DNA of 64,000 nt from a bacterium SCSIO 12741 (GTDB taxonomy: Bacteria; Bacteroidota; Bacteroidia; Flavobacteriales_G; Salibacteraceae). This document shows positions 1-64,000 of this stretch, one piece after another. The translations under genes were made by a program, and so were the position numbers. Within the stretch, counting starts at the first letter, position 1. Each line of letters begins with the position of its first letter. The stretch covers positions 620,001 to 684,000 of the forward strand of contig CP073749.1 in assembly GCA_024398055.1 (NCBI GenBank). Reading direction: 5' to 3'. The notes under the pieces were generated by a model, which had not been told where the DNA came from, ran no database searches, and saw only the letters and a list, made by a program, of their open reading frames with translations.

Positions 1-1074
1 TACATCAAGAAAGGCCAGGCTCTCTACGAAGTAGGTGACTTATCCAAAATTTGGGTTCTGTTTGATATATACGAAAGTGATCTACCCTGGATAAAAGAAG
101 GGCACGAAGTACAATTTAGTATCCAATCGCTACCGGGTGAATCTTTTGAAGGTAAAATCACTTTCGTTGATCCAATAATCAATCCTAAAACCCGGGTTGC
201 TACCGCGAGGTTGGAACTAATCAACGTAGGCTTGAAACTCAAACCTGACATGTTTGCTGTGGGTATCGCAAAGAGTCCCATTAAGGAACTGAACGAAGAA
301 CTAATCATACCCAAATCCGCCGTGCTATGGACGGGTGAGCGTTCGGTAGCTTATGTAAAACAAAATCAGGCTTCCGGAGTGAGTTTTGCCATGCGGGAAA
401 TTACACTTGGTCCCGCTTTAGGAGATGGTTACATCGTTGTGGAGGGACTTGAAGAAGGTGAAGAGATTGCCACAAATGGTACTTTTAGTATCGATGCTGC
501 AGCTCAACTCGCCGGAAAACCAAGTATGATGAACCCGGCAGGTGGTCCAACTTCGCAAGGACACAATCATGGCCAAAAGTCTGATCAAGCCGCCCAGCAA
601 CCCGCTCAACATGCCAAGACTGTGGCCATAAACAAAAGAGCCAAACAAACCCTGGGCGCTCTCATCGATGCCTACCTGGATTTAAAAAACGCACTGGTAA
701 ATGATGATCTTGAGAAAGCGAAATCCACCTCTGCTAAACTTCAAAACCAAATGAGCAGCGTTAGTATGAATTTGTTCAAAGGTGAATCGCATAACCTCTG
801 GATGGAGCACAATCATCAAGCAGAGAAAGCCCTTAAAACAGTTTCGAGTGCAGAAAACCTGGATCAGACGCGACAAGGGTTCAAGCTCCTTTCCGATCAA
901 TATGTAGAGTTGGTTAAGTCTTTCGGTCCGTTTCAGGAGACACTTTACATTCAATACTGTCCCATGGCCAGTAATAACGAAGGTGCTTTTTGGATCAGTA
1001 AGGGGGAGGATGTAAAAAATCCCTATTTCGGTCAGGATATGCTTACCTGCGGATCAGTAAAACAGAAGATTTAA
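1..1074 (+). CDS. CusB-like RND efflux periplasmic adaptor, C-terminal part (partial)
   Basis: The frame is open from the window edge, so the N-terminus is missing. The first ~100 visible residues look like the barrel and beta-domain of a heavy-metal RND adaptor (VGDLSKIWVLFDIYESD, then a KTRVATARLEL segment). A His/Gln-rich linker (SQGHNHGQKSDQAAQQ) leads into a C-terminal helical domain of the DUF3347 type, with the signature YIQYCPMA near the end. In the family such adaptors link an inner-membrane CusA-type pump to a TolC-like channel and export Cu(I)/Ag(I); the DUF3347 domain and His linker are typical of Bacteroidota versions and probably bind metal. The downstream HYC protein and the CPMFC/CPVC lipoprotein support a copper or heavy-metal role. 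The exact metal is inferred. Confidence 0.9.
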   Translation, partial: YIKKGQALYEVGDLSKIWVLFDIYESDLPWIKEGHEVQFSIQSLPGESFEGKITFVDPIINPKTRVATARLELINVGLKLKPDMFAVGIAKSPIKELNEELIIPKSAVLWTGERSVAYVKQNQASGVSFAMREITLGPALGDGYIVVEGLEEGEEIATNGTFSIDAAAQLAGKPSMMNPAGGPTSQGHNHGQKSDQAAQQPAQHAKTVAINKRAKQTLGALIDAYLDLKNALVNDDLEKAKSTSAKLQNQMSSVSMNLFKGESHNLWMEHNHQAEKALKTVSSAENLDQTRQGFKLLSDQYVELVKSFGPFQETLYIQYCPMASNNEGAFWISKGEDVKNPYFGQDMLTCGSVKQKI

Positions 1075-1083
1075 GTTTTCAAT

Positions 1084-1146
1084 GGGCACAAAACGGCCTC
1101 AGGAAGATTACCCAAAATGGGAGTTAAACGCCAGATATTCGTGCCC
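1084..1146 (+). other. Structured intergenic segment, possible terminator
   Basis: Between the adaptor gene and the HYC gene, GGGCAC (1084-1089) pairs with GTGCCC (1141-1146). A second hairpin, CCCA-aaa-TGGG (1111-1121), lies inside. Only three T residues follow the outer stem, so it is a weak intrinsic terminator at best. It may simply be the folded 3' end of the adaptor message. Confidence 0.3.
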
Positions 1147-1191
1147 TTTGATCTACCAACCCTACAGTTATAAATCTGTTATATTTGAAGT

Positions 1192-1605
1192 ATGCCTCGG
1201 GTAAAAGCTTTCGTTTCCTTTGTTCTTACGTTCCTGATATTGATCTCCTCGATCAACTGGAAAATAAGCGCTCACTATTGTGGGGATAAGCTGGTAAGCA
1301 TTGGAATACAAAAGAGCGCACCCGATTGCGGAATGGAATCCGCAGATGGCTTTTGCCCCTCGTCCAACAAGATAAAAAATCAGTGTTGCCAGCAGATTGA
1401 TCAGTTGATTGATGCGGAAGAAACGGTTCGAATCCCGCTTCGCTCTCATCCACCAGCTTCCTTCGTTTCGGCCACCTTTCCCCTTCTTGTTTCGAGTCCA
1501 GAGTTGTTTAACGTTTATCGAAAGTTAACTTCTCAATTTTGGGGTTCCTCGCCCCCTTACCTGATGCCCAGGGTCTACTCCCTGATTCAGGTCTTTCGTC
1601 TATAG
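1192..1605 (+). CDS. HYC_CC_PP family protein
   Basis: A 137-residue protein with an N-terminal hydrophobic segment (residues ~6-21) that could be a signal peptide or anchor. It then shows the marks of the Bacteroidota HYC/CC/PP family: HYCGDKL at 28-34, single cysteines at 46 and 55, a CC pair at 65-66 and PP-containing motifs further on. The family has no proven function. It is typically found beside heavy-metal efflux and TonB receptor genes, and here it follows a CusB-like adaptor, which suggests a periplasmic metal-related role. The conserved His and Cys residues could bind metal. A TATATTTG box at 1180-1187 resembles the Bacteroidota -7 promoter element but sits very close to the ATG, so its role is uncertain. 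Confidence 0.82.
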   Translation: MPRVKAFVSFVLTFLILISSINWKISAHYCGDKLVSIGIQKSAPDCGMESADGFCPSSNKIKNQCCQQIDQLIDAEETVRIPLRSHPPASFVSATFPLLVSSPELFNVYRKLTSQFWGSSPPYLMPRVYSLIQVFRL

Positions 1606-1688
1606 CCGCGCCCATTTGATTTTTTGACAACCGATCGTCGGAATTCCTTTCCGGACGGTCATTCATTCATGAATTTCAAATCTTAATT

Positions 1689-2210
1689 ATGATTGTAAAA
1701 TCACTAATTTATACATGCGGTGTTTTGCTTTGGTCGCTCTATTCATTGGGCCAAACAGAAACGACCTCCTCTTTTACTTTTCCATCTTGCGACATTTTTG
1801 ATCCCCAAGGAAACCAGGTATCCTCCGATCAAATTACCAATGATCAGCAACCTATTCTGGTCATTATCTGGGCTACCTGGTGTCATCATTCATTGGATGG
1901 TATGAACTCCATTATGGAAGATTACTACGACGATTGGCAAGAGCAATATGGATTAAAAATCGTAGCCATTTCTGTTGATGATTCCAGAAATACCCAAAAA
2001 GTGGTCCCGCTTTACAATGGAAATGGGTGGGAATATGAGCTTTATCTGGATCCCAATGCTGACCTTAAAAGAAAGCTTGGTGTAACAGCGGCTCCTCACC
2101 TATTTGTTTTGAACGGAGACCGTAGGATCATTTGGCAACAGAACTCCATGAATCCCGGAGATGAGGACAAGATTGCAGGAGTATTAGAGGAGCATTTCGC
2201 ACAAAAATAA
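1689..2210 (+). CDS. TlpA-like thioredoxin-fold protein with one active-site cysteine
   Basis: A 173-residue exported protein with a signal peptide to about residue 22 (…SLYSLGQ). The thioredoxin/redoxin fold is shown by the WATWC motif (residues 61-65), the VAISVDDS strand-turn and the TAAPHLFVLNGD segment around the cis-proline. In TlpA/ResA proteins the motif is normally WCxxC. Here it reads C65-H-H-S, so the second, resolving cysteine is replaced by serine. The protein therefore may act as a monothiol, bind metal through Cys-His-His, or have lost redox activity. It is followed after 4 bases by the metal-binding lipoprotein gene, so the two are probably co-transcribed. Family assignment is firm; the role in metal handling is inferred from context. 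Confidence 0.85.
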   Translation: MIVKSLIYTCGVLLWSLYSLGQTETTSSFTFPSCDIFDPQGNQVSSDQITNDQQPILVIIWATWCHHSLDGMNSIMEDYYDDWQEQYGLKIVAISVDDSRNTQKVVPLYNGNGWEYELYLDPNADLKRKLGVTAAPHLFVLNGDRRIIWQQNSMNPGDEDKIAGVLEEHFAQK

Positions 2211-2214
2211 AGCT

Positions 2215-2445
2215 ATGTCAAACTACATTCTTAAAACAATGGCGGGGCTCGGTCTTATTACGATGATGTCTTGCACCTTCACCTTCAATTCCAATAATGA
2301 CTCACATGGTCATGATGCTGTAGCTGGCACCTACCAATGTCCGATGTTTTGTGAGGGTGATAAAACCTACGATTCCTTTACGCAATGTCCTGTTTGCAAA
2401 ATGGATCTGGAACTAATTAATAACGAAGAAAATGACTCATTATGA
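2215..2445 (+). CDS. Heavy-metal-binding domain lipoprotein
   Basis: A 76-residue lipoprotein: lipobox TMMSC with the lipid-bearing cysteine at residue 20, then a short His-containing linker (DSHGHD) and a single heavy-metal-binding domain. The domain has the paired motifs CPMFC (42-46) and CPVC (58-61) followed by KMDL, matching the HMBD family usually written CPMHP…CPKCGMDL. In other proteins this domain sits at the N-terminus of CusB adaptors or copper ATPases; here it stands alone, tethered to a membrane. Its stop codon overlaps the next ATG (ATGA at 2442-2445), so translation of the next gene is probably coupled. A periplasmic copper or soft-metal scavenger is a reasonable guess. Confidence 0.85.
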   Translation: MSNYILKTMAGLGLITMMSCTFTFNSNNDSHGHDAVAGTYQCPMFCEGDKTYDSFTQCPVCKMDLELINNEENDSL

Positions 2446-3812
2446 ATCTAAAAATAACTTGTTGTACACTAGTGCTCTTCGCGTTTGGTTACGCTCAGGG
2501 GCAAAATTTTCACATTGATGATTACCTCAATGACCCACAGGGAATAACCTTTACCAAAATCGGCGTTCAGGCGGATGGTTTGGATAGTCCCGTTGATCTG
2601 GATTACAACCCAAATCAACCCGATGAGTGGTGGGTGATTAATATGCGTACCGAAAACACCGGAGGGAGTACGGTAACCTATCAAAATGTGGGAGGTTCTA
2701 ATCAAAAAGCCATTTTTAAGGTGGACGGAAACGCCTGGCATTTTATGTCTCTACCTACAGCTCTGGCTTTTGGCACCAATGGTTCCTGGGGCAGTTCGCC
2801 GGGAGTATTTGATGCGAATCACTCTAATGGTGCACGACCACCGTTTACCGGTCCCTCTTTATGGTCGTCTGATTTAACCATTTATGCTGAAGATCCGGGA
2901 CCTGGAAAAAACGGGAGTCACCTGGATATGCTTCATGGCAGCCCACACTGTATGGGGATTGCCTGGGAAACCGATAACAAATACTGGGTATTTGATGGAC
3001 AATACCGTCATCCGGTTATGTATGATTTTGCGATTGATCATGGCCCCGGAAACTCCTGGCACGACGATGGCCGGGTAAGACGTTATCAGGAAGTAGTCCT
3101 ACAACGTTCCGGAATGACACCTTCTCATATGGCTCTGGACAAAGCCAAAAAATGGCTTTATATCAACAACAACGGTACCGGTGAAATTTTGAGAATGGAC
3201 ATTACATCAGGCCAGGTTAAAGGTGCCTCCAGCATCTCGGCACCTGAAAGGTTGGCGGAAAATGTGGATGTAGAAGGGGTGACTTATGAAACCATCTCCA
3301 GTGGTGATGCGACCCTACTCTGCGGCCTGGATGTAACCGATGATCGCCTATTGGTTTCGGACCATGGTAAAGGAGAAATTCTGGTTTACGACATCACCAA
3401 AAGTGGCTTTCCACTCCTGGGTAAAATAACGGTGCCCAACAAGTATATCATGGGCATTAGAATCGGTCCGGATGGACGCATTTGGTATGTAGATAAGCTT
3501 AACAAGGAATTTGTTAGAATGGATCACAACCAATTTGCTTATACCGGAATCCAGGAAAATGCAGAGCAAGTGGAATTCAAAATCTATCCTGCACCTATGC
3601 AAGACTTTTTGAATATTGAAGCTGATCAATCCCTGGAGAATCTAACCGTTACGGTGGCTCATATAAATGGGCAAACGGTCCTTGAAAAGAACTTAGAGGT
3701 ATTAGATTATCGACAAACTCTGGATGTTAGCACCTTAGAGTCTGGCTTATTTGTAATTACCATTAGCCAGGAAAATACCGTTATCTCGAGGAGTAAGATT
3801 ATCAAGCAGTAG
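2442..3812 (+). CDS. Secreted beta-propeller-like protein with T9SS type A sorting domain
   Basis: A 456-residue exported protein. A signal peptide runs to about residue 20 (…FAFGYAQG), followed by strand-rich repeats that read like an NHL/SMP-30-type propeller (segments such as GIRIGPDGRIWYVDK and SHMALDKAKKWLYI). It ends in a T9SS type A sorting domain of about 75 residues (EFKIYPAPMQDFLNIEA … LFVITISQ … SRSKIIK). The T9SS would move it to the cell surface or outside. Its ATG overlaps the stop of the metal-binding lipoprotein gene by four bases, which ties it to the metal locus. The central part is rich in His, Trp and Asp (for example SPHCMGIAWE), so metal binding is possible. The substrate is not recognisable. 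Confidence 0.8.
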   Translation: MNLKITCCTLVLFAFGYAQGQNFHIDDYLNDPQGITFTKIGVQADGLDSPVDLDYNPNQPDEWWVINMRTENTGGSTVTYQNVGGSNQKAIFKVDGNAWHFMSLPTALAFGTNGSWGSSPGVFDANHSNGARPPFTGPSLWSSDLTIYAEDPGPGKNGSHLDMLHGSPHCMGIAWETDNKYWVFDGQYRHPVMYDFAIDHGPGNSWHDDGRVRRYQEVVLQRSGMTPSHMALDKAKKWLYINNNGTGEILRMDITSGQVKGASSISAPERLAENVDVEGVTYETISSGDATLLCGLDVTDDRLLVSDHGKGEILVYDITKSGFPLLGKITVPNKYIMGIRIGPDGRIWYVDKLNKEFVRMDHNQFAYTGIQENAEQVEFKIYPAPMQDFLNIEADQSLENLTVTVAHINGQTVLEKNLEVLDYRQTLDVSTLESGLFVITISQENTVISRSKIIKQ

Positions 3813-3893
3813 ACTTTAACTTTTACTTAAATCCTCCCTGTGAGTATCAAACTAAGTTGATTCCAGCTTAATCCTGACATCCACATGGACAAA

Positions 3894-3941
3894 GGCCCTG
3901 TCAACTTCCGATTGCCGTCGGATAATGACGGGGCTTTTCTT
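3894..3941 (+). terminator. Intrinsic terminator after the metal operon
   Basis: GGCCCTGTCA pairs with TGACGGGGCT with one mismatch or wobble. An inner CCGA/TCGG pairing and a TTTTCTTTT run follow. It lies 80 bases after the propeller gene and points along the plus strand. Confidence 0.7.
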
Positions 3942-4015
3942 TTGGACCAAAAGAGGTGTAGAATGCTTCTCATTCAGCACTCCATTTTTTCATCTCCTAA
4001 TCCGTTTTAGGTATT

Positions 4016-4054
4016 AAAAATCAATCCCGTCCACGCACTGGCAGACGGGATTGA
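4016..4054 (-). terminator. Intrinsic terminator of the SDR gene
   Basis: A perfect 11-bp inverted repeat, TCAATCCCGTC (4021-4031) and GACGGGATTGA (4044-4054), with a 12-base loop. On the minus strand it is followed by TTTTT, so it terminates the leftward dehydrogenase transcript, whose stop codon is 38 bases upstream. Confidence 0.85.
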
Positions 4055-4091
4055 CAAGATTTGTTCCTTAAGTTTAATAGTAGGCCTCTTC

Positions 4092-4826
4092 TTAAACGCT
4101 TACCATTCCACCATCAACTACTAAATCGATACCGGTTACGTAGGACGAATCCTCACTGGCCAGGTACAAGGCCGATTTGGCAATTTCTTCCGGCTGACCC
4201 AATCGCTGTAGAGGAACCATGGATACAAAACCCGCGACGCTTTCATCTGAAATGTCCGAGTTTTCCATAAATGGCGTTTCAATAGGTCCTGGTGCGATGG
4301 AGTTTACGCGAATCCCTTTTTCTGCCAATTCAGCTGCCAGGGTTCGGATAAAACTGCGCACCGCTGCTTTTGTCGCGGAATAAACGGCTGTTGTAGGAAA
4401 TCCCTTCTGGTCAACTACCGAAGAGGTAACCACTACCGATGCTCCCGGGTTTAAAAGTGGCAAGGCTTCCTGTACGTTAAACAAAAGCCCTTTAACGTTA
4501 ATGTTGAATTGCTTATCGTAAGCCTCTTCCGTAATGGTTCCGAGGGGTTCAAAAATGCCGATTCCCGCATTGAGGAATAACACGTCAATCTTTTCGTGCT
4601 TCCCTTTTACGGTTTCGTACAAGGATTTGATATCTGACAAGCTCGAAGCGTCGGATACAATGCCTTCCGCATTTTCACCTAAACCCGCTACTGCTTGATC
4701 CAAAGCTTCTTTACGTCTTCCAGTTATGATGACTTTGGCCCCTTCCTGCGCAAACAACTGAGCAGTTGACAATCCAATTCCACTGTTCCCGCCTGTAATG
4801 ACTGCGACTTTGTTTTTAAGTTTCAT
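4092..4826 (-). CDS. SDR family NAD(P)-dependent oxidoreductase
   Basis: A 244-residue classical short-chain dehydrogenase. The nucleotide-binding motif TGGNSGIG is at residues 11-18, NAG at ~87-89, catalytic Ser near 136, and YxxxK as Y149-SAT-K153. PGPIETPF and the C-terminal VDGGMVSV are also typical. An in-frame extension to 4904 exists, but translation from it would cross the operator, and the ATG at 4826 gives the normal family N-terminus (MKLKNKVAVITGG), so I chose 4826. The upstream operator at 4852-4871 matches the one before the TetR gene, so the gene is probably derepressed when TetR binds its ligand. The likely substrate is a small carbonyl or alcohol; the sequence does not say which. 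Confidence 0.92.
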   Translation of the reverse strand: MKLKNKVAVITGGNSGIGLSTAQLFAQEGAKVIITGRRKEALDQAVAGLGENAEGIVSDASSLSDIKSLYETVKGKHEKIDVLFLNAGIGIFEPLGTITEEAYDKQFNINVKGLLFNVQEALPLLNPGASVVVTSSVVDQKGFPTTAVYSATKAAVRSFIRTLAAELAEKGIRVNSIAPGPIETPFMENSDISDESVAGFVSMVPLQRLGQPEEIAKSALYLASEDSSYVTGIDLVVDGGMVSV

Positions 4827-4851
4827 TTTTACTTTAAAATATTGAATTATT

Positions 4852-4871
4852 ATTAGACCGGTCGGTTTAGT
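4852..4871 (-). promoter_or_regulatory. TetR operator before the SDR gene
   Basis: ATTAGACCGGTCGGTTTAGT is an imperfect palindrome (ATTAGAC, 6 bases, GTTTAGT) with a GACCGGTC core. It lies 25 bases upstream of the SDR start. The same pattern in perfect form precedes the tetR gene at 5661-5680, so both are probably bound by that TetR protein. Confidence 0.72.
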
Positions 4872-4879
4872 TTTAAGTC

Positions 4880-4910
4880 CAAAAAAAAGATTGACCGACC
4901 GCAATCTTTT
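4880..4910 (-). terminator. Intrinsic terminator of the tetR gene
   Basis: AAAAGATTG and CAATCTTTT form a 9-bp stem around an 8-base loop. On the minus strand the stem runs into eight T residues, as expected for termination of the leftward tetR transcript before the separate SDR promoter. The loop ACCGACCG resembles the operator core, so weak TetR binding here cannot be excluded. Confidence 0.7.
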
Positions 4911-5017
4911 CTTGTTTTCAATTCTTTTAATACTCTATCATTCCAACAAATCCTTCCCTGCCCTACGTCCAATGGTGATAAGCAAGCTATCTCTAATGAT
5001 GTCCTTCAGGCAGCTGA

Positions 5018-5584
5018 CTAAGGAACAAGTAGATCGATACTGGCCAAAAAATCATCCAAGGGTTGGCGGCTCTTGGATGCCTTCATACGTAGCAAGGCCC
5101 CTTCCCATCCATTTTGAATGACCGCAGCCAACATTCGGGTATCTGCCTGCTCATTCAGCTGACCTAAAGATTTGGCTTCATCCAGGCACAATTCAATGAC
5201 CATTTGCCATTTCCCCAACTGCTGATCTACAAAGTTCATGGAGTCTTCACTCAATCCTCCCTGGTTGCAACTATCTCCCAACAGGCAGCCTTTGTTGAAT
5301 TCTTCGGCTTCTATTTCATCCGTTCTTTGGGCGTAAAAATGATAGATTCTTTCTTTAGGAGTCTTGGTCTTGTTTTCCAGCAGTAGAGCCTTAAAATCAG
5401 CCAGGCCCGAGCTGGAATACTTGTCCAATACTTCCCGGATAAAATCATCCTTACTTCCAAAATGGTGATAAAATGACCCCTTAGGAATTTCAGCAGTTTT
5501 GAGGATTTCCGTCAACCCTACATTACCATATCCCTTTTGGAAGAATAATTTCAATCCCGCTTCTATGGCTTTGTCTTTTGTCAT
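5018..5584 (-). CDS. TetR/AcrR family regulator (NemR-like group)
   Basis: A 188-residue repressor. The N-terminal helix-turn-helix spans about residues 5-50 (GLTEILKTAEIPKGSFYHHFGSKDDF split across the turn and recognition helix). The C-terminal ligand domain contains GCLLGD with cysteines at 100 and 106, a motif seen in the NemR/YjgJ-like group; in E. coli NemR, cysteines in this region sense electrophiles and hypochlorite. Whether that holds here is inference. A 20-bp palindrome upstream of its own start and a near copy before the SDR gene suggest it represses itself and the dehydrogenase. The start ATG at 5584 gives a normal N-terminus directly before the HTH. A strong terminator separates it from the SDR gene. 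Confidence 0.9.
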   Translation of the reverse strand: MTKDKAIEAGLKLFFQKGYGNVGLTEILKTAEIPKGSFYHHFGSKDDFIREVLDKYSSSGLADFKALLLENKTKTPKERIYHFYAQRTDEIEAEEFNKGCLLGDSCNQGGLSEDSMNFVDQQLGKWQMVIELCLDEAKSLGQLNEQADTRMLAAVIQNGWEGALLRMKASKSRQPLDDFLASIDLLVP

Positions 5585-5660
5585 TTCTCCAGATTCACCA
5601 TCGAAAAATCAATCGATGCTTTTCCATGTAAAATTAACGATGGAACAAATGTAACAAAAT

Positions 5661-5680
5661 ATTAGACCAATCAGTCTAAT
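5661..5680. promoter_or_regulatory. TetR operator before tetR
   Basis: ATTAGACCAATCAGTCTAAT is a perfect 7+6+7 palindrome 77 bases upstream of the tetR ATG, matching the site before the SDR gene. The rest of the 369-base gap (5585-5953) shows no gene or other clear signal; it must hold the promoters of tetR and of the rightward gene at 5954. Confidence 0.75.
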
Positions 5681-5953
5681 GGTTTTTGAAAGAGCGATAA
5701 CATCACGCATAAAGTCCTGAAAGAGACAAAACGGACATTTCTATCCCAATCAAAAATTGAAACAGGTATTTCTAACCGTTCCTCAAAACCCATCTATCTG
5801 CTCTTATGTAGGGACCCAATCTCCTTCAACTTTGAAAAATCAAGCATTGAATTGGTGGAGCAGAATCCACGCTAAAAAACGACTCATCCGGAAGAATTGA
5901 ACGGTTAAACAAGAACAGCCGGATCGGTTCCCGGGTCTAATACATCTACTATC

Positions 5954-6445
5954 ATGTCAACTAATGAAACTAAAACAAGCCCTGCTGCCAGTAGCGACAC
6001 TCAACAGGTATCAAATCCACTAACCTTTGTTTTTGAGCTCAAGTCTCCTGAGTATGCCTTAAAAGCCAAGAATTATCTTGCCAGTGCAGAAGTTCAAGAA
6101 AAAGTAAATGACGCATTAATCAAAATTGGGACTGTTCATTTTGCCCGATTTGTTTTCTTAAGTCCCCTCCAACTTTCTGTAATCACCACTTACGATGGAG
6201 ATTTCGATAAATACATCCAGGCTTTTACGGACGAGCTGGGAGATATCTTTGATACCCTTATCGGTTATTCCTATCATCCAGATGGATTGATTCCCGTTGC
6301 ACAAAACCTGGCCAATTTTCAAGATTATGTTCGAAAAAATGATCGCTCGTTTGTGGATGGGGTGCTCCAACCCGAATTCTCTGCCTACCCAACACTCACG
6401 GTTTACCAAATTCTAAGCCTTCAAAATTCCTTGCCTAATGGATAG
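5954..6445 (+). CDS. Hypothetical protein, possibly peroxidase-associated alpha/beta domain
   Basis: A 163-residue protein, apparently cytoplasmic, with no signal peptide. After a low-complexity N-terminus (Ser/Thr/Gln-rich to residue ~20) comes one compact domain with LTFVFELKSPEYA, GTVHFARFVFL and TTYDGDFDKYIQAF. The HFARFVFL … YDGDF pattern reminds me of a ferredoxin-like domain found alone or fused to peroxidase and catalase-like proteins, but I cannot assign it firmly. It precedes the heme-motif lipoprotein gene by 143 bases on the same strand, so the two may work together in redox chemistry. Treat the function as unknown. Confidence 0.75.
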   Translation: MSTNETKTSPAASSDTQQVSNPLTFVFELKSPEYALKAKNYLASAEVQEKVNDALIKIGTVHFARFVFLSPLQLSVITTYDGDFDKYIQAFTDELGDIFDTLIGYSYHPDGLIPVAQNLANFQDYVRKNDRSFVDGVLQPEFSAYPTLTVYQILSLQNSLPNG

Positions 6446-6588
6446 ATCAGTAGCCTAAAATCAAATCCATGGCAAACCAACCGATTTCCAATTAGCGTCA
6501 ATAAACCCTGGTGCTGATGCACTTCCATGTATCGGCCTGGGGAATTGACCGTCCCTTTGATCTCCACCTGAACTAAACACGATTCATC

Positions 6589-7881
6589 ATGAAATTCTAC
6601 TCAATTCATAAATCACGCTTTCAGCCCTATATCCTCTTCCTATTGCTATGTACTCTTTTCATGGCATGTAACGATAAGCCCATGAGCAACAAAGCGACGG
6701 CAGCAGGTAATTTGGGTATTCAGGATCTGTCGTTAAACGATATATCCATCCTTTGGCCCGTGCCCCAAAACGCTAAGGACGTGGGCTTGTTGCTTAGCGC
6801 AAATACCACCATTGGAAACACAGAGATATGGCCCGAGGATCAATTTAATCAAGTGGTAAGCATGGCCAGGGACAGCCTTCAAATTCCCAATTTCCCGTCT
6901 CCTCCGGAATTTAAGCAAATCACCTTTGTCTATGGGAATGACAGTTCCCTTTTGAAAAGGGAAAACTGGAAGGTTGTGGGTTTCCGAGTTGACCCGGCCG
7001 CACCAAGCACCAACCAAGCAGTGATCGACGTCGTTGGAACCATACCTCAAATACGGCTCGTAGTGCAGCCAGTTACCCTACAGGGCAATCAAGTTGTTGT
7101 TCATGACTTCACGGCTCATCTTCCTTTTAGTTACACCTTGAATGGTCAACAGCCCTTTCAGCCAGACACGGCCGCATTCAAAAGCATTCTTGATGACGTG
7201 GTAAAAATCAAGGAATATGTGGAAGGTATGAGAAAACTCAATACCGATACCCTTTTACAGGTCAACCCTGGATTGAAATACAAGGTACCTGGATATGCCG
7301 ACAAGATTGAGGCTTTTCTCAACAAACATCTGCCCAAAGGTCGATTAGAATTAATTGCTTTTATGGGGCTTGCTCCACGTCCCGAACCCTGGATCTTTTT
7401 TGATATGGCCCGTGCTCCGAGTTTTCAAATATTGAATACACAAAACACGCTCAATATGGCTGGCCCACCTATCCAAAGGCCCAATAGAAATTGGATAGAT
7501 AATCAAGGAGTGAGTACCGCGGTATTGTATCATATGAACCTTCAGCTCGATGCTCCGGCCATATCCGGAGACTCGCTTCCTCTAAACCGGGATATTCCAA
7601 ACATTATCGCCAATCCGTCTTATTGCAACGTTTTGAATACCGATTGCATTAGCTGCCATAGCGAGTCCACTCGAAGATCCATCTTGAATCTCAAAGGAGA
7701 TTTAAACTACGCCTTTAGCCGCGAGCCTTTGGTACAAGATGATCTTTTGCCAACGGATATTTACAACGTCCGTAATTTTGGTTGGTTTGGGAATGCTGGT
7801 GAAACGGCCAAACCTATTATATCCATGCGAACGGCCAATGAAACCGCAAATGCCTTAGAATACATCAAGAGTCATTACTAA
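6589..7881 (+). CDS. Lipoprotein with one c-type heme motif
   Basis: A 430-residue lipoprotein: a hydrophobic signal (residues ~13-26) ends in the lipobox LFMAC with the cysteine at 27. Most of the protein is of no recognised family. Near the C-terminus is a single CISCH heme-attachment motif (residues 353-357), followed about 55 residues later by ISMRT, where the methionine could be the sixth iron ligand. It is therefore probably a membrane-tethered cytochrome c or heme enzyme facing the periplasm. The partner gene upstream encodes a possible peroxidase-associated domain. Heme maturation could use the CcsBA system encoded at 19919-23065. Substrate unknown. Confidence 0.8.
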   Translation: MKFYSIHKSRFQPYILFLLLCTLFMACNDKPMSNKATAAGNLGIQDLSLNDISILWPVPQNAKDVGLLLSANTTIGNTEIWPEDQFNQVVSMARDSLQIPNFPSPPEFKQITFVYGNDSSLLKRENWKVVGFRVDPAAPSTNQAVIDVVGTIPQIRLVVQPVTLQGNQVVVHDFTAHLPFSYTLNGQQPFQPDTAAFKSILDDVVKIKEYVEGMRKLNTDTLLQVNPGLKYKVPGYADKIEAFLNKHLPKGRLELIAFMGLAPRPEPWIFFDMARAPSFQILNTQNTLNMAGPPIQRPNRNWIDNQGVSTAVLYHMNLQLDAPAISGDSLPLNRDIPNIIANPSYCNVLNTDCISCHSESTRRSILNLKGDLNYAFSREPLVQDDLLPTDIYNVRNFGWFGNAGETAKPIISMRTANETANALEYIKSHY

Positions 7882-7974
7882 AGGCTCGTAGAAGGTTGTA
7901 GAGACTTCAGTTCTTATTATCTTGATCGTTGTTTTGCTTTGCAATCTGAACGAGCAACGAAAAGGATTGAGTCT

Positions 7975-8352
7975 ATGACAAATTATATTGACGGCTTTGT
8001 ACTTCCGATCCCTAAAGTTCACTTGGATGAATACAGAGGTGTAGCAGAAAAAGTGGCCGAAATCTGGAAGGAGTATGGTGCTCTGGCCTACTTTGAATAC
8101 CAGGGTGATGACTTGACCTTAACGGGGACAAGGTCCTTCGCTAATTCGGTGGACTTGAAAGAAAATGAAGTCGTCATCTTTGGATGGGTAGTTTTCCCTT
8201 CCAAAGAGATTCGGGACCAGGCTAACAAGCAAGTACCCAACGACCAGAGAATGGCTGAATTGGTAGGGCCATTGGTCGATCCCAAAAGATTAATTTTTGA
8301 TGCGAGTAGAATGATTTATGGTGGGTTTAAACCGCTCGTTCAATTGGACTAA
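7975..8352 (+). CDS. DUF1428 family protein (YbaA-like)
   Basis: A 125-residue cytoplasmic protein beginning MTNYIDGFVLPIPK, the characteristic start of the DUF1428/YbaA family, which adopts a dimeric alpha-beta barrel fold. WVVFPSKEIRDQAN and the C-terminal FDASRMIYGGFKPLV are also typical. An in-frame ATG-like extension begins at 7939, but the ATG at 7975 gives the family N-terminus and has AGGATTGAG just upstream, a rare good ribosome-binding site here. The biochemical role of the family is unknown. It is convergent with the gene at 8426-8953. Confidence 0.9.
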   Translation: MTNYIDGFVLPIPKVHLDEYRGVAEKVAEIWKEYGALAYFEYQGDDLTLTGTRSFANSVDLKENEVVIFGWVVFPSKEIRDQANKQVPNDQRMAELVGPLVDPKRLIFDASRMIYGGFKPLVQLD

Positions 8353-8425
8353 AATTGCAGATAACCCCACCATCATTCCTAAAGATCAAACCTAACCTAA
8401 TTCATCTGATTCTTGTGACTGTCTT

Positions 8426-8953
8426 TCAATTGAGCCACACTCCAGCCAGGGCCTTTGCCTCCATGTCTTTGGCAAAGAGTGGCGTTTCCTCATTTATGTG
8501 CAATTGGAATGGAGTTTCTGCAGGGTCCAAATCTTTGGTCAACTCGTGCGTAGCCTGAACGAACATTTCATTTTCAGTTTCAGAGGTAACCAGGCAAGTG
8601 AGTTTACAGCTATGATCATCCACTTTGGTGAGTTTGAGTTCCCAGGTGATTTGTAGAATGACGTACTTTTCATCATCGAGCCACAGCACAGTATTGGGTG
8701 AAACGGTGAGCACACGATCCTTTTCAGAAATGGTTTCGATGTAGTGCTGAACCATGAAATAGCCCGCCACGTGTTCCACGTTCATCGATACTCTTTTCCC
8801 GGAAGGGAGCGATCCTTGTGCAGCTCCCTGATGACCCGAGGCACAAGCGGCATAGTCTTCTGAACTCAGGCTAAACAGCCATTCAGAAATGTTGATAGAT
8901 TCAATACTGGTATTGACAATGGCTTCGGCAGAAGCTTCTCCTAATTTGATCAT
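8426..8953 (-). CDS. Hypothetical protein, SRPBCC-like
   Basis: A 175-residue protein without signal peptide. The opening (EAIVNTSIESINISEWLFSLSS) and the alternating strand pattern that follows, with a hydrophobic C-terminal helix, resemble the SRPBCC/START-like lipid- or ligand-binding fold, but no diagnostic motif is present. It lies 50 bases downstream of the SnoaL-like gene on the same strand, so the two may be co-transcribed and both controlled by the palindromes at 9522-9575. The family is therefore tentative, and a ligand-binding or cyclase-like role is a guess. Confidence 0.7.
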   Translation of the reverse strand: MIKLGEASAEAIVNTSIESINISEWLFSLSSEDYAACASGHQGAAQGSLPSGKRVSMNVEHVAGYFMVQHYIETISEKDRVLTVSPNTVLWLDDEKYVILQITWELKLTKVDDHSCKLTCLVTSETENEMFVQATHELTKDLDPAETPFQLHINEETPLFAKDMEAKALAGVWLN

Positions 8954-9003
8954 TTTATACTTGTTTTTAGAGGTAATTACTTTGATTTGAGGGCGAATAA
9001 GAT

Positions 9004-9483
9004 TTAGAAAAAGGTGTTTTTGTTTCTAAATTTTCCTCCGATCATCCAAAACAGAAAGCGCATCGATCCATGGATGGGTTGAACAGCATCCCAATGCTCG
9101 GTGATCTTTCCGTCTTCCACTTTCCAGATGTCCATGATGTTTAGCCCTTTTTGCGCATTGCCCCGGTGTTTCTTGTTGTTGGTAGCGTGTGAATGAACCG
9201 TTACATAAGGACCATCCACATACATGTGGCGCACATCGTAGGTGTAATCCGGATATCTTTTAGCAAAGTCGGATACCACCTTGAGTACACCCTTCAATCC
9301 GTCCACCATACTCTGGTTGTGTTGCTTGTAAGGATGTGATCCGTATTTCTTTTTGATGTAATCGAAATTGTGATCATTCATTAGGTTTTGTACAAAGTCT
9401 CCAACAATGAGGGCGTTTTGATATTCTTCCTCACTCCATGTGGGCTTTCTGAGCTTGCTTACATCTACTTGATAGGTTTTCAT
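9004..9483 (-). CDS. SnoaL-like / NTF2-like protein
   Basis: A 159-residue protein of the NTF2-like fold. The segment NIMDIWKVEDGKITEHWDAVQ (positions ~123-143) is the classic C-terminal strand pair of SnoaL-like enzymes, and HNQSMVDGLKGV and YVTVHSHA fit the same fold. The longer frame begins at 9573 but would run through both palindromes in the spacer; the ATG at 9483 gives a normal start. It is divergent from the HxlR gene, whose product probably controls it through the two 17-bp palindromes. SnoaL-like proteins are isomerases, hydrolases or binding proteins; the substrate here cannot be told. Confidence 0.85.
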   Translation of the reverse strand: MKTYQVDVSKLRKPTWSEEEYQNALIVGDFVQNLMNDHNFDYIKKKYGSHPYKQHNQSMVDGLKGVLKVVSDFAKRYPDYTYDVRHMYVDGPYVTVHSHATNNKKHRGNAQKGLNIMDIWKVEDGKITEHWDAVQPIHGSMRFLFWMIGGKFRNKNTFF

Positions 9484-9521
9484 TATTCTAAATTTTAGTA
9501 CCGTTTCGTTAATTCTATTTA

Positions 9522-9575
9522 ACTTGCATTTTGCAAGTAAACAAATGTAAGTACTTTTACTTGCAAAATGCAAGC
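9522..9575. promoter_or_regulatory. Twin palindromic operator in the HxlR/SnoaL-like spacer
   Basis: ACTTGCATTTTGCAAGT (9522-9538) and ACTTGCAAAATGCAAGC (9559-9575) are each palindromes with CTTGCA/TGCAAG arms around three A/T bases, and they are inverted copies of one another over about 20 bases. A smaller AAGTACTT palindrome lies between them. The right copy ends four bases before the HxlR ATG at 9580, and the left one is 38 bases before the SnoaL-like ATG. This fits binding by the HxlR protein and repression of both genes. Confidence 0.8.
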
Positions 9576-9579
9576 ATTT

Positions 9580-10011
9580 ATGAAAAAAGAAGAATTAAGG
9601 TCAGATTGCCCCATCAATTATGCGCTTGAATACCTGGGAGATAAGTGGACATTGTTGGTCATCCGAGATCTCATTTTTGAGGGGAAAAAATTTTACAAAG
9701 AGTTTCTAAACTCCAAGGAAGGCATAGCGACCAACATCCTGTCGGATCGATTAAAAAAGCTGGAAAGCGCCGGTTTGATTACCTCCGAAGTGTATGAAAA
9801 ACAAAAGACCAAAAAGGTGTATTCACTCACCACTAAGGGAATGGATTTGATTCCGGTATTGGTTGAGCTAATCAAGTGGTCGGCGAAATATGATAGCACC
9901 CTAAATGTGAGTCCGGCTTTCATTCAAAAACTGGAAACGGATAGAGATGCAGTGATCGATTCGATCCAAGAACATATCGGAACCGATACCTACAGCGCCA
10001 ATCGTTCCTAG
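9580..10011 (+). CDS. HxlR family transcriptional regulator
   Basis: A 143-residue winged-helix regulator. It shows the family marks CPINYALEYLGDKWTLLVIRD split over the first helices, the conserved N-terminal cysteine, then LSDRLKKLESAGLI and the wing KKVYSLTTKGMDL. I start at the ATG at 9580; an alternative ATG at 9568 lies inside the right-hand palindrome. HxlR proteins often respond to reactive aldehydes, quinones or oxidants through the N-terminal cysteine; here that is inference. The divergent SnoaL-like gene is the likely target. Confidence 0.92.
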   Translation: MKKEELRSDCPINYALEYLGDKWTLLVIRDLIFEGKKFYKEFLNSKEGIATNILSDRLKKLESAGLITSEVYEKQKTKKVYSLTTKGMDLIPVLVELIKWSAKYDSTLNVSPAFIQKLETDRDAVIDSIQEHIGTDTYSANRS

Positions 10012-10114
10012 CTTTTCCACCTGTGCAATTTCATGGAGGATGGGACCAAGTCAGTCAAAGAAGACGCTAAAATTATTAGTATCTTGAGGGAGTTAACCGG
10101 AAATCTAATGTGAT

Positions 10115-10474
10115 ATGACTGAAAGCATTGTTCTGAAGAAAAGTCCCAAGATTGAATTTCAACTCTTAGACAACGGATTTCACCTACACGACGAACAGAC
10201 CGAACAGAATTCCGGTTTTTATGCTTACGATGATTTGCAATTCGTTCAATTGGATCATACTTGGTTTCCCGTATTGGCCAAGTGGATGAGAATCGTCACC
10301 TGGATTTTGAATGGCGTCCCCATGTTTCCCGACGGAGAATCCTACAAAAAGGCCAAAGTGATTATTCACCTAAGAAGGACCAAGCTCGGTATGTGGCTCA
10401 CCGACACGCACATGGCCAACAGCGCCAAAGCCCTGAAGAAAATTCTGGATCAAAGAAGAGGCAAATCAAACTAA
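10115..10474 (+). CDS. Conserved hypothetical protein
   Basis: A 119-residue cytoplasmic protein. It has a strand-rich first half (IEFQLLDNGFHL, FYAYDDLQFVQLD) and a basic C-terminal helix (AKALKKILDQRRGK). The middle hydrophobic stretch WFPVLAKWMRIVTWILNGVP might touch a membrane but is short and contains charges. The layout suggests a pleckstrin-like or split-barrel fold, but no family is recognised. The 200-base spacer after it contains only a loose 7-bp inverted repeat around 10479-10524. Confidence 0.7.
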   Translation: MTESIVLKKSPKIEFQLLDNGFHLHDEQTEQNSGFYAYDDLQFVQLDHTWFPVLAKWMRIVTWILNGVPMFPDGESYKKAKVIIHLRRTKLGMWLTDTHMANSAKALKKILDQRRGKSN

Positions 10475-10673
10475 GGCTGCCTCTATTTCATCTTTCCCCT
10501 CTTCTTACCCGCCTGGTTAGAGGCGCCTACATCTATTCTTCCAGTAACTAAAGAATGCCCTCAGTAATTCCTTTGAATGAAGCGGATATGGGTACCCCAA
10601 TGCATTTCTGAAATTAATTTCAACTTGCTCAGAACCTTGTTTTTCAACTTTGCACCTCACCATATTTTGAAAA

Positions 10674-11269
10674 ATGAGAGCATTAATTTTTTTGCCATTC
10701 GTAATAATCAGTATGAGCTTAAGCGGACAATCCAACGATTCACTGGAAAATAGAAAACAAGCGGCCATAGATCTTGCCAGCACCAAGAAAATGCATGACA
10801 TGACCCAGGTAGATCTGGATTTTTTGGAGAACGCACCGTTTATTTTAAACGGTCACAAAAAGATAAATGCTTCGAAGGAAGAGGTCTTCCAGTATTTAAA
10901 GGAGGCCGACAATTGGCCAAAGTGGCACACAGGAATTACAAAAGTGATCTGGACCTCCCCCTACCCTTTGAAGAAGGCACTACCCGAACGGTTGAAATCA
11001 ACGGTAAATACGTGGCAGAAGAGAAGTTTCTAATCTGGGAAGAAAATAGTCGTTTCAACTTTATATTCTTACGATCAAGCATTCCCATGGCAACAGCACT
11101 TATGGAGGACTTTTACCTCACCGACACCGAAGATGGTAACTGCGAATTACATTGGATTGTAGCCGGCGAAACCAAGGGAGTACTAAGGCTTTTCAATGGC
11201 CTTATGAAAAGAATTCAGCGCAAGGGTATTGAGGAATCGGCTCAAAATTTGGCTAACGCCTTTGAATAG
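10674..11269 (+). pseudogene. SRPBCC family protein, frameshifted
   Basis: Two overlapping frames together encode one protein of about 198 residues. The first (from ATG 10674) gives a signal-like N-terminus (MRALIFLPFVIISMSLSGQ) and the first part of an SRPBCC/polyketide-cyclase domain, up to NWPKWHTGITKVIWTSP. The second continues with PFEEGTTRTVEINGKYV and the rest of the domain to 11269. The switch falls in a CCCCC run at 10957-10961; adding one C restores a single frame. This is either a recent inactivating deletion or an assembly error in a homopolymer. SRPBCC proteins bind hydrophobic ligands; with a signal peptide this one would be exported. Confidence 0.75.
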
Positions 11270-11283
11270 TGCAGAAATTTGGG

Positions 11284-11694
11284 TCATCCAAGATTTTCGG
11301 AATCACTTTTAACCTCTCCTTCTGCTGGCTTCAAAGTCATGAATAGGTGCTCCAACAGCTGCAGAAACACTTGTTTATGGATCAGTTGATTTAGGCGACT
11401 ACTCACCAGTACTTCCACCTCCATCAACTCAATCTTCCGAATAGTTTCGTCAAGATTATGCTTCAAATTAGGATTCCCTGTCTGACTTTGGGCATGGAGA
11501 ATATCATCCTCCCAAAAGGAAAAAGCATTTAACCCACAGCAAGCCGAAAGACAATCTACCTCCAAATTCTCCCACAATTCCAGGGTGGGTTCAAGGATAG
11601 GATCCAAATCCATGGGCTTAACCGCTTGTGCATCAAATCCAATCCAATGGATCCATTTTCCTTGGCCGATGCTAATGTCCTCTGCGTGATTCAT
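11284..11694 (-). CDS. Conserved hypothetical protein (DUF6331-like)
   Basis: A 136-residue cytoplasmic protein with a conserved-looking core LEVDCLSACCGLNAF, holding three cysteines near residues 48-53, and a C-terminal helical half. It resembles small Bacteroidota proteins of the DUF6331 kind, but I am not certain. Its first ~143 coding bases lie inside the left copy of a 938-bp tandem repeat, and two damaged copies of that 5' end lie at 12490-12632 and 13427-13569. The intact gene is probably the source. Confidence 0.75.
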   Translation of the reverse strand: MNHAEDISIGQGKWIHWIGFDAQAVKPMDLDPILEPTLELWENLEVDCLSACCGLNAFSFWEDDILHAQSQTGNPNLKHNLDETIRKIELMEVEVLVSSRLNQLIHKQVFLQLLEHLFMTLKPAEGEVKSDSENLG

Positions 11695-11849
11695 GATTAT
11701 TTAGCCGAAGGTAGTCTAAACTATTTCCAAATTTTTTAGTGAGACCAGGATTCAGGGTATATCCATTTTGAATTTGGTCCATCTGCTTTTGAATTCGGTA
11801 GCAAAATTTCCATTTGAAAACCAGAGTTTTACGACATAAAAAAATCAAA

Positions 11850-12413
11850 ATGAAAAAATCTCTTTTTATCTTATCGACCATTTGCTTGACTTTTAGCATT
11901 ATCACGTTCTCCTGTAAAAAGGAAAATCAATTAACTCAAAATCAACATGAACAGGAATCTACTCATGAATCCAATGATCAAGAGAAGTCGCTACGGACCT
12001 CGACTATTGGAAACAGCACGCTTGGTGGAGTTCGTTATGGAGATTTCGAGAAAGATACCTGTTGGAAGGAGACTTCAACCACATGTCTTACAATCGTGGG
12101 TAATAATCTTCCATTTGACTTTGAACCAGTCGGGTTCGGCTCGCCCATAACTGATCCTAATGGAAAAAGTTACATGAATATTTACTACCAACACATGCCG
12201 AACTTAACTCCAACAGGGTTTGTTTATGGCTCAGGAACCTATAATATGCCCCTGGATCCTGGAATTTGCACAGCCTTAGGAGTAACCAGTATTACACTAA
12301 AACCTGGTGATTATATTCATCATTCAAGTCCCATAACGGTAGGAGATGGCAATGGTGGAACCAATCATTTTGCTTTTGGCTATGCTCGGTTTGAAGTGAA
12401 TTTTGTTCCTTAA
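11850..12413 (+). CDS. Lipoprotein, tandem copy 1
   Basis: A 187-residue lipoprotein: signal peptide with lipobox IITFSC (cysteine at residue ~22), a Gln/Glu/Ser-rich linker (ENQLTQNQHEQESTHESN), then a compact, Gly- and aromatic-rich domain ending FGYARFEVNFVP. An upstream ATG at 11814 would add twelve basic residues before the signal peptide; the ATG at 11850 is preferred. A second copy follows at 12788-13351. The two proteins are nearly identical except for a block around residues 67-87 (here FEKDTCWKETSTTCLT), which contains two cysteines. No family is recognised. It is probably anchored in the outer membrane or exposed on the surface. Confidence 0.85.
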   Translation: MKKSLFILSTICLTFSIITFSCKKENQLTQNQHEQESTHESNDQEKSLRTSTIGNSTLGGVRYGDFEKDTCWKETSTTCLTIVGNNLPFDFEPVGFGSPITDPNGKSYMNIYYQHMPNLTPTGFVYGSGTYNMPLDPGICTALGVTSITLKPGDYIHHSSPITVGDGNGGTNHFAFGYARFEVNFVP

Positions 12414-12489
12414 GTATTAGCCATTCTTACTCCTATTTTTTTGAGCTTGTGGCCTTGAGAGGTTCATGCTTATTAATGGACTCATAGAG

Positions 12490-12632
12490 CAATCCACCTC
12501 CAAATTCTCCTATAATTCCAGTGTAGGTTCAAGGATAGGATCCAAATCCATAGGCTTAATCACTTGTGGACCAAATTCAATCCAATGGATCCATTTTCCC
12601 GGGCCGATGCTAATGTCCTCTGCATGATTCAT
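12490..12632 (-). pseudogene. Truncated copy of the 11284-11694 gene 5' end (unit B)
   Basis: Read leftward from ATG 12632 it begins MNHAEDISIGPGKWIHWIEF, like the intact gene, but reaches a TAG in place of a Trp codon after PTLEL and then loses homology at the repeat junction. It is a duplication by-product. The surrounding spacer (12414-12787) otherwise holds only the upstream region of the second lipoprotein gene. Confidence 0.8.
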
Positions 12633-12787
12633 GATTATTTAGCCGAAGGTAGTCTAAACTATTTCCAAATTATTAAGTGCAACCAGGATTAAGGGTATAT
12701 CCATTTTGAATTTGGTTCATCTGCTTTTGAATTCGGCGGCAAAATATCAATTTGAAAACCAGAGTTTTACAATATAAAAAAATCAAA

Positions 12788-13351
12788 ATGAAAAAATCTC
12801 TTTTTATCTTATCGACCATTTGCTTGACTTTTAGCATTATCACGTTCTCCTGTAAAAAGGAAAATCAATTAACTCAAAATCAACATGAACAAGAATCTAC
12901 TCATGAATCCAATGATCAAGAGAAGTCGCTACGGACCTCGACTATTGGAAACAGTACGCTTGGTGGAGTTCGTTATGGAGATTTCGAGATAGATTCCTGT
13001 TGGAAGGAGTCATCAACCATATGTTATTCAGTCAAAGACAATAATCTTCCATTTGACTTTGAACCAGTTGGGTTCGGCTCGCCAATAACTGATCCCAATG
13101 GAAAAAGTTACATGAATATCTACTACCAACACATGCCGAACTTGACTCCATCAGGGTTTGTATATGGATCAGGAACCTATAATATGCCCCTGGATCCTGG
13201 AATTTGCACAGCCTTAGGAGTAACCAGTATTACACTAAAACCTGGTGATTATATTCATCATTCAAGTCCCATAACGGTAGGAGATGGCAATGGTGGAACC
13301 AATCATTTTGCTTTTGGCTATGCTCGGTTTGAAGTGAATTTTGTTCCTTAA
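12788..13351 (+). CDS. Lipoprotein, tandem copy 2
   Basis: The second copy of the lipoprotein gene, also 187 residues, with the same lipobox (FSC) and linker. It differs from copy 1 by about nine substitutions packed into residues 67-87 (FEIDSCWKESSTICYS here against FEKDTCWKETSTTCLT) and only one conservative change elsewhere (Thr to Ser in NLTPSGF). Cysteine positions are kept. DNA outside the block is almost identical, so duplication is recent, yet this short block has diverged strongly. Function unknown; a surface-exposed, diversifying segment is the natural reading. Confidence 0.85.
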   Translation: MKKSLFILSTICLTFSIITFSCKKENQLTQNQHEQESTHESNDQEKSLRTSTIGNSTLGGVRYGDFEIDSCWKESSTICYSVKDNNLPFDFEPVGFGSPITDPNGKSYMNIYYQHMPNLTPSGFVYGSGTYNMPLDPGICTALGVTSITLKPGDYIHHSSPITVGDGNGGTNHFAFGYARFEVNFVP

Positions 13352-13426
13352 GTATTAGCCATTCTTACTCCTATTTTTTTGAGCTTGTGGCCTTGAGAGG
13401 TTCATGCTGATTAACGGACTCATAGA

Positions 13427-13569
13427 GCAATCCACCTCCAATTCTCCCATAATTCTAGGGTAGGTTCAAGGATAGGATCCAAATCCATGGGCTTAATCGC
13501 TTGTGCATCAAATTCAATCCAATGGATCCATTTTCCCGGGCCTATGCTAATGTCCTCTGCGTGATTCAT
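13427..13569 (-). pseudogene. Truncated copy of the 11284-11694 gene 5' end (unit C)
   Basis: Read leftward from ATG 13569 it matches the intact gene through LDPILEPTLELWEN, then loses one A of an AAA run, shifts frame and stops. Unlike the unit B copy it keeps the Trp codon. Homology fades at about 13600, just before the PspC gene. Confidence 0.8.
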
Positions 13570-13611
13570 GATTATTTTGCCGAAGGTATTTTAAACTTTC
13601 TATCTTTCAGC

Positions 13612-14001
13612 ATGCCCAAGCTCTATAGATCGGAAAAGAAGATGATTGGAGGTGTTTGCCAGGGTCTTTCGGAGACATGGAATATTCCGGTCATTGTCCT
13701 TCGGCTCCTATTTGTTGGCTCTACCCTGTTCTTCTTCTTCCCGGTTCTCGTTTATTTGGTCTTGTTGGTATCTCTGCCCGAGCAAAATGGAGCACCCAAC
13801 AAACTCCAAAAACCATCCTTCAAAACAGCCATACCCGCCGTTATCGGCATTATCGCGGGATTCTTTTGCGGGTATTTGGGAGGTCTTATAGCCATTGGTG
13901 GTGACAGTTCAGGTTTTCTGGTTGTCATTTTTTTTAGCCTCTGTGGGGCCGTCGCAGGTGGTATCGGTGGATTTCTTCTGGGATCGAGAATGGTTAAATG
14001 A
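13612..14001 (+). CDS. PspC domain membrane protein
   Basis: A 129-residue membrane protein. Residues ~1-60 form a PspC domain (MPKLYRSEKKMIGGVCQGLSE split, then VLRLLFVGSTLFFFFPVLVYLVLLVSLP). Two further Gly-rich membrane segments follow (AVIGIIAGFFCGYLGG and VVIFFSLCGAVAGGIGG). PspC proteins belong to envelope-stress responses or act as toxin-like partners; here no other psp gene is near. The frame is open upstream to 13501, but that part is repeat unit C and not coding, so I start at ATG 13612. Confidence 0.85.
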   Translation: MPKLYRSEKKMIGGVCQGLSETWNIPVIVLRLLFVGSTLFFFFPVLVYLVLLVSLPEQNGAPNKLQKPSFKTAIPAVIGIIAGFFCGYLGGLIAIGGDSSGFLVVIFFSLCGAVAGGIGGFLLGSRMVK

Positions 14002-14004
14002 AAA

Positions 14005-14034
14005 TTGCATCATTCCAGAATTAGGTCGTCTTAG
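14005..14034 (+). promoter_or_regulatory. Predicted SigZ-type promoter P1 (FAD oxidoreductase-MFS)
   Basis: TTGCATCA (14005-14012), 14 bases, CGTCTTAG (14027-14034), ending 17 bases before the ATG at 14052. The same two blocks with the same spacing recur at 16629-16658 and 17440-17469. The layout suits ECF sigma -35 and -10 elements. Confidence 0.75.
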
Positions 14035-14051
14035 CGATCAAAATAGAAGAA

Positions 14052-15404
14052 ATGCAAAATTCAAATTTACCCGTTGCCATTATTGGTGGGGGTCCGGTCG
14101 GATTGGCAGCTGCAGCCCACCTGACTAAAAAAGACATACCATTCCTATTGTTCGAAGCAGGCGATTCGGTAGGTCGCAATTTTTTGTCCTGGGGACACGT
14201 CCGTGTTTTTTCTCCGTGGCGCTACAACCTGGATAAGGTGGCTCGTGAGCTTTTGCTACAAACGGACTGGCTGGAACCTGATCCCGAAAGCCTACCCACC
14301 GGAAAAGAACTAGTAGATGAGTATTTCCATCCCTTTTCTCAGCTTCCATCCATCAAACCTCATATCAAGTTAAATGCAAAGGTTTTGTCCATTGGAAGAA
14401 AGGGCTTTGACAAAATGAAAACCTGGGGAAGAAATGAAAAACCCTTCTCCATCCAGGTGGAGGAAAATGGCTTAGTCAACTATTACGAAGCCAGTGCCGT
14501 GATCGATTCTTCCGGAACCTGGAATCAACCCAATCCTATTGGATCGGGAGGTGTGATGGCACAGGGAGAACAGGAACTGGCTAAGCACATTTATTACGGG
14601 ATTCCAGATGTTAAGCACCAGGAATTGGAGCGCTACAAAAACAAACATGTAGTGGTGGTAGGAGGCGGTCATTCAGCCATAAATGCCCTGCTCGATTTGG
14701 CCGATGTACAAAACCTCTATCCGGAAACAAAAATCTCCTGGATCCTTCGTAAACCAGACATCTCTCAAGTGTATGGCGGACAAGAGGCCGACGAGCTTCA
14801 AGCCCGTGGTACCCTCGGTATTCGGATTGAGAATTTGGTCAATAGCGGACGCCTTCATATTTATACCCCCTACCACATCCTCAGGCTCTCCGAACAGGAA
14901 ACAGGCATTGAGATTCAGGGCGAATTAAAAGGAGAATTGGTAAAAATCGGAGAAGTGGACGAAATCATCAGTAACACTGGAGCGAGACCCAATTTGGACA
15001 TGATTCGGGAAATCAGAACGGATCTCGATTCCTCTTTAGAATCGGTATCTGATCTCGCCGAATTGATCGATCCAAATATTCACAGCTGTGGCACCGTTCG
15101 TCCCCATGGTGAAGCCGAATTGAGGCATCCGGAAGAAGATTTCTACATCGTAGGATCCAAAAGCTATGGACGGGCTCCTACCTTTCTGATGGCCACCGGC
15201 TATGAACAGGTTCGATCGATTGTTGCCTATCTGTCCGGAGATAAAGAAGGGGCTAAACGGGTGGAACTTGATCTTCCTCAAACCGGAGTTTGTAGTTCCT
15301 CTCTCAACCTGAAAAGCGGCTCGAGTTGTTGTGCTCCCGAACCTGTTGAAGTGGAGTCCATGGAGCGGTCAGCCCAAGGTACGGTGAGTGGATGCTGCGG
15401 ATAA
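14052..15404 (+). CDS. FAD-dependent oxidoreductase with C-terminal Cys-pair tail
   Basis: A 450-residue flavoprotein with two Rossmann motifs: IIGGGPVG (residues 10-17) for FAD and VVVVGGGHSAINA near 200 for NAD(P)H. ISNTGARPN and the late FYIVGSKSYGRAPTFLMATGYEQV segment match two-dinucleotide-domain oxidoreductases and flavin monooxygenases. It ends in an unusual tail with a cysteine at 414, CC at 426-427 and GCCG at 447-450, likely a shuttle or metal-binding arm like those of mercuric reductase and related enzymes. The MFS gene starts 9 bases after it, so the two form an operon driven by P1. Reduction or oxidation of a metal, metalloid or thiol compound followed by export is a fair guess; no substrate is proven. 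Confidence 0.88.
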   Translation: MQNSNLPVAIIGGGPVGLAAAAHLTKKDIPFLLFEAGDSVGRNFLSWGHVRVFSPWRYNLDKVARELLLQTDWLEPDPESLPTGKELVDEYFHPFSQLPSIKPHIKLNAKVLSIGRKGFDKMKTWGRNEKPFSIQVEENGLVNYYEASAVIDSSGTWNQPNPIGSGGVMAQGEQELAKHIYYGIPDVKHQELERYKNKHVVVVGGGHSAINALLDLADVQNLYPETKISWILRKPDISQVYGGQEADELQARGTLGIRIENLVNSGRLHIYTPYHILRLSEQETGIEIQGELKGELVKIGEVDEIISNTGARPNLDMIREIRTDLDSSLESVSDLAELIDPNIHSCGTVRPHGEAELRHPEEDFYIVGSKSYGRAPTFLMATGYEQVRSIVAYLSGDKEGAKRVELDLPQTGVCSSSLNLKSGSSCCAPEPVEVESMERSAQGTVSGCCG

Positions 15405-15413
15405 CCGAGCAAC

Positions 15414-16622
15414 ATGCAAGGTCTTTCCAAGGTATTTTTCAGTAGATTCTCTAAAAGCCTCCCATTTAGGGGGGCTTTAATTTCCAGCAGCGTCACAGCC
15501 TTTGCCGGATTGGGTGACGCGCTTTTGTATCCCATTCTGCCTATTTACGGAAAAGAAATGGGCTTTTCCTTTTTCGCTATTGGCCTATTGCTTTCCATTA
15601 ATCGGTTTGTGCGAATCGTGGCTAATTCCCAAGTGGCTATAATCATGGCCAGGGTGGGTGCGAGAAAGGTCCTTATTTTTTGCTCTGTGTTGGCTGTGAT
15701 GACCACCCTGGTGTACGGGCTTCAGGTAGGGTTAATCCTATTCGTATTGGCCCGGTTGGTTTGGGGCCTGTGTTATTCCGGGCTGCAAATTTCCACGCTT
15801 CATTATGCCGCTCAGGAAACACAACGGAAGGGCTTAACCTTTGCCTTGGCGCAGAGTATTAAAACCAGCGGAGCCCTGGCCGTCTTTTGGTTTGGTCCGC
15901 CATTGGTCAATCAACTGGGAGTTGAACCGGGAATTTGGGTCATTGCGTTGTTTAGTTCAATAGGAATCGTTTTGAGCTTTTTCTTACCTATGCTTCCGCT
16001 ACAAAATCAGGATACTACGATCAAAACCAAAAGAACCTTTTACCCCAGTGCAATTAACCTGCTGGTATTTTCACTCTCTTTTATCATCGATGGAGTTATG
16101 GTGGTCTCACTGGCCCAGATTCTTGGAACAGGATTTAACTCCTCGGGCGAACTCCTGGTTGCCGTAGCTTTTTATCTGCTCTTAAAGAAACTGTTTGCCG
16201 TGGTAGTATCCCTACTCAGCGGGTTTATAGCGCTAAAAATGGATCCGGTCAAATTATACGGAGCGGCTATCCTCATCTGTGTTTTGGCCTTGTTTCTAAT
16301 GGCTTTTAACCAACCTAAATTGGGAATTGTCCTCGCTTTTTTGTTCAACTCCATCATCGTTACCTTCTCCCCTCTTGTGGCACTCGAATTGGACCGCAAA
16401 CGCATGAATTCCCTTCAGGTCATTTCCAACATAAGCACCTGGTGGGATCTCGGAGCAGCCATGGGAGCTCTTTTGGGAATATATCTGGTGGAAATAAGCA
16501 ACCCTCAAGGGCTGTTTGGCCTGGCGGCATTGGTAATTCTCTGCCTTTCTACATGGCTTTTAAAATCTTTTCAATTCGTGAGATCCATTCCCTCCCATTG
16601 GCTGTGGAAGAAAAAATTTTGA
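15414..16622 (+). CDS. MFS transporter
   Basis: A 402-residue major facilitator with about 12 membrane segments. The MFS A-motif region reads GFSFFAIGLLLSINRFVRI … GARKVLIF between helices 2 and 3. It lies 9 bases after the flavoprotein gene, in the operon under P1. It probably exports the product or substrate of that enzyme, by analogy with ArsJ/ArsK-type arsenic or other resistance pairs, though no signature of those families is clear. A promoter of the same type (P2) starts only seven bases after its stop codon. Confidence 0.87.
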   Translation: MQGLSKVFFSRFSKSLPFRGALISSSVTAFAGLGDALLYPILPIYGKEMGFSFFAIGLLLSINRFVRIVANSQVAIIMARVGARKVLIFCSVLAVMTTLVYGLQVGLILFVLARLVWGLCYSGLQISTLHYAAQETQRKGLTFALAQSIKTSGALAVFWFGPPLVNQLGVEPGIWVIALFSSIGIVLSFFLPMLPLQNQDTTIKTKRTFYPSAINLLVFSLSFIIDGVMVVSLAQILGTGFNSSGELLVAVAFYLLLKKLFAVVVSLLSGFIALKMDPVKLYGAAILICVLALFLMAFNQPKLGIVLAFLFNSIIVTFSPLVALELDRKRMNSLQVISNISTWWDLGAAMGALLGIYLVEISNPQGLFGLAALVILCLSTWLLKSFQFVRSIPSHWLWKKKF

Positions 16623-16628
16623 CCCTTT

Positions 16629-16658
16629 CTGCATCATTTTCGAAGGCCTTCGTCTTAG
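16629..16658 (+). promoter_or_regulatory. Predicted SigZ-type promoter P2 (25-residue Cys peptide)
   Basis: CTGCATCA (16629-16636), 14 bases, CGTCTTAG (16651-16658), 29 bases before the ATG at 16688. It shares CATCATT and CGTCTTAGC with P1. Its position right after the MFS stop lets the tiny gene be transcribed on its own. Confidence 0.75.
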
Positions 16659-16687
16659 CTATTGAAAACGATTAAATACCATTCTTT

Positions 16688-16765
16688 ATGAGAGTAATTA
16701 GAATAAAAGCTACAGGAAAAAATTGTTGTGGAACCGGATGCTGTAACGGCGGCGGTTGTTGTTAA
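16688..16765 (+). CDS. 25-residue cysteine-pair peptide
   Basis: A very small gene encoding a basic N-terminal half (MRVIRIKATGKN) and a C-terminal half made almost only of Cys and Gly, with three CC pairs (CCGTGCCNGGGCC). It has its own predicted promoter (P2) upstream and a good terminator 21 bases downstream, so it is a complete transcription unit, which argues that it is a real gene and not chance. Possible roles are a metallothionein-like chelator, a metallochaperone or redox partner for the CC-tailed flavoprotein, or a modified-peptide precursor. The plain chelator or sensor idea fits best because the neighbours share CC motifs. No homologue is recognised. Confidence 0.65.
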   Translation: MRVIRIKATGKNCCGTGCCNGGGCC

Positions 16766-16786
16766 GCAATAATAAGTACGGCATGA

Positions 16787-16811
16787 AGCTCCTCAAATTG
16801 AGGGGCTTTTT
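16787..16811 (+). terminator. Intrinsic terminator after the Cys peptide
   Basis: AGCTCCTCA (16787-16795) and TGAGGGGCT (16799-16807) form a 9-bp stem with one wobble and a 3-base loop, followed by TTTT. It closes the tiny-peptide unit before the sigma-factor gene. Confidence 0.85.
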
Positions 16812-16857
16812 GTGCTGGAATGAAGTCCTAAACTCTCAAGTAGATTAAATAAGAGCT

Positions 16858-16865
16858 TACCTTTG
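16858..16865 (+). promoter_or_regulatory. Possible housekeeping -7 box before the sigma gene
   Basis: TACCTTTG matches the Bacteroidota TAnnTTTG consensus. It ends two bases before the ATG at 16868, so if used the message would be leaderless or would start at the ATG at 16874. No clear -33 TTG was found. The cluster motif of P1-P3 is absent here. Confidence 0.35.
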
Positions 16866-16867
16866 AT

Positions 16868-17428
16868 ATGGATATGGAACATCAGATAGAACAACTCTAC
16901 AACCCGCTGTTTCTGTTTATCCGCAAACGGATTAATAATCTGGAAGATGCTCAGGATTTGACCCAGGAGGTTTTTCTCAAGCTGGCCAATTCTGATTTGA
17001 AAAAAATCCAGAACGTGAAAAGCTGGTTGTATTCGGTGGCCCAAAATGCCATTACGGATTTCTACCGCAAAAAAAAGGTACTTACCGAAGAGGTAGAAGA
17101 CGTAACGGATGACCAAGAAAAACCCGAAAGCGAATCCATCGTTGAGCTGGGTAAATGCGTGGCCTCCTACATCGACCTATTGCCGAAAGAGTACCGGGAA
17201 ATTCTAAGATTATCTGAATTGGAAGGCTTGTCACAAAAGGACATCGCCACTCAGTTGGATATGAACTACGCCACGGTGAGATCTAAAATTCAACGAGGCC
17301 GAAAAAAGCTCAAGGATGTATTTACGGCCTGCTGCACCATCAAGCAAGGCGGAAAAGGGAGCATCATGAGTCATACCCAAAATCCCGATTGGGAAGAAAA
17401 AAGAAATTGTCTTGAAGATTCCTGTTAA
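16868..17428 (+). CDS. SigZ-like ECF RNA polymerase sigma factor with cysteine tail
   Basis: A 186-residue ECF sigma factor. Region 2 spans about residues 8-70 (EDAQDLTQEVFLKLA, SWLYSVAQNAITDFYRKKK) and region 4 about 103-152 (LPKEYREILRLSELEGLSQ, then MNYATVRSKIQRGRKKLKD). It resembles SigZ. After region 4 is a 35-residue extension with CC at 155-156 and cysteines at 181 and 186, plus C97 between the domains. No anti-sigma gene is adjacent, so the tail may itself sense metal or thiol state. Three copies of one ECF-like promoter motif flank the gene and not its own upstream region. An alternative start is the ATG at 16874. Confidence 0.88.
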   Translation: MDMEHQIEQLYNPLFLFIRKRINNLEDAQDLTQEVFLKLANSDLKKIQNVKSWLYSVAQNAITDFYRKKKVLTEEVEDVTDDQEKPESESIVELGKCVASYIDLLPKEYREILRLSELEGLSQKDIATQLDMNYATVRSKIQRGRKKLKDVFTACCTIKQGGKGSIMSHTQNPDWEEKRNCLEDSC

Positions 17429-17439
17429 CTTCGTTTCTA

Positions 17440-17469
17440 TTGCATCAATTATCTCTATTTACGTCTAAG
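17440..17469 (+). promoter_or_regulatory. Predicted SigZ-type promoter P3 (secreted Cys protein)
   Basis: TTGCATCA (17440-17447), 14 bases, CGTCTAAG (17462-17469), 23 bases before the ATG at 17493. Both blocks and the exact spacing match P1 and P2. Confidence 0.75.
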
Positions 17470-17492
17470 TAGAAAATCTATACATCATACAC

Positions 17493-17963
17493 ATGAAAAC
17501 AATCAAAAAACTAGTTATCGCCACCTCCTTGATGGGCATGGGTCTACTCTTTACCAACGGAGCACAAGCTCAAAAAGCCTGCTGTGCCTCAAAATCAAGT
17601 AAATCAGAGAAAGCCGAATCCACTTCGGGTTGTAATCCATCCAACTGTAGAGGAGCTCAAACCAAATTTGGTGAGGCCAAGGTTATTACCAGCTTGCGCG
17701 ACGACTTAATTGCACTTAAGGCAGAAATGGAAAAATCAACCGATCCCAAGTTTGATGAGCGCTCATACACCATCCACGACATTGTTGGAGAATCTGATGA
17801 TGAAAGCCTAAAGATTATTGCCCGTGAAGTACAGGTGGTTGAAAAAGAGCTGAGCAGCAAAATGAAGGTAAAGGTCGACGCCTTTGAAATGCCTGAAGAA
17901 AAAGCCCAACAGGTGCAATACCTCAAAGGCCGAATCGAAGTATTAAAAAAGAACTTCTCGTAA
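17493..17963 (+). CDS. Exported protein with N-terminal Cys motifs
   Basis: A 156-residue protein with a signal peptide to about residue 26 (…TNGAQA). The mature protein opens with ACC (cysteines 30-31), a Lys/Ser-rich linker, then GCNPSNC (47-52). The rest is charged and helical (LIALKAEMEKS, EKELSSKMKVKVDAFEMPEEK), perhaps a coiled coil. It is a likely periplasmic metal- or thiol-reactive protein and the third unit under the shared promoter motif. A sensor, chelator or chaperone role is inferred; no family is recognised. Confidence 0.82.
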   Translation: MKTIKKLVIATSLMGMGLLFTNGAQAQKACCASKSSKSEKAESTSGCNPSNCRGAQTKFGEAKVITSLRDDLIALKAEMEKSTDPKFDERSYTIHDIVGESDDESLKIIAREVQVVEKELSSKMKVKVDAFEMPEEKAQQVQYLKGRIEVLKKNFS

Positions 17964-18155
17964 GAGATTCAGTACATCATAAGTTTTCTTAGGGGAGTAA
18001 ATTGACGCTTTGAGCGCTCCTACTCTCCCCTGAGAATCTCCTTTTAGCCTAAATACCTGAAGGAAATGCCGAGCGATGAATTCCCCATTTCCGCTCAGGA
18101 GTATTTCTGTGTGGGTCTTCCCAAAAGATCGAATTACCCTTAGATTCTTAATGTG

Positions 18156-19175
18156 ATGATGAAAAGAAGCATTGTAAGCTTACTTATTCTGCTCAGTTTT
18201 ACCGTATTGGCCATAACGGGAATCCTCGAGTATTTTAGGCCTCATACCCATTTTATTCAAAGCCTACACACTTGGTTTGGCTTCGTGTTTCTGCTGGCAG
18301 CCGTTTTTCACCTGACCAATAATCTGCGTCCCATCAAATCTTACCTCAAGAAGAAATCGGTGTACGGAATAGGAATGATTCTGGCGTTGGTCGTTGCGGC
18401 CATTTACTGGACTCTCCCACCTTTCGAAACAGTTATGGAATGGGGCACCCAAATTCGTGCTCAGGGTAAACAGGAAGTGGATCCGGAACAAAGAGATATC
18501 CTACGAATGAATACTTCCCACGAAACACAGCTTCACCTTGATCTACTTCGCGGAGAGCATTACTGGCATCCTCAAATGGTTATTTGGACGGAAGATACGA
18601 ACGGCCAATTCCTGGAGACCTTATTCGTAAGCAAGGCCACGGCCAAAGGACTTTTCTTCGGTGGTCGCAACAAGGACAACTTTAAAACCTTTGATGAAGA
18701 ATTGGATAGTGAAGGAGATTACCGAAGGGTGGATGCCTTACCTGTTTGGTCGCACAAGCGTGGGGTTCAATACGCCGATGGAATGTATGTTCCTCCTTCT
18801 AATCAACCCCTACCCGACGGGATCACAGGAGCCACTTTACAAGGAAACTTCAACCTCCATACCTCCTCCCAGAACACGAGTCCGTTCGTGGTTCGTTTAG
18901 AGATCAATGTGGCCTTTGATGACAACGAATATTATTCCGAATATGATTTTCCGGATGACGAAGTATACCACAGCGGCACCGGACAATTGGGGCAACCTTC
19001 TTTGGTTTTTGAAGCCCAGGTCAATCCGGAGATTAAATCCTATCAAATGATGCAGCTTATTGGCCATGGTCATCAATCCGGCCAATCGGGTGAAATCAAC
19101 CCTGACCTCTCCACGCTTACCACCGCACTCGAAATTGTTGAGCGTATTGTGATTGGGGTTCAGCCCAAAAAGTAA
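18156..19175 (+). CDS. DUF4405 (flavinylation-associated cytochrome-like) membrane protein
   Basis: A 339-residue protein. The N-terminal third holds about three membrane helices with a DUF4405 domain: HTWFGFVFLLAAVFHLTNNLRP carries histidines placed to bind heme b, as in flavinylation-associated cytochromes (quoted motif spans residues ~38-59). After the third helix (~residue 88) comes a ~250-residue soluble part facing the periplasm, with ISHET-like and HWHPQMVIW-like segments resembling DUF2271-type domains. It could pass electrons across the inner membrane. A GTG at 18153 and ATGs at 18156 and 18159 are all possible starts; I take 18156. The upstream spacer has no copy of the Cys-cluster promoter. 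Confidence 0.78.
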   Translation: MMKRSIVSLLILLSFTVLAITGILEYFRPHTHFIQSLHTWFGFVFLLAAVFHLTNNLRPIKSYLKKKSVYGIGMILALVVAAIYWTLPPFETVMEWGTQIRAQGKQEVDPEQRDILRMNTSHETQLHLDLLRGEHYWHPQMVIWTEDTNGQFLETLFVSKATAKGLFFGGRNKDNFKTFDEELDSEGDYRRVDALPVWSHKRGVQYADGMYVPPSNQPLPDGITGATLQGNFNLHTSSQNTSPFVVRLEINVAFDDNEYYSEYDFPDDEVYHSGTGQLGQPSLVFEAQVNPEIKSYQMMQLIGHGHQSGQSGEINPDLSTLTTALEIVERIVIGVQPKK

Positions 19176-19201
19176 AAGCCCTCCACCATTGGGAAGAGGG
19201 C
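19171..19201 (-). terminator. Intrinsic terminator of the 19256-19762 gene
   Basis: GCCCTC (19178-19183) and GAGGGC (19196-19201) form a perfect stem. On the minus strand TTTTACTTTTT follows. It overlaps the end of the rightward DUF4405 gene and may serve both strands. Confidence 0.65.
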
Positions 19202-19255
19202 CTATTCAATCAAGTAGAACTTGTACTTAGGGAATTGAATCTTACTATACCTTCT

Positions 19256-19762
19256 CTACCCCTTAGACACTATATTTTGAAGCATGTCTACTACTGCATT
19301 GATAATGTCGATAGTATCAACCAAGGTTGAATTCTGAAGCAAGGCAGGAGCATTGGAAACCTCATTGGTACTCACATGAAAAAAACCATCTACAGTAGGA
19401 CTTGTTTTGGTGGTATCCAGGTTAAATGTTGCTGGCCCCGAACTATCCTCTTTTACATTGGCACAAATGAAGGGGACCATAGGATTGGGGCCATCCATCG
19501 TAGTAAGCACATAGGTAGTAGAAGGGTCATCGGCAAAAGCCAGGGCAATGGCCCAATAATCGGAATCGAGTCCGGTCGCGATGGACGAAAACCCTTGAGC
19601 CGATTGTCCTGAATTAAGATTCTTGGCAGCGATAACTTGTTCAAAATCTGCCGGATCAAGGAGGCTCGGTGCCGTAAGATTGCTTGCATGGGCTACCACG
19701 ATGCCCGCGATTTCCCGATTGCCATTTGTGTAGTTAAAACTGACGTTACAGGTATTACTCAT
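19256..19762 (-). CDS. Hypothetical protein, beta-rich
   Basis: A 168-residue protein without a signal peptide. The first two-thirds look like a small beta-sandwich (CNVSFNYTNGNREIAGIVVAH, DYWAIALAFADDPSTTYVLTTM, read as alternating strands); the end is a helix (TIDIINAVVDMLQNIVSKG). No family is recognised. It stands alone between convergent genes, has its own terminator, and lies about 155 bases downstream of the end of ccsBA. Composition is like the rest of the window. Confidence 0.7.
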   Translation of the reverse strand: MSNTCNVSFNYTNGNREIAGIVVAHASNLTAPSLLDPADFEQVIAAKNLNSGQSAQGFSSIATGLDSDYWAIALAFADDPSTTYVLTTMDGPNPMVPFICANVKEDSSGPATFNLDTTKTSPTVDGFFHVSTNEVSNAPALLQNSTLVDTIDIINAVVDMLQNIVSKG

Positions 19763-19918
19763 AATAAAAAGTTGAATGATTTATTCAAATTTCCAGAATC
19801 GAGCGATGGCTCAAAAGAGTAATTATCACTGACTAGAGAATGGGTTAATTCTACCCGTTTTTTTTCGAAAAATGGGTGGGGAGTTTTAGGATGCTAAATG
19901 CAAAACACGTCCAAAATT

Positions 19919-22900
19919 CTATGAACTGGATTTTCGGTATTCCTTAAAATAAGCCCAAGCCGCCAAAAGCACCATAATCACCACCAGTACATAAACGAAT
20001 TTGGGAATGGGCATAGGATCCCCGGCGGCGTAGCTGTGTAGTCCAGATAGGTAGTAGTTTACTCCAAACGAGGTCATAATAATGGACCAAAAGGCAAACA
20101 TACTGGCAGTATTGAGCACATACTTGCTATTCAACCGGGGTACGAATCGGAGGTGAAGAACAATGGCATAAACGATAATACTAATCAAGGCCCAGGTTTC
20201 TTTGGGATCCCAAGCCCAGTAGCGCCCCCAGGATTCATTGGCCCAAACTCCACCTAAAAACGTTCCTACGGCCAATACAAACAAGCCAATGGTCATCGAA
20301 ATCTCATTGATGTAGCTCAGTTCCCGAATCCTCAGGTTGATGGCCTTTTTTGTTTTTTCGGTTCGTATGATCATCAGCACCAGAACCATCATTCCCATCA
20401 CGGCCGAAAGCGCTAAAGGAGCGTAACTACTGACAATGGTGGCTACGTGAATTTTCAACCAGTACGATTTTAGTACAGGCATCAAATTGGTAATCTCTGG
20501 ATTCAGCCAATCGAGGTAGCTAACGAATAACAAAGCTCCTGAAAACAAGGTGGCCAAGGGCAATGAAAAATCGGATTTACGAAAGGTGAGCAAGCCACAA
20601 AGCATCAACACCCAGGTTACAAAAATGAGCATTTCGTAACCGTTGCTCCAGGGAGCATGTTCAGCAATGTACCAGCGTAATATCAAATTGCCGGTAAACA
20701 CGATAAAGCTGATCAAGGTGATTCCAATCAAACCGACCCATGTGGCATTGACCATACGTGACTGAGTAAAGATGCGGGCAATGGCTAAAACCAATAAGAT
20801 GAAACCCAAGGTAAAGTAGACCTGGAAAAGCCAAAAATTGACATTGAGTTCATTGTACCACAGTTCAGCAGCTACCTGCCTTTTGCTGGGTAGTATGTCC
20901 TTTCCCAATACTTCCTGGTAGGTTTTGATGTAGGTAAGCTTTTCGGTGGCATCTATCCATTTTCGTTCATGGATATCGCGGAAATAAAGCGGTAAAATGG
21001 TTCTTACAAATTTGGCATCCTCTTCTGGAAATTCGGTAAGCTCTTGACTGTAGCTAAACCAGGTATTGTTCTCGTCGTTTTGATTGGGGAAGATTTTCAA
21101 GTAATTGCCTACAAATACATTGTATAGAATATTGAAGCGCTCATCTACTTTGATCACTTCCTTGTCCAATTCACTTCGTTCTGCCGGTTTTTTCTGATTC
21201 GCACGTTCAACTAAGTCAGTCAGAAGATATTCACCCTCTTCGTCTATAAAGCCGGTTAAGGCAACATGGCCCGATTCATTGATGGGTATACCTTCCAGAA
21301 AAGCAGCTCCTTTTTCACGATCCACCTTAATGATGGAAATGTCTCGCCATAAATCAGGATATACGTGCATGGCCAGAAACACTTGATTGGCGTTGAGCTT
21401 AACCTTTTCGCCTTGGTGCTCAAATTTGAATTGTGTTTTACGGGAAATCTTCCTCAAAAATTCGGAGGCCAGGGTATTTACGGGTTTTATCCGCCCATCT
21501 AAATCCTGCACCATCAGGCGGCCAAACAGATCGGCATGTTGCTGATCGATTTGTTGCTGTAGAATCAGATTCTGTTCTTGCTCGAGGTCTACTTCGGTGG
21601 CTGGCAAGGAGCCTGCTCCCAGGAATAGAAAGAGTAGCACCAATCCAAGCCGTTGTTCGGTGGTTTGTTTCAACTTGGCGTTGAGCCATTGAAAACGAGA
21701 GTTTCGTCCAAACAGGGTGAAGAACATTCCGAGTCCCATAAGAAAATAGCCAGCATAGGTCAAATAGGTTCCGGGTCTATCCTGGTTGACAGAAAGTACA
21801 GTCCCTAACTCATCTGAATCGTAACTGGCCTGGTAAAAACGATAGCCTCGGTAGTCGAGCACATTATTCATAAAAATGCGGTAGGGCTCCCGTTTTTCGC
21901 CGTCCAAAATACTTACCTCACTGGCATAGGACGAAGGGCTCGTTGATCCTGGATAGCGCTCCAGCTGAAAGTCTCTCAACTCGAGGGCAAAAGGTAACAA
22001 GATGGCCTCAGAACCATAAGAAAGACGAAGGGTCAATCCATTAATCTTAAGCTCATGTTGACTCGGTAAAAATCCTTTGCGATACATGAGGGTTATCGTC
22101 TCGGTACTACCTCCGGAGCTTACATTAAGGGCTAAGGCATCGTCCTTGGTCTCGTCATTGTCTTTGGGTTTCATAGACGCACTAACCAATTCCAGGGTGG
22201 CCTGGGTATGGTAGGCAAGGGGAACAAATGTGAGGTCACCGTTGCGGTAAAGGGTTCGTAACCTCAGCGGCTGTAGGGAGTCCTGAGCAATTTTTCCTGC
22301 CGACTGATCGGCCATAACGAAGAAATCGAGCGATTTAGGCGTTTGAATGTACAAGGAATCTCCTCTTTCGGTGAGATTGATATTCCCCTTTTCATCGGAT
22401 TCGAATCCGATGGATAAGTCTCCTTGCTTGAAGCCTAACTTTTCTGTCTTTCCTTTTTCGAGGTAAACGGTTTCTCTACCATTACCACGAGCAACCACAA
22501 GTTCTATCAGGGAAGTTCCATTTTCGGCATCTTCTTTCACTCGGGGAACGGCGTCGGCTACAAACTCGGCGAATGAAACCTGAATATCCTTCCCATCCCA
22601 ATCTGTAGAAAGGGTGAAATGATTATTGCCCAGGGGTGAAAATTCCAAGGGCTTTTTAACGGTCTTGCTCTGAGTTCCATCCGATATAAGTACGGTAAGG
22701 TAATTGTCGTTGGAAATGATCACATGTGAGGATTGCCCTTCCCGGATGCGCATGACTCCGCCTGTGGAATAATACCGGGTAACGGCTGCTCCAACCAAGA
22801 TTAAAATGAAGGATAAGTGAAAGAGTAAAATGGCCCATTTCTCTTTGCGCCACAGGCGATACCTCTGAATGTTGAAGATGAAGGAAACACCCAGCCCAAG

Positions 22901-23065
22901 CATAACCCATTCAAACCACCAACTGTCGTAGATCAATTTCCAGGCTGTGGCTGTGCCAAAGTCATTTTCCACAAAGGTGGCCGTCGCCATGGCAAGGGCA
23001 AACACCAACAATAGCAAGAGCGCTAATGAGGGAGAACTGAGTAAACGTATGAGTCTATTCACCAA
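19919..23065 (-). CDS. ccsBA: CcsBA fusion, cytochrome c biogenesis (system II)
   Basis: A 1048-residue protein joining a ResB/CcsB-like N-terminal half (membrane segments at ~10-30, 50-65, 77-95 and near 430, with a large periplasmic loop between) to a CcsA-like C-terminal half. The WWD heme-handling motif is WGRYWAWDPKETWA, starting at residue ~946, and His residues in nearby helices are conserved. CcsBA moves heme to the periplasm and attaches it to CxxCH motifs. It lies 22 bases after nrfA in the same direction, so it probably matures NrfA and NrfH in particular, including the CxxCK site of NrfA. A second soluble stretch at ~490-720 separates the two halves, as is common in Bacteroidota. 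Confidence 0.93.
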   Translation of the reverse strand: MVNRLIRLLSSPSLALLLLLVFALAMATATFVENDFGTATAWKLIYDSWWFEWVMLGLGVSFIFNIQRYRLWRKEKWAILLFHLSFILILVGAAVTRYYSTGGVMRIREGQSSHVIISNDNYLTVLISDGTQSKTVKKPLEFSPLGNNHFTLSTDWDGKDIQVSFAEFVADAVPRVKEDAENGTSLIELVVARGNGRETVYLEKGKTEKLGFKQGDLSIGFESDEKGNINLTERGDSLYIQTPKSLDFFVMADQSAGKIAQDSLQPLRLRTLYRNGDLTFVPLAYHTQATLELVSASMKPKDNDETKDDALALNVSSGGSTETITLMYRKGFLPSQHELKINGLTLRLSYGSEAILLPFALELRDFQLERYPGSTSPSSYASEVSILDGEKREPYRIFMNNVLDYRGYRFYQASYDSDELGTVLSVNQDRPGTYLTYAGYFLMGLGMFFTLFGRNSRFQWLNAKLKQTTEQRLGLVLLFLFLGAGSLPATEVDLEQEQNLILQQQIDQQHADLFGRLMVQDLDGRIKPVNTLASEFLRKISRKTQFKFEHQGEKVKLNANQVFLAMHVYPDLWRDISIIKVDREKGAAFLEGIPINESGHVALTGFIDEEGEYLLTDLVERANQKKPAERSELDKEVIKVDERFNILYNVFVGNYLKIFPNQNDENNTWFSYSQELTEFPEEDAKFVRTILPLYFRDIHERKWIDATEKLTYIKTYQEVLGKDILPSKRQVAAELWYNELNVNFWLFQVYFTLGFILLVLAIARIFTQSRMVNATWVGLIGITLISFIVFTGNLILRWYIAEHAPWSNGYEMLIFVTWVLMLCGLLTFRKSDFSLPLATLFSGALLFVSYLDWLNPEITNLMPVLKSYWLKIHVATIVSSYAPLALSAVMGMMVLVLMIIRTEKTKKAINLRIRELSYINEISMTIGLFVLAVGTFLGGVWANESWGRYWAWDPKETWALISIIVYAIVLHLRFVPRLNSKYVLNTASMFAFWSIIMTSFGVNYYLSGLHSYAAGDPMPIPKFVYVLVVIMVLLAAWAYFKEYRKSSS

Positions 23066-23087
23066 TTGAAATCAAGAGCGGATCAGG

Positions 23088-24578
23088 CTACAAAGAGGCT
23101 GCCTTGGTATCCATTTTAGCCTCTCTTTCTGAAGCTTCTTTAAGCCACTGAGGCAAGAGGTTTTGCTTGAACTCTTTTTTCTCCTCGCGGAGTTTTTCCA
23201 TATCCAGTCCAATGTACTCCTGGGCTTTTTCTTTGGTGGAAATATCGGGCATTACCACTTCTTGATTGTGTCCTAATTCGGCCAACAAACGAGCCAATTT
23301 CACCCGGGCTTCCTGAGCAATAATCATTCCGCCAGCGATAACCCTACCGGTTTCTACAGGAGAGTGGAAAGACGCACCGTGAGAAGCTGCGGCATAGTCC
23401 CAACGCCATTGAGCGTGGCGAATATCTAATAGGATGGCTGCCATTTGTTCCTCGGTAGCTCCCAATTCCCAAGCCTTACCGGCTTCGATGTGGGCTTTAA
23501 CCAACAGATCTTCCAACTTTAAGCGATTTTCATTGGCTTTGCGTTGACGCTCATAAACGTTCTCCAATAAATTATCCTGATCCACTCGGTGACACACCTG
23601 GCACGCATTGGCCACATTGGCCAAAGGAGACTGAATGTGGTGATCGGTAAATTTTTGTCCTCCCTCACTTTTATAAGGCATGTGGCAGTCGGCACAGGAA
23701 ACTCCCCGGTCTGCATGAATACCTGTTTTGTAGGTTTCATAACCTGGGTGCTGGGCCTTGAGCATAGGTGCTCTACTGATTTTGTGGGTCCAGTCAGCAA
23801 ACTCGATTTCGTCGTAATAGGCCTCCATATCTTCCACACTCATTCCATTTTTCCAGGGGAACACGAGGTAAGGTGTCCCCTCTTTTCCAGGAATCTTTTT
23901 GTTGAAGTAGTACTCCACATGGCACTGGGCACATACCAAAGACCGCATTTCCTGATGCGTCGCCTGATTGATGTCTTCACCCATGGCTTCAAAGGCTTCG
24001 ATAAGAGCGGGCCGGGTAATTCTCAATTTCATGTTATCCGGATCGTGGCAATCCGCGCAACCAATGGCATTCACCACTTCCGAACCCTTATCGGCCCACT
24101 TGCCTTGGTAGAATTCATCGATACCATGTTCATTCATCAAGCGAGGTACATCCGGACTTTTACACGCCCAGCAAGTAGAAGGCATAGGTCCATCTCCCTT
24201 TCCTTTAGGACCTCCGGTTCGAAGGGAATTACGCAAATCATCGATGGCATAAGAGTGTCCCCTACCCTGGTTGTAGTCTTTGGAAAAACCGTATCCGGCC
24301 CAAAGAATGACCAATCGTGGATCTTCTTCCAACATATCACGGGTGGCAGATCCCCCCTGGTAGGTGCTAAACGAAGTATCCCGAGTCTGCTTGTAAGACT
24401 GGTATTCCTTGGGGTAGTTTTCACCCCAAACCGCATTGCGTGGTTCGTTTTGCGAAATTTCCACCTTTGGCACATACTCAAAGCGAGCTTCAGCCTTGCG
24501 GTTGATGATACTTGATGCAAGGATTCCCAAAAGGAATACCCCAATACCTGTCACGATAAACAATACCCAGTTTCTCAT
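23088..24578 (-). CDS. nrfA: Ammonia-forming cytochrome c nitrite reductase NrfA
   Basis: A 496-residue pentaheme enzyme with an N-terminal signal anchor (~5-25). The heme sites are CWACK (136-140, the lysine-ligated active-site heme), CADCH (174-178), CAQCH (216-220), CADCH (295-299) and CQVCH (326-330). Arg in MRSLVCAQ and the tyrosines in VEYYF match the active site. It reduces nitrite to ammonium with six electrons in the periplasm, taking electrons from NrfH. The gene lies 9 bases after nrfH and 22 before ccsBA. All five heme motifs are intact, so it should be functional. Confidence 0.97.
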   Translation of the reverse strand: MRNWVLFIVTGIGVFLLGILASSIINRKAEARFEYVPKVEISQNEPRNAVWGENYPKEYQSYKQTRDTSFSTYQGGSATRDMLEEDPRLVILWAGYGFSKDYNQGRGHSYAIDDLRNSLRTGGPKGKGDGPMPSTCWACKSPDVPRLMNEHGIDEFYQGKWADKGSEVVNAIGCADCHDPDNMKLRITRPALIEAFEAMGEDINQATHQEMRSLVCAQCHVEYYFNKKIPGKEGTPYLVFPWKNGMSVEDMEAYYDEIEFADWTHKISRAPMLKAQHPGYETYKTGIHADRGVSCADCHMPYKSEGGQKFTDHHIQSPLANVANACQVCHRVDQDNLLENVYERQRKANENRLKLEDLLVKAHIEAGKAWELGATEEQMAAILLDIRHAQWRWDYAAASHGASFHSPVETGRVIAGGMIIAQEARVKLARLLAELGHNQEVVMPDISTKEKAQEYIGLDMEKLREEKKEFKQNLLPQWLKEASEREAKMDTKAASL

Positions 24579-24587
24579 CGATTCTAA

Positions 24588-25184
24588 TTATTTATTCAAT
24601 TCGTTTTGCAACCATTCCGGAATAACGGCTTCCACCTTATCTGTTGGGCGGGGAGCTAAGTCATACTTTACGGTTGACATTCCTTGTATTTTACCATGTG
24701 GAATTTCACGGTGGCAACTCCAGCATTTTCTTTCCGTTCTATTGGACGTGTGATCTTTTAGGTAATCAGCGTATTTGGTCTCGGTTACCTGCTGAACGTG
24801 GCAGCGAATGCAATTGTCCTGAACCACATTTTCAGAAGCCTCTCGCATAAACATAACGTCTGGCTCTGCTCGCAGGGTAAAAATGGAAGCGTGGTACAAG
24901 CCGTCTTTCGCCTTAAAGTAATAGGCATTGAAAAAATTGTCTTGTGGAACGTGGCATCCATTACAGCTCACCCACTCCCGGTGTGAACTGTGCATCCAAC
25001 CATTAAAGGCCGGCGTCATCACATGGCAGTTAACACAAGCCTGGGGATCATCGGATAAATAGGAGGTCACTTTAGCTTCATGAGCCATAAACAATCCCAA
25101 GCCTATAGCGGCAGATAGGATAAAAACAGCGACCGGGCGCCATCTTGATTTTTTGTTCGGTAGAAGCGATTCCTTAAAATTCAT
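24588..25184 (-). CDS. nrfH: NrfH, tetraheme quinol dehydrogenase of nitrite reductase
   Basis: A 198-residue NapC/NirT-family protein with one membrane anchor (~18-33) and four heme motifs: CVNCH (50-54), CNGCH (74-78), CIRCH (125-129) and CWSCH (154-158). NrfH takes electrons from menaquinol and passes them to NrfA. It is the first gene of nrfHA-ccsBA, read leftward. A partial palindrome at 25210-25225, 26 bases upstream of its ATG, may be a regulator site. Length and spacing are normal. Confidence 0.96.
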   Translation of the reverse strand: MNFKESLLPNKKSRWRPVAVFILSAAIGLGLFMAHEAKVTSYLSDDPQACVNCHVMTPAFNGWMHSSHREWVSCNGCHVPQDNFFNAYYFKAKDGLYHASIFTLRAEPDVMFMREASENVVQDNCIRCHVQQVTETKYADYLKDHTSNRTERKCWSCHREIPHGKIQGMSTVKYDLAPRPTDKVEAVIPEWLQNELNK

Positions 25185-25209
25185 GGCTCTAACAAACTTA
25201 AGTATTTGC

Positions 25210-25225
25210 TACCCATTAGTAGGTA
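25210..25225. promoter_or_regulatory. Palindrome upstream of nrfH
   Basis: TACCCATTAGTAGGTA, an imperfect 16-bp palindrome (outer TACC/GGTA perfect). It lies 26 bases before the nrfH start and could be bound by a regulator of nitrite respiration. It does not match a classical CRP/FNR site. Confidence 0.35.
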
Positions 25226-25354
25226 CTCATTTCATGATATTTAGGTAGACTTAAAAATGATTTCAAACAGGAAAAAAGGAAGCTTAAATACTTGCTCAGG
25301 TAACAAACCCTCTAGGTTATATTTGAAACCCTATACTGACTCATCCAATTCTCT

Positions 25355-26176
25355 ATGTTCGGAAAATTTTTCAAAAAGAAAGGCCAACCTTCAACGCCCT
25401 CTTCTTCAACACCTAAGAGAGATCTCTTTGATGAACTGTTTCCTTTGACCGAGGAAAAGAAAAGTAAATTTGACGATTCCATTAATGCTCTTTTCTCCAG
25501 TATGTTCAACGATGAAGGAAAGGAGGAACTCTTAAACTATTCCCGAGAATTCCCTCTAAATGAGGTTAAATTCGGAAGTCTTCGGTTCAATGATATGAAA
25601 TGGGACCAGAAGGTGGTTACCGAAGAACGAATGGAATATCACAGCCATCAAGGTGACCTTCTACTGGCCGGTATGGTGCGACCAAATGGTGAAATGAAAA
25701 AGGAGGAATCCCAAATTGGCGTTTACAGAAATTGGCTTCGAGAATTGGCCGTCAAGCAAGGCGGAGGACTCATTCTATGTGAAGAGTTTAAAAATCCGAA
25801 TGGAGTTGAGGGCTATGAAAGCATAATCAAGGTTCCGCGGCAAGAAGGTAGGGGAATGGATTACATCTATTTCTTGAACATGCCCCATTATGGAGAAGAG
25901 AGACTCTACCAATTGCAGATAAAGGTTCATGAAATGAATCCAACCGGAATGCGAGATAACCTATCGGTTCAAACGTTTTGTCAGATTACTCAAACCGGCA
26001 TGATGGACATACTTGACCTGTACCAGCAAGATCCCTATCAAAAGGACTTTAAGGAAGGAAACCGGATGAACCTTTCAGAAAGGGAGGAGTTTGACACCTA
26101 TTTCCCATTTCATCCCTTGAGCATTATCAGAATGGGCATTCGGCCTAACTTGATACTCTCCGTACGTTTTGAGTGA
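25355..26176 (+). CDS. Hypothetical cytoplasmic protein
   Basis: A 273-residue protein starting with a basic, Ser/Pro-rich stretch (KFFKKKGQPSTPSSS) that has no hydrophobic core and is not a signal peptide. The rest is soluble and mixed alpha/beta, with segments such as FGSLRFNDMKWDQKVV and YIYFLNMPHYGEERLYQLQ. No motif is recognised. It is divergent from nrfH with a 170-base spacer. No link to nitrite reduction is shown by sequence. Confidence 0.75.
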   Translation: MFGKFFKKKGQPSTPSSSTPKRDLFDELFPLTEEKKSKFDDSINALFSSMFNDEGKEELLNYSREFPLNEVKFGSLRFNDMKWDQKVVTEERMEYHSHQGDLLLAGMVRPNGEMKKEESQIGVYRNWLRELAVKQGGGLILCEEFKNPNGVEGYESIIKVPRQEGRGMDYIYFLNMPHYGEERLYQLQIKVHEMNPTGMRDNLSVQTFCQITQTGMMDILDLYQQDPYQKDFKEGNRMNLSEREEFDTYFPFHPLSIIRMGIRPNLILSVRFE

Positions 26177-26200
26177 TCTTGGAGGTTCACACAGAACCAG

Positions 26201-26229
26201 AAAAAAGGCCATCTCTTAGGAGACAGCCT
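26201..26229 (-). terminator. Intrinsic terminator of the rhodanese gene
   Basis: Read leftward, AGGCTGTCTCC … GAGATGGCCT folds with two small internal loops (AGGC/GCCT and TCTC/GAGA) and runs into TTTTTT. It may also slow the convergent gene. Confidence 0.65.
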
Positions 26230-26272
26230 GTTCCAGCCTAGAGACTGTAGTTTATATCTGTATAGGTTCTTG

Positions 26273-26767
26273 TTATAGAATAACCTTTCCCTGGCTTATC
26301 CACTTGGCCCATTCTTTAGACACACCGTGAATCGCTTGAGTAGGCTCACCGCTTTCATTCACCATCGGTTTACCTTGATTACTCCACTCGAAAATTCCGC
26401 CGTAGAGATTTAAGGTTTTGGTATAACCGTTGTCGATCAGAACTTTTGCCACCTTTTCACTTCTACTTCCAACTGAGCAATAGACCACAATGGTTCTGTC
26501 TTTGGGAACATCCTTGAGCTTGTTTAAATCGAAATGGATAAAGTCAATTTGACGAGCGCCTTCCAGATGAGATACCTGGTATTCTTCCATAGATCGAGCA
26601 TCGATAAGTACATAGTCTTGCATAGAGCTTAAGGCAGCCACATCAATTTCCGGGACGTCGTGCCTGAGTTCATTTTTCAAAAGCTCATTAAACTCACGAT
26701 TTTCAACCTGCTGCGCCCATGCTACATGAGCGCTCAACACCAACAAAAGAGCAATAATTTTAGACAT
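26273..26767 (-). CDS. Exported rhodanese-like protein
   Basis: A 164-residue protein with a signal peptide (to about residue 18, HVAWA). One rhodanese domain follows: LIDARSMEEYQVSHLEGA at ~54-71 and the active-site loop YCSVGSRS with Cys97. The C-terminus (GVSKEWAKWISQGKVIL) is extra to the domain. Rhodaneses move sulfane sulfur; an exported one may handle thiosulfate or persulfide in the periplasm. It is on the same strand as nrfHA-ccsBA but upstream of it and separated by a convergent gene, so a functional link is uncertain. Confidence 0.88.
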   Translation of the reverse strand: MSKIIALLLVLSAHVAWAQQVENREFNELLKNELRHDVPEIDVAALSSMQDYVLIDARSMEEYQVSHLEGARQIDFIHFDLNKLKDVPKDRTIVVYCSVGSRSEKVAKVLIDNGYTKTLNLYGGIFEWSNQGKPMVNESGEPTQAIHGVSKEWAKWISQGKVIL

Positions 26768-26909
26768 AGTAATAGATGCTTAGTTTACACTGAAACAAAG
26801 TTCAGTTAACATTAGCTTAATACAAATGACAACGGTTAGTTTTTGGATTCCAAGCGCAAAAAAACAAGCATGCAACGCTCCCAAACTTCCATTTTCATTT
26901 GTCAAATCC

Positions 26910-26946
26910 AAAAAAAGAAAGGCCTGACAAACATGCCAAGCCTTTC
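26910..26946 (-). terminator. Intrinsic terminator of the large T9SS protein gene
   Basis: GAAAGGC (26917-26923) and GCCTTTC (26940-26946) pair perfectly. On the minus strand TTTTTTT follows. It is 20 bases after the stop codon at 26967. Confidence 0.8.
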
Positions 26947-26966
26947 CCTATGATATGCATGTATTG

Positions 26967-29900
26967 CTAATCGATCACGGTACCTACCCGTAGGTTGTGA
27001 TTTTCATTAAATACCCGAATCAGGTAAACTCCTTTTGGAAGTTCATCCAGTTCGAATTGAAGACGTGATTGATCTTCTTTTATGCGGTGAGTAATGACTT
27101 TACCTTGTAGATCCATAACGACCACCTGTAAAATCTCGTTTTCCAATTCACCGGTAAATTGGATTTGGAAAACACCATTGTTGGGGTTTGGATAGAGTAA
27201 AATGGATGATCCATTTTCCAATTCCTTTTCAATCACCTCATCTCCTTCCGGATCTGAATTGGGCTCGACTTCTTCTGAACCCCTTGACGCACAATTGTCA
27301 TGAACCACTTTAATGGTCTTGGTGACAGTCTCGCTACAGGAAAGAATGGGTTCCGTCACCTGCAGATCGATGTCATAGGTGGTAGAATCACCAAAAGTGG
27401 TTGGAACCGCTAAACTAACAGCCGTTTGCACGCAATTGGTGGTACAGGTGAAAGTTGGAGTCGGGCTCGTATTTGGGCTCGACCAGGTGTAGAGATAACC
27501 TGCATGATCAGGGGTGGCCACAAGGTCAACCGAAACAGCCGTATTAGTCTCACAAACCCTTTCAAAAGATTCAATTTGAGGATCTATTTCAATCACATCT
27601 AACCAAATATGTCCTTCTCCAGTACAGCCATTGGCATCGGTTGCTGTTATGGTGTACAAGGTGGGTTCTAATGCCGTTGACACGTTGCCAAAATCAGCTT
27701 CATCGTTTCCGGCATTGGTCGAAAATGGCGTGGTTCCATTGGCACCCAAAGATTCGGCTGACCAGGATAACGTCAGGGTTCCAGAACCACCACTCGAACT
27801 TATTGCCGAACCGATTTCTGTGGCCGAATTAATGACTCCTGTGGTACCCAAACATCTCGAGATTCGGGCTGAACTGGTCGCATTGCCCACATCTACCGAT
27901 ATCGTAGAAGGATTAACAGTGACCACGGCATGTGTATCTCCCTTACATCCATTCACATCGGTTACGGTTACCTGATACACCTTGGTTTCCAATCCGTTTG
28001 GATTGGCCAATTGAGCGGTTTGGGAGTTGAATCCAGAAGCAATCTGGTTATTCCCCACATCCCATTGATAACTCAGGGCACCAACAGGTGTCGAATAATT
28101 GGTGGTACAAGAAGTTGTGCAAACGTCGGCAGTTATCTCCACTTTGTTCGGAGCGGTGCTTCCTCCTGTTAGACCATGGCAAACCTCCAGATTGGCATGT
28201 GTGGGAGAAGTAATTGTCACTTGCAAAGGTTTGTTTACTGTAATAACCGGAGCTTCGTCTTCGCCCACACAACCGTTTGTATCCGTCACGGTCAACTTGT
28301 ACTGATTTTGCTTAAATGGTGAACTTCCATTCGCCACACCATTGTATTCATTCGGATACGCTGTGGTGTTAGCTTTATTGGGAAATTCAGTGGTAAGAGA
28401 AGGAAACCAGGAATAAGTGTACCCAGCTGTTCCACCCGTAACCGTTGAACTCAACTGAACGCTTTGCCCCTCGCAAACGGTTATAGGCCCTGTCCCCCCA
28501 TTAAGCAATACGCTTACCGAAGGATTGTCATATACCGTAACGGTTTTGCTGATGGATTGGACCAATCCACCGATTTCCACTTCCATGATCACCGTGTAAG
28601 TTCCAGCCGATGGGTAAGTAATCAATGGTCTTTCATGAGTACCCCCAAATAGGGAGTTGGGCACTCCGGAAGGAGGAAGTACTGTATTTCCAACTGCCAA
28701 GGCCACAGATTCAATCAGCGTACTGGAAGCGTCAAGAACCTGCCAGCCATATTTCGCAACGGGGCCACAAGAGGAAGGAAGTTTTGGCGTAATGAACGTG
28801 GAGAACTGAATGGCCTTTCCGGAACAAGCTACAGCGTGGGTAAACGTAGAAGTCGTGCAGGCCTCATTTTCAGGAAGCGAAGTGGTTCCTAAATGTGGGT
28901 ACGAATTGTTGGAGCAGGCCATAGACTGCCCTAACAGCACGGTGCTGTCCTTGTCTTTATCCAAAACCAACTGGTCAATTTCAAACCCTGCATCATTGGG
29001 ATATACATCCAGAAAGTAATAACCTTTATCCAGGTTATCGAGATCCACATTACCGCATAATCCAATGGTGTACCACTCCCAATCGTTGCTCGTTATACAA
29101 CGGATATAATCGGAAAGAATTTGCTCTTCTCTTCCTTCGTCTACCAATTGAATATTGGCAGCAGTTTCACCCGTTGTTCCGGGCTTCAAGCGAGCTCTGA
29201 TAAATAAACGGTAGGAATCTCCATCAGCTTGCACGCGAAACTTGTAACTGAGACGTGGATGCTGCTCCGCAGGGCCAAATTCGCTGGTAAAACTGCAACC
29301 CGATTGCCCTGATCCTCCTGAACCGCCACCACCTGGAATGGTGGTATTGCCGAAGGAATAGTAAGACACAAAATGGGAGAAATCCATATCCGTTTGAGAA
29401 GGTATGGTTTCTTGACCTGTATTCGGGTCCACGATTCGGGTCAATACAGTCATGGCCTTGGGATCTACATGACCTCTATTTCCCATCCAAACTTCATCGG
29501 CCACTTCTGCTTCAAAAGCGTAGTCACTACTCCACCATTGGGGGTGATAAGGTTCATGCCATTTATCCAGCTGAATTAATACCCATTGATTATAGGTTGA
29601 ACCTTGGTTGGCATTATCATGCTTGCGAAGAAGGTAAGTACTTCCCTGGGTTCTGCTCTCCAAAGTAATATCTCCCATCACACCTCCATCAAAGTCTTCC
29701 AGAAGCATGGTTTTGCTGGTAGGCGGTTGGCTGTTGGAAAGCGGTTGAATGGAAGTAGAAATAGCATACTCGGTCAACCCGTTTGTAGAATTGGAACCCT
29801 TTCTTGCTGTTGTATAAACATTGGTACCACCTCCCAAAATATTGATAAAGGGAATGCCCGTTGATCCATCGATAAGATCAGGATCATTCATTAAGGTTCC

Positions 29901-31526
29901 ATTCCTCAGCAGATCCTCATATCTACTGGTTACAGCTTGGGCATAGGAAGGCATCAACAACTGCCAGGCCCAGGTTCGGGCATCCTGGTTTGTATGAGTT
30001 CCGTTCACCGAGGTATGATAATCTGGGACATTCGAGAAAAAACCGGTGTAGTAGAATTCGGCTCCAGCAACGCCCATGGCTTTCAATAATCCTAACCAGG
30101 GTCCAGGAGCCAGGTTGTTTGTTGGATCGGTACCCCATCCGGCACATACGTACGGGGAGCTCAAGACATCTCCCTGATCCACTTCGGCTTGACGCGTAAT
30201 TCCCAAATAATCCATGCCATGGTTCATACCACCAAAGGTCTCAAACCATTTCTCGGGACGGGCTGGGTATATGTCTGGCGTGGAATAGAAATTACTTCCA
30301 TCAAAATTCCTTTGAACCTGCTTGACCTCATTCCAAGCCCAGGAATCATAGACATAATGACCGCCAGCGGCATCTACAGAGTAGTAGGAAAATTTGGTTT
30401 TATGATCATTTAAAGCGGGGTAATTAGCATAGATGGCATTTCTATAGGCCACCCTCAAATCGGTTTTCTTTTTCCCTTGAAAATGTTTCCAGGTCCCTCC
30501 ATAGGCATCGAATTCGTTCTTTAGGTCGGCATTAAATCCGTTGTAGTGTTCATCCCAACTCCAACGGGTAGCCAAAGGGTGAACTTCTCCATTTTCATTC
30601 AATAGGTTCAATGGACGCTGAAGTCCCTCCATGTGCTGATCGACCAAACTGGCTTTATTAATGCCATCCATTTCAACCTGACCTGCCGGCGAGGCCGGAT
30701 CCCACAGCACATGAGGATTCCCATTATTGTCTAAATAATTGAAATTCTGGCCCGTTGGATCCTTTAGGTAGTAAGCGCTCCCTAAGTCTTCTCTATTTAC
30801 TTGCGGTGCTGGAATCTGCCCCCAGTTAATGATGTCACAGATGGGTAAATCAGGATGAGCATTAGCGAAATCTTTCAACGGAGCCCAGTCTGTATTGTCT
30901 CGCTCTATTTGAGCAAAATAGTTCCAATGAAGGGCTAACTCGGCATTAAGTTTTCCAGCTTCGGCATACATCAATGGGAGGTTTTGATTGCCATTCAGGT
31001 AGTTGTTGGCATTACTTCCTCCCAGGTATTGCATTCCAACCCAAGGAATGTTTCGAATCAATTCATTTTCAGGAAGGTATCGTGGAAAGGGACTCTCTTC
31101 ATACTGTTTCATGGGAAAATCAATCCCGGCACCCGAAATTCCCGAACCTGCATATCCAGGAGGAAAGTACTTGGCGAAAATGGACCCGTCACCTTGATCC
31201 GGATCTGAATCAGCACCAGAACCACAGTATATCAAATCATCGGTATAAGAATAGTGCTCCCCATGGTTCAGGGCCCGATCGTGGTGTTTGGCAACCAAAG
31301 TGGGGTTCAACACAAAGTCATAAAAGGCATATTCATCAAAAAGACCGAATTCATTTCTTCCATAAGCCCGGGTTGCACCAATAGAGTGCCAATAATTATT
31401 CGATGCATGCAAGTCGATTCTATCTTGCCAGGGATCTGGATAGTAGCTAAAACTAAACTCCTCCGGACTCACTCCATCAATGAATAAGCGCACACGTCCC
31501 CTTGAAAGATCGCAAGTAACAACCAC
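26967..31526 (-). CDS. Large T9SS-exported protein, C-terminal fragment (frameshifted gene)
   Basis: The 1519-residue 3' part of a gene that truly begins at 33628. It opens inside a LamG/concanavalin-like domain (DLSRGRVRLFIDG, YWHSIGATRAYG), then has a region of ~550 residues resembling a glycosidase-type barrel (ELALHWNYFAQIER, WSWDEHYNGF, MGVAGAEFYYTGFFS) not placed in a family. Several PKD/Ig-like repeats follow (SVLLNGGTGPITVCEGQSV, YTITATDANGCTGE, split), and a T9SS type A sorting domain ends it (SILLYPNPNNGVFQIQF … KGVYLIRVF). The upstream frame continues to about 31621 without a stop; the GTG at 31526 is only the first start-like codon. A surface polysaccharide-acting protein is the likely role. 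Confidence 0.8.
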   Translation of the reverse strand: MVVTCDLSRGRVRLFIDGVSPEEFSFSYYPDPWQDRIDLHASNNYWHSIGATRAYGRNEFGLFDEYAFYDFVLNPTLVAKHHDRALNHGEHYSYTDDLIYCGSGADSDPDQGDGSIFAKYFPPGYAGSGISGAGIDFPMKQYEESPFPRYLPENELIRNIPWVGMQYLGGSNANNYLNGNQNLPLMYAEAGKLNAELALHWNYFAQIERDNTDWAPLKDFANAHPDLPICDIINWGQIPAPQVNREDLGSAYYLKDPTGQNFNYLDNNGNPHVLWDPASPAGQVEMDGINKASLVDQHMEGLQRPLNLLNENGEVHPLATRWSWDEHYNGFNADLKNEFDAYGGTWKHFQGKKKTDLRVAYRNAIYANYPALNDHKTKFSYYSVDAAGGHYVYDSWAWNEVKQVQRNFDGSNFYSTPDIYPARPEKWFETFGGMNHGMDYLGITRQAEVDQGDVLSSPYVCAGWGTDPTNNLAPGPWLGLLKAMGVAGAEFYYTGFFSNVPDYHTSVNGTHTNQDARTWAWQLLMPSYAQAVTSRYEDLLRNGTLMNDPDLIDGSTGIPFINILGGGTNVYTTARKGSNSTNGLTEYAISTSIQPLSNSQPPTSKTMLLEDFDGGVMGDITLESRTQGSTYLLRKHDNANQGSTYNQWVLIQLDKWHEPYHPQWWSSDYAFEAEVADEVWMGNRGHVDPKAMTVLTRIVDPNTGQETIPSQTDMDFSHFVSYYSFGNTTIPGGGGSGGSGQSGCSFTSEFGPAEQHPRLSYKFRVQADGDSYRLFIRARLKPGTTGETAANIQLVDEGREEQILSDYIRCITSNDWEWYTIGLCGNVDLDNLDKGYYFLDVYPNDAGFEIDQLVLDKDKDSTVLLGQSMACSNNSYPHLGTTSLPENEACTTSTFTHAVACSGKAIQFSTFITPKLPSSCGPVAKYGWQVLDASSTLIESVALAVGNTVLPPSGVPNSLFGGTHERPLITYPSAGTYTVIMEVEIGGLVQSISKTVTVYDNPSVSVLLNGGTGPITVCEGQSVQLSSTVTGGTAGYTYSWFPSLTTEFPNKANTTAYPNEYNGVANGSSPFKQNQYKLTVTDTNGCVGEDEAPVITVNKPLQVTITSPTHANLEVCHGLTGGSTAPNKVEITADVCTTSCTTNYSTPVGALSYQWDVGNNQIASGFNSQTAQLANPNGLETKVYQVTVTDVNGCKGDTHAVVTVNPSTISVDVGNATSSARISRCLGTTGVINSATEIGSAISSSGGSGTLTLSWSAESLGANGTTPFSTNAGNDEADFGNVSTALEPTLYTITATDANGCTGEGHIWLDVIEIDPQIESFERVCETNTAVSVDLVATPDHAGYLYTWSSPNTSPTPTFTCTTNCVQTAVSLAVPTTFGDSTTYDIDLQVTEPILSCSETVTKTIKVVHDNCASRGSEEVEPNSDPEGDEVIEKELENGSSILLYPNPNNGVFQIQFTGELENEILQVVVMDLQGKVITHRIKEDQSRLQFELDELPKGVYLIRVFNENHNLRVGTVID

Positions 31527-33546
31527 ATGGTGCCATTCGTCATCCAGGTAATAATTCCAATCGCTGCGATCAATTCCATTAAGGTCTATAGTCTCTGTTC
31601 GGGTTTCCAGGTTAGTTGAACTCCCCGTATGAAGGACACTCCATATTCAATTTTACCCATACTCATTTTGAGTATTGGGAAACCGAAATCAAAATGAGTA
31701 TTACCAAAGTCGCTAAAAAATTGACTGGAATAATAACGAGGATCGAAACGGATCAAAAACTCTTGAGAGATTTGTTGAGTATGAGGGATGAATAGTCGGG
31801 TCTCAATTAAGTGATCCAAATCCGCAGCATTTCCCACTACTCCACTCACCCGGTCATACCCTTCATTATTCGAATTGTACAGCTCCATGTTATGTTGTGT
31901 ATTGGTTTGACCGGAAGTGGCACAACTATTCATGGTCGCAATGTCCGTTTGGAAATCTATAATAGGATTGCTCGAACCACAATTGGGAGTGTTGGAATTA
32001 GAAGCTGGAATGGTAACGGATGCGCCATTAACAGTGATGTTCCCCGCCGGTTCAAAGGTCCAATAATGACTGGGTGCAAAGGTTCCGCCCGATGCGCTAT
32101 TACCATTCTGAATCTGGATAAAGGCTTCATTGAAAAAACGAGTTTCGGTGGCACCTCCTAAGGTATAGGTCACGGTACCCTCCACGGTAACATTTTGTGC
32201 GGAAGTGACGGTATGTGTGGTGGATGAGGTCATGGTGGAACTTCCATTCCACTTGCAGCTGTATACGGGTGAAGTAGCTCCATCCGGTAGTTCTACATTA
32301 AGGGTTACGGTCACACTTCCTGAGTTGCACAGGTAGTCGTCCTTCTGGTCACTCTCGAGGTAGCTCAATAAATAAGTTCCCGGAACCTGGCTGTATTTGA
32401 CATCGTCGGTATAGGAATAGTGCTCATTGTGATTCATGGCCCGGCGGTAGTGTTTCGCTACAATCGTTGGACTTAGGGCCTGGTCGTAAAAAGCATATTC
32501 ATCCAATTCGCCAAAATCGCTGCCTAAGGTTCCAATGGAATGCCAATAATTGTTGGTGGCGTGTAAATCCACTTTATCGTTGGCTGGATCTGGAAAGTAG
32601 TTTAGGGTAAATCCATCCGGTGAACTACCATCGACAAAAAGTCTGACCTGCCCTCTCTCCAAGTCGCAGGTCACGGCAATATGGTGCCAATCGTTATCCA
32701 GGTAGTAGTTCCAATCGCTTCGATCGGTACCGGTTAAGGCTATGGTCTTGGTTCTGGATTCAGGTGTGGTGGAAGATCCGCGTAAAAAGGAAACCCCAAA
32801 CATGATGCTACTGGAAGTAATTCTCAACAAAGGAAAACCATATTTAAAGTCGGTATTTGAGTAGTTGCTGTAGTACAGGGCTGAACCATAACTGGCATCA
32901 AACTTGACCAAAAACTCCTGGCTGATTTGTTGGGTATTGGGAATCAACAGGTCTGCACTCACCAAATGATCCAAATCGGCCGCATCGCCCACCAGACCGC
33001 TCGTGGTAGTATAGTTACCATTGTAAGAATTGTACAATTTGAGTTTGTGCTTGGTGTTTTTCTTAGCCGGATCTGCACAGGAGTTCATGGTAGCAATGTC
33101 CATTTGATAATCCTGAATAAAGGCTCCTGGTTCGCAAAAATCATTGGAATTATTGCTGTATGCTGGAATAGTAACGGTAGCATTATTTACGGTAATATCC
33201 CCAGCCGGCTCGAAGGTCCAATAGTGCTTGGGACTATAGGTCAGGCCAGAACTGCCAAAAGCGTCGCGAATAGTTATCTCCGCATCGTTGAATGTGACGC
33301 TGGAACAAGAATTATAATTCACCGTTCCAGACACGCGATACACACCAGCACTGGATATTGAGGCCGTTGGAGAAGAACTGGATGGAGGTGTGGCGAAAGT
33401 TCCTCCACTACCAGACACAGCGGTCCAAGTACAGGAATAAGTAACTCCGGTAGCACCGGCAGGTAGATCTACATTTAGGGTTAGGGTTAAATTTGTACCA
33501 GAGAAATAGTCATCTTTCTGATCACTCGTCACATAACTCAACAGAT
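31229..33546 (-). repeat. Intragenic duplication of a ~1.15-kb LamG-type module
   Basis: Module 1 (33546-32390) and module 2 (32371-31229) both run from LLSY-x-x-SDQKDDY to EHYSYTDD. Each holds an Ig-like part, HYWTFEPAG and a LamG-like part (NYWHSIG, VAKHxxRA). They are clearly related along their length but diverged. The frameshift lies inside module 2. Confidence 0.85.
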
Positions 33547-33628
33547 TTGAGGCACATTGAGCATGAACGGAACTGGAAATTAGCACGCACCAACAGGCGA
33601 GCACCAATAGCTTCAAGGAAAAATTCAT
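31586..33628 (-). CDS. Large T9SS-exported protein, N-terminal fragment (frameshifted gene)
   Basis: The 680-residue 5' part of the same gene. It starts with a signal peptide (MNFSLKLLVLACWCVLI, cleaved after VHA). Then come module 1 and most of module 2, each with an Ig-like fold followed by a LamG-like domain (WHHIAVTCDLERGQVRLFVDG split, YWHSIGTLG). The last ~8 residues (VQLTWKPEQRL) are out of frame: they follow a GGGG run (31623-31626 on the plus strand) where module 1 has the equivalent of one more base, and adding a G rejoins the C-terminal fragment. An in-frame ATG further upstream (33709) lacks a signal peptide and is rejected. The intact protein would be about 2200 residues. Confidence 0.8.
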   Translation of the reverse strand: MNFSLKLLVLACWCVLISSSVHAQCASNLLSYVTSDQKDDYFSGTNLTLTLNVDLPAGATGVTYSCTWTAVSGSGGTFATPPSSSSPTASISSAGVYRVSGTVNYNSCSSVTFNDAEITIRDAFGSSGLTYSPKHYWTFEPAGDITVNNATVTIPAYSNNSNDFCEPGAFIQDYQMDIATMNSCADPAKKNTKHKLKLYNSYNGNYTTTSGLVGDAADLDHLVSADLLIPNTQQISQEFLVKFDASYGSALYYSNYSNTDFKYGFPLLRITSSSIMFGVSFLRGSSTTPESRTKTIALTGTDRSDWNYYLDNDWHHIAVTCDLERGQVRLFVDGSSPDGFTLNYFPDPANDKVDLHATNNYWHSIGTLGSDFGELDEYAFYDQALSPTIVAKHYRRAMNHNEHYSYTDDVKYSQVPGTYLLSYLESDQKDDYLCNSGSVTVTLNVELPDGATSPVYSCKWNGSSTMTSSTTHTVTSAQNVTVEGTVTYTLGGATETRFFNEAFIQIQNGNSASGGTFAPSHYWTFEPAGNITVNGASVTIPASNSNTPNCGSSNPIIDFQTDIATMNSCATSGQTNTQHNMELYNSNNEGYDRVSGVVGNAADLDHLIETRLFIPHTQQISQEFLIRFDPRYYSSQFFSDFGNTHFDFGFPILKMSMGKIEYGVSFIRGVQLTWKPEQRL

Positions 33629-33821
33629 GGAGTTGTGGTTTTGGTTTATTTGATTAATTAGGGTTTTGGTTTGAAAGCAAACTTTCTCCATCAAATATAA
33701 CCAATCCATGAGCAGATCAAATGGATTTTAACAAGAATCCTCCCTCCATTTGCCGAATTCCCCGCAACACCAAATCACCTCATAAAGAAACACTTACAAA
33801 CCATAAGTTAGATTGTAATCG

Positions 33822-34856
33822 TTATTTCTTACACCGTTTCCCGCCCAATTTCGCTGGAGCAAATTGATCCCAACTGAGCCCTACAGCAAACTGGTGTCCT
33901 GAATCAACCAAACGAAAATTATAGTTGTCGTGACCATAGATGTAGGAGGTAAAAACGCCAAAGGTTCTCCATGCTGGAATAGGGTAAAAAGTAACCGTAC
34001 TTACCAGTCGAATGGGATTTACCTGAACATGATGATCCAAGATGTATTCTATGTTTTGACGGAAAGCAAAGGTCGGAGCATACTTACGCTGCCTTTTGTA
34101 GGTCAATTCATAATTCAACATCAACCGGTGTCTCCCATAAATTCCAATATCGTTATCGGAGTAGCCTCCAAAATCAAACACACCCAAAAACCGATCGTGG
34201 TAGAGCGTATAACCCAACTCAACAGAATGCGAATAAACGGGACTGAAAGTGGAGTCCAATTTATGCCACTGGTAATTGAGCAGCAATTCAGACATATTGG
34301 TAGAGAAGTTCCCATTTTTGCGATTGAGCAACGCAGATAAATCGGTGTTATCATCAAAGGTTGCGTAGATGCTATCGCATTCTTCGGTTTGATCCTGGTA
34401 ATCTTCGCAAAAAGCACATCCGGATTGACCATTGGAATAATGCCCCGACTCAAAAGAAAAACCAACAAACTGAACAACTTTATTATTCATTCCCTGATTA
34501 AGCCGAAACAACTGCTGGGTTCCCAAAAACACCCGATAAGAGGGCGTTTTAACAGGTTTGGAAACTTCCTGATACATTCTGAGTTGTGGCCTGGCAGCCA
34601 GGTATAAGGCTTGGGAATGAATCCTATCCTCACAAGCGAGATAACGGCTGAAGGTGCTATAAAAACTGTAGCGAACAGTAGGATTGGCTTCGAACAAAAT
34701 TTTCTCCTGTGAGGTGTAACTGGAAACATACTTGATATCCGGATCATCGCCGATGGGATACAGAGGGGAAAAATTTTGCGCAAATCCAGTTCCAAAAGCC
34801 AGAACAAATCCAGTTAAGGCAATCAGAAGTTTAATGGTGTATTTCATTCGGGTCAT
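33822..34856 (-). CDS. Outer-membrane beta-barrel-like protein
   Basis: About 345 residues with a signal peptide (IKLLIALTGFVLAFGTGFAQ). The rest alternates polar and hydrophobic residues in many short strands (SFYSTFSRYL, HSVELGYTLYH, YNFRLVDSGHQFAVGLSW) as in an outer-membrane barrel; it has a Cys cluster in SGCAFCEDY and EECDS that may form disulfides in a loop. The ATG at 34856 is the most upstream ATG; a GTG at 34862 and ATG at 34847 are alternatives. It precedes the large T9SS gene in the same direction by 190 bases, so it might be co-expressed with it. No family name can be given. Confidence 0.75.
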   Translation of the reverse strand: MTRMKYTIKLLIALTGFVLAFGTGFAQNFSPLYPIGDDPDIKYVSSYTSQEKILFEANPTVRYSFYSTFSRYLACEDRIHSQALYLAARPQLRMYQEVSKPVKTPSYRVFLGTQQLFRLNQGMNNKVVQFVGFSFESGHYSNGQSGCAFCEDYQDQTEECDSIYATFDDNTDLSALLNRKNGNFSTNMSELLLNYQWHKLDSTFSPVYSHSVELGYTLYHDRFLGVFDFGGYSDNDIGIYGRHRLMLNYELTYKRQRKYAPTFAFRQNIEYILDHHVQVNPIRLVSTVTFYPIPAWRTFGVFTSYIYGHDNYNFRLVDSGHQFAVGLSWDQFAPAKLGGKRCKK

Positions 34857-35079
34857 GGACACTTTGTAATGAGTGTGGCAAAAGTAGTTAGTAGAATTGA
34901 GTTCCGATCATCATTGAAAGAGTTCCAATTGCCATCGGAAGAGAGGCAAGATCCCTATGTGATATGTATGAGTGGATTAGAAATGTGATGAAAATGAGTG
35001 ATGTGTGGTGGTTATTTGGTTAATTCGCACGTCGCAAATAACATAATGGCGTTAATCGCTCATTTTTAAATTCATTCAG

Positions 35080-37239
35080 ATGGCACATCTTAGCATCAAA
35101 CCCATTCTTCTGTTTATGTTAGGCTTAACTGTGATGGTTGGCTGCAAACAGGAAGAGGATAAAGCAGAAAACACAGAAGCACCTATGATCGAAAACCCAC
35201 TATTAAAAGAATGGACAGGACCCTATGGCGGAGTACCCAATTTTGATCTAATGAAGGTCGGCGAAGTAAAAGCAGCCATGGTTCAAGGAATGGACATGAA
35301 CCTGAAGGAGATTGAAGCCATCGCCAACAACACGGAAGCTCCAACTTTTGAAAACACCATCGAAGCGATGGAACGGGCGGGCCAACCCTTGAACAGAGCT
35401 TTTGCCTACTACGGAATTCTCCAAAGCAATATGTCTTCGCCTGAATTTAGAGAAGTGGCTTCTGAATTGGCTCCCCTCTTTTCGGAGTTTCGTTCGAAAA
35501 TCAATCAAAACGAAAAACTGTTTCAGCGCGTTAAGGCCGTTTATGATGCCTCTCAGCAAAATCCCCTTCCTGCAGACCAGCAGCGTGTGGTTGACTTAAC
35601 CTACACCGGATTCATGATGAGCGGAGCTGAATTGGACCAAGAGAAAAAAGCACGCTATGCAGCAATCAGCAAAGAATTGTCTGGACTGTACACCAAGTTT
35701 TCGAACAACGTATTGCACGACGAGGAAAACTATGTGACCTTTTTAAACGAGGATCAATTGGGTGGTCTACCTGAAGGGTATATCAAGTCAGCCGCAAAAA
35801 TTGCCGCAGATAAAGGACAAGAAGGAAAGTATGCGGTAACGAACACCCGCTCTTCTATGGACCCGTTCCTTACTTACTCTACCGAAAGAGATCTACGTGA
35901 AAAAGTGTGGAGCAACTACTACTCTCGGGGAGACAACGGTGACGAATACGACAACAATGAATTGATTGCTGAAATCTTGAGATTGCGTCGCGAACGTGTA
36001 GAACTTTTGGGCTATAAAAATTATGCAGAATGGCGCTTACAAGATCGCATGGCTAAAACTCCTGAAAATGCCATGAATTTGATGGAAGCTGTTTGGCCTG
36101 CGGCTATTGCTCGTGTGGCTGAAGAGGTAGAAGAAATGCAAGCCATTGCTGACGCCAACGGAGACAACATTACCATTGAACCCTGGGATTACCGTTTTTA
36201 TGCTGAAAAAGTGCGTAAAGCGAAATACGATCTCAACTCTGATGAAGTAAAACAGTACCTGCAATTGGATAAACTTACCGAAGCCATGCACTACGTAGCT
36301 GGAAGGCTGTTTAACTACGAGTTTACCCCGGTTCCAGATGGTCAAGTTTCGGTTTATCACGAGGATGTAAAAGTTTGGGAAGTAACGGACAAAACTTCAG
36401 GTAAAAATGTAGGCCTTTGGTACCTCGATCCTTATGCACGACAAGGAAAGCGCTCTGGTGCATGGGCCAATACCTTTAGAGGTCATTCTAACCTGGATGG
36501 TGAGAAAAATGTTTTGGCCACCAACAACTCCAACTTTGTAAAACCTGCTCCGGGTGAAGCCCTTTTGGTTTCCTGGGACGATGCCATTACCTTCTTCCAT
36601 GAATTTGGTCATGCTTTGCACTTCTTTTCTTCAAACGTGAAGTATCCAACACTTAATGGCGGAGTAAGAGACTACACAGAATTTCAATCCCAACTACTGG
36701 AACGCTGGTTGTCTACTGACGAGGTGATCAACAATTACCTGGTTCACAACAAAACGGGTGAGCCTATCCCAGCAGAGTTGGTTGCCAAGATTAAAAATGC
36801 ATCAACTTTCAACCAAGGATTTGCCACTACTGAGTACCTGGCCTCTGCCTTGATGGATATGAAACTTCACCTGGCCGATCCTGCTACCATCGATATTGAT
36901 GCCTTTGAGCGTGAAACGTTGACTGCTCTTAACATGCCTAAGGAATTGCCGATGCGCCATAGAACACCGCATTTTGGTCATGTATTTTCAGGTGAAGGTT
37001 ATGCCACAGCCTACTACGGCTACATGTGGGCCGATGTGCTAACAGCTGATGCTGTAGAAGCATTCATGGAAGCTCCTGGCGGATACTATGATGAAGATTT
37101 GGCGGCCAAAATGGTTACCCACTTATTCGCTCCACGCAACTCCATCGATCCAGCTGAAGCGTATCGCTTGTTTAGAGGGCGTGACGCCAATATTGAGGCT
37201 TTGATGCGCGACCGTGGATTCCCAGTACCTGAGAAGTAA
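35080..37239 (+). CDS. M3 family metallopeptidase, Dcp-like lipoprotein
   Basis: A 719-residue zinc peptidase. The lipobox VMVGC places the lipid cysteine at residue 22, so the enzyme is anchored. The HEFGH zinc motif is at 507-511 and the third ligand is probably E534 in DYTEFQSQ. The size and the C-terminal MPMRHRTPHF-like and GYATAYYGYMWADVLTADA segments fit the peptidyl-dipeptidase Dcp/oligopeptidase A group. It cleaves short peptides, likely in the periplasm. It is a single-gene unit with a strong terminator. The 220-base spacer upstream is AT-rich with no further clear signal. Confidence 0.93.
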   Translation: MAHLSIKPILLFMLGLTVMVGCKQEEDKAENTEAPMIENPLLKEWTGPYGGVPNFDLMKVGEVKAAMVQGMDMNLKEIEAIANNTEAPTFENTIEAMERAGQPLNRAFAYYGILQSNMSSPEFREVASELAPLFSEFRSKINQNEKLFQRVKAVYDASQQNPLPADQQRVVDLTYTGFMMSGAELDQEKKARYAAISKELSGLYTKFSNNVLHDEENYVTFLNEDQLGGLPEGYIKSAAKIAADKGQEGKYAVTNTRSSMDPFLTYSTERDLREKVWSNYYSRGDNGDEYDNNELIAEILRLRRERVELLGYKNYAEWRLQDRMAKTPENAMNLMEAVWPAAIARVAEEVEEMQAIADANGDNITIEPWDYRFYAEKVRKAKYDLNSDEVKQYLQLDKLTEAMHYVAGRLFNYEFTPVPDGQVSVYHEDVKVWEVTDKTSGKNVGLWYLDPYARQGKRSGAWANTFRGHSNLDGEKNVLATNNSNFVKPAPGEALLVSWDDAITFFHEFGHALHFFSSNVKYPTLNGGVRDYTEFQSQLLERWLSTDEVINNYLVHNKTGEPIPAELVAKIKNASTFNQGFATTEYLASALMDMKLHLADPATIDIDAFERETLTALNMPKELPMRHRTPHFGHVFSGEGYATAYYGYMWADVLTADAVEAFMEAPGGYYDEDLAAKMVTHLFAPRNSIDPAEAYRLFRGRDANIEALMRDRGFPVPEK

Positions 37240-37262
37240 ATACAACAACTCCATAAAAACTA

Positions 37263-37296
37263 AAAAAGGAGGGGGCCTCGGCTTACCCTCCTTTTT
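37263..37296 (+). terminator. Intrinsic terminator of the M3 peptidase gene
   Basis: AAAAAGGAGGG (37263-37273) and CCCTCCTTTTT (37286-37296) form a perfect 11-bp stem ending in T residues. The rest of the spacer to 37532 shows nothing else of note. Confidence 0.92.
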
Positions 37297-37532
37297 GTTT
37301 TTATCCCCCTTTATTCAAGGGAAACCAAACCTTCGTCAATTTCTGTTATGGATTATTCCGCCAACCTTATGGAATGAAATGGTTAGAGTATGAAAGTTGG
37401 GCATTTTAGGGTTTTTCCTTCCCCTAATTTCACCCTGTCGTTAGCCTCTTGATTGGAAACGCCTTCAGGTATTCCCAAAGGAATGCGACAAGAACAATTC
37501 ATACGATCAAATAACAAAACCATTGACTTACC

Positions 37533-40007
37533 ATGAAAAAAATCACCCGAACCATCCTGGCCCTGCTCTGCATCTGTGCCAGCCAACTTCACGCTCAACA
37601 TGGAATCTACAACCGAGCTGACATTTTAGACACCTTACTCACCGATTACCTGGCTGATACCAACCTAAACTACCTACGCCCTGTTGGGGTGGCTCCCAAT
37701 GGAATTATTCAATTGCTCGATCCAAAAACCGTGACTACCTATCGCATAACCGATGCCTCTGAAATCCTCTCCATGAACCTGGCTGAAAACAGCATTTTAT
37801 ACACCCATCTGGGAGGCAGCTACGTTGTGAGTAACGATAGCCTGAACGGATTTGCGGTAGACAGCTGCGCCGTGGTCCCAACCGCCAATGGGAAATACGC
37901 CATCCTTCAAATTCGGGATCAGGGTTACTACATCGAAGACTTTGGAGCGATTCCGGGAGACAACCTGGACGACAGCAAGGCCATCCAAAAATGCATTGAT
38001 GCGGCCATCCAACTCCAGGCTTCGAGCCGGGTAAACGCCGGGGCAGGAATCTTTTACCTGGACAAAGGCGTGGTATTGGCACGTGAGCTTAAGGATTCGA
38101 ACGGCGATCCAGACGAATACAGTTTTGTAGGATTTACTATTTCCGGTATTCAATCACCCTATGATGCGAGTCAGGAGTTAGCCAGTTCCACCGTATTCTG
38201 GTTGAGGGATTCCAGTTTTTGCTTAGCAGTTCAGGAAGCCCGAAATGCGGTGATCGAAAACATTGTGTTTTACGGAGATGCCATGGCCTACGAATCGATG
38301 AGCTTAAAAAAATGGGTGGAAAACACCTTGAACGATTGGGGTGCGGTAGCCGGAGCACGAACCAATCGCTATTCACCCAGTTGCGCCATTGCCATCGATC
38401 CCTTTCACCAAGCCATTACGGGCACCAATCGATATCCTGGTCATGAGAATCGCTACCACAATACCCAACAAGGAGGAACCAGTATGTTGCTCATTAAAAA
38501 CTGTGTTTTCCGAGATCATTTTGTAGCCATTGCCAATAACCCTTCTCCAGGCGTTCAGAATGGAGATAACATTCGAGCCGAACATTGCCATGTTAAATTT
38601 TGCCACACCTTCTGGGCAGCAGGTCAAACACAATCTCGGGGCAATAGCATTGATAACATCTACTCCACCTTGATCAATCGATTTGTAGACTGTGAACTTA
38701 TCGGCACGGGTGTAGGCACTCCTCCAGGCATTAGCAACTGCAACATTGCCGGGTTTACCAAGGAGTTCATCCACATGACTCAAACCGGCAGAAGTCCGGT
38801 TAGAGCAACTAACGTGTATATCGAATCTCTTTTTTCCCTGGGATACATCAATGCCAATCATGTTTCCTTTAATCAGTGCCACTTTAAGTTTATGAACCCG
38901 GAAGATGGCGATGGAATATTCACTCCTCCTTATCATCTCTACAGTTCGAATACGGCCACATTTACCAATTGTGCTTTGGAATTTTATACGGATGGCAGCC
39001 GACAAATGCCCTTTCGCTTCAATACAGCAGGCCTGAGCATAGTGGGTGGAAACATCCAGGGCGGGCTCATCGTGAATGGTCCTTGGGGAACCGAAAGCGC
39101 TTTAAAAATCAACTACGACAACGTTGCCCTCACCGGTCAGGGTCAGGTAATTGGAGGTCGACACAATGGAGGTAGTTATTTTCATTTGAGCGAAAAATAC
39201 TTGTTAGGCGGCGACGAAATTCACAACCAATATTGGGCTGACCAAACCTTTAAAAACGACGATAAACTCTACAACATTTACCCCCGTCGGCTGGATAGCA
39301 ACAAACGCCATATTTGGATTGACTCGAATGAAACCCGAGCCTACTTCATTGCCTCCGATCCGGGTCTATATAGATTGGAAGATAATTTGCTGGCGGGCGT
39401 ATCCGGCACCAGTGGAACCATTGATGGAAGTGCGGCAGACATGACTACTCTGGGTATGCCCAGTCACGCTTATACTCATGCCTTAGGGTTTGTCAGTGAA
39501 ATTTCGGAGGACACCATCTTTATTTCTGGTACACCCTATGGTTTACAGCCTGGCCCCATGTTTATTTATCATGTAGAGTACCCCGTTTTTTACCTCCCGA
39601 TGTGGGGCGACCTGGAGGCTGGAAACGATACCATCACCAACGTAGACATGGGATCCTTAAGCCTATTGCTCACCGGGACCAACTACAACGGCCGGCGACT
39701 CTATGGAGAGGGTATCGAAGATGGGGCCTACATTGTTTCCGTGGATCGAAACAACCAAAGAATAGTCATGAGCACAGCGGCCAATGCTACCAAAACACAC
39801 GAATACCTTTACAATGCCAAATACAGCCAAACCGTGAAAAGAGATGATCCCTTTCCGAGTGGAGGTCCCACCGAACCCATTGGCTATAAGGAAGGCTGCC
39901 AGATTCTATTGAATTCCATTTCCCCAAGCGTATACGGCTATGTGGTTTCGTCCGGCGGGGTTATCGGATCGACCGTGGCCCCATCCTTTGGCGCTCTCAC
40001 ATATTAG
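37533..40007 (+). CDS. Exported pectate-lyase-fold (beta-helix) protein
   Basis: An 824-residue protein with a signal peptide ending near residue 22 (ICASQLHAQ). Around residues 130-160 it has the pectate lyase superfamily start (DFGAIPGDNLDDSKAIQKC), as in GH28-type and tailspike beta-helices, followed by strand repeats (NAVIENIVFYGD, SMLLIKNCVFRDHFVAI, and so on) to about residue 540. The C-terminal ~280 residues are of unknown fold. No T9SS sorting domain is seen, so it may stay in the periplasm or use another route. A carbohydrate-cleaving or -binding role is probable; catalytic residues were not identified. Confidence 0.82.
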   Translation: MKKITRTILALLCICASQLHAQHGIYNRADILDTLLTDYLADTNLNYLRPVGVAPNGIIQLLDPKTVTTYRITDASEILSMNLAENSILYTHLGGSYVVSNDSLNGFAVDSCAVVPTANGKYAILQIRDQGYYIEDFGAIPGDNLDDSKAIQKCIDAAIQLQASSRVNAGAGIFYLDKGVVLARELKDSNGDPDEYSFVGFTISGIQSPYDASQELASSTVFWLRDSSFCLAVQEARNAVIENIVFYGDAMAYESMSLKKWVENTLNDWGAVAGARTNRYSPSCAIAIDPFHQAITGTNRYPGHENRYHNTQQGGTSMLLIKNCVFRDHFVAIANNPSPGVQNGDNIRAEHCHVKFCHTFWAAGQTQSRGNSIDNIYSTLINRFVDCELIGTGVGTPPGISNCNIAGFTKEFIHMTQTGRSPVRATNVYIESLFSLGYINANHVSFNQCHFKFMNPEDGDGIFTPPYHLYSSNTATFTNCALEFYTDGSRQMPFRFNTAGLSIVGGNIQGGLIVNGPWGTESALKINYDNVALTGQGQVIGGRHNGGSYFHLSEKYLLGGDEIHNQYWADQTFKNDDKLYNIYPRRLDSNKRHIWIDSNETRAYFIASDPGLYRLEDNLLAGVSGTSGTIDGSAADMTTLGMPSHAYTHALGFVSEISEDTIFISGTPYGLQPGPMFIYHVEYPVFYLPMWGDLEAGNDTITNVDMGSLSLLLTGTNYNGRRLYGEGIEDGAYIVSVDRNNQRIVMSTAANATKTHEYLYNAKYSQTVKRDDPFPSGGPTEPIGYKEGCQILLNSISPSVYGYVVSSGGVIGSTVAPSFGALTY

Positions 40008-40035
40008 CCTGATCCACGCCAACCTACAACCAACC

Positions 40036-40075
40036 AGCCCCTCATCGCATCAACCTACCGCGGTGAGGGGCTTTT
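40036..40075 (+). terminator. Intrinsic terminator of the beta-helix gene
   Basis: AGCCCCTCA (40036-40044, extended by CGC) pairs with GTGAGGGGCT, followed by TTTTGTTTT. It lies in a 411-base gene-free stretch (40008-40418); the rest is AT-rich promoter DNA of the efflux operon, with the inverted repeat noted at 40373. Confidence 0.9.
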
Positions 40076-40372
40076 GTTTTGGAAGCATTTGGAATCAATG
40101 CTTTTAACCTAATTTATTATACCCTCCTTACCTCCAAATCAGCAACTCATTTTTTTGAATTACTCTTGCAAACTTTTTTAGAAACCGCCCATTAGAATGA
40201 GTAGATAATAGCCATTATTACAACTCTCGAATGGGGCAAAAAACAAGAAAAAACACAAACATATAATGGCCTGACACTTTACTCGTTTCAGGGTAGATTT
40301 TGGTCCAATTCCGGAAAAAAGGACTGGATTTTGATCTATAAAAAAGTTAAGTTTGTTAGTAACAGGTTACGC

Positions 40373-40398
40373 AAATTCACTTCGCTTTGGGTGAATTT
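40373..40398. promoter_or_regulatory. Inverted repeat in front of the efflux operon
   Basis: AAATTCAC (40373-40380) and GTGAATTT (40391-40398) form a perfect 8-bp inverted repeat with a 10-base spacer, ending 20 bases before the ATG at 40419. It may be an operator or a leader hairpin. No regulator gene is adjacent. Confidence 0.5.
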
Positions 40399-40418
40399 CT
40401 CATCAAAAAAATTCAGAA

Positions 40419-42782
40419 ATGTACTATCGGCGTTTTCGCTCAACCGCCAAACTAATCTTATTCAGTATTGGCTTATCGATTCTGTGCTTTGAAGGCAGCG
40501 CTCAGGAAATTCGAATGGGAATACTTTCCGAGTATGAGTCCTCCCCTGCCATGGATTCTATATTGGACCAAGTGATTTCAGAAGTGGATGAAATCACTGG
40601 ATATGGCCACAAGGTGAGTTCAAGTTCAGATCTTCGCATCTTAGGAATAAGTACCAAGGGCAGCCTTCAAATGGCCTACCGCAAATTGGCCAGCAACTCT
40701 GACGTGGTTTTGCTTTTTGGTGGACTAAGTATGCAGGCGGCCCTGCAAGAGTCGGAATTTAAAGTACCTACCATTGGAGTCGGAATCATTGATCCACATC
40801 TACAAAATATTCCTTACAAAAATGGCGCTTCGGGGGTTAAAAACTTCACTTATATCTGGGCGGCTAACAACGTGAAAAGTGATTTGGGCGAATTTCAAAA
40901 AATCACCCCATTCAAAACGCTTAGCGTTCTCGTTAACGGAACCTCAGAAGTAACCTTTGACCATGAAAAGGGCGAAAAATTATTGGATTCTCTGGAGCAA
41001 CAACTGAATGCCAAAATTCACATTGTTCCCGTAAACGACGACATCGAAAAATCCATGACTCAAATTCCGCCTAACACCGATGCGGTATACTTGTCCATGT
41101 TGGAAGGAAAACTACCTTCCGAAATCCAACAAATTGCAGATGATCTCGTGGCAAAAGGCATACCGTCCTTTTCGGCCAGCAAATGGCATGTGGACAATGG
41201 CATTTTATCCTGTAAATCAGATAAAAACGACTTTACCCAAGTAATCCGTAGAATGGGAATTCGAGTGGATGAATGGCTAAGTGGTGAACCTTTAGAAGAC
41301 ATGCAGGTGAATCTCAACTTTACCAATGAACTCTTTCTCAACATGGAAACGGCCAGAAGGTTGGAGTTCTCACCTCCCTTCGAAATCATTTTTGTGGCCA
41401 ATCTGGTTCAGCAGGATGCAAGTGATGCACCCACGTATTCCTTGAATCAAATTATGGAGAAAGCTATTCAAGCCAACTTCGATATCAAAATCACGCAACA
41501 AGACATTACCCTGGCCGATCTTGATATCAAGACCGCTCGCTCCAATATTCTCCCAAATCTGGAATTAGGAGGCAACGCGGTTCAAGTCAATCCGGAAAGA
41601 GGTATAGCTTTTGCCGATTCTCCGGAGCAATCTGTGGAAGCCAACCTTTCTTTGAATCAAGTCATCTACTCTGAGGAAGTAATAGCCAACATCAAAATTT
41701 CGAAATACATCCAAAAGGCCCAGCTCTATGATACCGAAGCTGATGTTCTTCAAATTTTGTTGGATACCTACTTAGAATACTTCAACGTACTAACCGCTAA
41801 AACTCGCCTTGTGGTTGAACGGGAAAATCTTTCCAATTTTTCTACTAACCTGGAGCTGGCACGGATTCGGGCCGATTTGGGTTCGGTGAGCAAAGCTGAC
41901 ATCTACCGTTGGGAAAGTGAGGTAGCCTCAGCCAAACAACGGGTAGTGGAAGCCGAGTCAAGAGTTATTGTAGCTAAGTATAAATTGAACACATTTTTGG
42001 CCAATTCCCTGGAGGATAACTTTGATATTGTAGATATCGGTATCGATGATCAACTCTTCCAACAGTTTCGTGATGGTCCAATTTCACAGAATATTGGTTC
42101 TCCACAGGATTTACTTTTCACCATGGATTTTCTGGTTTCCGAAGCAGTGAATTACAACCCCAACAAGCTCCAGATATTGGAGAACATCCAGGCCTCACAA
42201 CGTCAATACGAAATGAATAAGAGGTTGCTCTATACCCCCACCGTTGCTCTGCAGGCTCAAACGGCTCAGCGACTTTACAGGGGAGGAGCAGGTTCTGAAC
42301 CCATGCCAGGTCAAACTTTTAATGACAACTCTTGGCAGGTAGCCTTATCGCTCAAGTATCCGCTATACACCGGAAATCGGCGACGGGTAGCTCGTCAGCA
42401 AAGCCAAGTACAGCTGGAACAGCTCAACTACTCTCGGGAAAGCCTGGATCAGAACTTAGAATTGGCCGTGAGATCCAATGTAATGAGCATGCTCACTGCC
42501 ACCAGTCGAATTGAATTTAGTCGGGTCTCTTCTGAAAATGCCCTTAAAAACTTTGAACTGATTCAAAACAGCTACAAAGAAGGTAGCGTATCCGTCACCC
42601 AGCTCATCGATGCTCAGCAATCGGCTTTGCAGGCTAAGCTGGAATATGCCATATCGGTATACGAATACATACAATCACAACTTCAGCTGGAATACGCCGT
42701 AGGGTTCTTTTCGCTACAAGCTCCACCTGAGCAGATTGACGCCTTTGAGAAACGTTTTTTAGAGTTTAACAGTGATAATTAA
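40419..42782 (+). CDS. Fusion of an ABC-type substrate-binding domain with a TolC-like channel
   Basis: A 787-residue exported protein (signal peptide to about residue 28, CFEGSAQ). Residues ~30-330 resemble the ABC_sub_bind family of periplasmic binding proteins (SDVVLLFGGLSMQAAL, VPTIGVGIIDP, PPNTDAVYLSMLEG). Residues ~340-775 are an outer-membrane efflux protein of the TolC family (TYSLNQIMEKAIQANFDI, IQNSYKEGSVSVTQLIDAQQS). The channel half would form the exit duct for the adaptor and RND pump encoded next. The N-terminal half would sit in the periplasm and could bind the substrate or a signal. This join is unusual. Confidence 0.85.
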   Translation: MYYRRFRSTAKLILFSIGLSILCFEGSAQEIRMGILSEYESSPAMDSILDQVISEVDEITGYGHKVSSSSDLRILGISTKGSLQMAYRKLASNSDVVLLFGGLSMQAALQESEFKVPTIGVGIIDPHLQNIPYKNGASGVKNFTYIWAANNVKSDLGEFQKITPFKTLSVLVNGTSEVTFDHEKGEKLLDSLEQQLNAKIHIVPVNDDIEKSMTQIPPNTDAVYLSMLEGKLPSEIQQIADDLVAKGIPSFSASKWHVDNGILSCKSDKNDFTQVIRRMGIRVDEWLSGEPLEDMQVNLNFTNELFLNMETARRLEFSPPFEIIFVANLVQQDASDAPTYSLNQIMEKAIQANFDIKITQQDITLADLDIKTARSNILPNLELGGNAVQVNPERGIAFADSPEQSVEANLSLNQVIYSEEVIANIKISKYIQKAQLYDTEADVLQILLDTYLEYFNVLTAKTRLVVERENLSNFSTNLELARIRADLGSVSKADIYRWESEVASAKQRVVEAESRVIVAKYKLNTFLANSLEDNFDIVDIGIDDQLFQQFRDGPISQNIGSPQDLLFTMDFLVSEAVNYNPNKLQILENIQASQRQYEMNKRLLYTPTVALQAQTAQRLYRGGAGSEPMPGQTFNDNSWQVALSLKYPLYTGNRRRVARQQSQVQLEQLNYSRESLDQNLELAVRSNVMSMLTATSRIEFSRVSSENALKNFELIQNSYKEGSVSVTQLIDAQQSALQAKLEYAISVYEYIQSQLQLEYAVGFFSLQAPPEQIDAFEKRFLEFNSDN

Positions 42783-42850
42783 TCCGGTTGAGGATCTCAA
42801 CATTTAAACCGGTGAAGAAGAAAAGCATCAGAAATTTAAATAGGAGTACA

Positions 42851-43936
42851 ATGAAACTTTATGCATTTATACTAATCATGGGATGGTCGTTCCTAATGGT
42901 CGGTTGTTCGGAAGAAGAAACGGTGAAAGAAGAAATCATCAGACCGGTTCGCTATCTGGTGGTGGGCAATAGTGATGGTGGTTCCAACCGAACGTATAGT
43001 GGTACGGCAAAGGCCGGTGATGAAATTGAACTCAGCTTTCGAAGCGGCGGCGTTTTGGTTGGTGTAAATGTGAAGAAGGGACAGCGGGTCAAAAAAGGCG
43101 ACCTCATTGCCCGGTTAGACAACGTGGAAGCGGAACTGGACTTCGAAAAATCGAAGGCGGAATTGAGAAGTGCAGAATCCTCTCTAAATACAAATCAGTC
43201 GGAGCTGAACCGAAGCAAGTCTTTGTACGAAAAGAACAGTATCTCGCTGAGTGAATATCAATCGGCTAAAAACAACTATCAATCGGCTCTATCGCAGTAT
43301 CAGTTGGCTTTGCGCAACAAGCAGATTAAAGAACAACAGATCAAGTACGGGTTCATTTATGCTCCTAAGGATGGCGTTATTGCAAGTACCAACGGACGGG
43401 TTAACGAACGGGTATCGGCTGGGCATGTGTTTGCCGAATTGAACGCTGGAGAGCAAATCAAAGTGGCCTTGGGTATTCCTGAAAATGTGATCAATAAAGT
43501 GCTGGTGGGAATGGAAACTTCCATCACCTTCTCTTCCCTACCCGATCAGGCTTTTAAAGGTTCGGTGTTAGAAGTGTCGCCGGTGGTCACCGAAAACTCC
43601 TCTACCTATCCGGTAGACATTGCCATAGAAACACCTTCTCAATCCATTCGCCCGGGAATGGCCGCTCAGGTTTCCTTCCATTGGCAAAGCGATGCTGATC
43701 AAGGCAATCGAGTGATGGTTCCGGTAAAAACGGTTGGCGAAGATGGCGGCGGAAACTTTGTTTTTCTCATTGAAAAAGATGGAGACAATACCGGTATCGC
43801 ACGTAAGACTTATGTAGAAGTTGGCCGCATTTCAGACTCCGGGTTTGAAATCAAAAAAGGCCTGAATAATGGCGATTGGATAGCCACCGCTGGTATTCAA
43901 ACCCTCTTAGACGGACAAAAAGTAAAATTTAACTGA
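42851..43936 (+). CDS. RND efflux adaptor (HlyD/AcrA-type lipoprotein)
   Basis: A 361-residue periplasmic adaptor. It has a lipobox LMVGC with the cysteine at residue 19, a biotinyl-lipoyl-like domain (LDNVEAELDFEKSKAEL, coiled coil ~ residues 90-150 and its return), a barrel domain (KVALGIPENVINKVLVG) and a C-terminal domain (GLNNGDWIATAGIQTLLDG). A TTG at 42788 in frame would add 21 residues before the signal; the ATG at 42851 with AGGAG four bases before it is preferred. It links the pump at 43950 to the TolC-like half of the preceding protein. Confidence 0.9.
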   Translation: MKLYAFILIMGWSFLMVGCSEEETVKEEIIRPVRYLVVGNSDGGSNRTYSGTAKAGDEIELSFRSGGVLVGVNVKKGQRVKKGDLIARLDNVEAELDFEKSKAELRSAESSLNTNQSELNRSKSLYEKNSISLSEYQSAKNNYQSALSQYQLALRNKQIKEQQIKYGFIYAPKDGVIASTNGRVNERVSAGHVFAELNAGEQIKVALGIPENVINKVLVGMETSITFSSLPDQAFKGSVLEVSPVVTENSSTYPVDIAIETPSQSIRPGMAAQVSFHWQSDADQGNRVMVPVKTVGEDGGGNFVFLIEKDGDNTGIARKTYVEVGRISDSGFEIKKGLNNGDWIATAGIQTLLDGQKVKFN

Positions 43937-43949
43937 TACGAGGGTTGCT

Positions 43950-46900
43950 ATGAATATTACAGCATTTTCCATCTCCAAAAACCGCATTGTACTCAGTATC
44001 ATGATTGCAGTGGTGGTTATGGGAATAGCCATGTACCAAGGCTTGTCCCGAGACAGTATGCCGCCCTTTACCATTCGGGTAGCGAGCATTGTTACTTCCT
44101 TCCCCGGAGCCAGTCCGGAACGGGTAGAGGAATTGGTAACGGATAAAATTGAAAAGGTAGCTCAGGAGCTCCCCGAATTGAAGGATGTAACCAGTACCTC
44201 TCGAAATGGACTTTCTGTGGTTCAGGTTGAGCTTCGAATGGAAGTAGCTCCACAAGATTTACAAGCCGTTTGGGATCGATTGCGACGAAAACTGAGCATG
44301 ATTCAAGGTCTTCCGGCCAACGTTTCACCTCAACTTCGTGACGATGGTTTGGGCGAAGTATTTGGAATTGCCGTGGGGCTTACCAGCGACGGCTACAGCT
44401 ATTCGGAAATGAAAGAATTTGCCGATGCCATTCGCGACGACTTGATCAAGCTATCGGATGCTGCCAAGGTGGAAATCAACGGAGTGCAGGAAGAACGGAT
44501 ATTCATTGAATTTGATGTAGCCCGTTTGACCAATGCTGGTCTGACTGCTAATCAGCTGAAAAATCAAATCTCTTCGACCAACATTTTGAGCTCCGGGGGA
44601 ATCATCAATGTAGAGCAGGAACGCATTACTCTGGAACCTACAGGTAACTTTAACTCCGTAGAAGATATCAAAGGCATGCTGATTCCCGTAGGTGGATCAG
44701 GTGATGTGGTAGCTTTGGAAGACGTTACCACCGTTAAGAAAGGATATGTTGATCCTGCCGAGCAATTGGTTCGAATCAATGGTAAAGATGCTCTATCCCT
44801 TCACATTTCCTTGAAGGAAGGAGCCAACATCATCAAACTGGGAGAAGAAGTAAATGCGGAAGTTCAACGCTGGCAAAGCAAGTTGCCTATCGGCCTCGAA
44901 TTGTTCCGAACCTCATCCATCGATTACTACATCGATCAAAAGGTAGACGACTTCATCAACAACCTGATTCAGGCGATTGTGATCGTCCTATTGGTTATGC
45001 TGATTTTCCTGGGGATTCGCACCGGTCTCGTAATAGCCAGTTTGATTCCTTTGGTAACCATCAGCACCCTAATGATTATGGGATTGATTGGAGTAGGAAT
45101 TAATCAAATTACACTGGCTGCTTTGATCATGGCCCTGGGGATGATGGTGGACAATGGAATTGTGGTGGCCGAATCTATTATGGTGAAAGCCGAAAAGGGA
45201 ACACCGCTCAAACAAGCGGCCATCGATTCGTGTTCAGAACTGTTCATCCCTCTGCTGATTTCCACCCTAACCACGTCCGCAGCCTTCCTGTCCTTTTACC
45301 TGGCCGAATCTACCATGGGTGATATCATGGGACCTCTTTTCGTAGTTATTTCTATCGCCTTGCTCTGCTCCTGGATTATCTCTCTGAGTATCCTGTCTTT
45401 GTTCTGCGTCCTCTTTTTGAAAATCAAATCAGCGGATGCTAAACCCAGCTTGCTCGATCGCGCCATTCAATGGCTCAAGGTGCAGTACAAATCCTTGATT
45501 CTTTTTGCCCTGGGCTGGAAAAGATCCGTTCTGGTCTCCATCGTTGTCATGCTCTTTTTGGCCTTTTATGGATTTGGCTTATTGAGCTTTGTCTTTTTCC
45601 CGGATAGTGACCGAAACTTAATCACCATCGACATCAACTTACCGGAAGGAACGAATCTGAAGGAAACGGAAAAAATCGTTTTAGAAATCGAACGGTTTAT
45701 TCAAGACAACCTTGTCCCAACTTCTGACCGACCTGAAGGAATTACCGATTGGTCAATCTATTTGGGTAAAGGACCATCCTCTTATGACTTAGGGTACACT
45801 ACCGAAGAGGCCAATTCCAATTATGCGCATATTCTGGTGAACACGACCTCATTTGAAGTCAATAGTTCATTAATCAAGCAATTGGATGCCTATTGTTTTG
45901 AAGAATTTCCTGATGCGGAAATCAAGGTAAGTAAGCTCTCCGGTGGTGGTGGCGGAACTCCTGTGGAGATTAAAATTTCTGGTCCCGATCCGGATCAGTT
46001 GTCGGCCATATCTCAATCTATTAAAGCTCAGCTATTCGGAATTTCCGGCACCAAGAACATCAAAGATGACTGGGGACCAAAAGGAAAGAAACTGGTGGTT
46101 TCCATCGATCCGAACAAGGCTCAGGCTGCTGGGGTAACCAATCAAGATATTGCCGTTTCGCTACAAACCGTTCTTGATGGATTTCAAGCCGGTGAATACC
46201 GCGAAGAGGATAAAAATATCCCTATCATTATGCTGAGTGAAGGGAACAACGAATTGTCCTTATCCGATCTGGCTTCGATCAACGTATTTGCACAAAACTC
46301 CGGAAGCAGTGTACCGCTATCTCAAGTCGCTTCTTTGATTCCTCAATGGCAATATTCCAAGGTTAAGCGACTCAATCTGAATCGAACCGTAGTGGTATCA
46401 AGCCAAATTACGGCCAATGGAAATGCCTCTGCCATTATGAGCGAACTCACTCCCTGGCTGGAAACCGAAAGTGAAAATTGGGGTCCGGATTACCACTACA
46501 AACTGGGAGGTGATAGTGAGAACACCTCTGAAAACATGGGGGCAGTTGCTAAGTACTTGCCGCTTTCCGGATTCATCATTCTAATGCTTTTGATCATCCA
46601 GTTCAACTCCTATCGCAAAACGATAATGATTGCCTGCACCATTCCGCTTGGTGTAATTGGTATGGTTCTCGGCTTGTTGATTTTTGGGGTTCCCTTCGGA
46701 TTTATGGCCTTCCTGGGTGTTATTTCTCTTGCCGGAATTGTGATCAACAATGCCATTGTACTCATCGACCGGATGGATACGGAAATCAATGAATTGGGTC
46801 GCAGCCCTCAGGATGCTGTGGTATCCGCTTGTTTGCAGCGATTCAGACCTATTCTCCTGGCTACTTTTACCACTGTATTGGGGTTAATCCCTCTCTACCT

Positions 46901-47057
46901 GGGTGGAGGTGAAACCTGGGAACCAATGGCTGTAACCATCATGGTAGGTCTATTGTTTGGTACCATTATCACCCTCGTTTTCATTCCATCTTTCTACAGT
47001 GTATTGTATAAAGTTGATTTCCGGGATTACACCTTCAACAAAAGCCTGCTCGATTAG
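43950..47057 (+). CDS. RND family efflux pump, inner-membrane subunit
   Basis: A 1035-residue AcrB/CusA-superfamily pump with twelve expected membrane helices: one at ~11-28, a first large periplasmic loop, a helix block from ~330 to ~480, a second loop, and a final block from ~870 to ~1020. GMMVDNGIVVAES in TM4 carries the acidic proton-relay residue seen in the hydrophobic/amphiphile efflux (HAE) group; the double Asp of AcrB is here D-N. GVINNAIVLIDRMD-like helix TM10 is present. It lies 13 bases after the adaptor. Substrates cannot be told. Confidence 0.92.
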   Translation: MNITAFSISKNRIVLSIMIAVVVMGIAMYQGLSRDSMPPFTIRVASIVTSFPGASPERVEELVTDKIEKVAQELPELKDVTSTSRNGLSVVQVELRMEVAPQDLQAVWDRLRRKLSMIQGLPANVSPQLRDDGLGEVFGIAVGLTSDGYSYSEMKEFADAIRDDLIKLSDAAKVEINGVQEERIFIEFDVARLTNAGLTANQLKNQISSTNILSSGGIINVEQERITLEPTGNFNSVEDIKGMLIPVGGSGDVVALEDVTTVKKGYVDPAEQLVRINGKDALSLHISLKEGANIIKLGEEVNAEVQRWQSKLPIGLELFRTSSIDYYIDQKVDDFINNLIQAIVIVLLVMLIFLGIRTGLVIASLIPLVTISTLMIMGLIGVGINQITLAALIMALGMMVDNGIVVAESIMVKAEKGTPLKQAAIDSCSELFIPLLISTLTTSAAFLSFYLAESTMGDIMGPLFVVISIALLCSWIISLSILSLFCVLFLKIKSADAKPSLLDRAIQWLKVQYKSLILFALGWKRSVLVSIVVMLFLAFYGFGLLSFVFFPDSDRNLITIDINLPEGTNLKETEKIVLEIERFIQDNLVPTSDRPEGITDWSIYLGKGPSSYDLGYTTEEANSNYAHILVNTTSFEVNSSLIKQLDAYCFEEFPDAEIKVSKLSGGGGGTPVEIKISGPDPDQLSAISQSIKAQLFGISGTKNIKDDWGPKGKKLVVSIDPNKAQAAGVTNQDIAVSLQTVLDGFQAGEYREEDKNIPIIMLSEGNNELSLSDLASINVFAQNSGSSVPLSQVASLIPQWQYSKVKRLNLNRTVVVSSQITANGNASAIMSELTPWLETESENWGPDYHYKLGGDSENTSENMGAVAKYLPLSGFIILMLLIIQFNSYRKTIMIACTIPLGVIGMVLGLLIFGVPFGFMAFLGVISLAGIVINNAIVLIDRMDTEINELGRSPQDAVVSACLQRFRPILLATFTTVLGLIPLYLGGGETWEPMAVTIMVGLLFGTIITLVFIPSFYSVLYKVDFRDYTFNKSLLD

Positions 47058-47059
47058 GA

Positions 47060-47749
47060 ATGAACTGGCTCGAAACCTGGTACGAAAGGCGCTTTGAGTG
47101 GTATTTAGCGACTTTAACATTGGTCATTTTCGGCTCCATGCTCATGCCTCATTATTGGTATGAAACCGTGGTGGCACCCTTGTTTTTCCACTTGAATCTT
47201 GCCGTGGGCCTGGTCATTTTATCCAAGTCCAAAACAACGATGCGCTTGTTTGGATTAGCTCTTATCCTTTCGATCATCGTAACGGTTACTTCATTCTTTG
47301 TACCCTCACTCGATCTCTTGGATAAAGGCATTCGAATGGTTGTGTTTTTTTGCTTCTATTCTTACGTAAGCGTCGTCATTATTCGGCAGGTATGGCGTCA
47401 ACCTGAAGTAAACTCAAGCACCATTCTTGGACTAATCACGGGCTACATTTCATTGGGTTTAATTGGTTTCTTCATCAACCTGTTTATCGAACTGATTGAA
47501 CCCGGTTCATTCAAAGGATTAACCTATTTGAATGGAATTCCAGATACTATTACCGAAGAGCTTTTGTACTACAGCTTTATAACGGAAATGACGATTGGGT
47601 ATGGTGACATTGTTCCGGTATCTCCTTCCGGTAGAAAAGCCTCTGTATTGTTAGGTTTTCTGGGGCAGTTTTACCTGGTTATTATCATGGCGGTGATTGT
47701 GGGTAAATATTTGAATCAAAAGACCTCTCCTTATCGGAATAAAGATTAG
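47060..47749 (+). CDS. Potassium channel-like protein
   Basis: A 229-residue membrane protein with about six membrane segments (~15-30, 42-57, 63-80, 92-110, 122-145 and 195-216). The pore helix and selectivity filter TIGYGD are at residues 165-183, as in potassium channels of the Ion_trans_2 class. The fourth segment carries few Arg or Lys residues, so it is probably not strongly voltage-gated. It starts 2 bases after the RND pump gene, so it belongs to the efflux operon. It may balance charge or potassium while the pump consumes the proton gradient; this is inference. Confidence 0.87.
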   Translation: MNWLETWYERRFEWYLATLTLVIFGSMLMPHYWYETVVAPLFFHLNLAVGLVILSKSKTTMRLFGLALILSIIVTVTSFFVPSLDLLDKGIRMVVFFCFYSYVSVVIIRQVWRQPEVNSSTILGLITGYISLGLIGFFINLFIELIEPGSFKGLTYLNGIPDTITEELLYYSFITEMTIGYGDIVPVSPSGRKASVLLGFLGQFYLVIIMAVIVGKYLNQKTSPYRNKD

Positions 47750-47870
47750 CTAAAAAGGCCCCGTCTATCCCTCAGCGAATTGCGCCTCGGGAAACAGGAC
47801 AGTCAAGATCTGCTCCTATTATTCTGTAGGTTACCTTCTTCCCATATTTAAGATCCATTGGGATAGGACG

Positions 47871-48137
47871 CTACTCTTTGATGGTCAAAAACAACCCCTT
47901 CATGTAGGTAACAATCTGCTCAGGCTGATCATTTAAAAATTCTTTCCGCTTTCCTCCTGCACCCCAGGGTGTGGCTGAATTATACCAGGCCTAAACCCAC
48001 CGGGGAAACTGTTCCGCATCAAAGGATACCGAAGTGAATTGCTCGAGAAACTGGATGTAAAAAACAGCATCGGCCTCGTTTTGTTTGCCGCCAAAAATGG
48101 TTGGTTGGAATCCTGGCTGCACGAGGTTGAAGACTAA
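47871..48137 (-). pseudogene. Remnant of a gene with an in-frame stop
   Basis: Read leftward, a coding-like frame gives GFQPTIFGGKQNEADAVF, then FLEQFTSVSFDAEQFPRWV, a TAG at 47991-47993, then AWYNSATPWGAGG and FLNDQPEQIVTYMKGLFL before a final stop at 47871. The residues on either side of the TAG are consistent with one protein end. It has no start of its own and abuts the response-regulator gene. The family is not recognised. The rest of 47750-48142 shows nothing else. Confidence 0.55.
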
Positions 48138-48142
48138 GACGG

Positions 48143-48877
48143 CTACATTCCCAAACGCTCTTTCACGGCATTTCTCATTCCATGACTTACTGGAACATGA
48201 TCGCCATTTTCCAAGGTTAGGTATCCCCCATCGGAGCGGGAGAATTTTCTTACATAATTGAGGTTAACCAGATGCGACTGATGCGGCCGAAAAAAGCCGG
48301 CCTGCTCCAGTTCATCTACAAATACCTTTATTCGCTTACTCACTACTTTGGTGGATCCATCGGTGAGGTAAAACGTGGAATAACTGCCTGAACCTTCAAT
48401 TCGCTGAATGTCGTCGAGCGGAACCACGTGGTAGTCATTTCCATCAGGCAATGTGATCGATCCGTTCGTTCTTCCCAGTTGCCGGAAAAGCTCATTTACC
48501 TCCTTGTATTTTTCCTTTTGATCCATCTGGAAAGCTCGATCCACGGCAAGTTTTAGTTTTTCGGGATCGATAGGTTTCAGTAAAAAATGGATGGGTGAAT
48601 AGTCGTAAGCCTGGAGGGCATAATTCAAATGGGCCGTGGTAAAAATAACTTGAGGCAATCTATCTCGGGAAACCAATTCAAGTAATTCAAATCCACTTAA
48701 TACAGGCATCTCAATATCGAGAAAGAGGATATCGATTTGAGTAGAATTCAAAATCTTCAATACCCCAAGGGGCTCATGCATAACGGCTTCCACCTGCAAT
48801 TTTGGACAGTGCTGCTCCAGGAGTATTTCCAGGTACTCCGCCGCCTTCGGTTCATCATCAACTATCAGTGCTATCAT
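48143..48877 (-). CDS. LytTR-family response regulator
   Basis: A 244-residue regulator. The receiver domain (residues 1-~120) has acidic residues in VDDEP at 6-10 and the phosphoacceptor D54 in ILFLDIEMP. The LytTR DNA-binding domain fills the last ~100 residues (FYLTDGSTKVVSKRIKVF, FFRPHQSHLVNLNYVRKF in parts). Its start overlaps the end of the histidine kinase gene by 20 bases, so the two form one unit with coupled translation. Targets are unknown; the divergent T9SS gene at 52022 is a candidate. Confidence 0.95.
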   Translation of the reverse strand: MIALIVDDEPKAAEYLEILLEQHCPKLQVEAVMHEPLGVLKILNSTQIDILFLDIEMPVLSGFELLELVSRDRLPQVIFTTAHLNYALQAYDYSPIHFLLKPIDPEKLKLAVDRAFQMDQKEKYKEVNELFRQLGRTNGSITLPDGNDYHVVPLDDIQRIEGSGSYSTFYLTDGSTKVVSKRIKVFVDELEQAGFFRPHQSHLVNLNYVRKFSRSDGGYLTLENGDHVPVSHGMRNAVKERLGM

Positions 48878-51854
48878 TCTTTTTAGTTTGGAAGGGCAAT
48901 TCTATTCTTACTAAGGTACCCACCGGCTGGTTTTCCATATTCATTAAATCGACGATCTCTATGGGTAATCCTTTATTCTGATTCATAATTTTAATTCGAC
49001 GAGAAGCAATCATCATCCCGAATGAACGCTTCGAATTGGCTTTGTTGCTTTGTGCTTGGGCCGCATCTCGTCCGATACCGTTGTCTTCAATCTCCAATTT
49101 GAGCAATCCACCTGCTCGCTTCACCCGAATCTCGATGCTGCGAGTGCCTTTTTTAGGTCGAAGTCCGTGCCAAATGGCATTTTCTACATAAGGCTGAAAG
49201 AGGGCCGGGGGTATCCAAATATCTTGTGGATCCAATTCAGCAATGGTGGTTTTGAATTGAATCTTTTCTCCATCAAACCGCTCCGATTCGAGTTCGATAT
49301 ACTGTTCCATTAGGCTTAATTCTTCGGCCAGAGAAACCTGGTTGCTTTCCGAATTTTCGAGAACCCTTCGCATCAGCATTGAAAATTTATGAAGGTAACT
49401 CTGGGCATCCTGGGGTTGGTTTTTGGCCAGGTAGAATTGAACCGATGAAAGGCTGTTAAAAATGAAATGCGGATTGAGCTGAGCTTTCAGGGCACGGAGT
49501 TCGAGTCTGGAAACTTCTACCGCTACCTGTGTTCGCTCACGTTCTTTTGCTCTAATCTGCCGCTCCCTTATGCTAAATAAGAAATAAAGACCACCCAAGA
49601 AAGTCAAAAATGCACTCACTCTGAACCACCAGCTTTCCCAGAATGGAGGAGCGATTTCAATGGCTAATGTTTCGGGTTTCGCCCAAAACACGTTCCTATT
49701 TAATCTAGATTGAAACTGAAATTCAAAACTTCCTGAAGGTAGGTTGGTGAAATTTATTATTCCATTGTAGGATTGTCTCCACACCGTATCATACCCCATA
49801 AGTCGGTATCGAAATTCAGGTTTAATAACAGCCAAGGTGATTTGATCAACAAATAGCTGAATGGAGTTTTCATCGTATTTCAATTGGGTTAATTCGGTTT
49901 GCGGAACGGCCGTATAATTCACCTGACTTTCCCTGATAAATGGACTTTGTTCGGGCATCGAGGTATGAAGCTCGGAAAAAGGAAAAACTACCACTCCAAT
50001 GTCAGAGGTATTATAAATTTTATCCGAGGTGATAGTAAATGCCTTATCAATTACGGCTCGAAAAGCTACTCCGGGTTGAAAATAATCTCGTGTCCTTAGG
50101 CTTCCCACACTATCCTGAACTTGAACCAAAGCATTCCTCGTAGGGAGCCTAAGCCAAAGTTGGTTCCCCCTCATGCCCCATCCATTTATGGCGAAAGGTT
50201 CTCCTGAAGAGTTGGTCATAACATGAACGGAATCCTTTTCTAAATAGAGCAAATCCCCGGAAATACCCGTCTGAATCCATAAACGATTAAGAGCTTGAAA
50301 TACAAACCAGACGGGCTGCTTATTTTCAGGATATCCCGGTGCGGAAAAGGGCGTCCACTGTTCGTTTTCATAGATCCACAATCCATCCTCACATCCTACC
50401 CAAAATCGACCTTGATCATCTCGAAATATGGACAGAATGGAATACCTTTTCTTGTTGCCAAATTTTTGGGTTATAAATTTCAAGGAGTCATTCCTAAACT
50501 CAAATATTTTGGAAAATGTGGCAACAAAGAGTTGACCAGAATCCGATGAAACAAATTGAATGACTCTGGCATTAGTTCCATCTTTATTGGGAACTTTATA
50601 TCCCTTCCATTTTGATCGATCCCAAGAATAAATATAGCCCCTATAGCCAACCCAGAGAAGTCCGGAATTCGTGTCATAAAAAACGGTTTTGGGTGTACTG
50701 TCTCTTAACTCTTTAGGAAATGGTGGGCGCTGAATTTGGATTATTGTATCCGAATAAAACTTGTGAATTACAGATCTCTTATTTAATTCATAAACTGTAT
50801 CATTCACCTCGTGCATCATGGTGGTTAGTTCCATTTCGGGATGGTCATTCTGTGAAGAATAGTGGTCAATTTGAGGATTGACGATATACCCTAATCCCTT
50901 GTCACCCGATTTTACCCATAGCGTTCCATCCTCACTTTCATCCTCTACGGCCAGAGCTCCTTTATAAATTTGCGTAAATCCTTCGAGTCGTTCATTGGTT
51001 CTAAACATACCTTGGCTGGCCGTCCCAATCCACATATTCTTTCGAGAGTCCAGAAACAACTTTAGCACCTTATGAGGAAAGCGAATGCTTCGAATAAGTG
51101 AATCCTTGGTAAACTGCAGAATACTCCTGGTACCTACAGCGATGGTGTACATGCCATTTTGATGATCGATCAACGAGGATCCGAAATGGGGTCCTTTATC
51201 ATTGAGGTCGGCAATTTTAGTCATTTCTCCAGCGGAATTGCGAAACCACAATTCCATTAATTCACCTTTTGTGACCACATTCGCACAGGAAGATTGCATG
51301 ACACTACCATCGGGAAGTTCACTAACAATATATCCTCGGAATTTATCGTGCATTTTCACCTGCTGTTCAAGATTACCCTCAGCAGTAAGTGAATACATTC
51401 CAACGAATCGAGGTGAAAAATAGAGGGTGCCGAGCGAGTCAAAATAAACCTTTTCCATTACTCTCCGAAAAAGTTTTTTGACCTCTTCTGAAACTGGGTA
51501 TTCGTAAATTACATCATCTTTTATGTAGACGATTTCACCATCTCGACTCCACCCCCAAGGTTTTCCATTATAGTCTTTAAATCCCCGATAAAAGGCACCA
51601 CGAGTTTTGGGGTTTTCGTGGCGAATTAACTTCCCTTCAACTCCATCAAATCGGGTAATAATTGGCCCATAGGAATAAGTGTATCCATGATGATCCACCA
51701 CCAGATCATAGACACTAAACTGAGCCTCATATTCGGTTAATGGAAAGATTATAGGAGGTACAGGCTGTTGAGCCGTAACTGAATTTGGGAGAGTCAGGGC
51801 GATACCCAGCAAAAGACCAAAGCTTGCCAGGTTTTTAAAGAAAGATGTAACCAA
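48858..51854 (-). CDS. Propeller-type sensor histidine kinase (LytS/YehU-like)
   Basis: A 998-residue sensor. A signal peptide (to about residue 28, NSVTAQ) is followed by a large periplasmic part built of two-component-regulator propeller repeats (LYFSPRFVGMYSLT, MWIGTASQGMF, WVGCEDGLWIY), a Y_Y_Y domain near 640-730, one membrane helix, a coiled coil, and a HisKA_5-type kinase with LKAQLNPHFIFNSLSS (phosphoacceptor His) and the ATPase end (VENAIWHGLRPKKG). The only start in frame before the signal peptide is a TTG at 51854. It should sense an extracellular ligand, in relatives often a polysaccharide, and phosphorylate the LytTR partner. Confidence 0.93.
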   Translation of the reverse strand: MVTSFFKNLASFGLLLGIALTLPNSVTAQQPVPPIIFPLTEYEAQFSVYDLVVDHHGYTYSYGPIITRFDGVEGKLIRHENPKTRGAFYRGFKDYNGKPWGWSRDGEIVYIKDDVIYEYPVSEEVKKLFRRVMEKVYFDSLGTLYFSPRFVGMYSLTAEGNLEQQVKMHDKFRGYIVSELPDGSVMQSSCANVVTKGELMELWFRNSAGEMTKIADLNDKGPHFGSSLIDHQNGMYTIAVGTRSILQFTKDSLIRSIRFPHKVLKLFLDSRKNMWIGTASQGMFRTNERLEGFTQIYKGALAVEDESEDGTLWVKSGDKGLGYIVNPQIDHYSSQNDHPEMELTTMMHEVNDTVYELNKRSVIHKFYSDTIIQIQRPPFPKELRDSTPKTVFYDTNSGLLWVGYRGYIYSWDRSKWKGYKVPNKDGTNARVIQFVSSDSGQLFVATFSKIFEFRNDSLKFITQKFGNKKRYSILSIFRDDQGRFWVGCEDGLWIYENEQWTPFSAPGYPENKQPVWFVFQALNRLWIQTGISGDLLYLEKDSVHVMTNSSGEPFAINGWGMRGNQLWLRLPTRNALVQVQDSVGSLRTRDYFQPGVAFRAVIDKAFTITSDKIYNTSDIGVVVFPFSELHTSMPEQSPFIRESQVNYTAVPQTELTQLKYDENSIQLFVDQITLAVIKPEFRYRLMGYDTVWRQSYNGIINFTNLPSGSFEFQFQSRLNRNVFWAKPETLAIEIAPPFWESWWFRVSAFLTFLGGLYFLFSIRERQIRAKERERTQVAVEVSRLELRALKAQLNPHFIFNSLSSVQFYLAKNQPQDAQSYLHKFSMLMRRVLENSESNQVSLAEELSLMEQYIELESERFDGEKIQFKTTIAELDPQDIWIPPALFQPYVENAIWHGLRPKKGTRSIEIRVKRAGGLLKLEIEDNGIGRDAAQAQSNKANSKRSFGMMIASRRIKIMNQNKGLPIEIVDLMNMENQPVGTLVRIELPFQTKKNDSTDS

Positions 51855-52021
51855 AGTTGATTTGCGCTTAAGTTGTTTTAGGGGCTAACGGTGATTTTGA
51901 GAATATCGTTGGTATTTTGGGATAAACGGCAAATATGAACTCATATCCAATGAATTTGAAACGGAACAAAGATATTCACGAGAATCGCACGTACTTGGTT
52001 CATCAACTAAAAATAAACGCG

Positions 52022-53896
52022 ATGAAGCAACGTATTTTAACCTTAATAATCATGGCCTTTGGACTGAGCTCCATGGCCCAACTACCCTGGAGTAAGATCA
52101 AAACTACCGGGCAATATTCAACCTATTTAGAAGCATCAAATTTTAAAAGTGGAATTGATGTTCCTCCCGATGCGATTGTGGTCAATCAAACTAACAGTAA
52201 TTCGATTTATGACGAAGGAACGGTATTTATGGCTTATTCTTCACATGATGAATTCAAAGACTGGACTAATACCTCCGAAATCGGAGCCTGGATTTTAGGG
52301 TTCGAACCCTCAGGCAACTTGATACTTAGCCGCAAAATCGAAATTCCGTCGGCTTTCATCTATGGGGACTGCCCAGAAGGCTACCTCAAAATAAACAGCC
52401 TCCGATATGATAATGACGATCTCCTCGTTTTCACCGGAAAATATGTTTGTCACCTAAACAACGCCAACCAATCTATGATCATTGGCACCTACAATTTGCA
52501 GACTGGTGCGGCTGATATCTACATCAAGAATTTCACCCAAAATCATGACAAATTCGACCAAATATTTCCTCAGAACTCCAAAGGAATTGGCGTGCAACAA
52601 TGCGATGAAGATGGAATTCATTACTTAGCCATCGGCGAATATGAGTTTTCACATTTGCCTGGAGATAGAAAGCCATTTGCGGTAGCCTTTGAAGTAGACC
52701 CAAATGGTGCTATTTCTATTAAAAGGGTCAAAACATTCCCTATAGATTTTCTTCCAAGAGCGGTCAACAAAGCCTTCACCGGCCATTCGGTTTATGTCGC
52801 TGGACTATACAATCCACATGCTACGGTCTCTGTAGGATGTCCTAATTATTCCCAAGGTCAATTGGGAACAGGAATATTTGAATTTAAATACGAACCATTA
52901 AGCAATTCCCTTTTCATCGCTCAAGGACAAGTGATTTACTCCAAAGAATTTGAAGAAGGGCGATCCTGGTTTACAGATGAAAGCTCGGTAGCCCTTCTCT
53001 ACAATCCCTATAGATTTGGTCATGGTATTTTGACTTTCAACAAACTCAATGCATCGGGTCTTCCGTACGAAACCGGTGTATTACACATCAATTCATTTAT
53101 GACCACACCTAACGGATATTCCGTCTCAGCCAGAAATGGTGTGAGCATGGAGAGTTTCCAGGTGATGGATCATAACGGCTATTTCAAACTGACTTTCAGA
53201 TTGGATGATCCTAGTAATTTTTTCAACCAACCCAATTCCACTTCTATTGGACGACTCAAAATGGATCCATACAACATGGGCAACCCATCATTGACCATTA
53301 ACAGCATCCATACCGATGATGCTACCAATCCAATCCGCGATATTCAAAATGTTACGGGCGCATACTACAATAATGGTCGTGTAGAATACGCCATAGCCGA
53401 TGGTCTTGGTCAAAATACGGACGATTCAAGGGCTCATATTTATGGTTACTACCGGGATGAGTTCCCTACTTGCCACAACACGGTTGAAGCTCGAGTTTCG
53501 GCATTATGCCTCAAGGATTATCTCTTTGCAGAATATCCTGGAAACGACAAATTCACCTTCGACCCGATGCCTTTTAATTTAATTACAGTTACAGGTGATT
53601 ATTCAGATTGCAATAACTACAGTCAAAGCAATTCTTTCAAAAAGAGCCTTGACGTGGCAGAAATCAATCAAGCTTCTCCGATTTCCATCAAGCAAATTGA
53701 CGAGCGGAATTACAGAGTAGATTCCGAGGCAAGTCCTCAATCGATCAAGCTTCTGGATATGACAGGAAAAGAGGTTCAAATCCATGTTGCCGGGCGAATG
53801 ATCACGGTCCCTGAAGTTGAAGCCGGTATTTACCTCATTCGCGTTTCTTTCAAAAATCAAGAGACGAATCATACCCAGAAAATTTGGATCCATTAA
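52022..53896 (+). CDS. Secreted protein with T9SS type A sorting domain
   Basis: A 624-residue protein with a signal peptide (MKQRILTLIIMAFGLSSMAQ). The body is strand-rich and looks like a delta-60/SBBP-type repeat protein (LILSRKIEIPSAFIYG, HSVYVAGLYNPHA), followed by a C-terminal T9SS type A sorting domain (RNYRVDSEASPQSIKLLDMT … EAGIYLIRV). An ATG at 51935 in frame would add 29 residues and is not favoured, since it hides the signal peptide. It is divergent from the sensor kinase gene across a 167-base spacer. No enzymatic motif is seen. Confidence 0.85.
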   Translation: MKQRILTLIIMAFGLSSMAQLPWSKIKTTGQYSTYLEASNFKSGIDVPPDAIVVNQTNSNSIYDEGTVFMAYSSHDEFKDWTNTSEIGAWILGFEPSGNLILSRKIEIPSAFIYGDCPEGYLKINSLRYDNDDLLVFTGKYVCHLNNANQSMIIGTYNLQTGAADIYIKNFTQNHDKFDQIFPQNSKGIGVQQCDEDGIHYLAIGEYEFSHLPGDRKPFAVAFEVDPNGAISIKRVKTFPIDFLPRAVNKAFTGHSVYVAGLYNPHATVSVGCPNYSQGQLGTGIFEFKYEPLSNSLFIAQGQVIYSKEFEEGRSWFTDESSVALLYNPYRFGHGILTFNKLNASGLPYETGVLHINSFMTTPNGYSVSARNGVSMESFQVMDHNGYFKLTFRLDDPSNFFNQPNSTSIGRLKMDPYNMGNPSLTINSIHTDDATNPIRDIQNVTGAYYNNGRVEYAIADGLGQNTDDSRAHIYGYYRDEFPTCHNTVEARVSALCLKDYLFAEYPGNDKFTFDPMPFNLITVTGDYSDCNNYSQSNSFKKSLDVAEINQASPISIKQIDERNYRVDSEASPQSIKLLDMTGKEVQIHVAGRMITVPEVEAGIYLIRVSFKNQETNHTQKIWIH

Positions 53897-53918
53897 AATG
53901 ATATTTGAATCAAAATGT

Positions 53919-53953
53919 GGGCGGCGGTTTTCCATTTTTGGAGCCGCCGTTTT
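53919..53953 (+). terminator. Intrinsic terminator of the T9SS gene at 52022
   Basis: CGGCGG (53922-53927) pairs with CCGCCG (53944-53949), with GG on one side, and is followed by TTTT. The stem is rich in G+C. Confidence 0.8.
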
Positions 53954-54010
53954 CCATTTAACTCGACTCCATTCCTCCCATTTCACCTGAAAAATGAGAT
54001 GGCGAAAAAC

Positions 54011-54038
54011 AAAAAAAGAGCACCCAAAAAGGTGCTCT
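54011..54038 (-). terminator. Intrinsic terminator of the AhpD-like gene
   Basis: AGAGCACC and GGTGCTCT form a perfect 8-bp stem around CAAAAA. On the minus strand seven T residues follow. It lies 30 bases past the stop codon. Confidence 0.87.
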
Positions 54039-54067
54039 CCCAAATAATTACATCATCTATTTAATGC

Positions 54068-54607
54068 TTAGTGCACTTCAGGAAAGTCTACTGGCACTTG
54101 AGACAATCCGTAGGCATAGTTGGTGAAGGTTACCGCAATAACTACAGCGAGAAAATCAAACAAGGCTTTCTCGTCATAGCCTAATTCGAAGAAACGCTCA
54201 CGAACTTCAGCATCTACATTTCCAGCCTTGCTGGCTACTTCTCTGGCCAAAGAGGTTAAAGCGTTGAGCTTTGGATCTGCAATGGTTGCCTTTCTTAATT
54301 CATTAGTCTCTTCCTGGCTAAATCCAGCCATTTTTGCCAAAGCCGTGTGCGCTGACTTACAGTACAAACATCCGTTGGCATCGGAGGTAGCCAATTTGAT
54401 GGCTTCAATTTCTTTGGCTGAAAAAGTTCCCTTACCGGCATTAGCGGAGAAAGCCAAAATGCTGCCTAACGCATTGCTGGAATATCCGATGGCGGCATAT
54501 AAATTAGGAACCATTCCCAATCCTTTTTCCAGTTGATCAAACAACACTTGGCTTTCAGGGCTCACTTCATTTTTTGTTGGTACTTCGATCTTAGTTATAG
54601 TGTTCAT
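54068..54607 (-). CDS. Carboxymuconolactone decarboxylase family (AhpD-like) protein
   Basis: A 179-residue all-helical protein. The AhpD-type active site is C80-LYC83-KSAHT with H87, placed in SDANGCLYCKSAH. Proteins of this kind reduce peroxides or peroxiredoxins with the CxxC pair; EIEAIKLATS before it is also typical. It lies 104 bases downstream of the AraC regulator gene on the same strand, so they may be co-regulated. An alkyl-hydroperoxide or related stress role is likely, substrate unknown. Confidence 0.92.
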   Translation of the reverse strand: MNTITKIEVPTKNEVSPESQVLFDQLEKGLGMVPNLYAAIGYSSNALGSILAFSANAGKGTFSAKEIEAIKLATSDANGCLYCKSAHTALAKMAGFSQEETNELRKATIADPKLNALTSLAREVASKAGNVDAEVRERFFELGYDEKALFDFLAVVIAVTFTNYAYGLSQVPVDFPEVH

Positions 54608-54711
54608 CTTTTTGTGTTTTAAGAGTTAAAAATTTTGATGACACAAAGATCTGGCGGCTATGGCGCCCAGGTAATGGCAGGATTTCCCGAGTCCTTGTAC
54701 ATTTTTCCCGA

Positions 54712-55554
54712 TCAGGCTACTAATTGCCTTTTTCGGAAGGAAATTGGGCTTTCGCCGACATGTTTTTTAAAGAAACGGGAGAAGTTGGCAGCATCGGAGT
54801 ATCCCAATTCGAAGGCTAATTCCTCCACGGTCTTATCCGAATGAGCCAACAGTCGTTTGGCCTCGAGAACCAATCGCTGATTGATCACTTGTAAGGGCGA
54901 CTGACTGTTGTATTGGGCGAAAAGATTGGACAGTGTTTTGGGCGATTTGAACAAGAGATCCGCATAATCCTTTACCTGATGCTTTTGCCGAAAATGCATT
55001 TCAACCAATACATTGAATCGACGAACAATATCCAACTGGCTGTCTTTGATTTCAGGATTGATTAGAAGCTGCTTGGTCAACCGAGAACTTTTAATGAGCA
55101 ATCGCTTGAGCAATACACGGAGCATTTCACCCTGAATGTGATCGGTAAAATGAAATTCTTCGCGAAACACCTGAATTAGGTTATGCAAACTCTCCGCTTG
55201 CTCTTCGTCGAGTGTGACTACCGGAGCGCTGGTAGAACCATAAAACAGGAAACCATAACAAGATACTTCGTGATCATGGTCGTTGATGCAATAGAACTCC
55301 CGATTGAATGAAAGAGAAATCACCTTGTGCTCGTCAGATAAAAATTCCACCTGATTATGAGGAGTAAAGAAGATAAGCTGGTTCTTATTGACCTTTACCG
55401 GAAGGGTATCCACCAAAAACTCACAGCCATCTTCCAGTACCCAAATAATGCGGTACAGCCGTTCGGTGTTCATTCTTATGTTTTCGGTGGGGCAGGTAAA
55501 GTCGCTCATTTGAAAGAGTCCGCCCTCTTTTTCGTCTTGGTGGTATAATTTCAT
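54712..55554 (-). CDS. AraC family transcriptional regulator
   Basis: A 280-residue regulator. The N-terminal ~130 residues look like a cupin-type sensing domain (QLIFFTPHNQVEFLSDEHKVISLSF in strands). The last ~100 residues carry two helix-turn-helix motifs: VKDYADLLFKSPKTLSNLF and TVEELAFELGYSDAANFSR, the second with the conserved FSRFFKKHVGESPISFR. An in-frame ATG-like start at 55590 would add 12 residues; ATG 55554 is preferred. It probably controls the AhpD-like gene downstream or the divergent DUF4442 gene. Confidence 0.92.
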   Translation of the reverse strand: MKLYHQDEKEGGLFQMSDFTCPTENIRMNTERLYRIIWVLEDGCEFLVDTLPVKVNKNQLIFFTPHNQVEFLSDEHKVISLSFNREFYCINDHDHEVSCYGFLFYGSTSAPVVTLDEEQAESLHNLIQVFREEFHFTDHIQGEMLRVLLKRLLIKSSRLTKQLLINPEIKDSQLDIVRRFNVLVEMHFRQKHQVKDYADLLFKSPKTLSNLFAQYNSQSPLQVINQRLVLEAKRLLAHSDKTVEELAFELGYSDAANFSRFFKKHVGESPISFRKRQLVA

Positions 55555-55648
55555 CTTAACTACAAATGTAGAAACGGCTCTCCCTCCCAAAATGACGGCA
55601 AGCAGTCATCTCTACTCATTTTTCTAACCAAATGGAGCGGTAGATTCC

Positions 55649-56188
55649 ATGATGAAACCCTTATCTTGGGCCAAACGAATGAAACAGTTTTCGACAGACA
55701 AAAAGGAGAGCCGAAAATCCCGGTGGAAGCGCTTTCAGTTCAACCTCTTTCCGGCCTATCGGCGAACGGGTGCCAAGGTGGAGTTTATCTCTGGGGATTG
55801 GATGGAGGTTCACATTAGTCTTCGGCTCAAGTGGAGTACACGTAATTATGTGGGAACGGTTTTCGGAGGAAGTATTTATGCCGCTCTCGATCCCATCTAC
55901 ATGCTCCAGCTGATTCACATTCTGGGAAAAGATTATGTGGTGTGGGACAAACGAGCTGAAATTCATTTCATTCGTCCCATTAAAAAGAAAGTAACCGCCC
56001 GATTCCTGCTTAATTCGGATCAAATCGAACAAATAAAAAAGGATGTTGCCGAGCAAAAGGAAGTCGATTTTGACCTCCAGGTTCGGTTTCAGAATTCAGC
56101 GGGTAAAACTCATGCTTTGGTCAACAAAACCCTTTATGTTTCAGAACGGTCGTATTACCAGGACAAAATAAAAAAGCGAAAATCCTAA
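55649..56188 (+). CDS. DUF4442 hotdog-fold protein
   Basis: A 179-residue protein. A basic N-terminal stretch precedes a single hotdog domain of the DUF4442 family, recognised by STRNYVGTVFGGSIYAALDP, the long helix IYMLQLIHILGKDYVVWDK and EIHFIRPIKKKV. Such proteins resemble thioesterases of the PaaI/YiiD kind; enzymatic activity is not known. It is divergent from the araC gene and precedes the membrane protein at 56250 by 61 bases. Confidence 0.9.
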   Translation: MMKPLSWAKRMKQFSTDKKESRKSRWKRFQFNLFPAYRRTGAKVEFISGDWMEVHISLRLKWSTRNYVGTVFGGSIYAALDPIYMLQLIHILGKDYVVWDKRAEIHFIRPIKKKVTARFLLNSDQIEQIKKDVAEQKEVDFDLQVRFQNSAGKTHALVNKTLYVSERSYYQDKIKKRKS

Positions 56189-56249
56189 ATACTATACTCT
56201 GGCCGCACCGAACAGGTCGCTTCCATAGAATCAATTATTTTCGCCTTTC

Positions 56250-57749
56250 ATGAGATTTATTCCACCCGCAATCCAGCTGCTTATCCTCGTTTTGTTAGGA
56301 TCCGTTGTCCGATTCGTATTTGGATATCTCTTTGAACCCTGGACTCAGGCTCCTGATCAATTGGCCTGGCAACTTCTCATTGACGAAGGCAGCTGGTCTT
56401 ACGACCAATTGATCCACTATCCGCACGAAGGTGGAAGCGTTTTCATTGCTCTTCTCAGTCGGTTTTTAGGTTGGTTTAGTCCTCTGCCCTCTTTGGTGGT
56501 TTCTGCCTTTCTGTTGGACTTCTTTTCCCGCCTCATTCAAATGTTAATCGTACGCCGTGTATTTGGACAACGAGATGCGCTCATTTTTGGAATTTGGACC
56601 ATTCTGGCCTTGCCCATCATTCTTCCATGGGGTACGGTCAATTATGGTCTGCATTCTCTGGCTTCCCTCTTTCCATTTGTACTGATGTATTTGATCCATC
56701 GCTCCGATTCCACTCCGCGTTCTCACCTTTCGATAGGTCTGTTTCTCGGCTTCGCTGTGTGGTTTTCATACATCAATGTCGTCTTAATTCCGGTGTACGT
56801 GTTGGTCGAGTTCTTTCGATCTCCGCGGTCTCGGAATGCGCTATGGAGCCTATTGGGATTGAGCATCGTTTTAGGCATTCATGTAGGGGTCAGAACTTTT
56901 GCCGATCCCGGATTTCAGCTCGACCAAATTCCTTCAGGAAGTATTCGGGGAACGGAGTTTACCCTAAGCGACCCAGAAACCTGGAAACAGCTATACAAAG
57001 TTTGGTACGGTCCTTTGGCCGATTCTCTTCTCGTAGTGCCCAATCAGGAAAATGTATATCGCCCCATTCGCTATGTATGGTTGGCCCTGATGGGTTGGGG
57101 AATAATGGCCTACCTCAGAGCGGTAAAATTGGGAAACAGACCACAAGTCCCCTCCTGGCTGTTGGTGGCGGTTTTTCTCTTTTTGTGTTTGTATGCCTTA
57201 AGTCCGTTTTACCACAATTCACCCACAGTTACCCATTATGTTCTCTATCGCCACCTGTGTTACATTCTTCCGTTGTTGGCACTCTTCGTAACCCTTGGCC
57301 TTAATTCAGGTAAACTCAGGCAGATTGGGCTTGTGCTGTTTATCGGTTTAAGCAGTTACGGTTCTCTCCTTTTGTTTGATCAAAGTAAGTCTGAGGAAAG
57401 CGGTGAAAAAGCGGCAGGATGGGTTTTGGCGCTCAAATTTGGACATGATCCACAGCGTCTGGCCGGGCTTATTCAGGGCGAACATGAGGCCGAATACGTG
57501 GAAGGTATAGGCTGGGGAATGGGAATGGTGTTGCTTCGTTCGGACTCTATTGCTGGTGGTTCCAATGACGAGCAAATCCAGCAATTGGTGAACGCCATGG
57601 AACACTTTCCGTTGGAATATCATCCCGAGTTTATCCAGGGTGTTCAATTCAGCACTCAAAACACGGGCACCCCACAATCGGAGCAAGCTTTGTTTGATCG
57701 CTTTCTGGAAACCTACGAAAGCTCGGCGACAAATTCGGGTAAAAATTGA
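56250..57749 (+). CDS. Polytopic membrane protein, GT-C-like
   Basis: A 499-residue protein with about ten membrane helices, the first at ~8-28. Short aromatic-rich loops and an early polar loop (EPWTQAPDQLAWQLLIDEGSW) recall GT-C glycosyltransferases such as the PMT/ArnT class, where acidic residues of the first loop are catalytic. The C-terminal ~110 residues are soluble. I cannot place it in a named family, so glycosyl transfer is only a possibility. It sits upstream of msrB by 62 bases. Confidence 0.72.
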   Translation: MRFIPPAIQLLILVLLGSVVRFVFGYLFEPWTQAPDQLAWQLLIDEGSWSYDQLIHYPHEGGSVFIALLSRFLGWFSPLPSLVVSAFLLDFFSRLIQMLIVRRVFGQRDALIFGIWTILALPIILPWGTVNYGLHSLASLFPFVLMYLIHRSDSTPRSHLSIGLFLGFAVWFSYINVVLIPVYVLVEFFRSPRSRNALWSLLGLSIVLGIHVGVRTFADPGFQLDQIPSGSIRGTEFTLSDPETWKQLYKVWYGPLADSLLVVPNQENVYRPIRYVWLALMGWGIMAYLRAVKLGNRPQVPSWLLVAVFLFLCLYALSPFYHNSPTVTHYVLYRHLCYILPLLALFVTLGLNSGKLRQIGLVLFIGLSSYGSLLLFDQSKSEESGEKAAGWVLALKFGHDPQRLAGLIQGEHEAEYVEGIGWGMGMVLLRSDSIAGGSNDEQIQQLVNAMEHFPLEYHPEFIQGVQFSTQNTGTPQSEQALFDRFLETYESSATNSGKN

Positions 57750-57811
57750 TGGCACTTCTCTTTCCTGGAAAATCAAAATACTAACTTGGTCAAAATCCAA
57801 ATTACAGGGCT

Positions 57812-58258
57812 ATGTTAAACTGGAACGACATCATACATACAGCTACTAAGGGAAATCCCTCACCTCCACATCGGGTAGAAAAATCGGATGAAGAATGGCG
57901 GGCTCAACTCACAGAAGAGGAATTCTATGTCACTCGTCAAAAGGGAACCGAACGGGCCCATAGTTCGGATATGTGCAACTTTTTTGAGCCCGGAAAATAT
58001 GCCTGTAAGTGTTGTGACACACCCTTGTTTGACTCGGAAGAGAAATTTCAGAGTGGCACCGGATGGCCTTCATTCACCCAGCCTCTCGACCCAAGTCATG
58101 TAGCCCATCACAAAGATGTAAGCTTTGGAATGGTTCGCGTGGAAGTAACTTGCAATGTGTGTGATGCTCATCTTGGCCATGTTTTTCCAGATGGTCCTGA
58201 GCCGAGTGGATTGCGGTACTGCATCAATGCAGTCTCTCTAAACAAAATGGATTCTTAA
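57812..58258 (+). CDS. msrB: Peptide-methionine (R)-S-oxide reductase MsrB
   Basis: A 148-residue MsrB. It has the family motif GTGWPSF (82-88), zinc-binding CxxC pairs at 65/68 and 114/117, and the catalytic Cys137 in LRYCINAVSL. C55 could be the recycling cysteine. It reduces the R form of methionine sulfoxide in proteins. No signal peptide is present, so it is cytoplasmic. The next gene begins 16 bases after it. Confidence 0.97.
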   Translation: MLNWNDIIHTATKGNPSPPHRVEKSDEEWRAQLTEEEFYVTRQKGTERAHSSDMCNFFEPGKYACKCCDTPLFDSEEKFQSGTGWPSFTQPLDPSHVAHHKDVSFGMVRVEVTCNVCDAHLGHVFPDGPEPSGLRYCINAVSLNKMDS

Positions 58259-58274
58259 CTCAAAAAACACCACA

Positions 58275-59366
58275 TTGAAAACCGACTCTAAGCGCATTTA
58301 CGGATTCGATTTGGCCCGAGGCTTGGCTTTGGTTGGAATGGTTCTGGTCAATTTTAAGACCGTAATGGTTCTTCCCTCAGAGTCAGACAAGAGTCTCTAT
58401 CACCTCCTGGAACTTCTATCGGGAAAAGCAGCTGCTCTTTTTGTCGTATTGGCTGGTGTCGGCATGACTCTCATGTGGAAAGGTGCCATGGATCGAGGCG
58501 GAAAAGAAAAAGCCGCTCAGGTTCGTATTATCTTATGGAAAAGGGCACTCTTTCTGTTTGTTGTGGGAATGAGCTACTACGTCATTTGGCCGGCCGACAT
58601 TCTGCACTACTATGGAGTTTACCTCAGTTTTGGGGTCTTGTTTTTAGCTCTTTCCAGAGCTACCCTTATAGCCAGCAGTCTCTTTTTGATTCTAATCTAC
58701 CCGATCCTTTTGGTTACCCTAAACTACGAAGCGGGCTGGGATTGGAACACCTTGGAATACACCGACTTTTTCACGCCAACTGGATTCTTTCGAAACCTAT
58801 TTTTCAATGGATTTCACCCAGTCATACCCTGGATTGCATTTCTACTCACCGGAGTTTGGGTCGGCCGATTAGATTTCAATAACAAGGCCATGGTAGCCAA
58901 ACTTAGGTGGTCATCACTGGTCATTTTTGTCCTCTTCACCATTCTTTCATGGGGAGCCTTAAAAACAGCCGGCCCCTTCCTTGAAATGGATGCCGAAAGC
59001 GTTGATTTTTTGTTCTCTACCGGTCCGATGCCGCCATCCCTATTTTATATGCTTTCTGCAAGCAGCCTGGCCGTTTTTCTGATTACCCTTTGCGTTTCCA
59101 TGGCCAAACGATTTCCAGATTCTCTGGTTATTCGGTCGCTTATCAGTGGAGGCCAATTAGCTCTGACCAATTATTTTGCCCATGTCGTATTGGGCATGCT
59201 CGGTCTGTTGATGGTTACTGGAAAGCTGGAACAGGCCTTTTCCATCGAATTTGCATTTGGTTATAGCCTGCTTTTTAGCCTTTTCCTGGTCATTGGATCG
59301 CACCTTTGGAAAATGAAAAAAGGCCGAGGCCCTTTGGAAACGCTCATGCGGAAAGTAACCGGCTAA
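58275..59366 (+). CDS. DUF418/DUF1624-type membrane acyltransferase-like protein
   Basis: A 363-residue protein with about ten membrane helices. The N-terminus FDLARGLALVGMVLVNF matches the DUF418/DUF1624 and acyltransferase-3-like group of membrane proteins. Late helices (GQLALTNYFAHVVLGMLGLL) fit DUF418. The start is a TTG at 58275; no in-frame ATG gives the conserved N-terminus. It is 16 bases after msrB and may share its message. The role is unknown; some relatives acylate surface sugars. Confidence 0.82.
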   Translation: MKTDSKRIYGFDLARGLALVGMVLVNFKTVMVLPSESDKSLYHLLELLSGKAAALFVVLAGVGMTLMWKGAMDRGGKEKAAQVRIILWKRALFLFVVGMSYYVIWPADILHYYGVYLSFGVLFLALSRATLIASSLFLILIYPILLVTLNYEAGWDWNTLEYTDFFTPTGFFRNLFFNGFHPVIPWIAFLLTGVWVGRLDFNNKAMVAKLRWSSLVIFVLFTILSWGALKTAGPFLEMDAESVDFLFSTGPMPPSLFYMLSASSLAVFLITLCVSMAKRFPDSLVIRSLISGGQLALTNYFAHVVLGMLGLLMVTGKLEQAFSIEFAFGYSLLFSLFLVIGSHLWKMKKGRGPLETLMRKVTG

Positions 59367-59548
59367 TCTTCAAAGCCTTCCATACCTCATGTTTTCTGAA
59401 TTTCAAAGGTTTTGACAAGGAATAAGTCGGAAGCAATTCACCACCATTTCTTTAAAATGGATTAATTAATTCCTAACTTGCCGAAAGCCGTAAAATTTAT
59501 TGCTTTACACACCGTTAGCACCGCATCGGAAATTATCGATTCACATCT

Positions 59549-61318
59549 ATGACAGGAAACAAGAAGATCATCCTCGAAGCCTACCGTAATTTGAAACACA
59601 AGGTTTCGGGCGAATCCTCCCAATCGCTTAGAGATTCATTAAAGAAGTACGGAGATTCCGTTGAATTGACGTACAAGTATTGTCCGGATTTAGATGAGCA
59701 CCCCCTCGCAATAAACGCTGCCAAGGCCGTTATCGCCGCCGAACCTCAAGGGATTAGCAAATCGGAAAAGGTTTACCAGCTTTTGGCTGGAAATAGCAAC
59801 AAATTTGCAGAAGAAAAGGTCTTTGAAGTAGCCCGGGAAGTGGGCCTTAACATGGACCAATTCGAAAAAGATTTTCACGATCCGCAGACTCAAGCTCGTA
59901 TTGAAAAAGACATTGAAGATTCGAAGCATTGTGGCCTTTGGGTTTTCCCTGGAATTACCATCGACGGATCGCCTTACAACGGAGCCTGGGATGATGACTC
60001 CCTCTTTGCAGCCATCGAAAATCGGGGAAGCCAGGAATTTGACAAGGCCATAGAAAGCTTCTTTCAATGGGGTGCTTCAGCCGCTGCCGCCTTGATCATT
60101 GCCACGGCCGCTGCCCTGATCATGGTCAACTTCGGTTTTTTCGACCTCTATGAGCACTGGCGACACACCAAAATGGGACTGGCATTCGGAGAACATGACC
60201 TAATGCTCCACCTGGAAATTTGGATCAACGACTTTTTGATGGCCATTTTCTTTTTAATGATTGGACTGGAAATTAAAAAGGAGGTATTGGATGGGGAACT
60301 ATCCGATATGAAACGAGCCGCCATGCCAGTGATTGGAGCTTTAGGTGGAATGACCATTCCTGCCCTTATCTATTTTTTGATGAATACCGGAACTCCCACC
60401 GCCAATGGCTGGGGAATTCCCATGGCTACAGATATTGCCTTTACCCTGGGACTCATGGCCTTATTAGGCTCCCGGGTGCCTATATCACTCAAAGTATTTA
60501 TCTCCGCCCTGGCCGTAGCGGATGACTTGGGAGCGATTGTCGTGATCGCCCTATTCTATGGTCACGGGTTCCACGTCATGCCCTTCTTAGGAGCATTGAT
60601 TGTGATTGCTCTGATGTTTTACCTCAACAAAAAGAAGGTTTACGACATGACAGCCTACGTGGGCCTTGGGCTCATACTTTGGTTTCTCATCTTTCAAAGT
60701 GGACTCCATGCCACGCTTGCTGGGGTGATCACGGCCATTCTAATTCCATCACGTAGAAATGCAGATCTGTCCTTGATTGCGCGTCAAACAGCCATTGTTT
60801 TTGACAAGGAACTCGAAAAGATAAACGACGACGGAAACGACCAAAAACACATTGGATTTGCATCCCTTGGCTTACTTCAAAACTCCATTGAACGACTTCG
60901 GGAACCCAGTGACCATTTGATGCATTCTTTGGAAAAAATGGTCAACTTTCTAATCCTCCCCGTGTTTGCATTCTTCAATACCGGAATCCTCATTGTGGCG
61001 GATAAACTCGATCTTTTTGCCCCCGTTAGTCTGGGCGTTGTATTGGGCCTTGCGATTGGAAAACCACTGGGAATTGTAGGTGCATGCTGGCTGGCATCCA
61101 AGTTGAAAATTGCTCAGTTGTCTCCCGAAATAAACTGGCCTCAGTTGATGGGGGCCTCGTGCCTGGCCGGAGTAGGATTTACCATGTCTATTGTGGTGGC
61201 TTCAAGTGCCTTTTCCGGAGATCTTTTGACTTCTTCCAAAATCAGTATTCTTATCGCCTCCTTGATTTCAGCAGTGGTGGGATTAGTTATTCTAAGAGCA
61301 GTGACCAAAAAAGCCTAA
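59549..61318 (+). CDS. nhaA: Na+/H+ antiporter NhaA with N-terminal DsbA-like domain
   Basis: A 589-residue fusion. Residues ~35-160 resemble a DsbA/FrnE-type thioredoxin domain (SVELTYKYCPDLDEHPLA, then a helical insert, then GLWVFPGITIDGSPYNG with the cis-proline P134). The usual CxxC is missing: C45 is followed by PDL, and C128 is apart. Residues ~170-585 are NhaA, with ATDIAFTLG (D295) and AVADDLGAIVV (D325-D326), matching the ion-binding aspartates. NhaA exchanges Na+ for H+ at the inner membrane. The first domain has no signal peptide and so should be cytoplasmic; it may be a pH or redox sensor. Confidence 0.93.
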   Translation: MTGNKKIILEAYRNLKHKVSGESSQSLRDSLKKYGDSVELTYKYCPDLDEHPLAINAAKAVIAAEPQGISKSEKVYQLLAGNSNKFAEEKVFEVAREVGLNMDQFEKDFHDPQTQARIEKDIEDSKHCGLWVFPGITIDGSPYNGAWDDDSLFAAIENRGSQEFDKAIESFFQWGASAAAALIIATAAALIMVNFGFFDLYEHWRHTKMGLAFGEHDLMLHLEIWINDFLMAIFFLMIGLEIKKEVLDGELSDMKRAAMPVIGALGGMTIPALIYFLMNTGTPTANGWGIPMATDIAFTLGLMALLGSRVPISLKVFISALAVADDLGAIVVIALFYGHGFHVMPFLGALIVIALMFYLNKKKVYDMTAYVGLGLILWFLIFQSGLHATLAGVITAILIPSRRNADLSLIARQTAIVFDKELEKINDDGNDQKHIGFASLGLLQNSIERLREPSDHLMHSLEKMVNFLILPVFAFFNTGILIVADKLDLFAPVSLGVVLGLAIGKPLGIVGACWLASKLKIAQLSPEINWPQLMGASCLAGVGFTMSIVVASSAFSGDLLTSSKISILIASLISAVVGLVILRAVTKKA

Positions 61319-61324
61319 GCTTTT
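61309..61324. terminator. Small hairpin between convergent genes
   Basis: AAAAGC-CTAA-GCTTTT overlaps the stop codon of nhaA (61316-61318) and reaches the stop of the DUF3307 gene (61323-61325). With A and T runs on both sides it could end transcription in both directions. The stem is only six pairs. Confidence 0.4.
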
Positions 61325-61682
61325 AGCCCACAATCTGCATGATGTTGTCCAGGTAGTGTAAAGTCCAGAAAAGGCATTGCATGTGGATCATTTGGTCGAA
61401 CCCTATGATGGGGTAAAACTTGCGAGGTTCGTCACGGTATTTGTGGACAAGCTTGCTCGTAAAAAAGTCGGTTATTAAATGCAGGGCTCCGTTAACAAGT
61501 GCAAAGAATATGGCTTGTTTAAAAGGCAAAAGCAGGAGGCTGAAAAGCAGAAGGGTTGTGGAATAGGTAGCCACATGAAGGCATAACCATTTCAAACTAT
61601 AGCTCTTCTTCAAAGCCATATTCGAAGACTGGAAGAGAAAATCCCCAGCCCAGTGGGCCACCAATAGCATGCTAAAAGTCAC
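61323..61682 (-). CDS. DUF3307 family membrane protein
   Basis: A 119-residue protein with about three membrane helices. HWAGDFLFQSSNMALKKS near the start and HLITDFFTSKL are the conserved His/Asp motifs of DUF3307. Its function is unknown; the family may be metal-dependent membrane enzymes. It is convergent with nhaA, with 4 bases between the stop codons. Confidence 0.88.
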   Translation of the reverse strand: MTFSMLLVAHWAGDFLFQSSNMALKKSYSLKWLCLHVATYSTTLLLFSLLLLPFKQAIFFALVNGALHLITDFFTSKLVHKYRDEPRKFYPIIGFDQMIHMQCLFWTLHYLDNIMQIVG

Positions 61683-61844
61683 GTCGAAAAGATAGGTATT
61701 AACTGAATGATAGTCCGTACCTAAAGAATTGGATCGGAATTCGGAAGGCCAGCTTAACTAAGAACTATCCAAAATTTTCTGCCAATCAGGCAATCTCCAA
61801 CTCTGGAATCGCCCAAAAGCCCAATGATAAAGAGCTTTTCCGGA

Positions 61845-62777
61845 TCATGTTGTCCCCATTCCTTCCACCACCAGCTTGTAACCCACACCGCGAATATTGA
61901 TGATCTTGATGCTTGGATCGGCCTCCAGTTTCTTACGCAGTCGGGAAACAAATACATCTAAGGTTCGGCCAACGTAACCGCCCTCATCGCCCCAAACCCG
62001 GTTGAGGATTTCTTCCCTCTTCACCGTTTGATTGCGGCGGTTGATAAAGAGGTGCAGCAATTCGGATTCCTTGCCGGTTAATTCGGTTTTGTTTTCTTCC
62101 AATGCCAGCTCCATACTACTGGGATTAAAGGAAAAATTGCCCACATTTAAGGCTGCGGAGGTGGACAATTGAGAGCCATTTTCCGGGCTATGGCCCTTGC
62201 CTTTAATTCTCAAAACAAGCAATCCAACGGACAAAATCAAAAAACCAATGATCCACCCTAAATACCCGAATTCAGATTCTTCCGTTTCACCGGGCTCTGA
62301 AGGATCGATCAAAGGAGAGGTTTGTGCAAGCTGTTCTGGAGGCCCGATTAGGGTAATCATCAAATCGTAACATCCAGTAGGATGCTCTCGAGCCTGGCAG
62401 GGTATCAATTCCTTTTGTTCAGGCAATCCTACTTCGAAGCTGTAGACTACGGCCCGGGAATCACATTCCTCCACCTCCACTCGGTAACTCGAAGCAATTT
62501 CCGTTTCCAGCATGACCTCTCGGATAGCCTTGACCAAATCGGCGCTCACAAAATGAAAATCAGATTCCAGCGGAATCTTGTATCGATCCCCGTCCTTCAC
62601 AATGGGCATAATTCGGGAAGATGAATCTCCAGAGGCCAACAAAACCTGGTGCCCCACCATTCTTAAAACCACCTGAATTCGCCCTTCATCCACATTGGAT
62701 CGAGCATGGAGCAAGGGACCGCCCGCCATTAGCAGGAGGAACAAACCAGCTCTTATATAATGCCCAAAAATGACCAT
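61845..62777 (-). CDS. Membrane-anchored winged-helix regulator (OmpR-type DNA-binding domain)
   Basis: A 310-residue protein. Residues 1-25 form a signal peptide or first helix (GLFLLLMAGGPLLHA), ~27-168 a periplasmic domain with cysteines at 105, 127 and 136, ~171-190 a membrane helix (GYLGWIIGFLILSVGLLVLR), and ~213-304 an OmpR-type winged helix (ELTGKESELLHLFINRR, TVKREEILNRVWGDEGG, RGVGYKLVV). This puts the DNA-binding domain at the C-terminus, the reverse of ToxR or CadC. It has no receiver domain. It should relay a periplasmic signal directly to DNA. The divergent TonB-like gene is a possible target. Confidence 0.88.
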   Translation of the reverse strand: MVIFGHYIRAGLFLLLMAGGPLLHARSNVDEGRIQVVLRMVGHQVLLASGDSSSRIMPIVKDGDRYKIPLESDFHFVSADLVKAIREVMLETEIASSYRVEVEECDSRAVVYSFEVGLPEQKELIPCQAREHPTGCYDLMITLIGPPEQLAQTSPLIDPSEPGETEESEFGYLGWIIGFLILSVGLLVLRIKGKGHSPENGSQLSTSAALNVGNFSFNPSSMELALEENKTELTGKESELLHLFINRRNQTVKREEILNRVWGDEGGYVGRTLDVFVSRLRKKLEADPSIKIINIRGVGYKLVVEGMGTT

Positions 62778-62920
62778 GGAGTAAAGCTATGAGATTCTCT
62801 GCGCTCTACGAAGGTAAAGACATCATTTTACGTTAATTTACACTTCGCTAACCTTTAATTACAGAGCTTTTACGCTTCTTCGCCTTCTCCTCCGGTAGCT
62901 TTGGACAAAACGATCAAATT

Positions 62921-63721
62921 ATGCGAATTTCTCTTCTTCTTTTTATTAGTCTGGTTACCTTAATTGGATTGCTATCAACAGGATTTAACCAGAGCCCAGA
63001 ACCGGAAACTAAAAATTGTACCCCCTCTTCTTCTCCCACCTGGAAATGGAAACATGAGGCCATTTTATCCCAAAGATCCCCCGGTGGTTTAAAAGCTTTT
63101 TATCAAGTAAACAGCCCCCAAAAAAAGTTCCTCCGACCCAGCGAATTGTTGCAGGCCAAAACCCTGGAAGATCTTATTCCTGATTACCCGACCCATTGGA
63201 TTCAGGATTACCAATCGGTGGAAATTCGAGGCCTGGTCAATCAGGATTCGGCTAAGGCTTTTGGCTCCAATATCGAATTGAGTCCGGAGCAATTGAAACT
63301 TATTCAGACCGCCGATATGAATTCATCTTTGGAAATTCGTGTTGGGTATGCCACGGCTAATGCGGCTACCGGTGAAACAGATTATCGAACGCTGAAATAC
63401 TATTCGGCCATTGCCCCTGAACAATCCGCACAATTTCCGGGCGGACACCAAGCGCTATTGGATTACTTAAAAAACGAACACCAAAAAATGGATGAATCCG
63501 ATCCGGATGTCCCGGTATGGGTGGTAAATGTTTCTTTCCAGGTTGATCCCAACGGAAAAGTTGTCCATGTTCAGTTGGATCAAACCAGTGGTGACCCGGT
63601 ATGGGATCAAAATTGGATTGAACTGGTGCAAAACCTCCCTACCTGGTCGCCTGCCTTGGACGGCAAGGGTAATACCATCAGCCAACAATTCATTGCTGTA
63701 GTTGGAAACCAGGGCTGCTAA
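62921..63721 (+). CDS. Exported protein with TonB-like C-terminal domain
   Basis: A 266-residue protein with a signal peptide or N-terminal anchor (LLLFISLVTLIGLLSTGF). The last ~90 residues are a TonB C-terminal-like domain (VWVVNVSFQVDPNGKVVHVQ … WIELVQNLPTWSPALDGKG), of the kind often seen in Bacteroidota outside true TonB proteins. No proline-rich linker spans the middle. It is divergent from the membrane-anchored regulator across 143 bases. Confidence 0.82.
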   Translation: MRISLLLFISLVTLIGLLSTGFNQSPEPETKNCTPSSSPTWKWKHEAILSQRSPGGLKAFYQVNSPQKKFLRPSELLQAKTLEDLIPDYPTHWIQDYQSVEIRGLVNQDSAKAFGSNIELSPEQLKLIQTADMNSSLEIRVGYATANAATGETDYRTLKYYSAIAPEQSAQFPGGHQALLDYLKNEHQKMDESDPDVPVWVVNVSFQVDPNGKVVHVQLDQTSGDPVWDQNWIELVQNLPTWSPALDGKGNTISQQFIAVVGNQGC

Positions 63722-63724
63722 ACC

Positions 63725-64000
63725 CTATTCCATCCGAGTAATCCGCTTGATAACAGGTTCTCCATTTCCTTGCAGATGAAGGGTATATACACCCACCGGA
63801 AGCGAACTAAAATCAAGGGTTGAGACCTTATTTTCCAAGACACCTGACCGAACCATTCGGCCCTGTGCGTCCATCAACTCGAAGCTCATGAGGGTTTCAA
63901 CAAAGCTTATGGTCAAGGATTCTTTAACTGGATTTGGATAGACCTGTACACGATCTGGGTCTGCTTTATCACCTTCTATCGAATTGGAGGCATAGGTAAA
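63725..64000 (-). CDS. T9SS-exported protein, C-terminal end (partial)
   Basis: The frame is open to the right edge of the window and covers the last 91 residues of a larger protein. It is a T9SS type A sorting domain: VYPNPVKESLTISF, then LMDAQGRMVRSGVLENK, and PVGVYTLHLQGNGEPVIKR at the end. The rest of the gene lies outside the window. It is convergent with the TonB-like gene, with 3 bases between the stops. Confidence 0.85.
   Translation of the reverse strand, partial: FTYASNSIEGDKADPDRVQVYPNPVKESLTISFVETLMSFELMDAQGRMVRSGVLENKVSTLDFSSLPVGVYTLHLQGNGEPVIKRITRME

Follow-up and report, generated by a model that had tools for sequence, protein, structure and literature searches.

A bipartite element, YTGCATCA-N14-CGTCTWAG, precedes three gene units in the bacterium SCSIO 12741, and the most likely reading of our results, with a probability of roughly 0.72, is that it represents a promoter for an ECF sigma factor of SigZ type, whose gene lies in the same cluster and whose regulon would detoxify trivalent arsenicals. 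The element and its company of genes are observed in several genomes, while transcription by SigZ and the substrate of the regulon are inferred. The window referred to below is the whole stretch of DNA analysed (64,000 nt; contig CP073749.1 of assembly GCA_024398055.1, positions 620,001 to 684,000), and all coordinates are relative to it (Table 1).

Table 1. Features of the putative SigZ regulon, in window coordinates.
Feature	Position	Strand	Basis or remark
Putative SigZ-type promoter copy 1, TTGCATCA-N14-CGTCTTAG	14005..14034	+	17 bases 5' of FAD gene; pattern and matrix scans
FAD/NAD(P) oxidoreductase of 450 aa, inferred to be ArsV-like, with a Cys tail at the C-terminus (-SGCCG end)	14052..15404	+	Pyr_redox_3; ars context
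MFS transporter, ArsW/ArsK-like role inferred	15414..16622	+	MFS_1; starts 9 bases behind FAD gene
Putative SigZ-type promoter copy 2, CTGCATCA-N14-CGTCTTAG	16629..16658	+	29 bases 5' of Cys peptide; pattern and matrix scans
25-aa Cys peptide MRVIRIKATGKNCCGTGCCNGGGCC	16688..16765	+	alignable CC-rich peptides in same cassettes
Terminator-like hairpin with T-run, separating sigZ from the Cys peptide	16779..16817	+	-23.5 kcal/mol, z -3.5
SigZ-like ECF sigma factor of 186 aa; Cys tail with CC, a QGGKGSI loop and additional Cys	16868..17428	+	profiles, tail alignment, tree
Putative SigZ-type promoter copy 3, TTGCATCA-N14-CGTCTAAG	17440..17469	+	23 bases 5' of exported Cys protein; pattern and matrix scans
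Exported Cys protein with a signal-peptide-like start, a disordered N-part rich in Cys and a three-helix bundle	17493..17963	+	homologues, AlphaFold2
DUF4405/DUF2271-like membrane protein	18153..19175	+	Pfam; probable second gene of copy-3 unit

Occurrence and spacing of the element

The initial annotation had reported three copies of this element, their distances to the following start codons, the genes involved and the absence of a copy upstream of sigZ, all of which were recovered as described. The copies lie on the forward strand at exactly the positions reported, the distances agree with the start codons in Table 1, and the genes encode the FAD enzyme with its Cys-containing end, the MFS transporter, the small Cys peptide, the exported Cys protein and a SigZ-like ECF factor. 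Its observation of no further copy in the window also stands, as the pattern with up to three mismatches matched these three sites only, each with no mismatch. Extended to the 5.1-Mb genome, the scan returned the three perfect copies rather than many random matches, with none at one mismatch and four at two mismatches, versus 15 for the reversed control pattern. A window shuffle test at three mismatches (16/100) carried no information, since it takes no account of the three sites being perfect, and a very strict pattern searched across 395 genomes matched the window site alone, being too strict to reveal the family and showing rarity only. Sigma-70 promoter matches in the region were not above those in shuffles.

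Using a weight matrix trained on 25 sites from other genomes, the window sites ranked first to third in the whole genome (35.6, 24.5, and 19.4 bits; next best 9.6), while the top scores in 5 Mb of Markov-1 random sequence were 19.7 and 16.5 bits. This test is not fully independent because the training sites were located by the window consensus (up to two mismatches); the spacing profile, the sampling based on the sigma factor only and the cases of two loci in one genome are more independent. Across 32 sigZ-type loci, a spacing of N14 between the two boxes occurred 31 times and one of N15 11 times, any other spacing being observed 0-1 times. The core CGTC is typical of ECF -10 elements. The element therefore meets the expectation for an ECF promoter, with CGTCTWA as the -10 box containing CGTC and N14/N15 between TGCRTCW and CGTCT.

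Conservation and association with sigZ

The same element with the same spacing precedes the same genes in Bacteroidota cassettes from Tenacibaculum, Roseivirga, Chitinophagales, Cyclobacteriaceae, Aquimarina, and others: it is found before the FAD homologue in eleven loci, before the Cys peptide in six and before homologues of the exported Cys protein in three. Across 14 genomes, 16 strict motif matches were observed versus a single control match, and most of them are near a sigZ. A generalised form of the motif adjoins 7 of 16 Cys-tailed SigZ genes versus none of 13 other ECF genes, with no matches for the reversed controls. Roseivirga thermotolerans has only two strict sites, one before FAD-MFS and the other before PIG-L-sigZ, located 442 kb apart. 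Furthermore, the form of the -35 box (TGCATCA vs TGCGTCT) covaries in our tree with the SigZ clade and its region-4 helix, and no regulator gene other than sigZ was found to be common to the cassettes compared. From the association with Cys-tailed SigZ genes, together with the -35 form following the clade and the helix, we infer that SigZ very probably reads the motif as a promoter, an inference that rests on sequence comparisons without transcription data. SigZ-like factors are not all alike, since two other clades lack the motif: one located directly before FAD homologues in Flavobacteriaceae (two loci) and one linked to SO_0444/MerTP.

The proposal of the initial annotation that the sigma factor drives the three units as one stress response is strongly supported by the cross-genome conservation, the spacing, the sigZ association and the clade covariation, although it is not proven in the absence of expression data. 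It can be refined, as the stress, left unspecified there, is most probably arsenical. In relatives, sigZ normally belongs to its own regulon, either as the last gene of an FAD-MFS-sigZ operon or with its own motif copy, but it is not so placed in the window, where it has no motif of its own and is preceded by the gene of the Cys peptide and by a strong hairpin, which counts against the proposed model.

The sigma factor and the cysteine-rich products

The sigma factor qualifies as an ECF member by its matches to Sigma70_r2 and Sigma70_r4_2 above gathering scores and by its length, about 160-200 aa being expected. The SigZ family is its best match, and the SigZ profiles are matched nearly over their full length (positions 5-168 of 170 and 3-176 of 181), yet the scores remain below both curated cut-offs (TIGR02959, 151 bits vs 168.65; NF007215, 157.5 vs 212), and we therefore call it SigZ-like only. 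Its Cys tail is also present in SigZ-like relatives, according to the alignment and the tree.

Homologues of the flavoenzyme are 56-73% identical to it, no sequence relative was found in the PDB at E 1e-6, and in most SigZ-type cassettes the MFS gene lies next to that of the flavoenzyme. The relatives of the Cys peptide in other cassettes are alignable CC-rich peptides of 50-68 aa. The AlphaFold2 model of the exported Cys protein (mean pLDDT 70) matched no known fold; no recognisable homologues of this protein were found outside these cassettes, and a DUF4405-type gene follows it in four of them.

Arsenic-related genomic context

Outside Bacteroidota, the FAD homologues are overwhelmingly found in ars operons, and FAD homologues are accompanied by ArsR, ArsB, ACR3, ArsC, ArsN1 or ArsK. 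Relatives carry the motif in front of a genuine arsM (passing its cut-off), a sigZ-arsM pair and a PatB lyase-ArsO pair, and sigZ paralogues adjoin ArsC-ACR3-ArsN1-like genes. ArsR is present in 42 of 60 FAD-homologue loci without SigZ versus 1 of 22 with it. The window cassette contains no ArsR and cannot be considered an ars operon with ArsR; against the arsenical reading, the six closest cassettes lack ars efflux genes and ArsR within 7 kb, ArsO in some of them excepted, and no ACR3, arsM or true ArsO was found in a search of the window genome. From this company of genes, and with no experiment available, a role of the regulon in arsenical detoxification can be considered probable.

Alternative interpretations

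The SigZ regulon could hold, but with a different thiophilic stress (an electrophile, or one of Hg, Cu, Sb and Cd) as its inducer and substrate; the FAD/MFS pair would then have been re-purposed in Bacteroidota. Many soft metals are bound by CC tails, one Staphylococcus plasmid copy adjoins merR/merA, another SigZ clade occurs with SO_0444/MerTP-like transporters, and classic ars genes are missing from the nearest cassettes. This idea should not be discarded, but it appears unlikely given the motif before arsM, sigZ-arsM and PatB-ArsO, the sigZ paralogues next to ArsC-ACR3 and the ars operons of the homologues outside Bacteroidota.

The nature of the element itself could also be questioned. 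Its sites are near start codons, as is possible for operators of a DNA-binding regulator controlling the same genes, and neither binding nor transcription data are available to exclude this. Nevertheless, an operator is very improbable when the element has the ECF-typical CGTC and blocks strictly separated by N14/N15, tracks the presence of sigZ, its clade and its region-4 helix, and occurs in cassettes sharing no other regulator gene. That three copies within 3.5 kb on one strand stem from duplication, as a small dispersed repeat would, or resemble each other by chance, has a negligible likelihood: the N14 spacers are mutually dissimilar, which speaks against recent duplication, the flanks are unrelated, the genome is otherwise without copies, and the conservation at orthologous genes across genomes already refutes it. 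We thus retain the SigZ-type promoter as the preferred reading.

Proposed model

As a -35/-10 promoter recognised by SigZ, the element would allow the sigma factor to drive the flavoenzyme and MFS pump (unit 1), the Cys peptide (unit 2), and the exported Cys protein with the DUF4405 protein (unit 3). SigZ, in the best reading part of an autoregulated system, would be a thiol-sensing ECF factor running an arsenical-detoxification regulon, with arsenite or methylarsenite, and possibly antimonite too, as inferred substrates. It may be activated without an anti-sigma factor, by direct metalloid binding at its conserved cytoplasmic Cys tail. The thiol-bound arsenical would be caught by the Cys peptides and the Cys tail of the flavoenzyme, oxidised by the latter, and the product exported by the MFS pump, as in ArsV/ArsW; both the sensing and the thiol hand-over are inferred. 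More broadly, and only as a tentative hypothesis falling somewhat short of even odds, Bacteroidota SigZ-type factors could be one-component arsenical sensors with a Cys tail that binds trivalent arsenic, replacing ArsR as the master switch and controlling a thiol relay through Cys micropeptides and flavoenzyme tails (an ArsM tail in one relative).

For SigZ-type ECF factors, the open-access literature searched yielded neither a published promoter nor a regulon or signal. What this work supplies for them in Bacteroidota is a promoter sequence together with a set of target genes and a signal that can be tested. It suggests a switch in the control of arsenical resistance from a repressor (ArsR) to an activating sigma factor (SigZ) and highlights Cys micropeptides, which annotation easily overlooks, while the motif is rare enough for finding SigZ regulons in uncharacterised genomes.

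Comparison with known systems

The CorE and CorE2 factors of Myxococcus xanthus (ECF44/ECF238) are likewise ECF factors with conserved C-terminal cysteines that control metal(loid)-handling genes, without an adjacent anti-sigma gene, as for the window sigma. In contrast, the latter is SigZ-like in sequence, its inferred targets are of the ars type and not of the copper type, and its promoter is different. CorE-like factors have a CXC in the sigma2-sigma4 linker, whereas the window linker KKKVLTEEVEDVTDDQEKPESESIVELGKCVASY has a single Cys, and CorE membership was rejected. The Cys-rich C-terminal domain of CorE-like factors is essential for the metal response, which is only inferred for the conserved cysteines of the window tail. 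On the grounds of their Cys-rich tails, ECF287/ECF288 have also been suggested to work by a CorE-type mechanism (PMC8999054).

ArsO (NF040505) belongs to a flavoprotein superfamily common to the window enzyme, and true ArsO genes occur in sister cassettes. The window enzyme differs by its Cys tail and by a score of 46.7 versus a cut-off of 425, and was not accepted as ArsO; nor was it as the bacillithiol reductase YpdA, being far below that cut-off. The FAD/MFS pair rather resembles the ArsV/ArsW and ArsV-ArsK operons for resistance to methylarsenite, in which an FAD-dependent oxidoreductase gene is likewise adjacent to an MFS gene, and a close flavoenzyme homologue in Ensifer adhaerens is found in an ArsR-FAD-ArsK arrangement. 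ArsV oxidises methylarsenite and ArsW extrudes methylarsenate (PMC10080717); for the window pair, oxidation and export are inferred from this resemblance, without comparison with a characterised ArsV sequence. Unlike ArsV/ArsW, the window pair has, by inference, a SigZ-type sigma factor in place of ArsR as its controller, and its cassette extends beyond that system with extra Cys peptides, an exported Cys protein, and a DUF4405 protein.

Distribution of the motif

A pattern scan of the window recovered the three copies of YTGCATCA-N14-CGTCTWAG exactly where the initial annotation had placed them, at the distances it gave from the FAD/NAD(P) oxidoreductase, Cys peptide and exported Cys protein genes (see table). 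The N14 spacers of these copies are mutually unrelated and, therefore, the copies are not a repeat. The single-contig genome (5.1 Mb, including the window) holds three perfect copies; single-mismatch copies are absent, and the four copies that deviate at two positions are fewer than the 15 matches of a reversed control pattern. With a weight matrix built from 25 sites in other genomes, the window sites took the top three places, far ahead of the next-best site, although the window consensus had been used to find the training sites.

Relatives of the FAD enzyme were collected by protein similarity alone. The six nearest (69-73% identical; Tenacibaculum, Roseivirga, a Chitinophagales, two Cyclobacteriaceae and Aquimarina) all lie in variants of the same cassette, comprising the Cys-tailed FAD enzyme, a CC-rich peptide of 50-61 aa, an MFS gene, a SigZ-like sigma factor, an exported Cys protein and a DUF4405 protein. 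The motif recurs there at the matching genes: TGCATCATTT..N..CGTCTTA precedes the FAD, Cys peptide and exported protein genes, usually with a spacing of 14. In 32 sigZ-type loci (479 kb, window left out), TGCRTCW and CGTCT were separated by 14 bases 31 times and by 15 bases 11 times, with every other distance from 6 to 25 found at most once. The motif also lies upstream of an MFS gene (L072), of a PatB-type C-S lyase with a true ArsO behind it (L064; NF040505, 501.7 bits, cut-off 425), and of an oxidoreductase operon in L067, whose iron-sulfur and molybdopterin pair, weakly ArrB/PhsA-like, may serve the regulon as a reductase in respiration or detoxification.

Next to the window cassette are cytochrome and nitrite reductase-like genes. 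The window also holds two near-identical tandem genes whose flanks are duplicated too, indicating a recent local duplication.

Coordinates of features in the window and in loci from other genomes
Sequence	Position	Strand	Feature	Remark
Window	11814-12413		199-aa secreted protein	tandem copy
Window	12752-13351		199-aa secreted protein	tandem copy
Window	14005-14034	+	motif	17 bases before FAD gene (14052)
Window	16629-16658	+	motif	29 bases before 25-aa Cys peptide (16688)
Window	17440-17469	+	motif	23 bases before exported Cys protein (17493)
Window	19919-25184	-	cytochrome c assembly-type protein and multihaem nitrite reductase-like genes	NrfA/NrfH-like by eye
L039	7319-7432		Cys-rich micropeptide	motif in front
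L040	7443-7523		Cys-rich micropeptide	motif in front
L042	8194-8325		Cys-rich micropeptide	adjoins SigZ gene
L048	1033-2001	-	ArsM-like methyltransferase	C-terminal CC-rich tail; in sigZ-arsM pair
L053	8922-9020		Cys-rich micropeptide	motif in front
L054	8015-8143		Cys-rich micropeptide	adjoins SigZ gene
L067	10183-13181		molybdopterin/iron-sulfur oxidoreductase operon	motif upstream

Association of the motif with SigZ

Among ECF genes gathered by sigma similarity only, a script tally found TGC[AG]TC[ACT]-N14/15-CGTC within the 3.5-kb locus of 7 of 16 Cys-tailed SigZ-like factors (including a poor match at L030, a Cys-tailed sigma of more distant type) and of 0 of 13 others; the reversed control had no match in the same loci. 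In 14 whole genomes, a strict form gave 16 matches, most adjoining a sigZ, against one for the control. The only two strict sites of Roseivirga thermotolerans (G360), 442 kb apart, precede FAD-MFS and a PIG-L gene followed by sigZ, respectively. Genome G181 has extra copies on a different contig, where they lie upstream of two Cys-rich proteins encoded in tandem. The 70-aa member of this pair resembles the Cys tail of the FAD homologues (CCxLDEEKKAxGExGCGC); therefore, this tail occurs both fused and free. Moreover, the form of the -35 element tracks the sigma tree with few mixed cases: the region-4 helix NYxT(V/L)RS pairs with TGCATCA, and SYSGAKS-type helices with TGCGTCT. The claim that the sigma factor drives the three units is thus supported and extended by motif conservation across genomes and by its association with sigZ, in the absence of expression or biochemical evidence.

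Several genomes carry a motif copy belonging to sigZ itself, and many cassettes have sigZ at the end of an FAD-MFS-sigZ operon with overlapping ORFs; together, these arrangements suggest positive autoregulation. The window sigZ lies 102 bases downstream of the Cys peptide, behind a strong hairpin with a T-run, so that autoregulation here would be inferred to need read-through.

Two SigZ clades lack the motif. In Flavobacteriaceae (L076, L079, L080, L081, L096, L107), a different SigZ-like gene lies directly upstream of an FAD homologue with a tail poor in CC pairs. The other clade (L041, L043, L045) adjoins transporter genes that were recognised by eye as similar to SO_0444 and MerTP; it probably responds to another metal through another promoter. 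Unannotated Cys-rich micropeptides of 26-43 aa adjoin SigZ genes without the FAD cassette at five loci (see table), pointing to a wider SigZ-micropeptide pairing.

Probable connection with arsenic

The window flavoenzyme matches Pyr_redox_3 and scores far under the ArsO and YpdA cut-offs. Annotated plasmids place its homologues in ars operons, and the arrangements include ArsR-FAD-ArsK adjoining arsenite oxidase genes (Ensifer adhaerens), ArsR-ACR3-ArsC-FAD-ArsC (Dietzia), FAD-MFS-ArsN1a followed by ArsR-ArsB (Cytobacillus), and FAD with ArsR on the small, mobilizable Staphylococcus plasmid SAP008A (L145). This plasmid originates from poultry litter, a setting in which organoarsenicals were formerly used in feed. 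The arsV genes often adjoin arsK under ArsR control, an arrangement that agrees with the Ensifer locus, although only as an untested lead. Among the 82 homologue loci, ArsR-like genes were detected at 42 of 60 without SigZ, in contrast to 1 of 22 with SigZ. This contrast is partly taxonomic, as Bacilli dominate the former, and the local queries (E 1e-8) may have missed more divergent ArsR genes. According to reviews, ArsV oxidises methylarsenite and ArsW extrudes methylarsenate (PMC10080717).

Arsenic genes also occur beside sigZ itself. In G013, the motif precedes an arsM behind sigZ that passes NF008823 (326.7 vs 263 bits); in G081, it precedes sigZ-arsM, whose ArsM has a CC tail, with ArsR and an arsenate-reductase-like gene alongside (by eye). 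L048 holds a sigZ-arsM pair (see table). In Parachryseolinea and Dawidia (L071, L073), sigZ paralogues adjoin ArsC, ACR3 and ArsN1-like genes, and in L071 the motif lies upstream of this paralogue. Nevertheless, the nearest cassettes hold no classic ars efflux genes, and the genome containing the window has no ACR3, arsM or true ArsO. Given these absences, it is possible that the inducer or substrate is another thiophilic agent and not the arsenic to which these neighbourhoods point.

Proposed mechanism and comparison with known systems

Overall, the analysis supports the reading of the cluster as the regulon of a Cys-tailed ECF sigma factor, an ArsV/ArsW-like detoxification under sigma control, pending any transcriptional or enzymatic data. 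Across the cassette group, the SigZ tail conserves a CC, a QGGKGSI loop and at least one further Cys. We infer that trivalent arsenic bound by these thiols could activate the sigma factor; the Cys peptides and Cys tails would buffer the metalloid and hand it on, the flavoenzyme would oxidise it and the MFS pump would export it. The exported Cys protein, with a disordered Cys part and a three-helix bundle, and the DUF4405 protein may work in the envelope.

In having (inferred) metal-binding thiols, SigZ resembles CorE, which is activated by copper. However, CorE-like factors are defined by a CXC linker, which SigZ lacks; therefore, CorE is an analogy and not a matter of family membership. The same idea of activation has been noted for the Cys-tailed groups ECF287 and ECF288 (PMC8999054).
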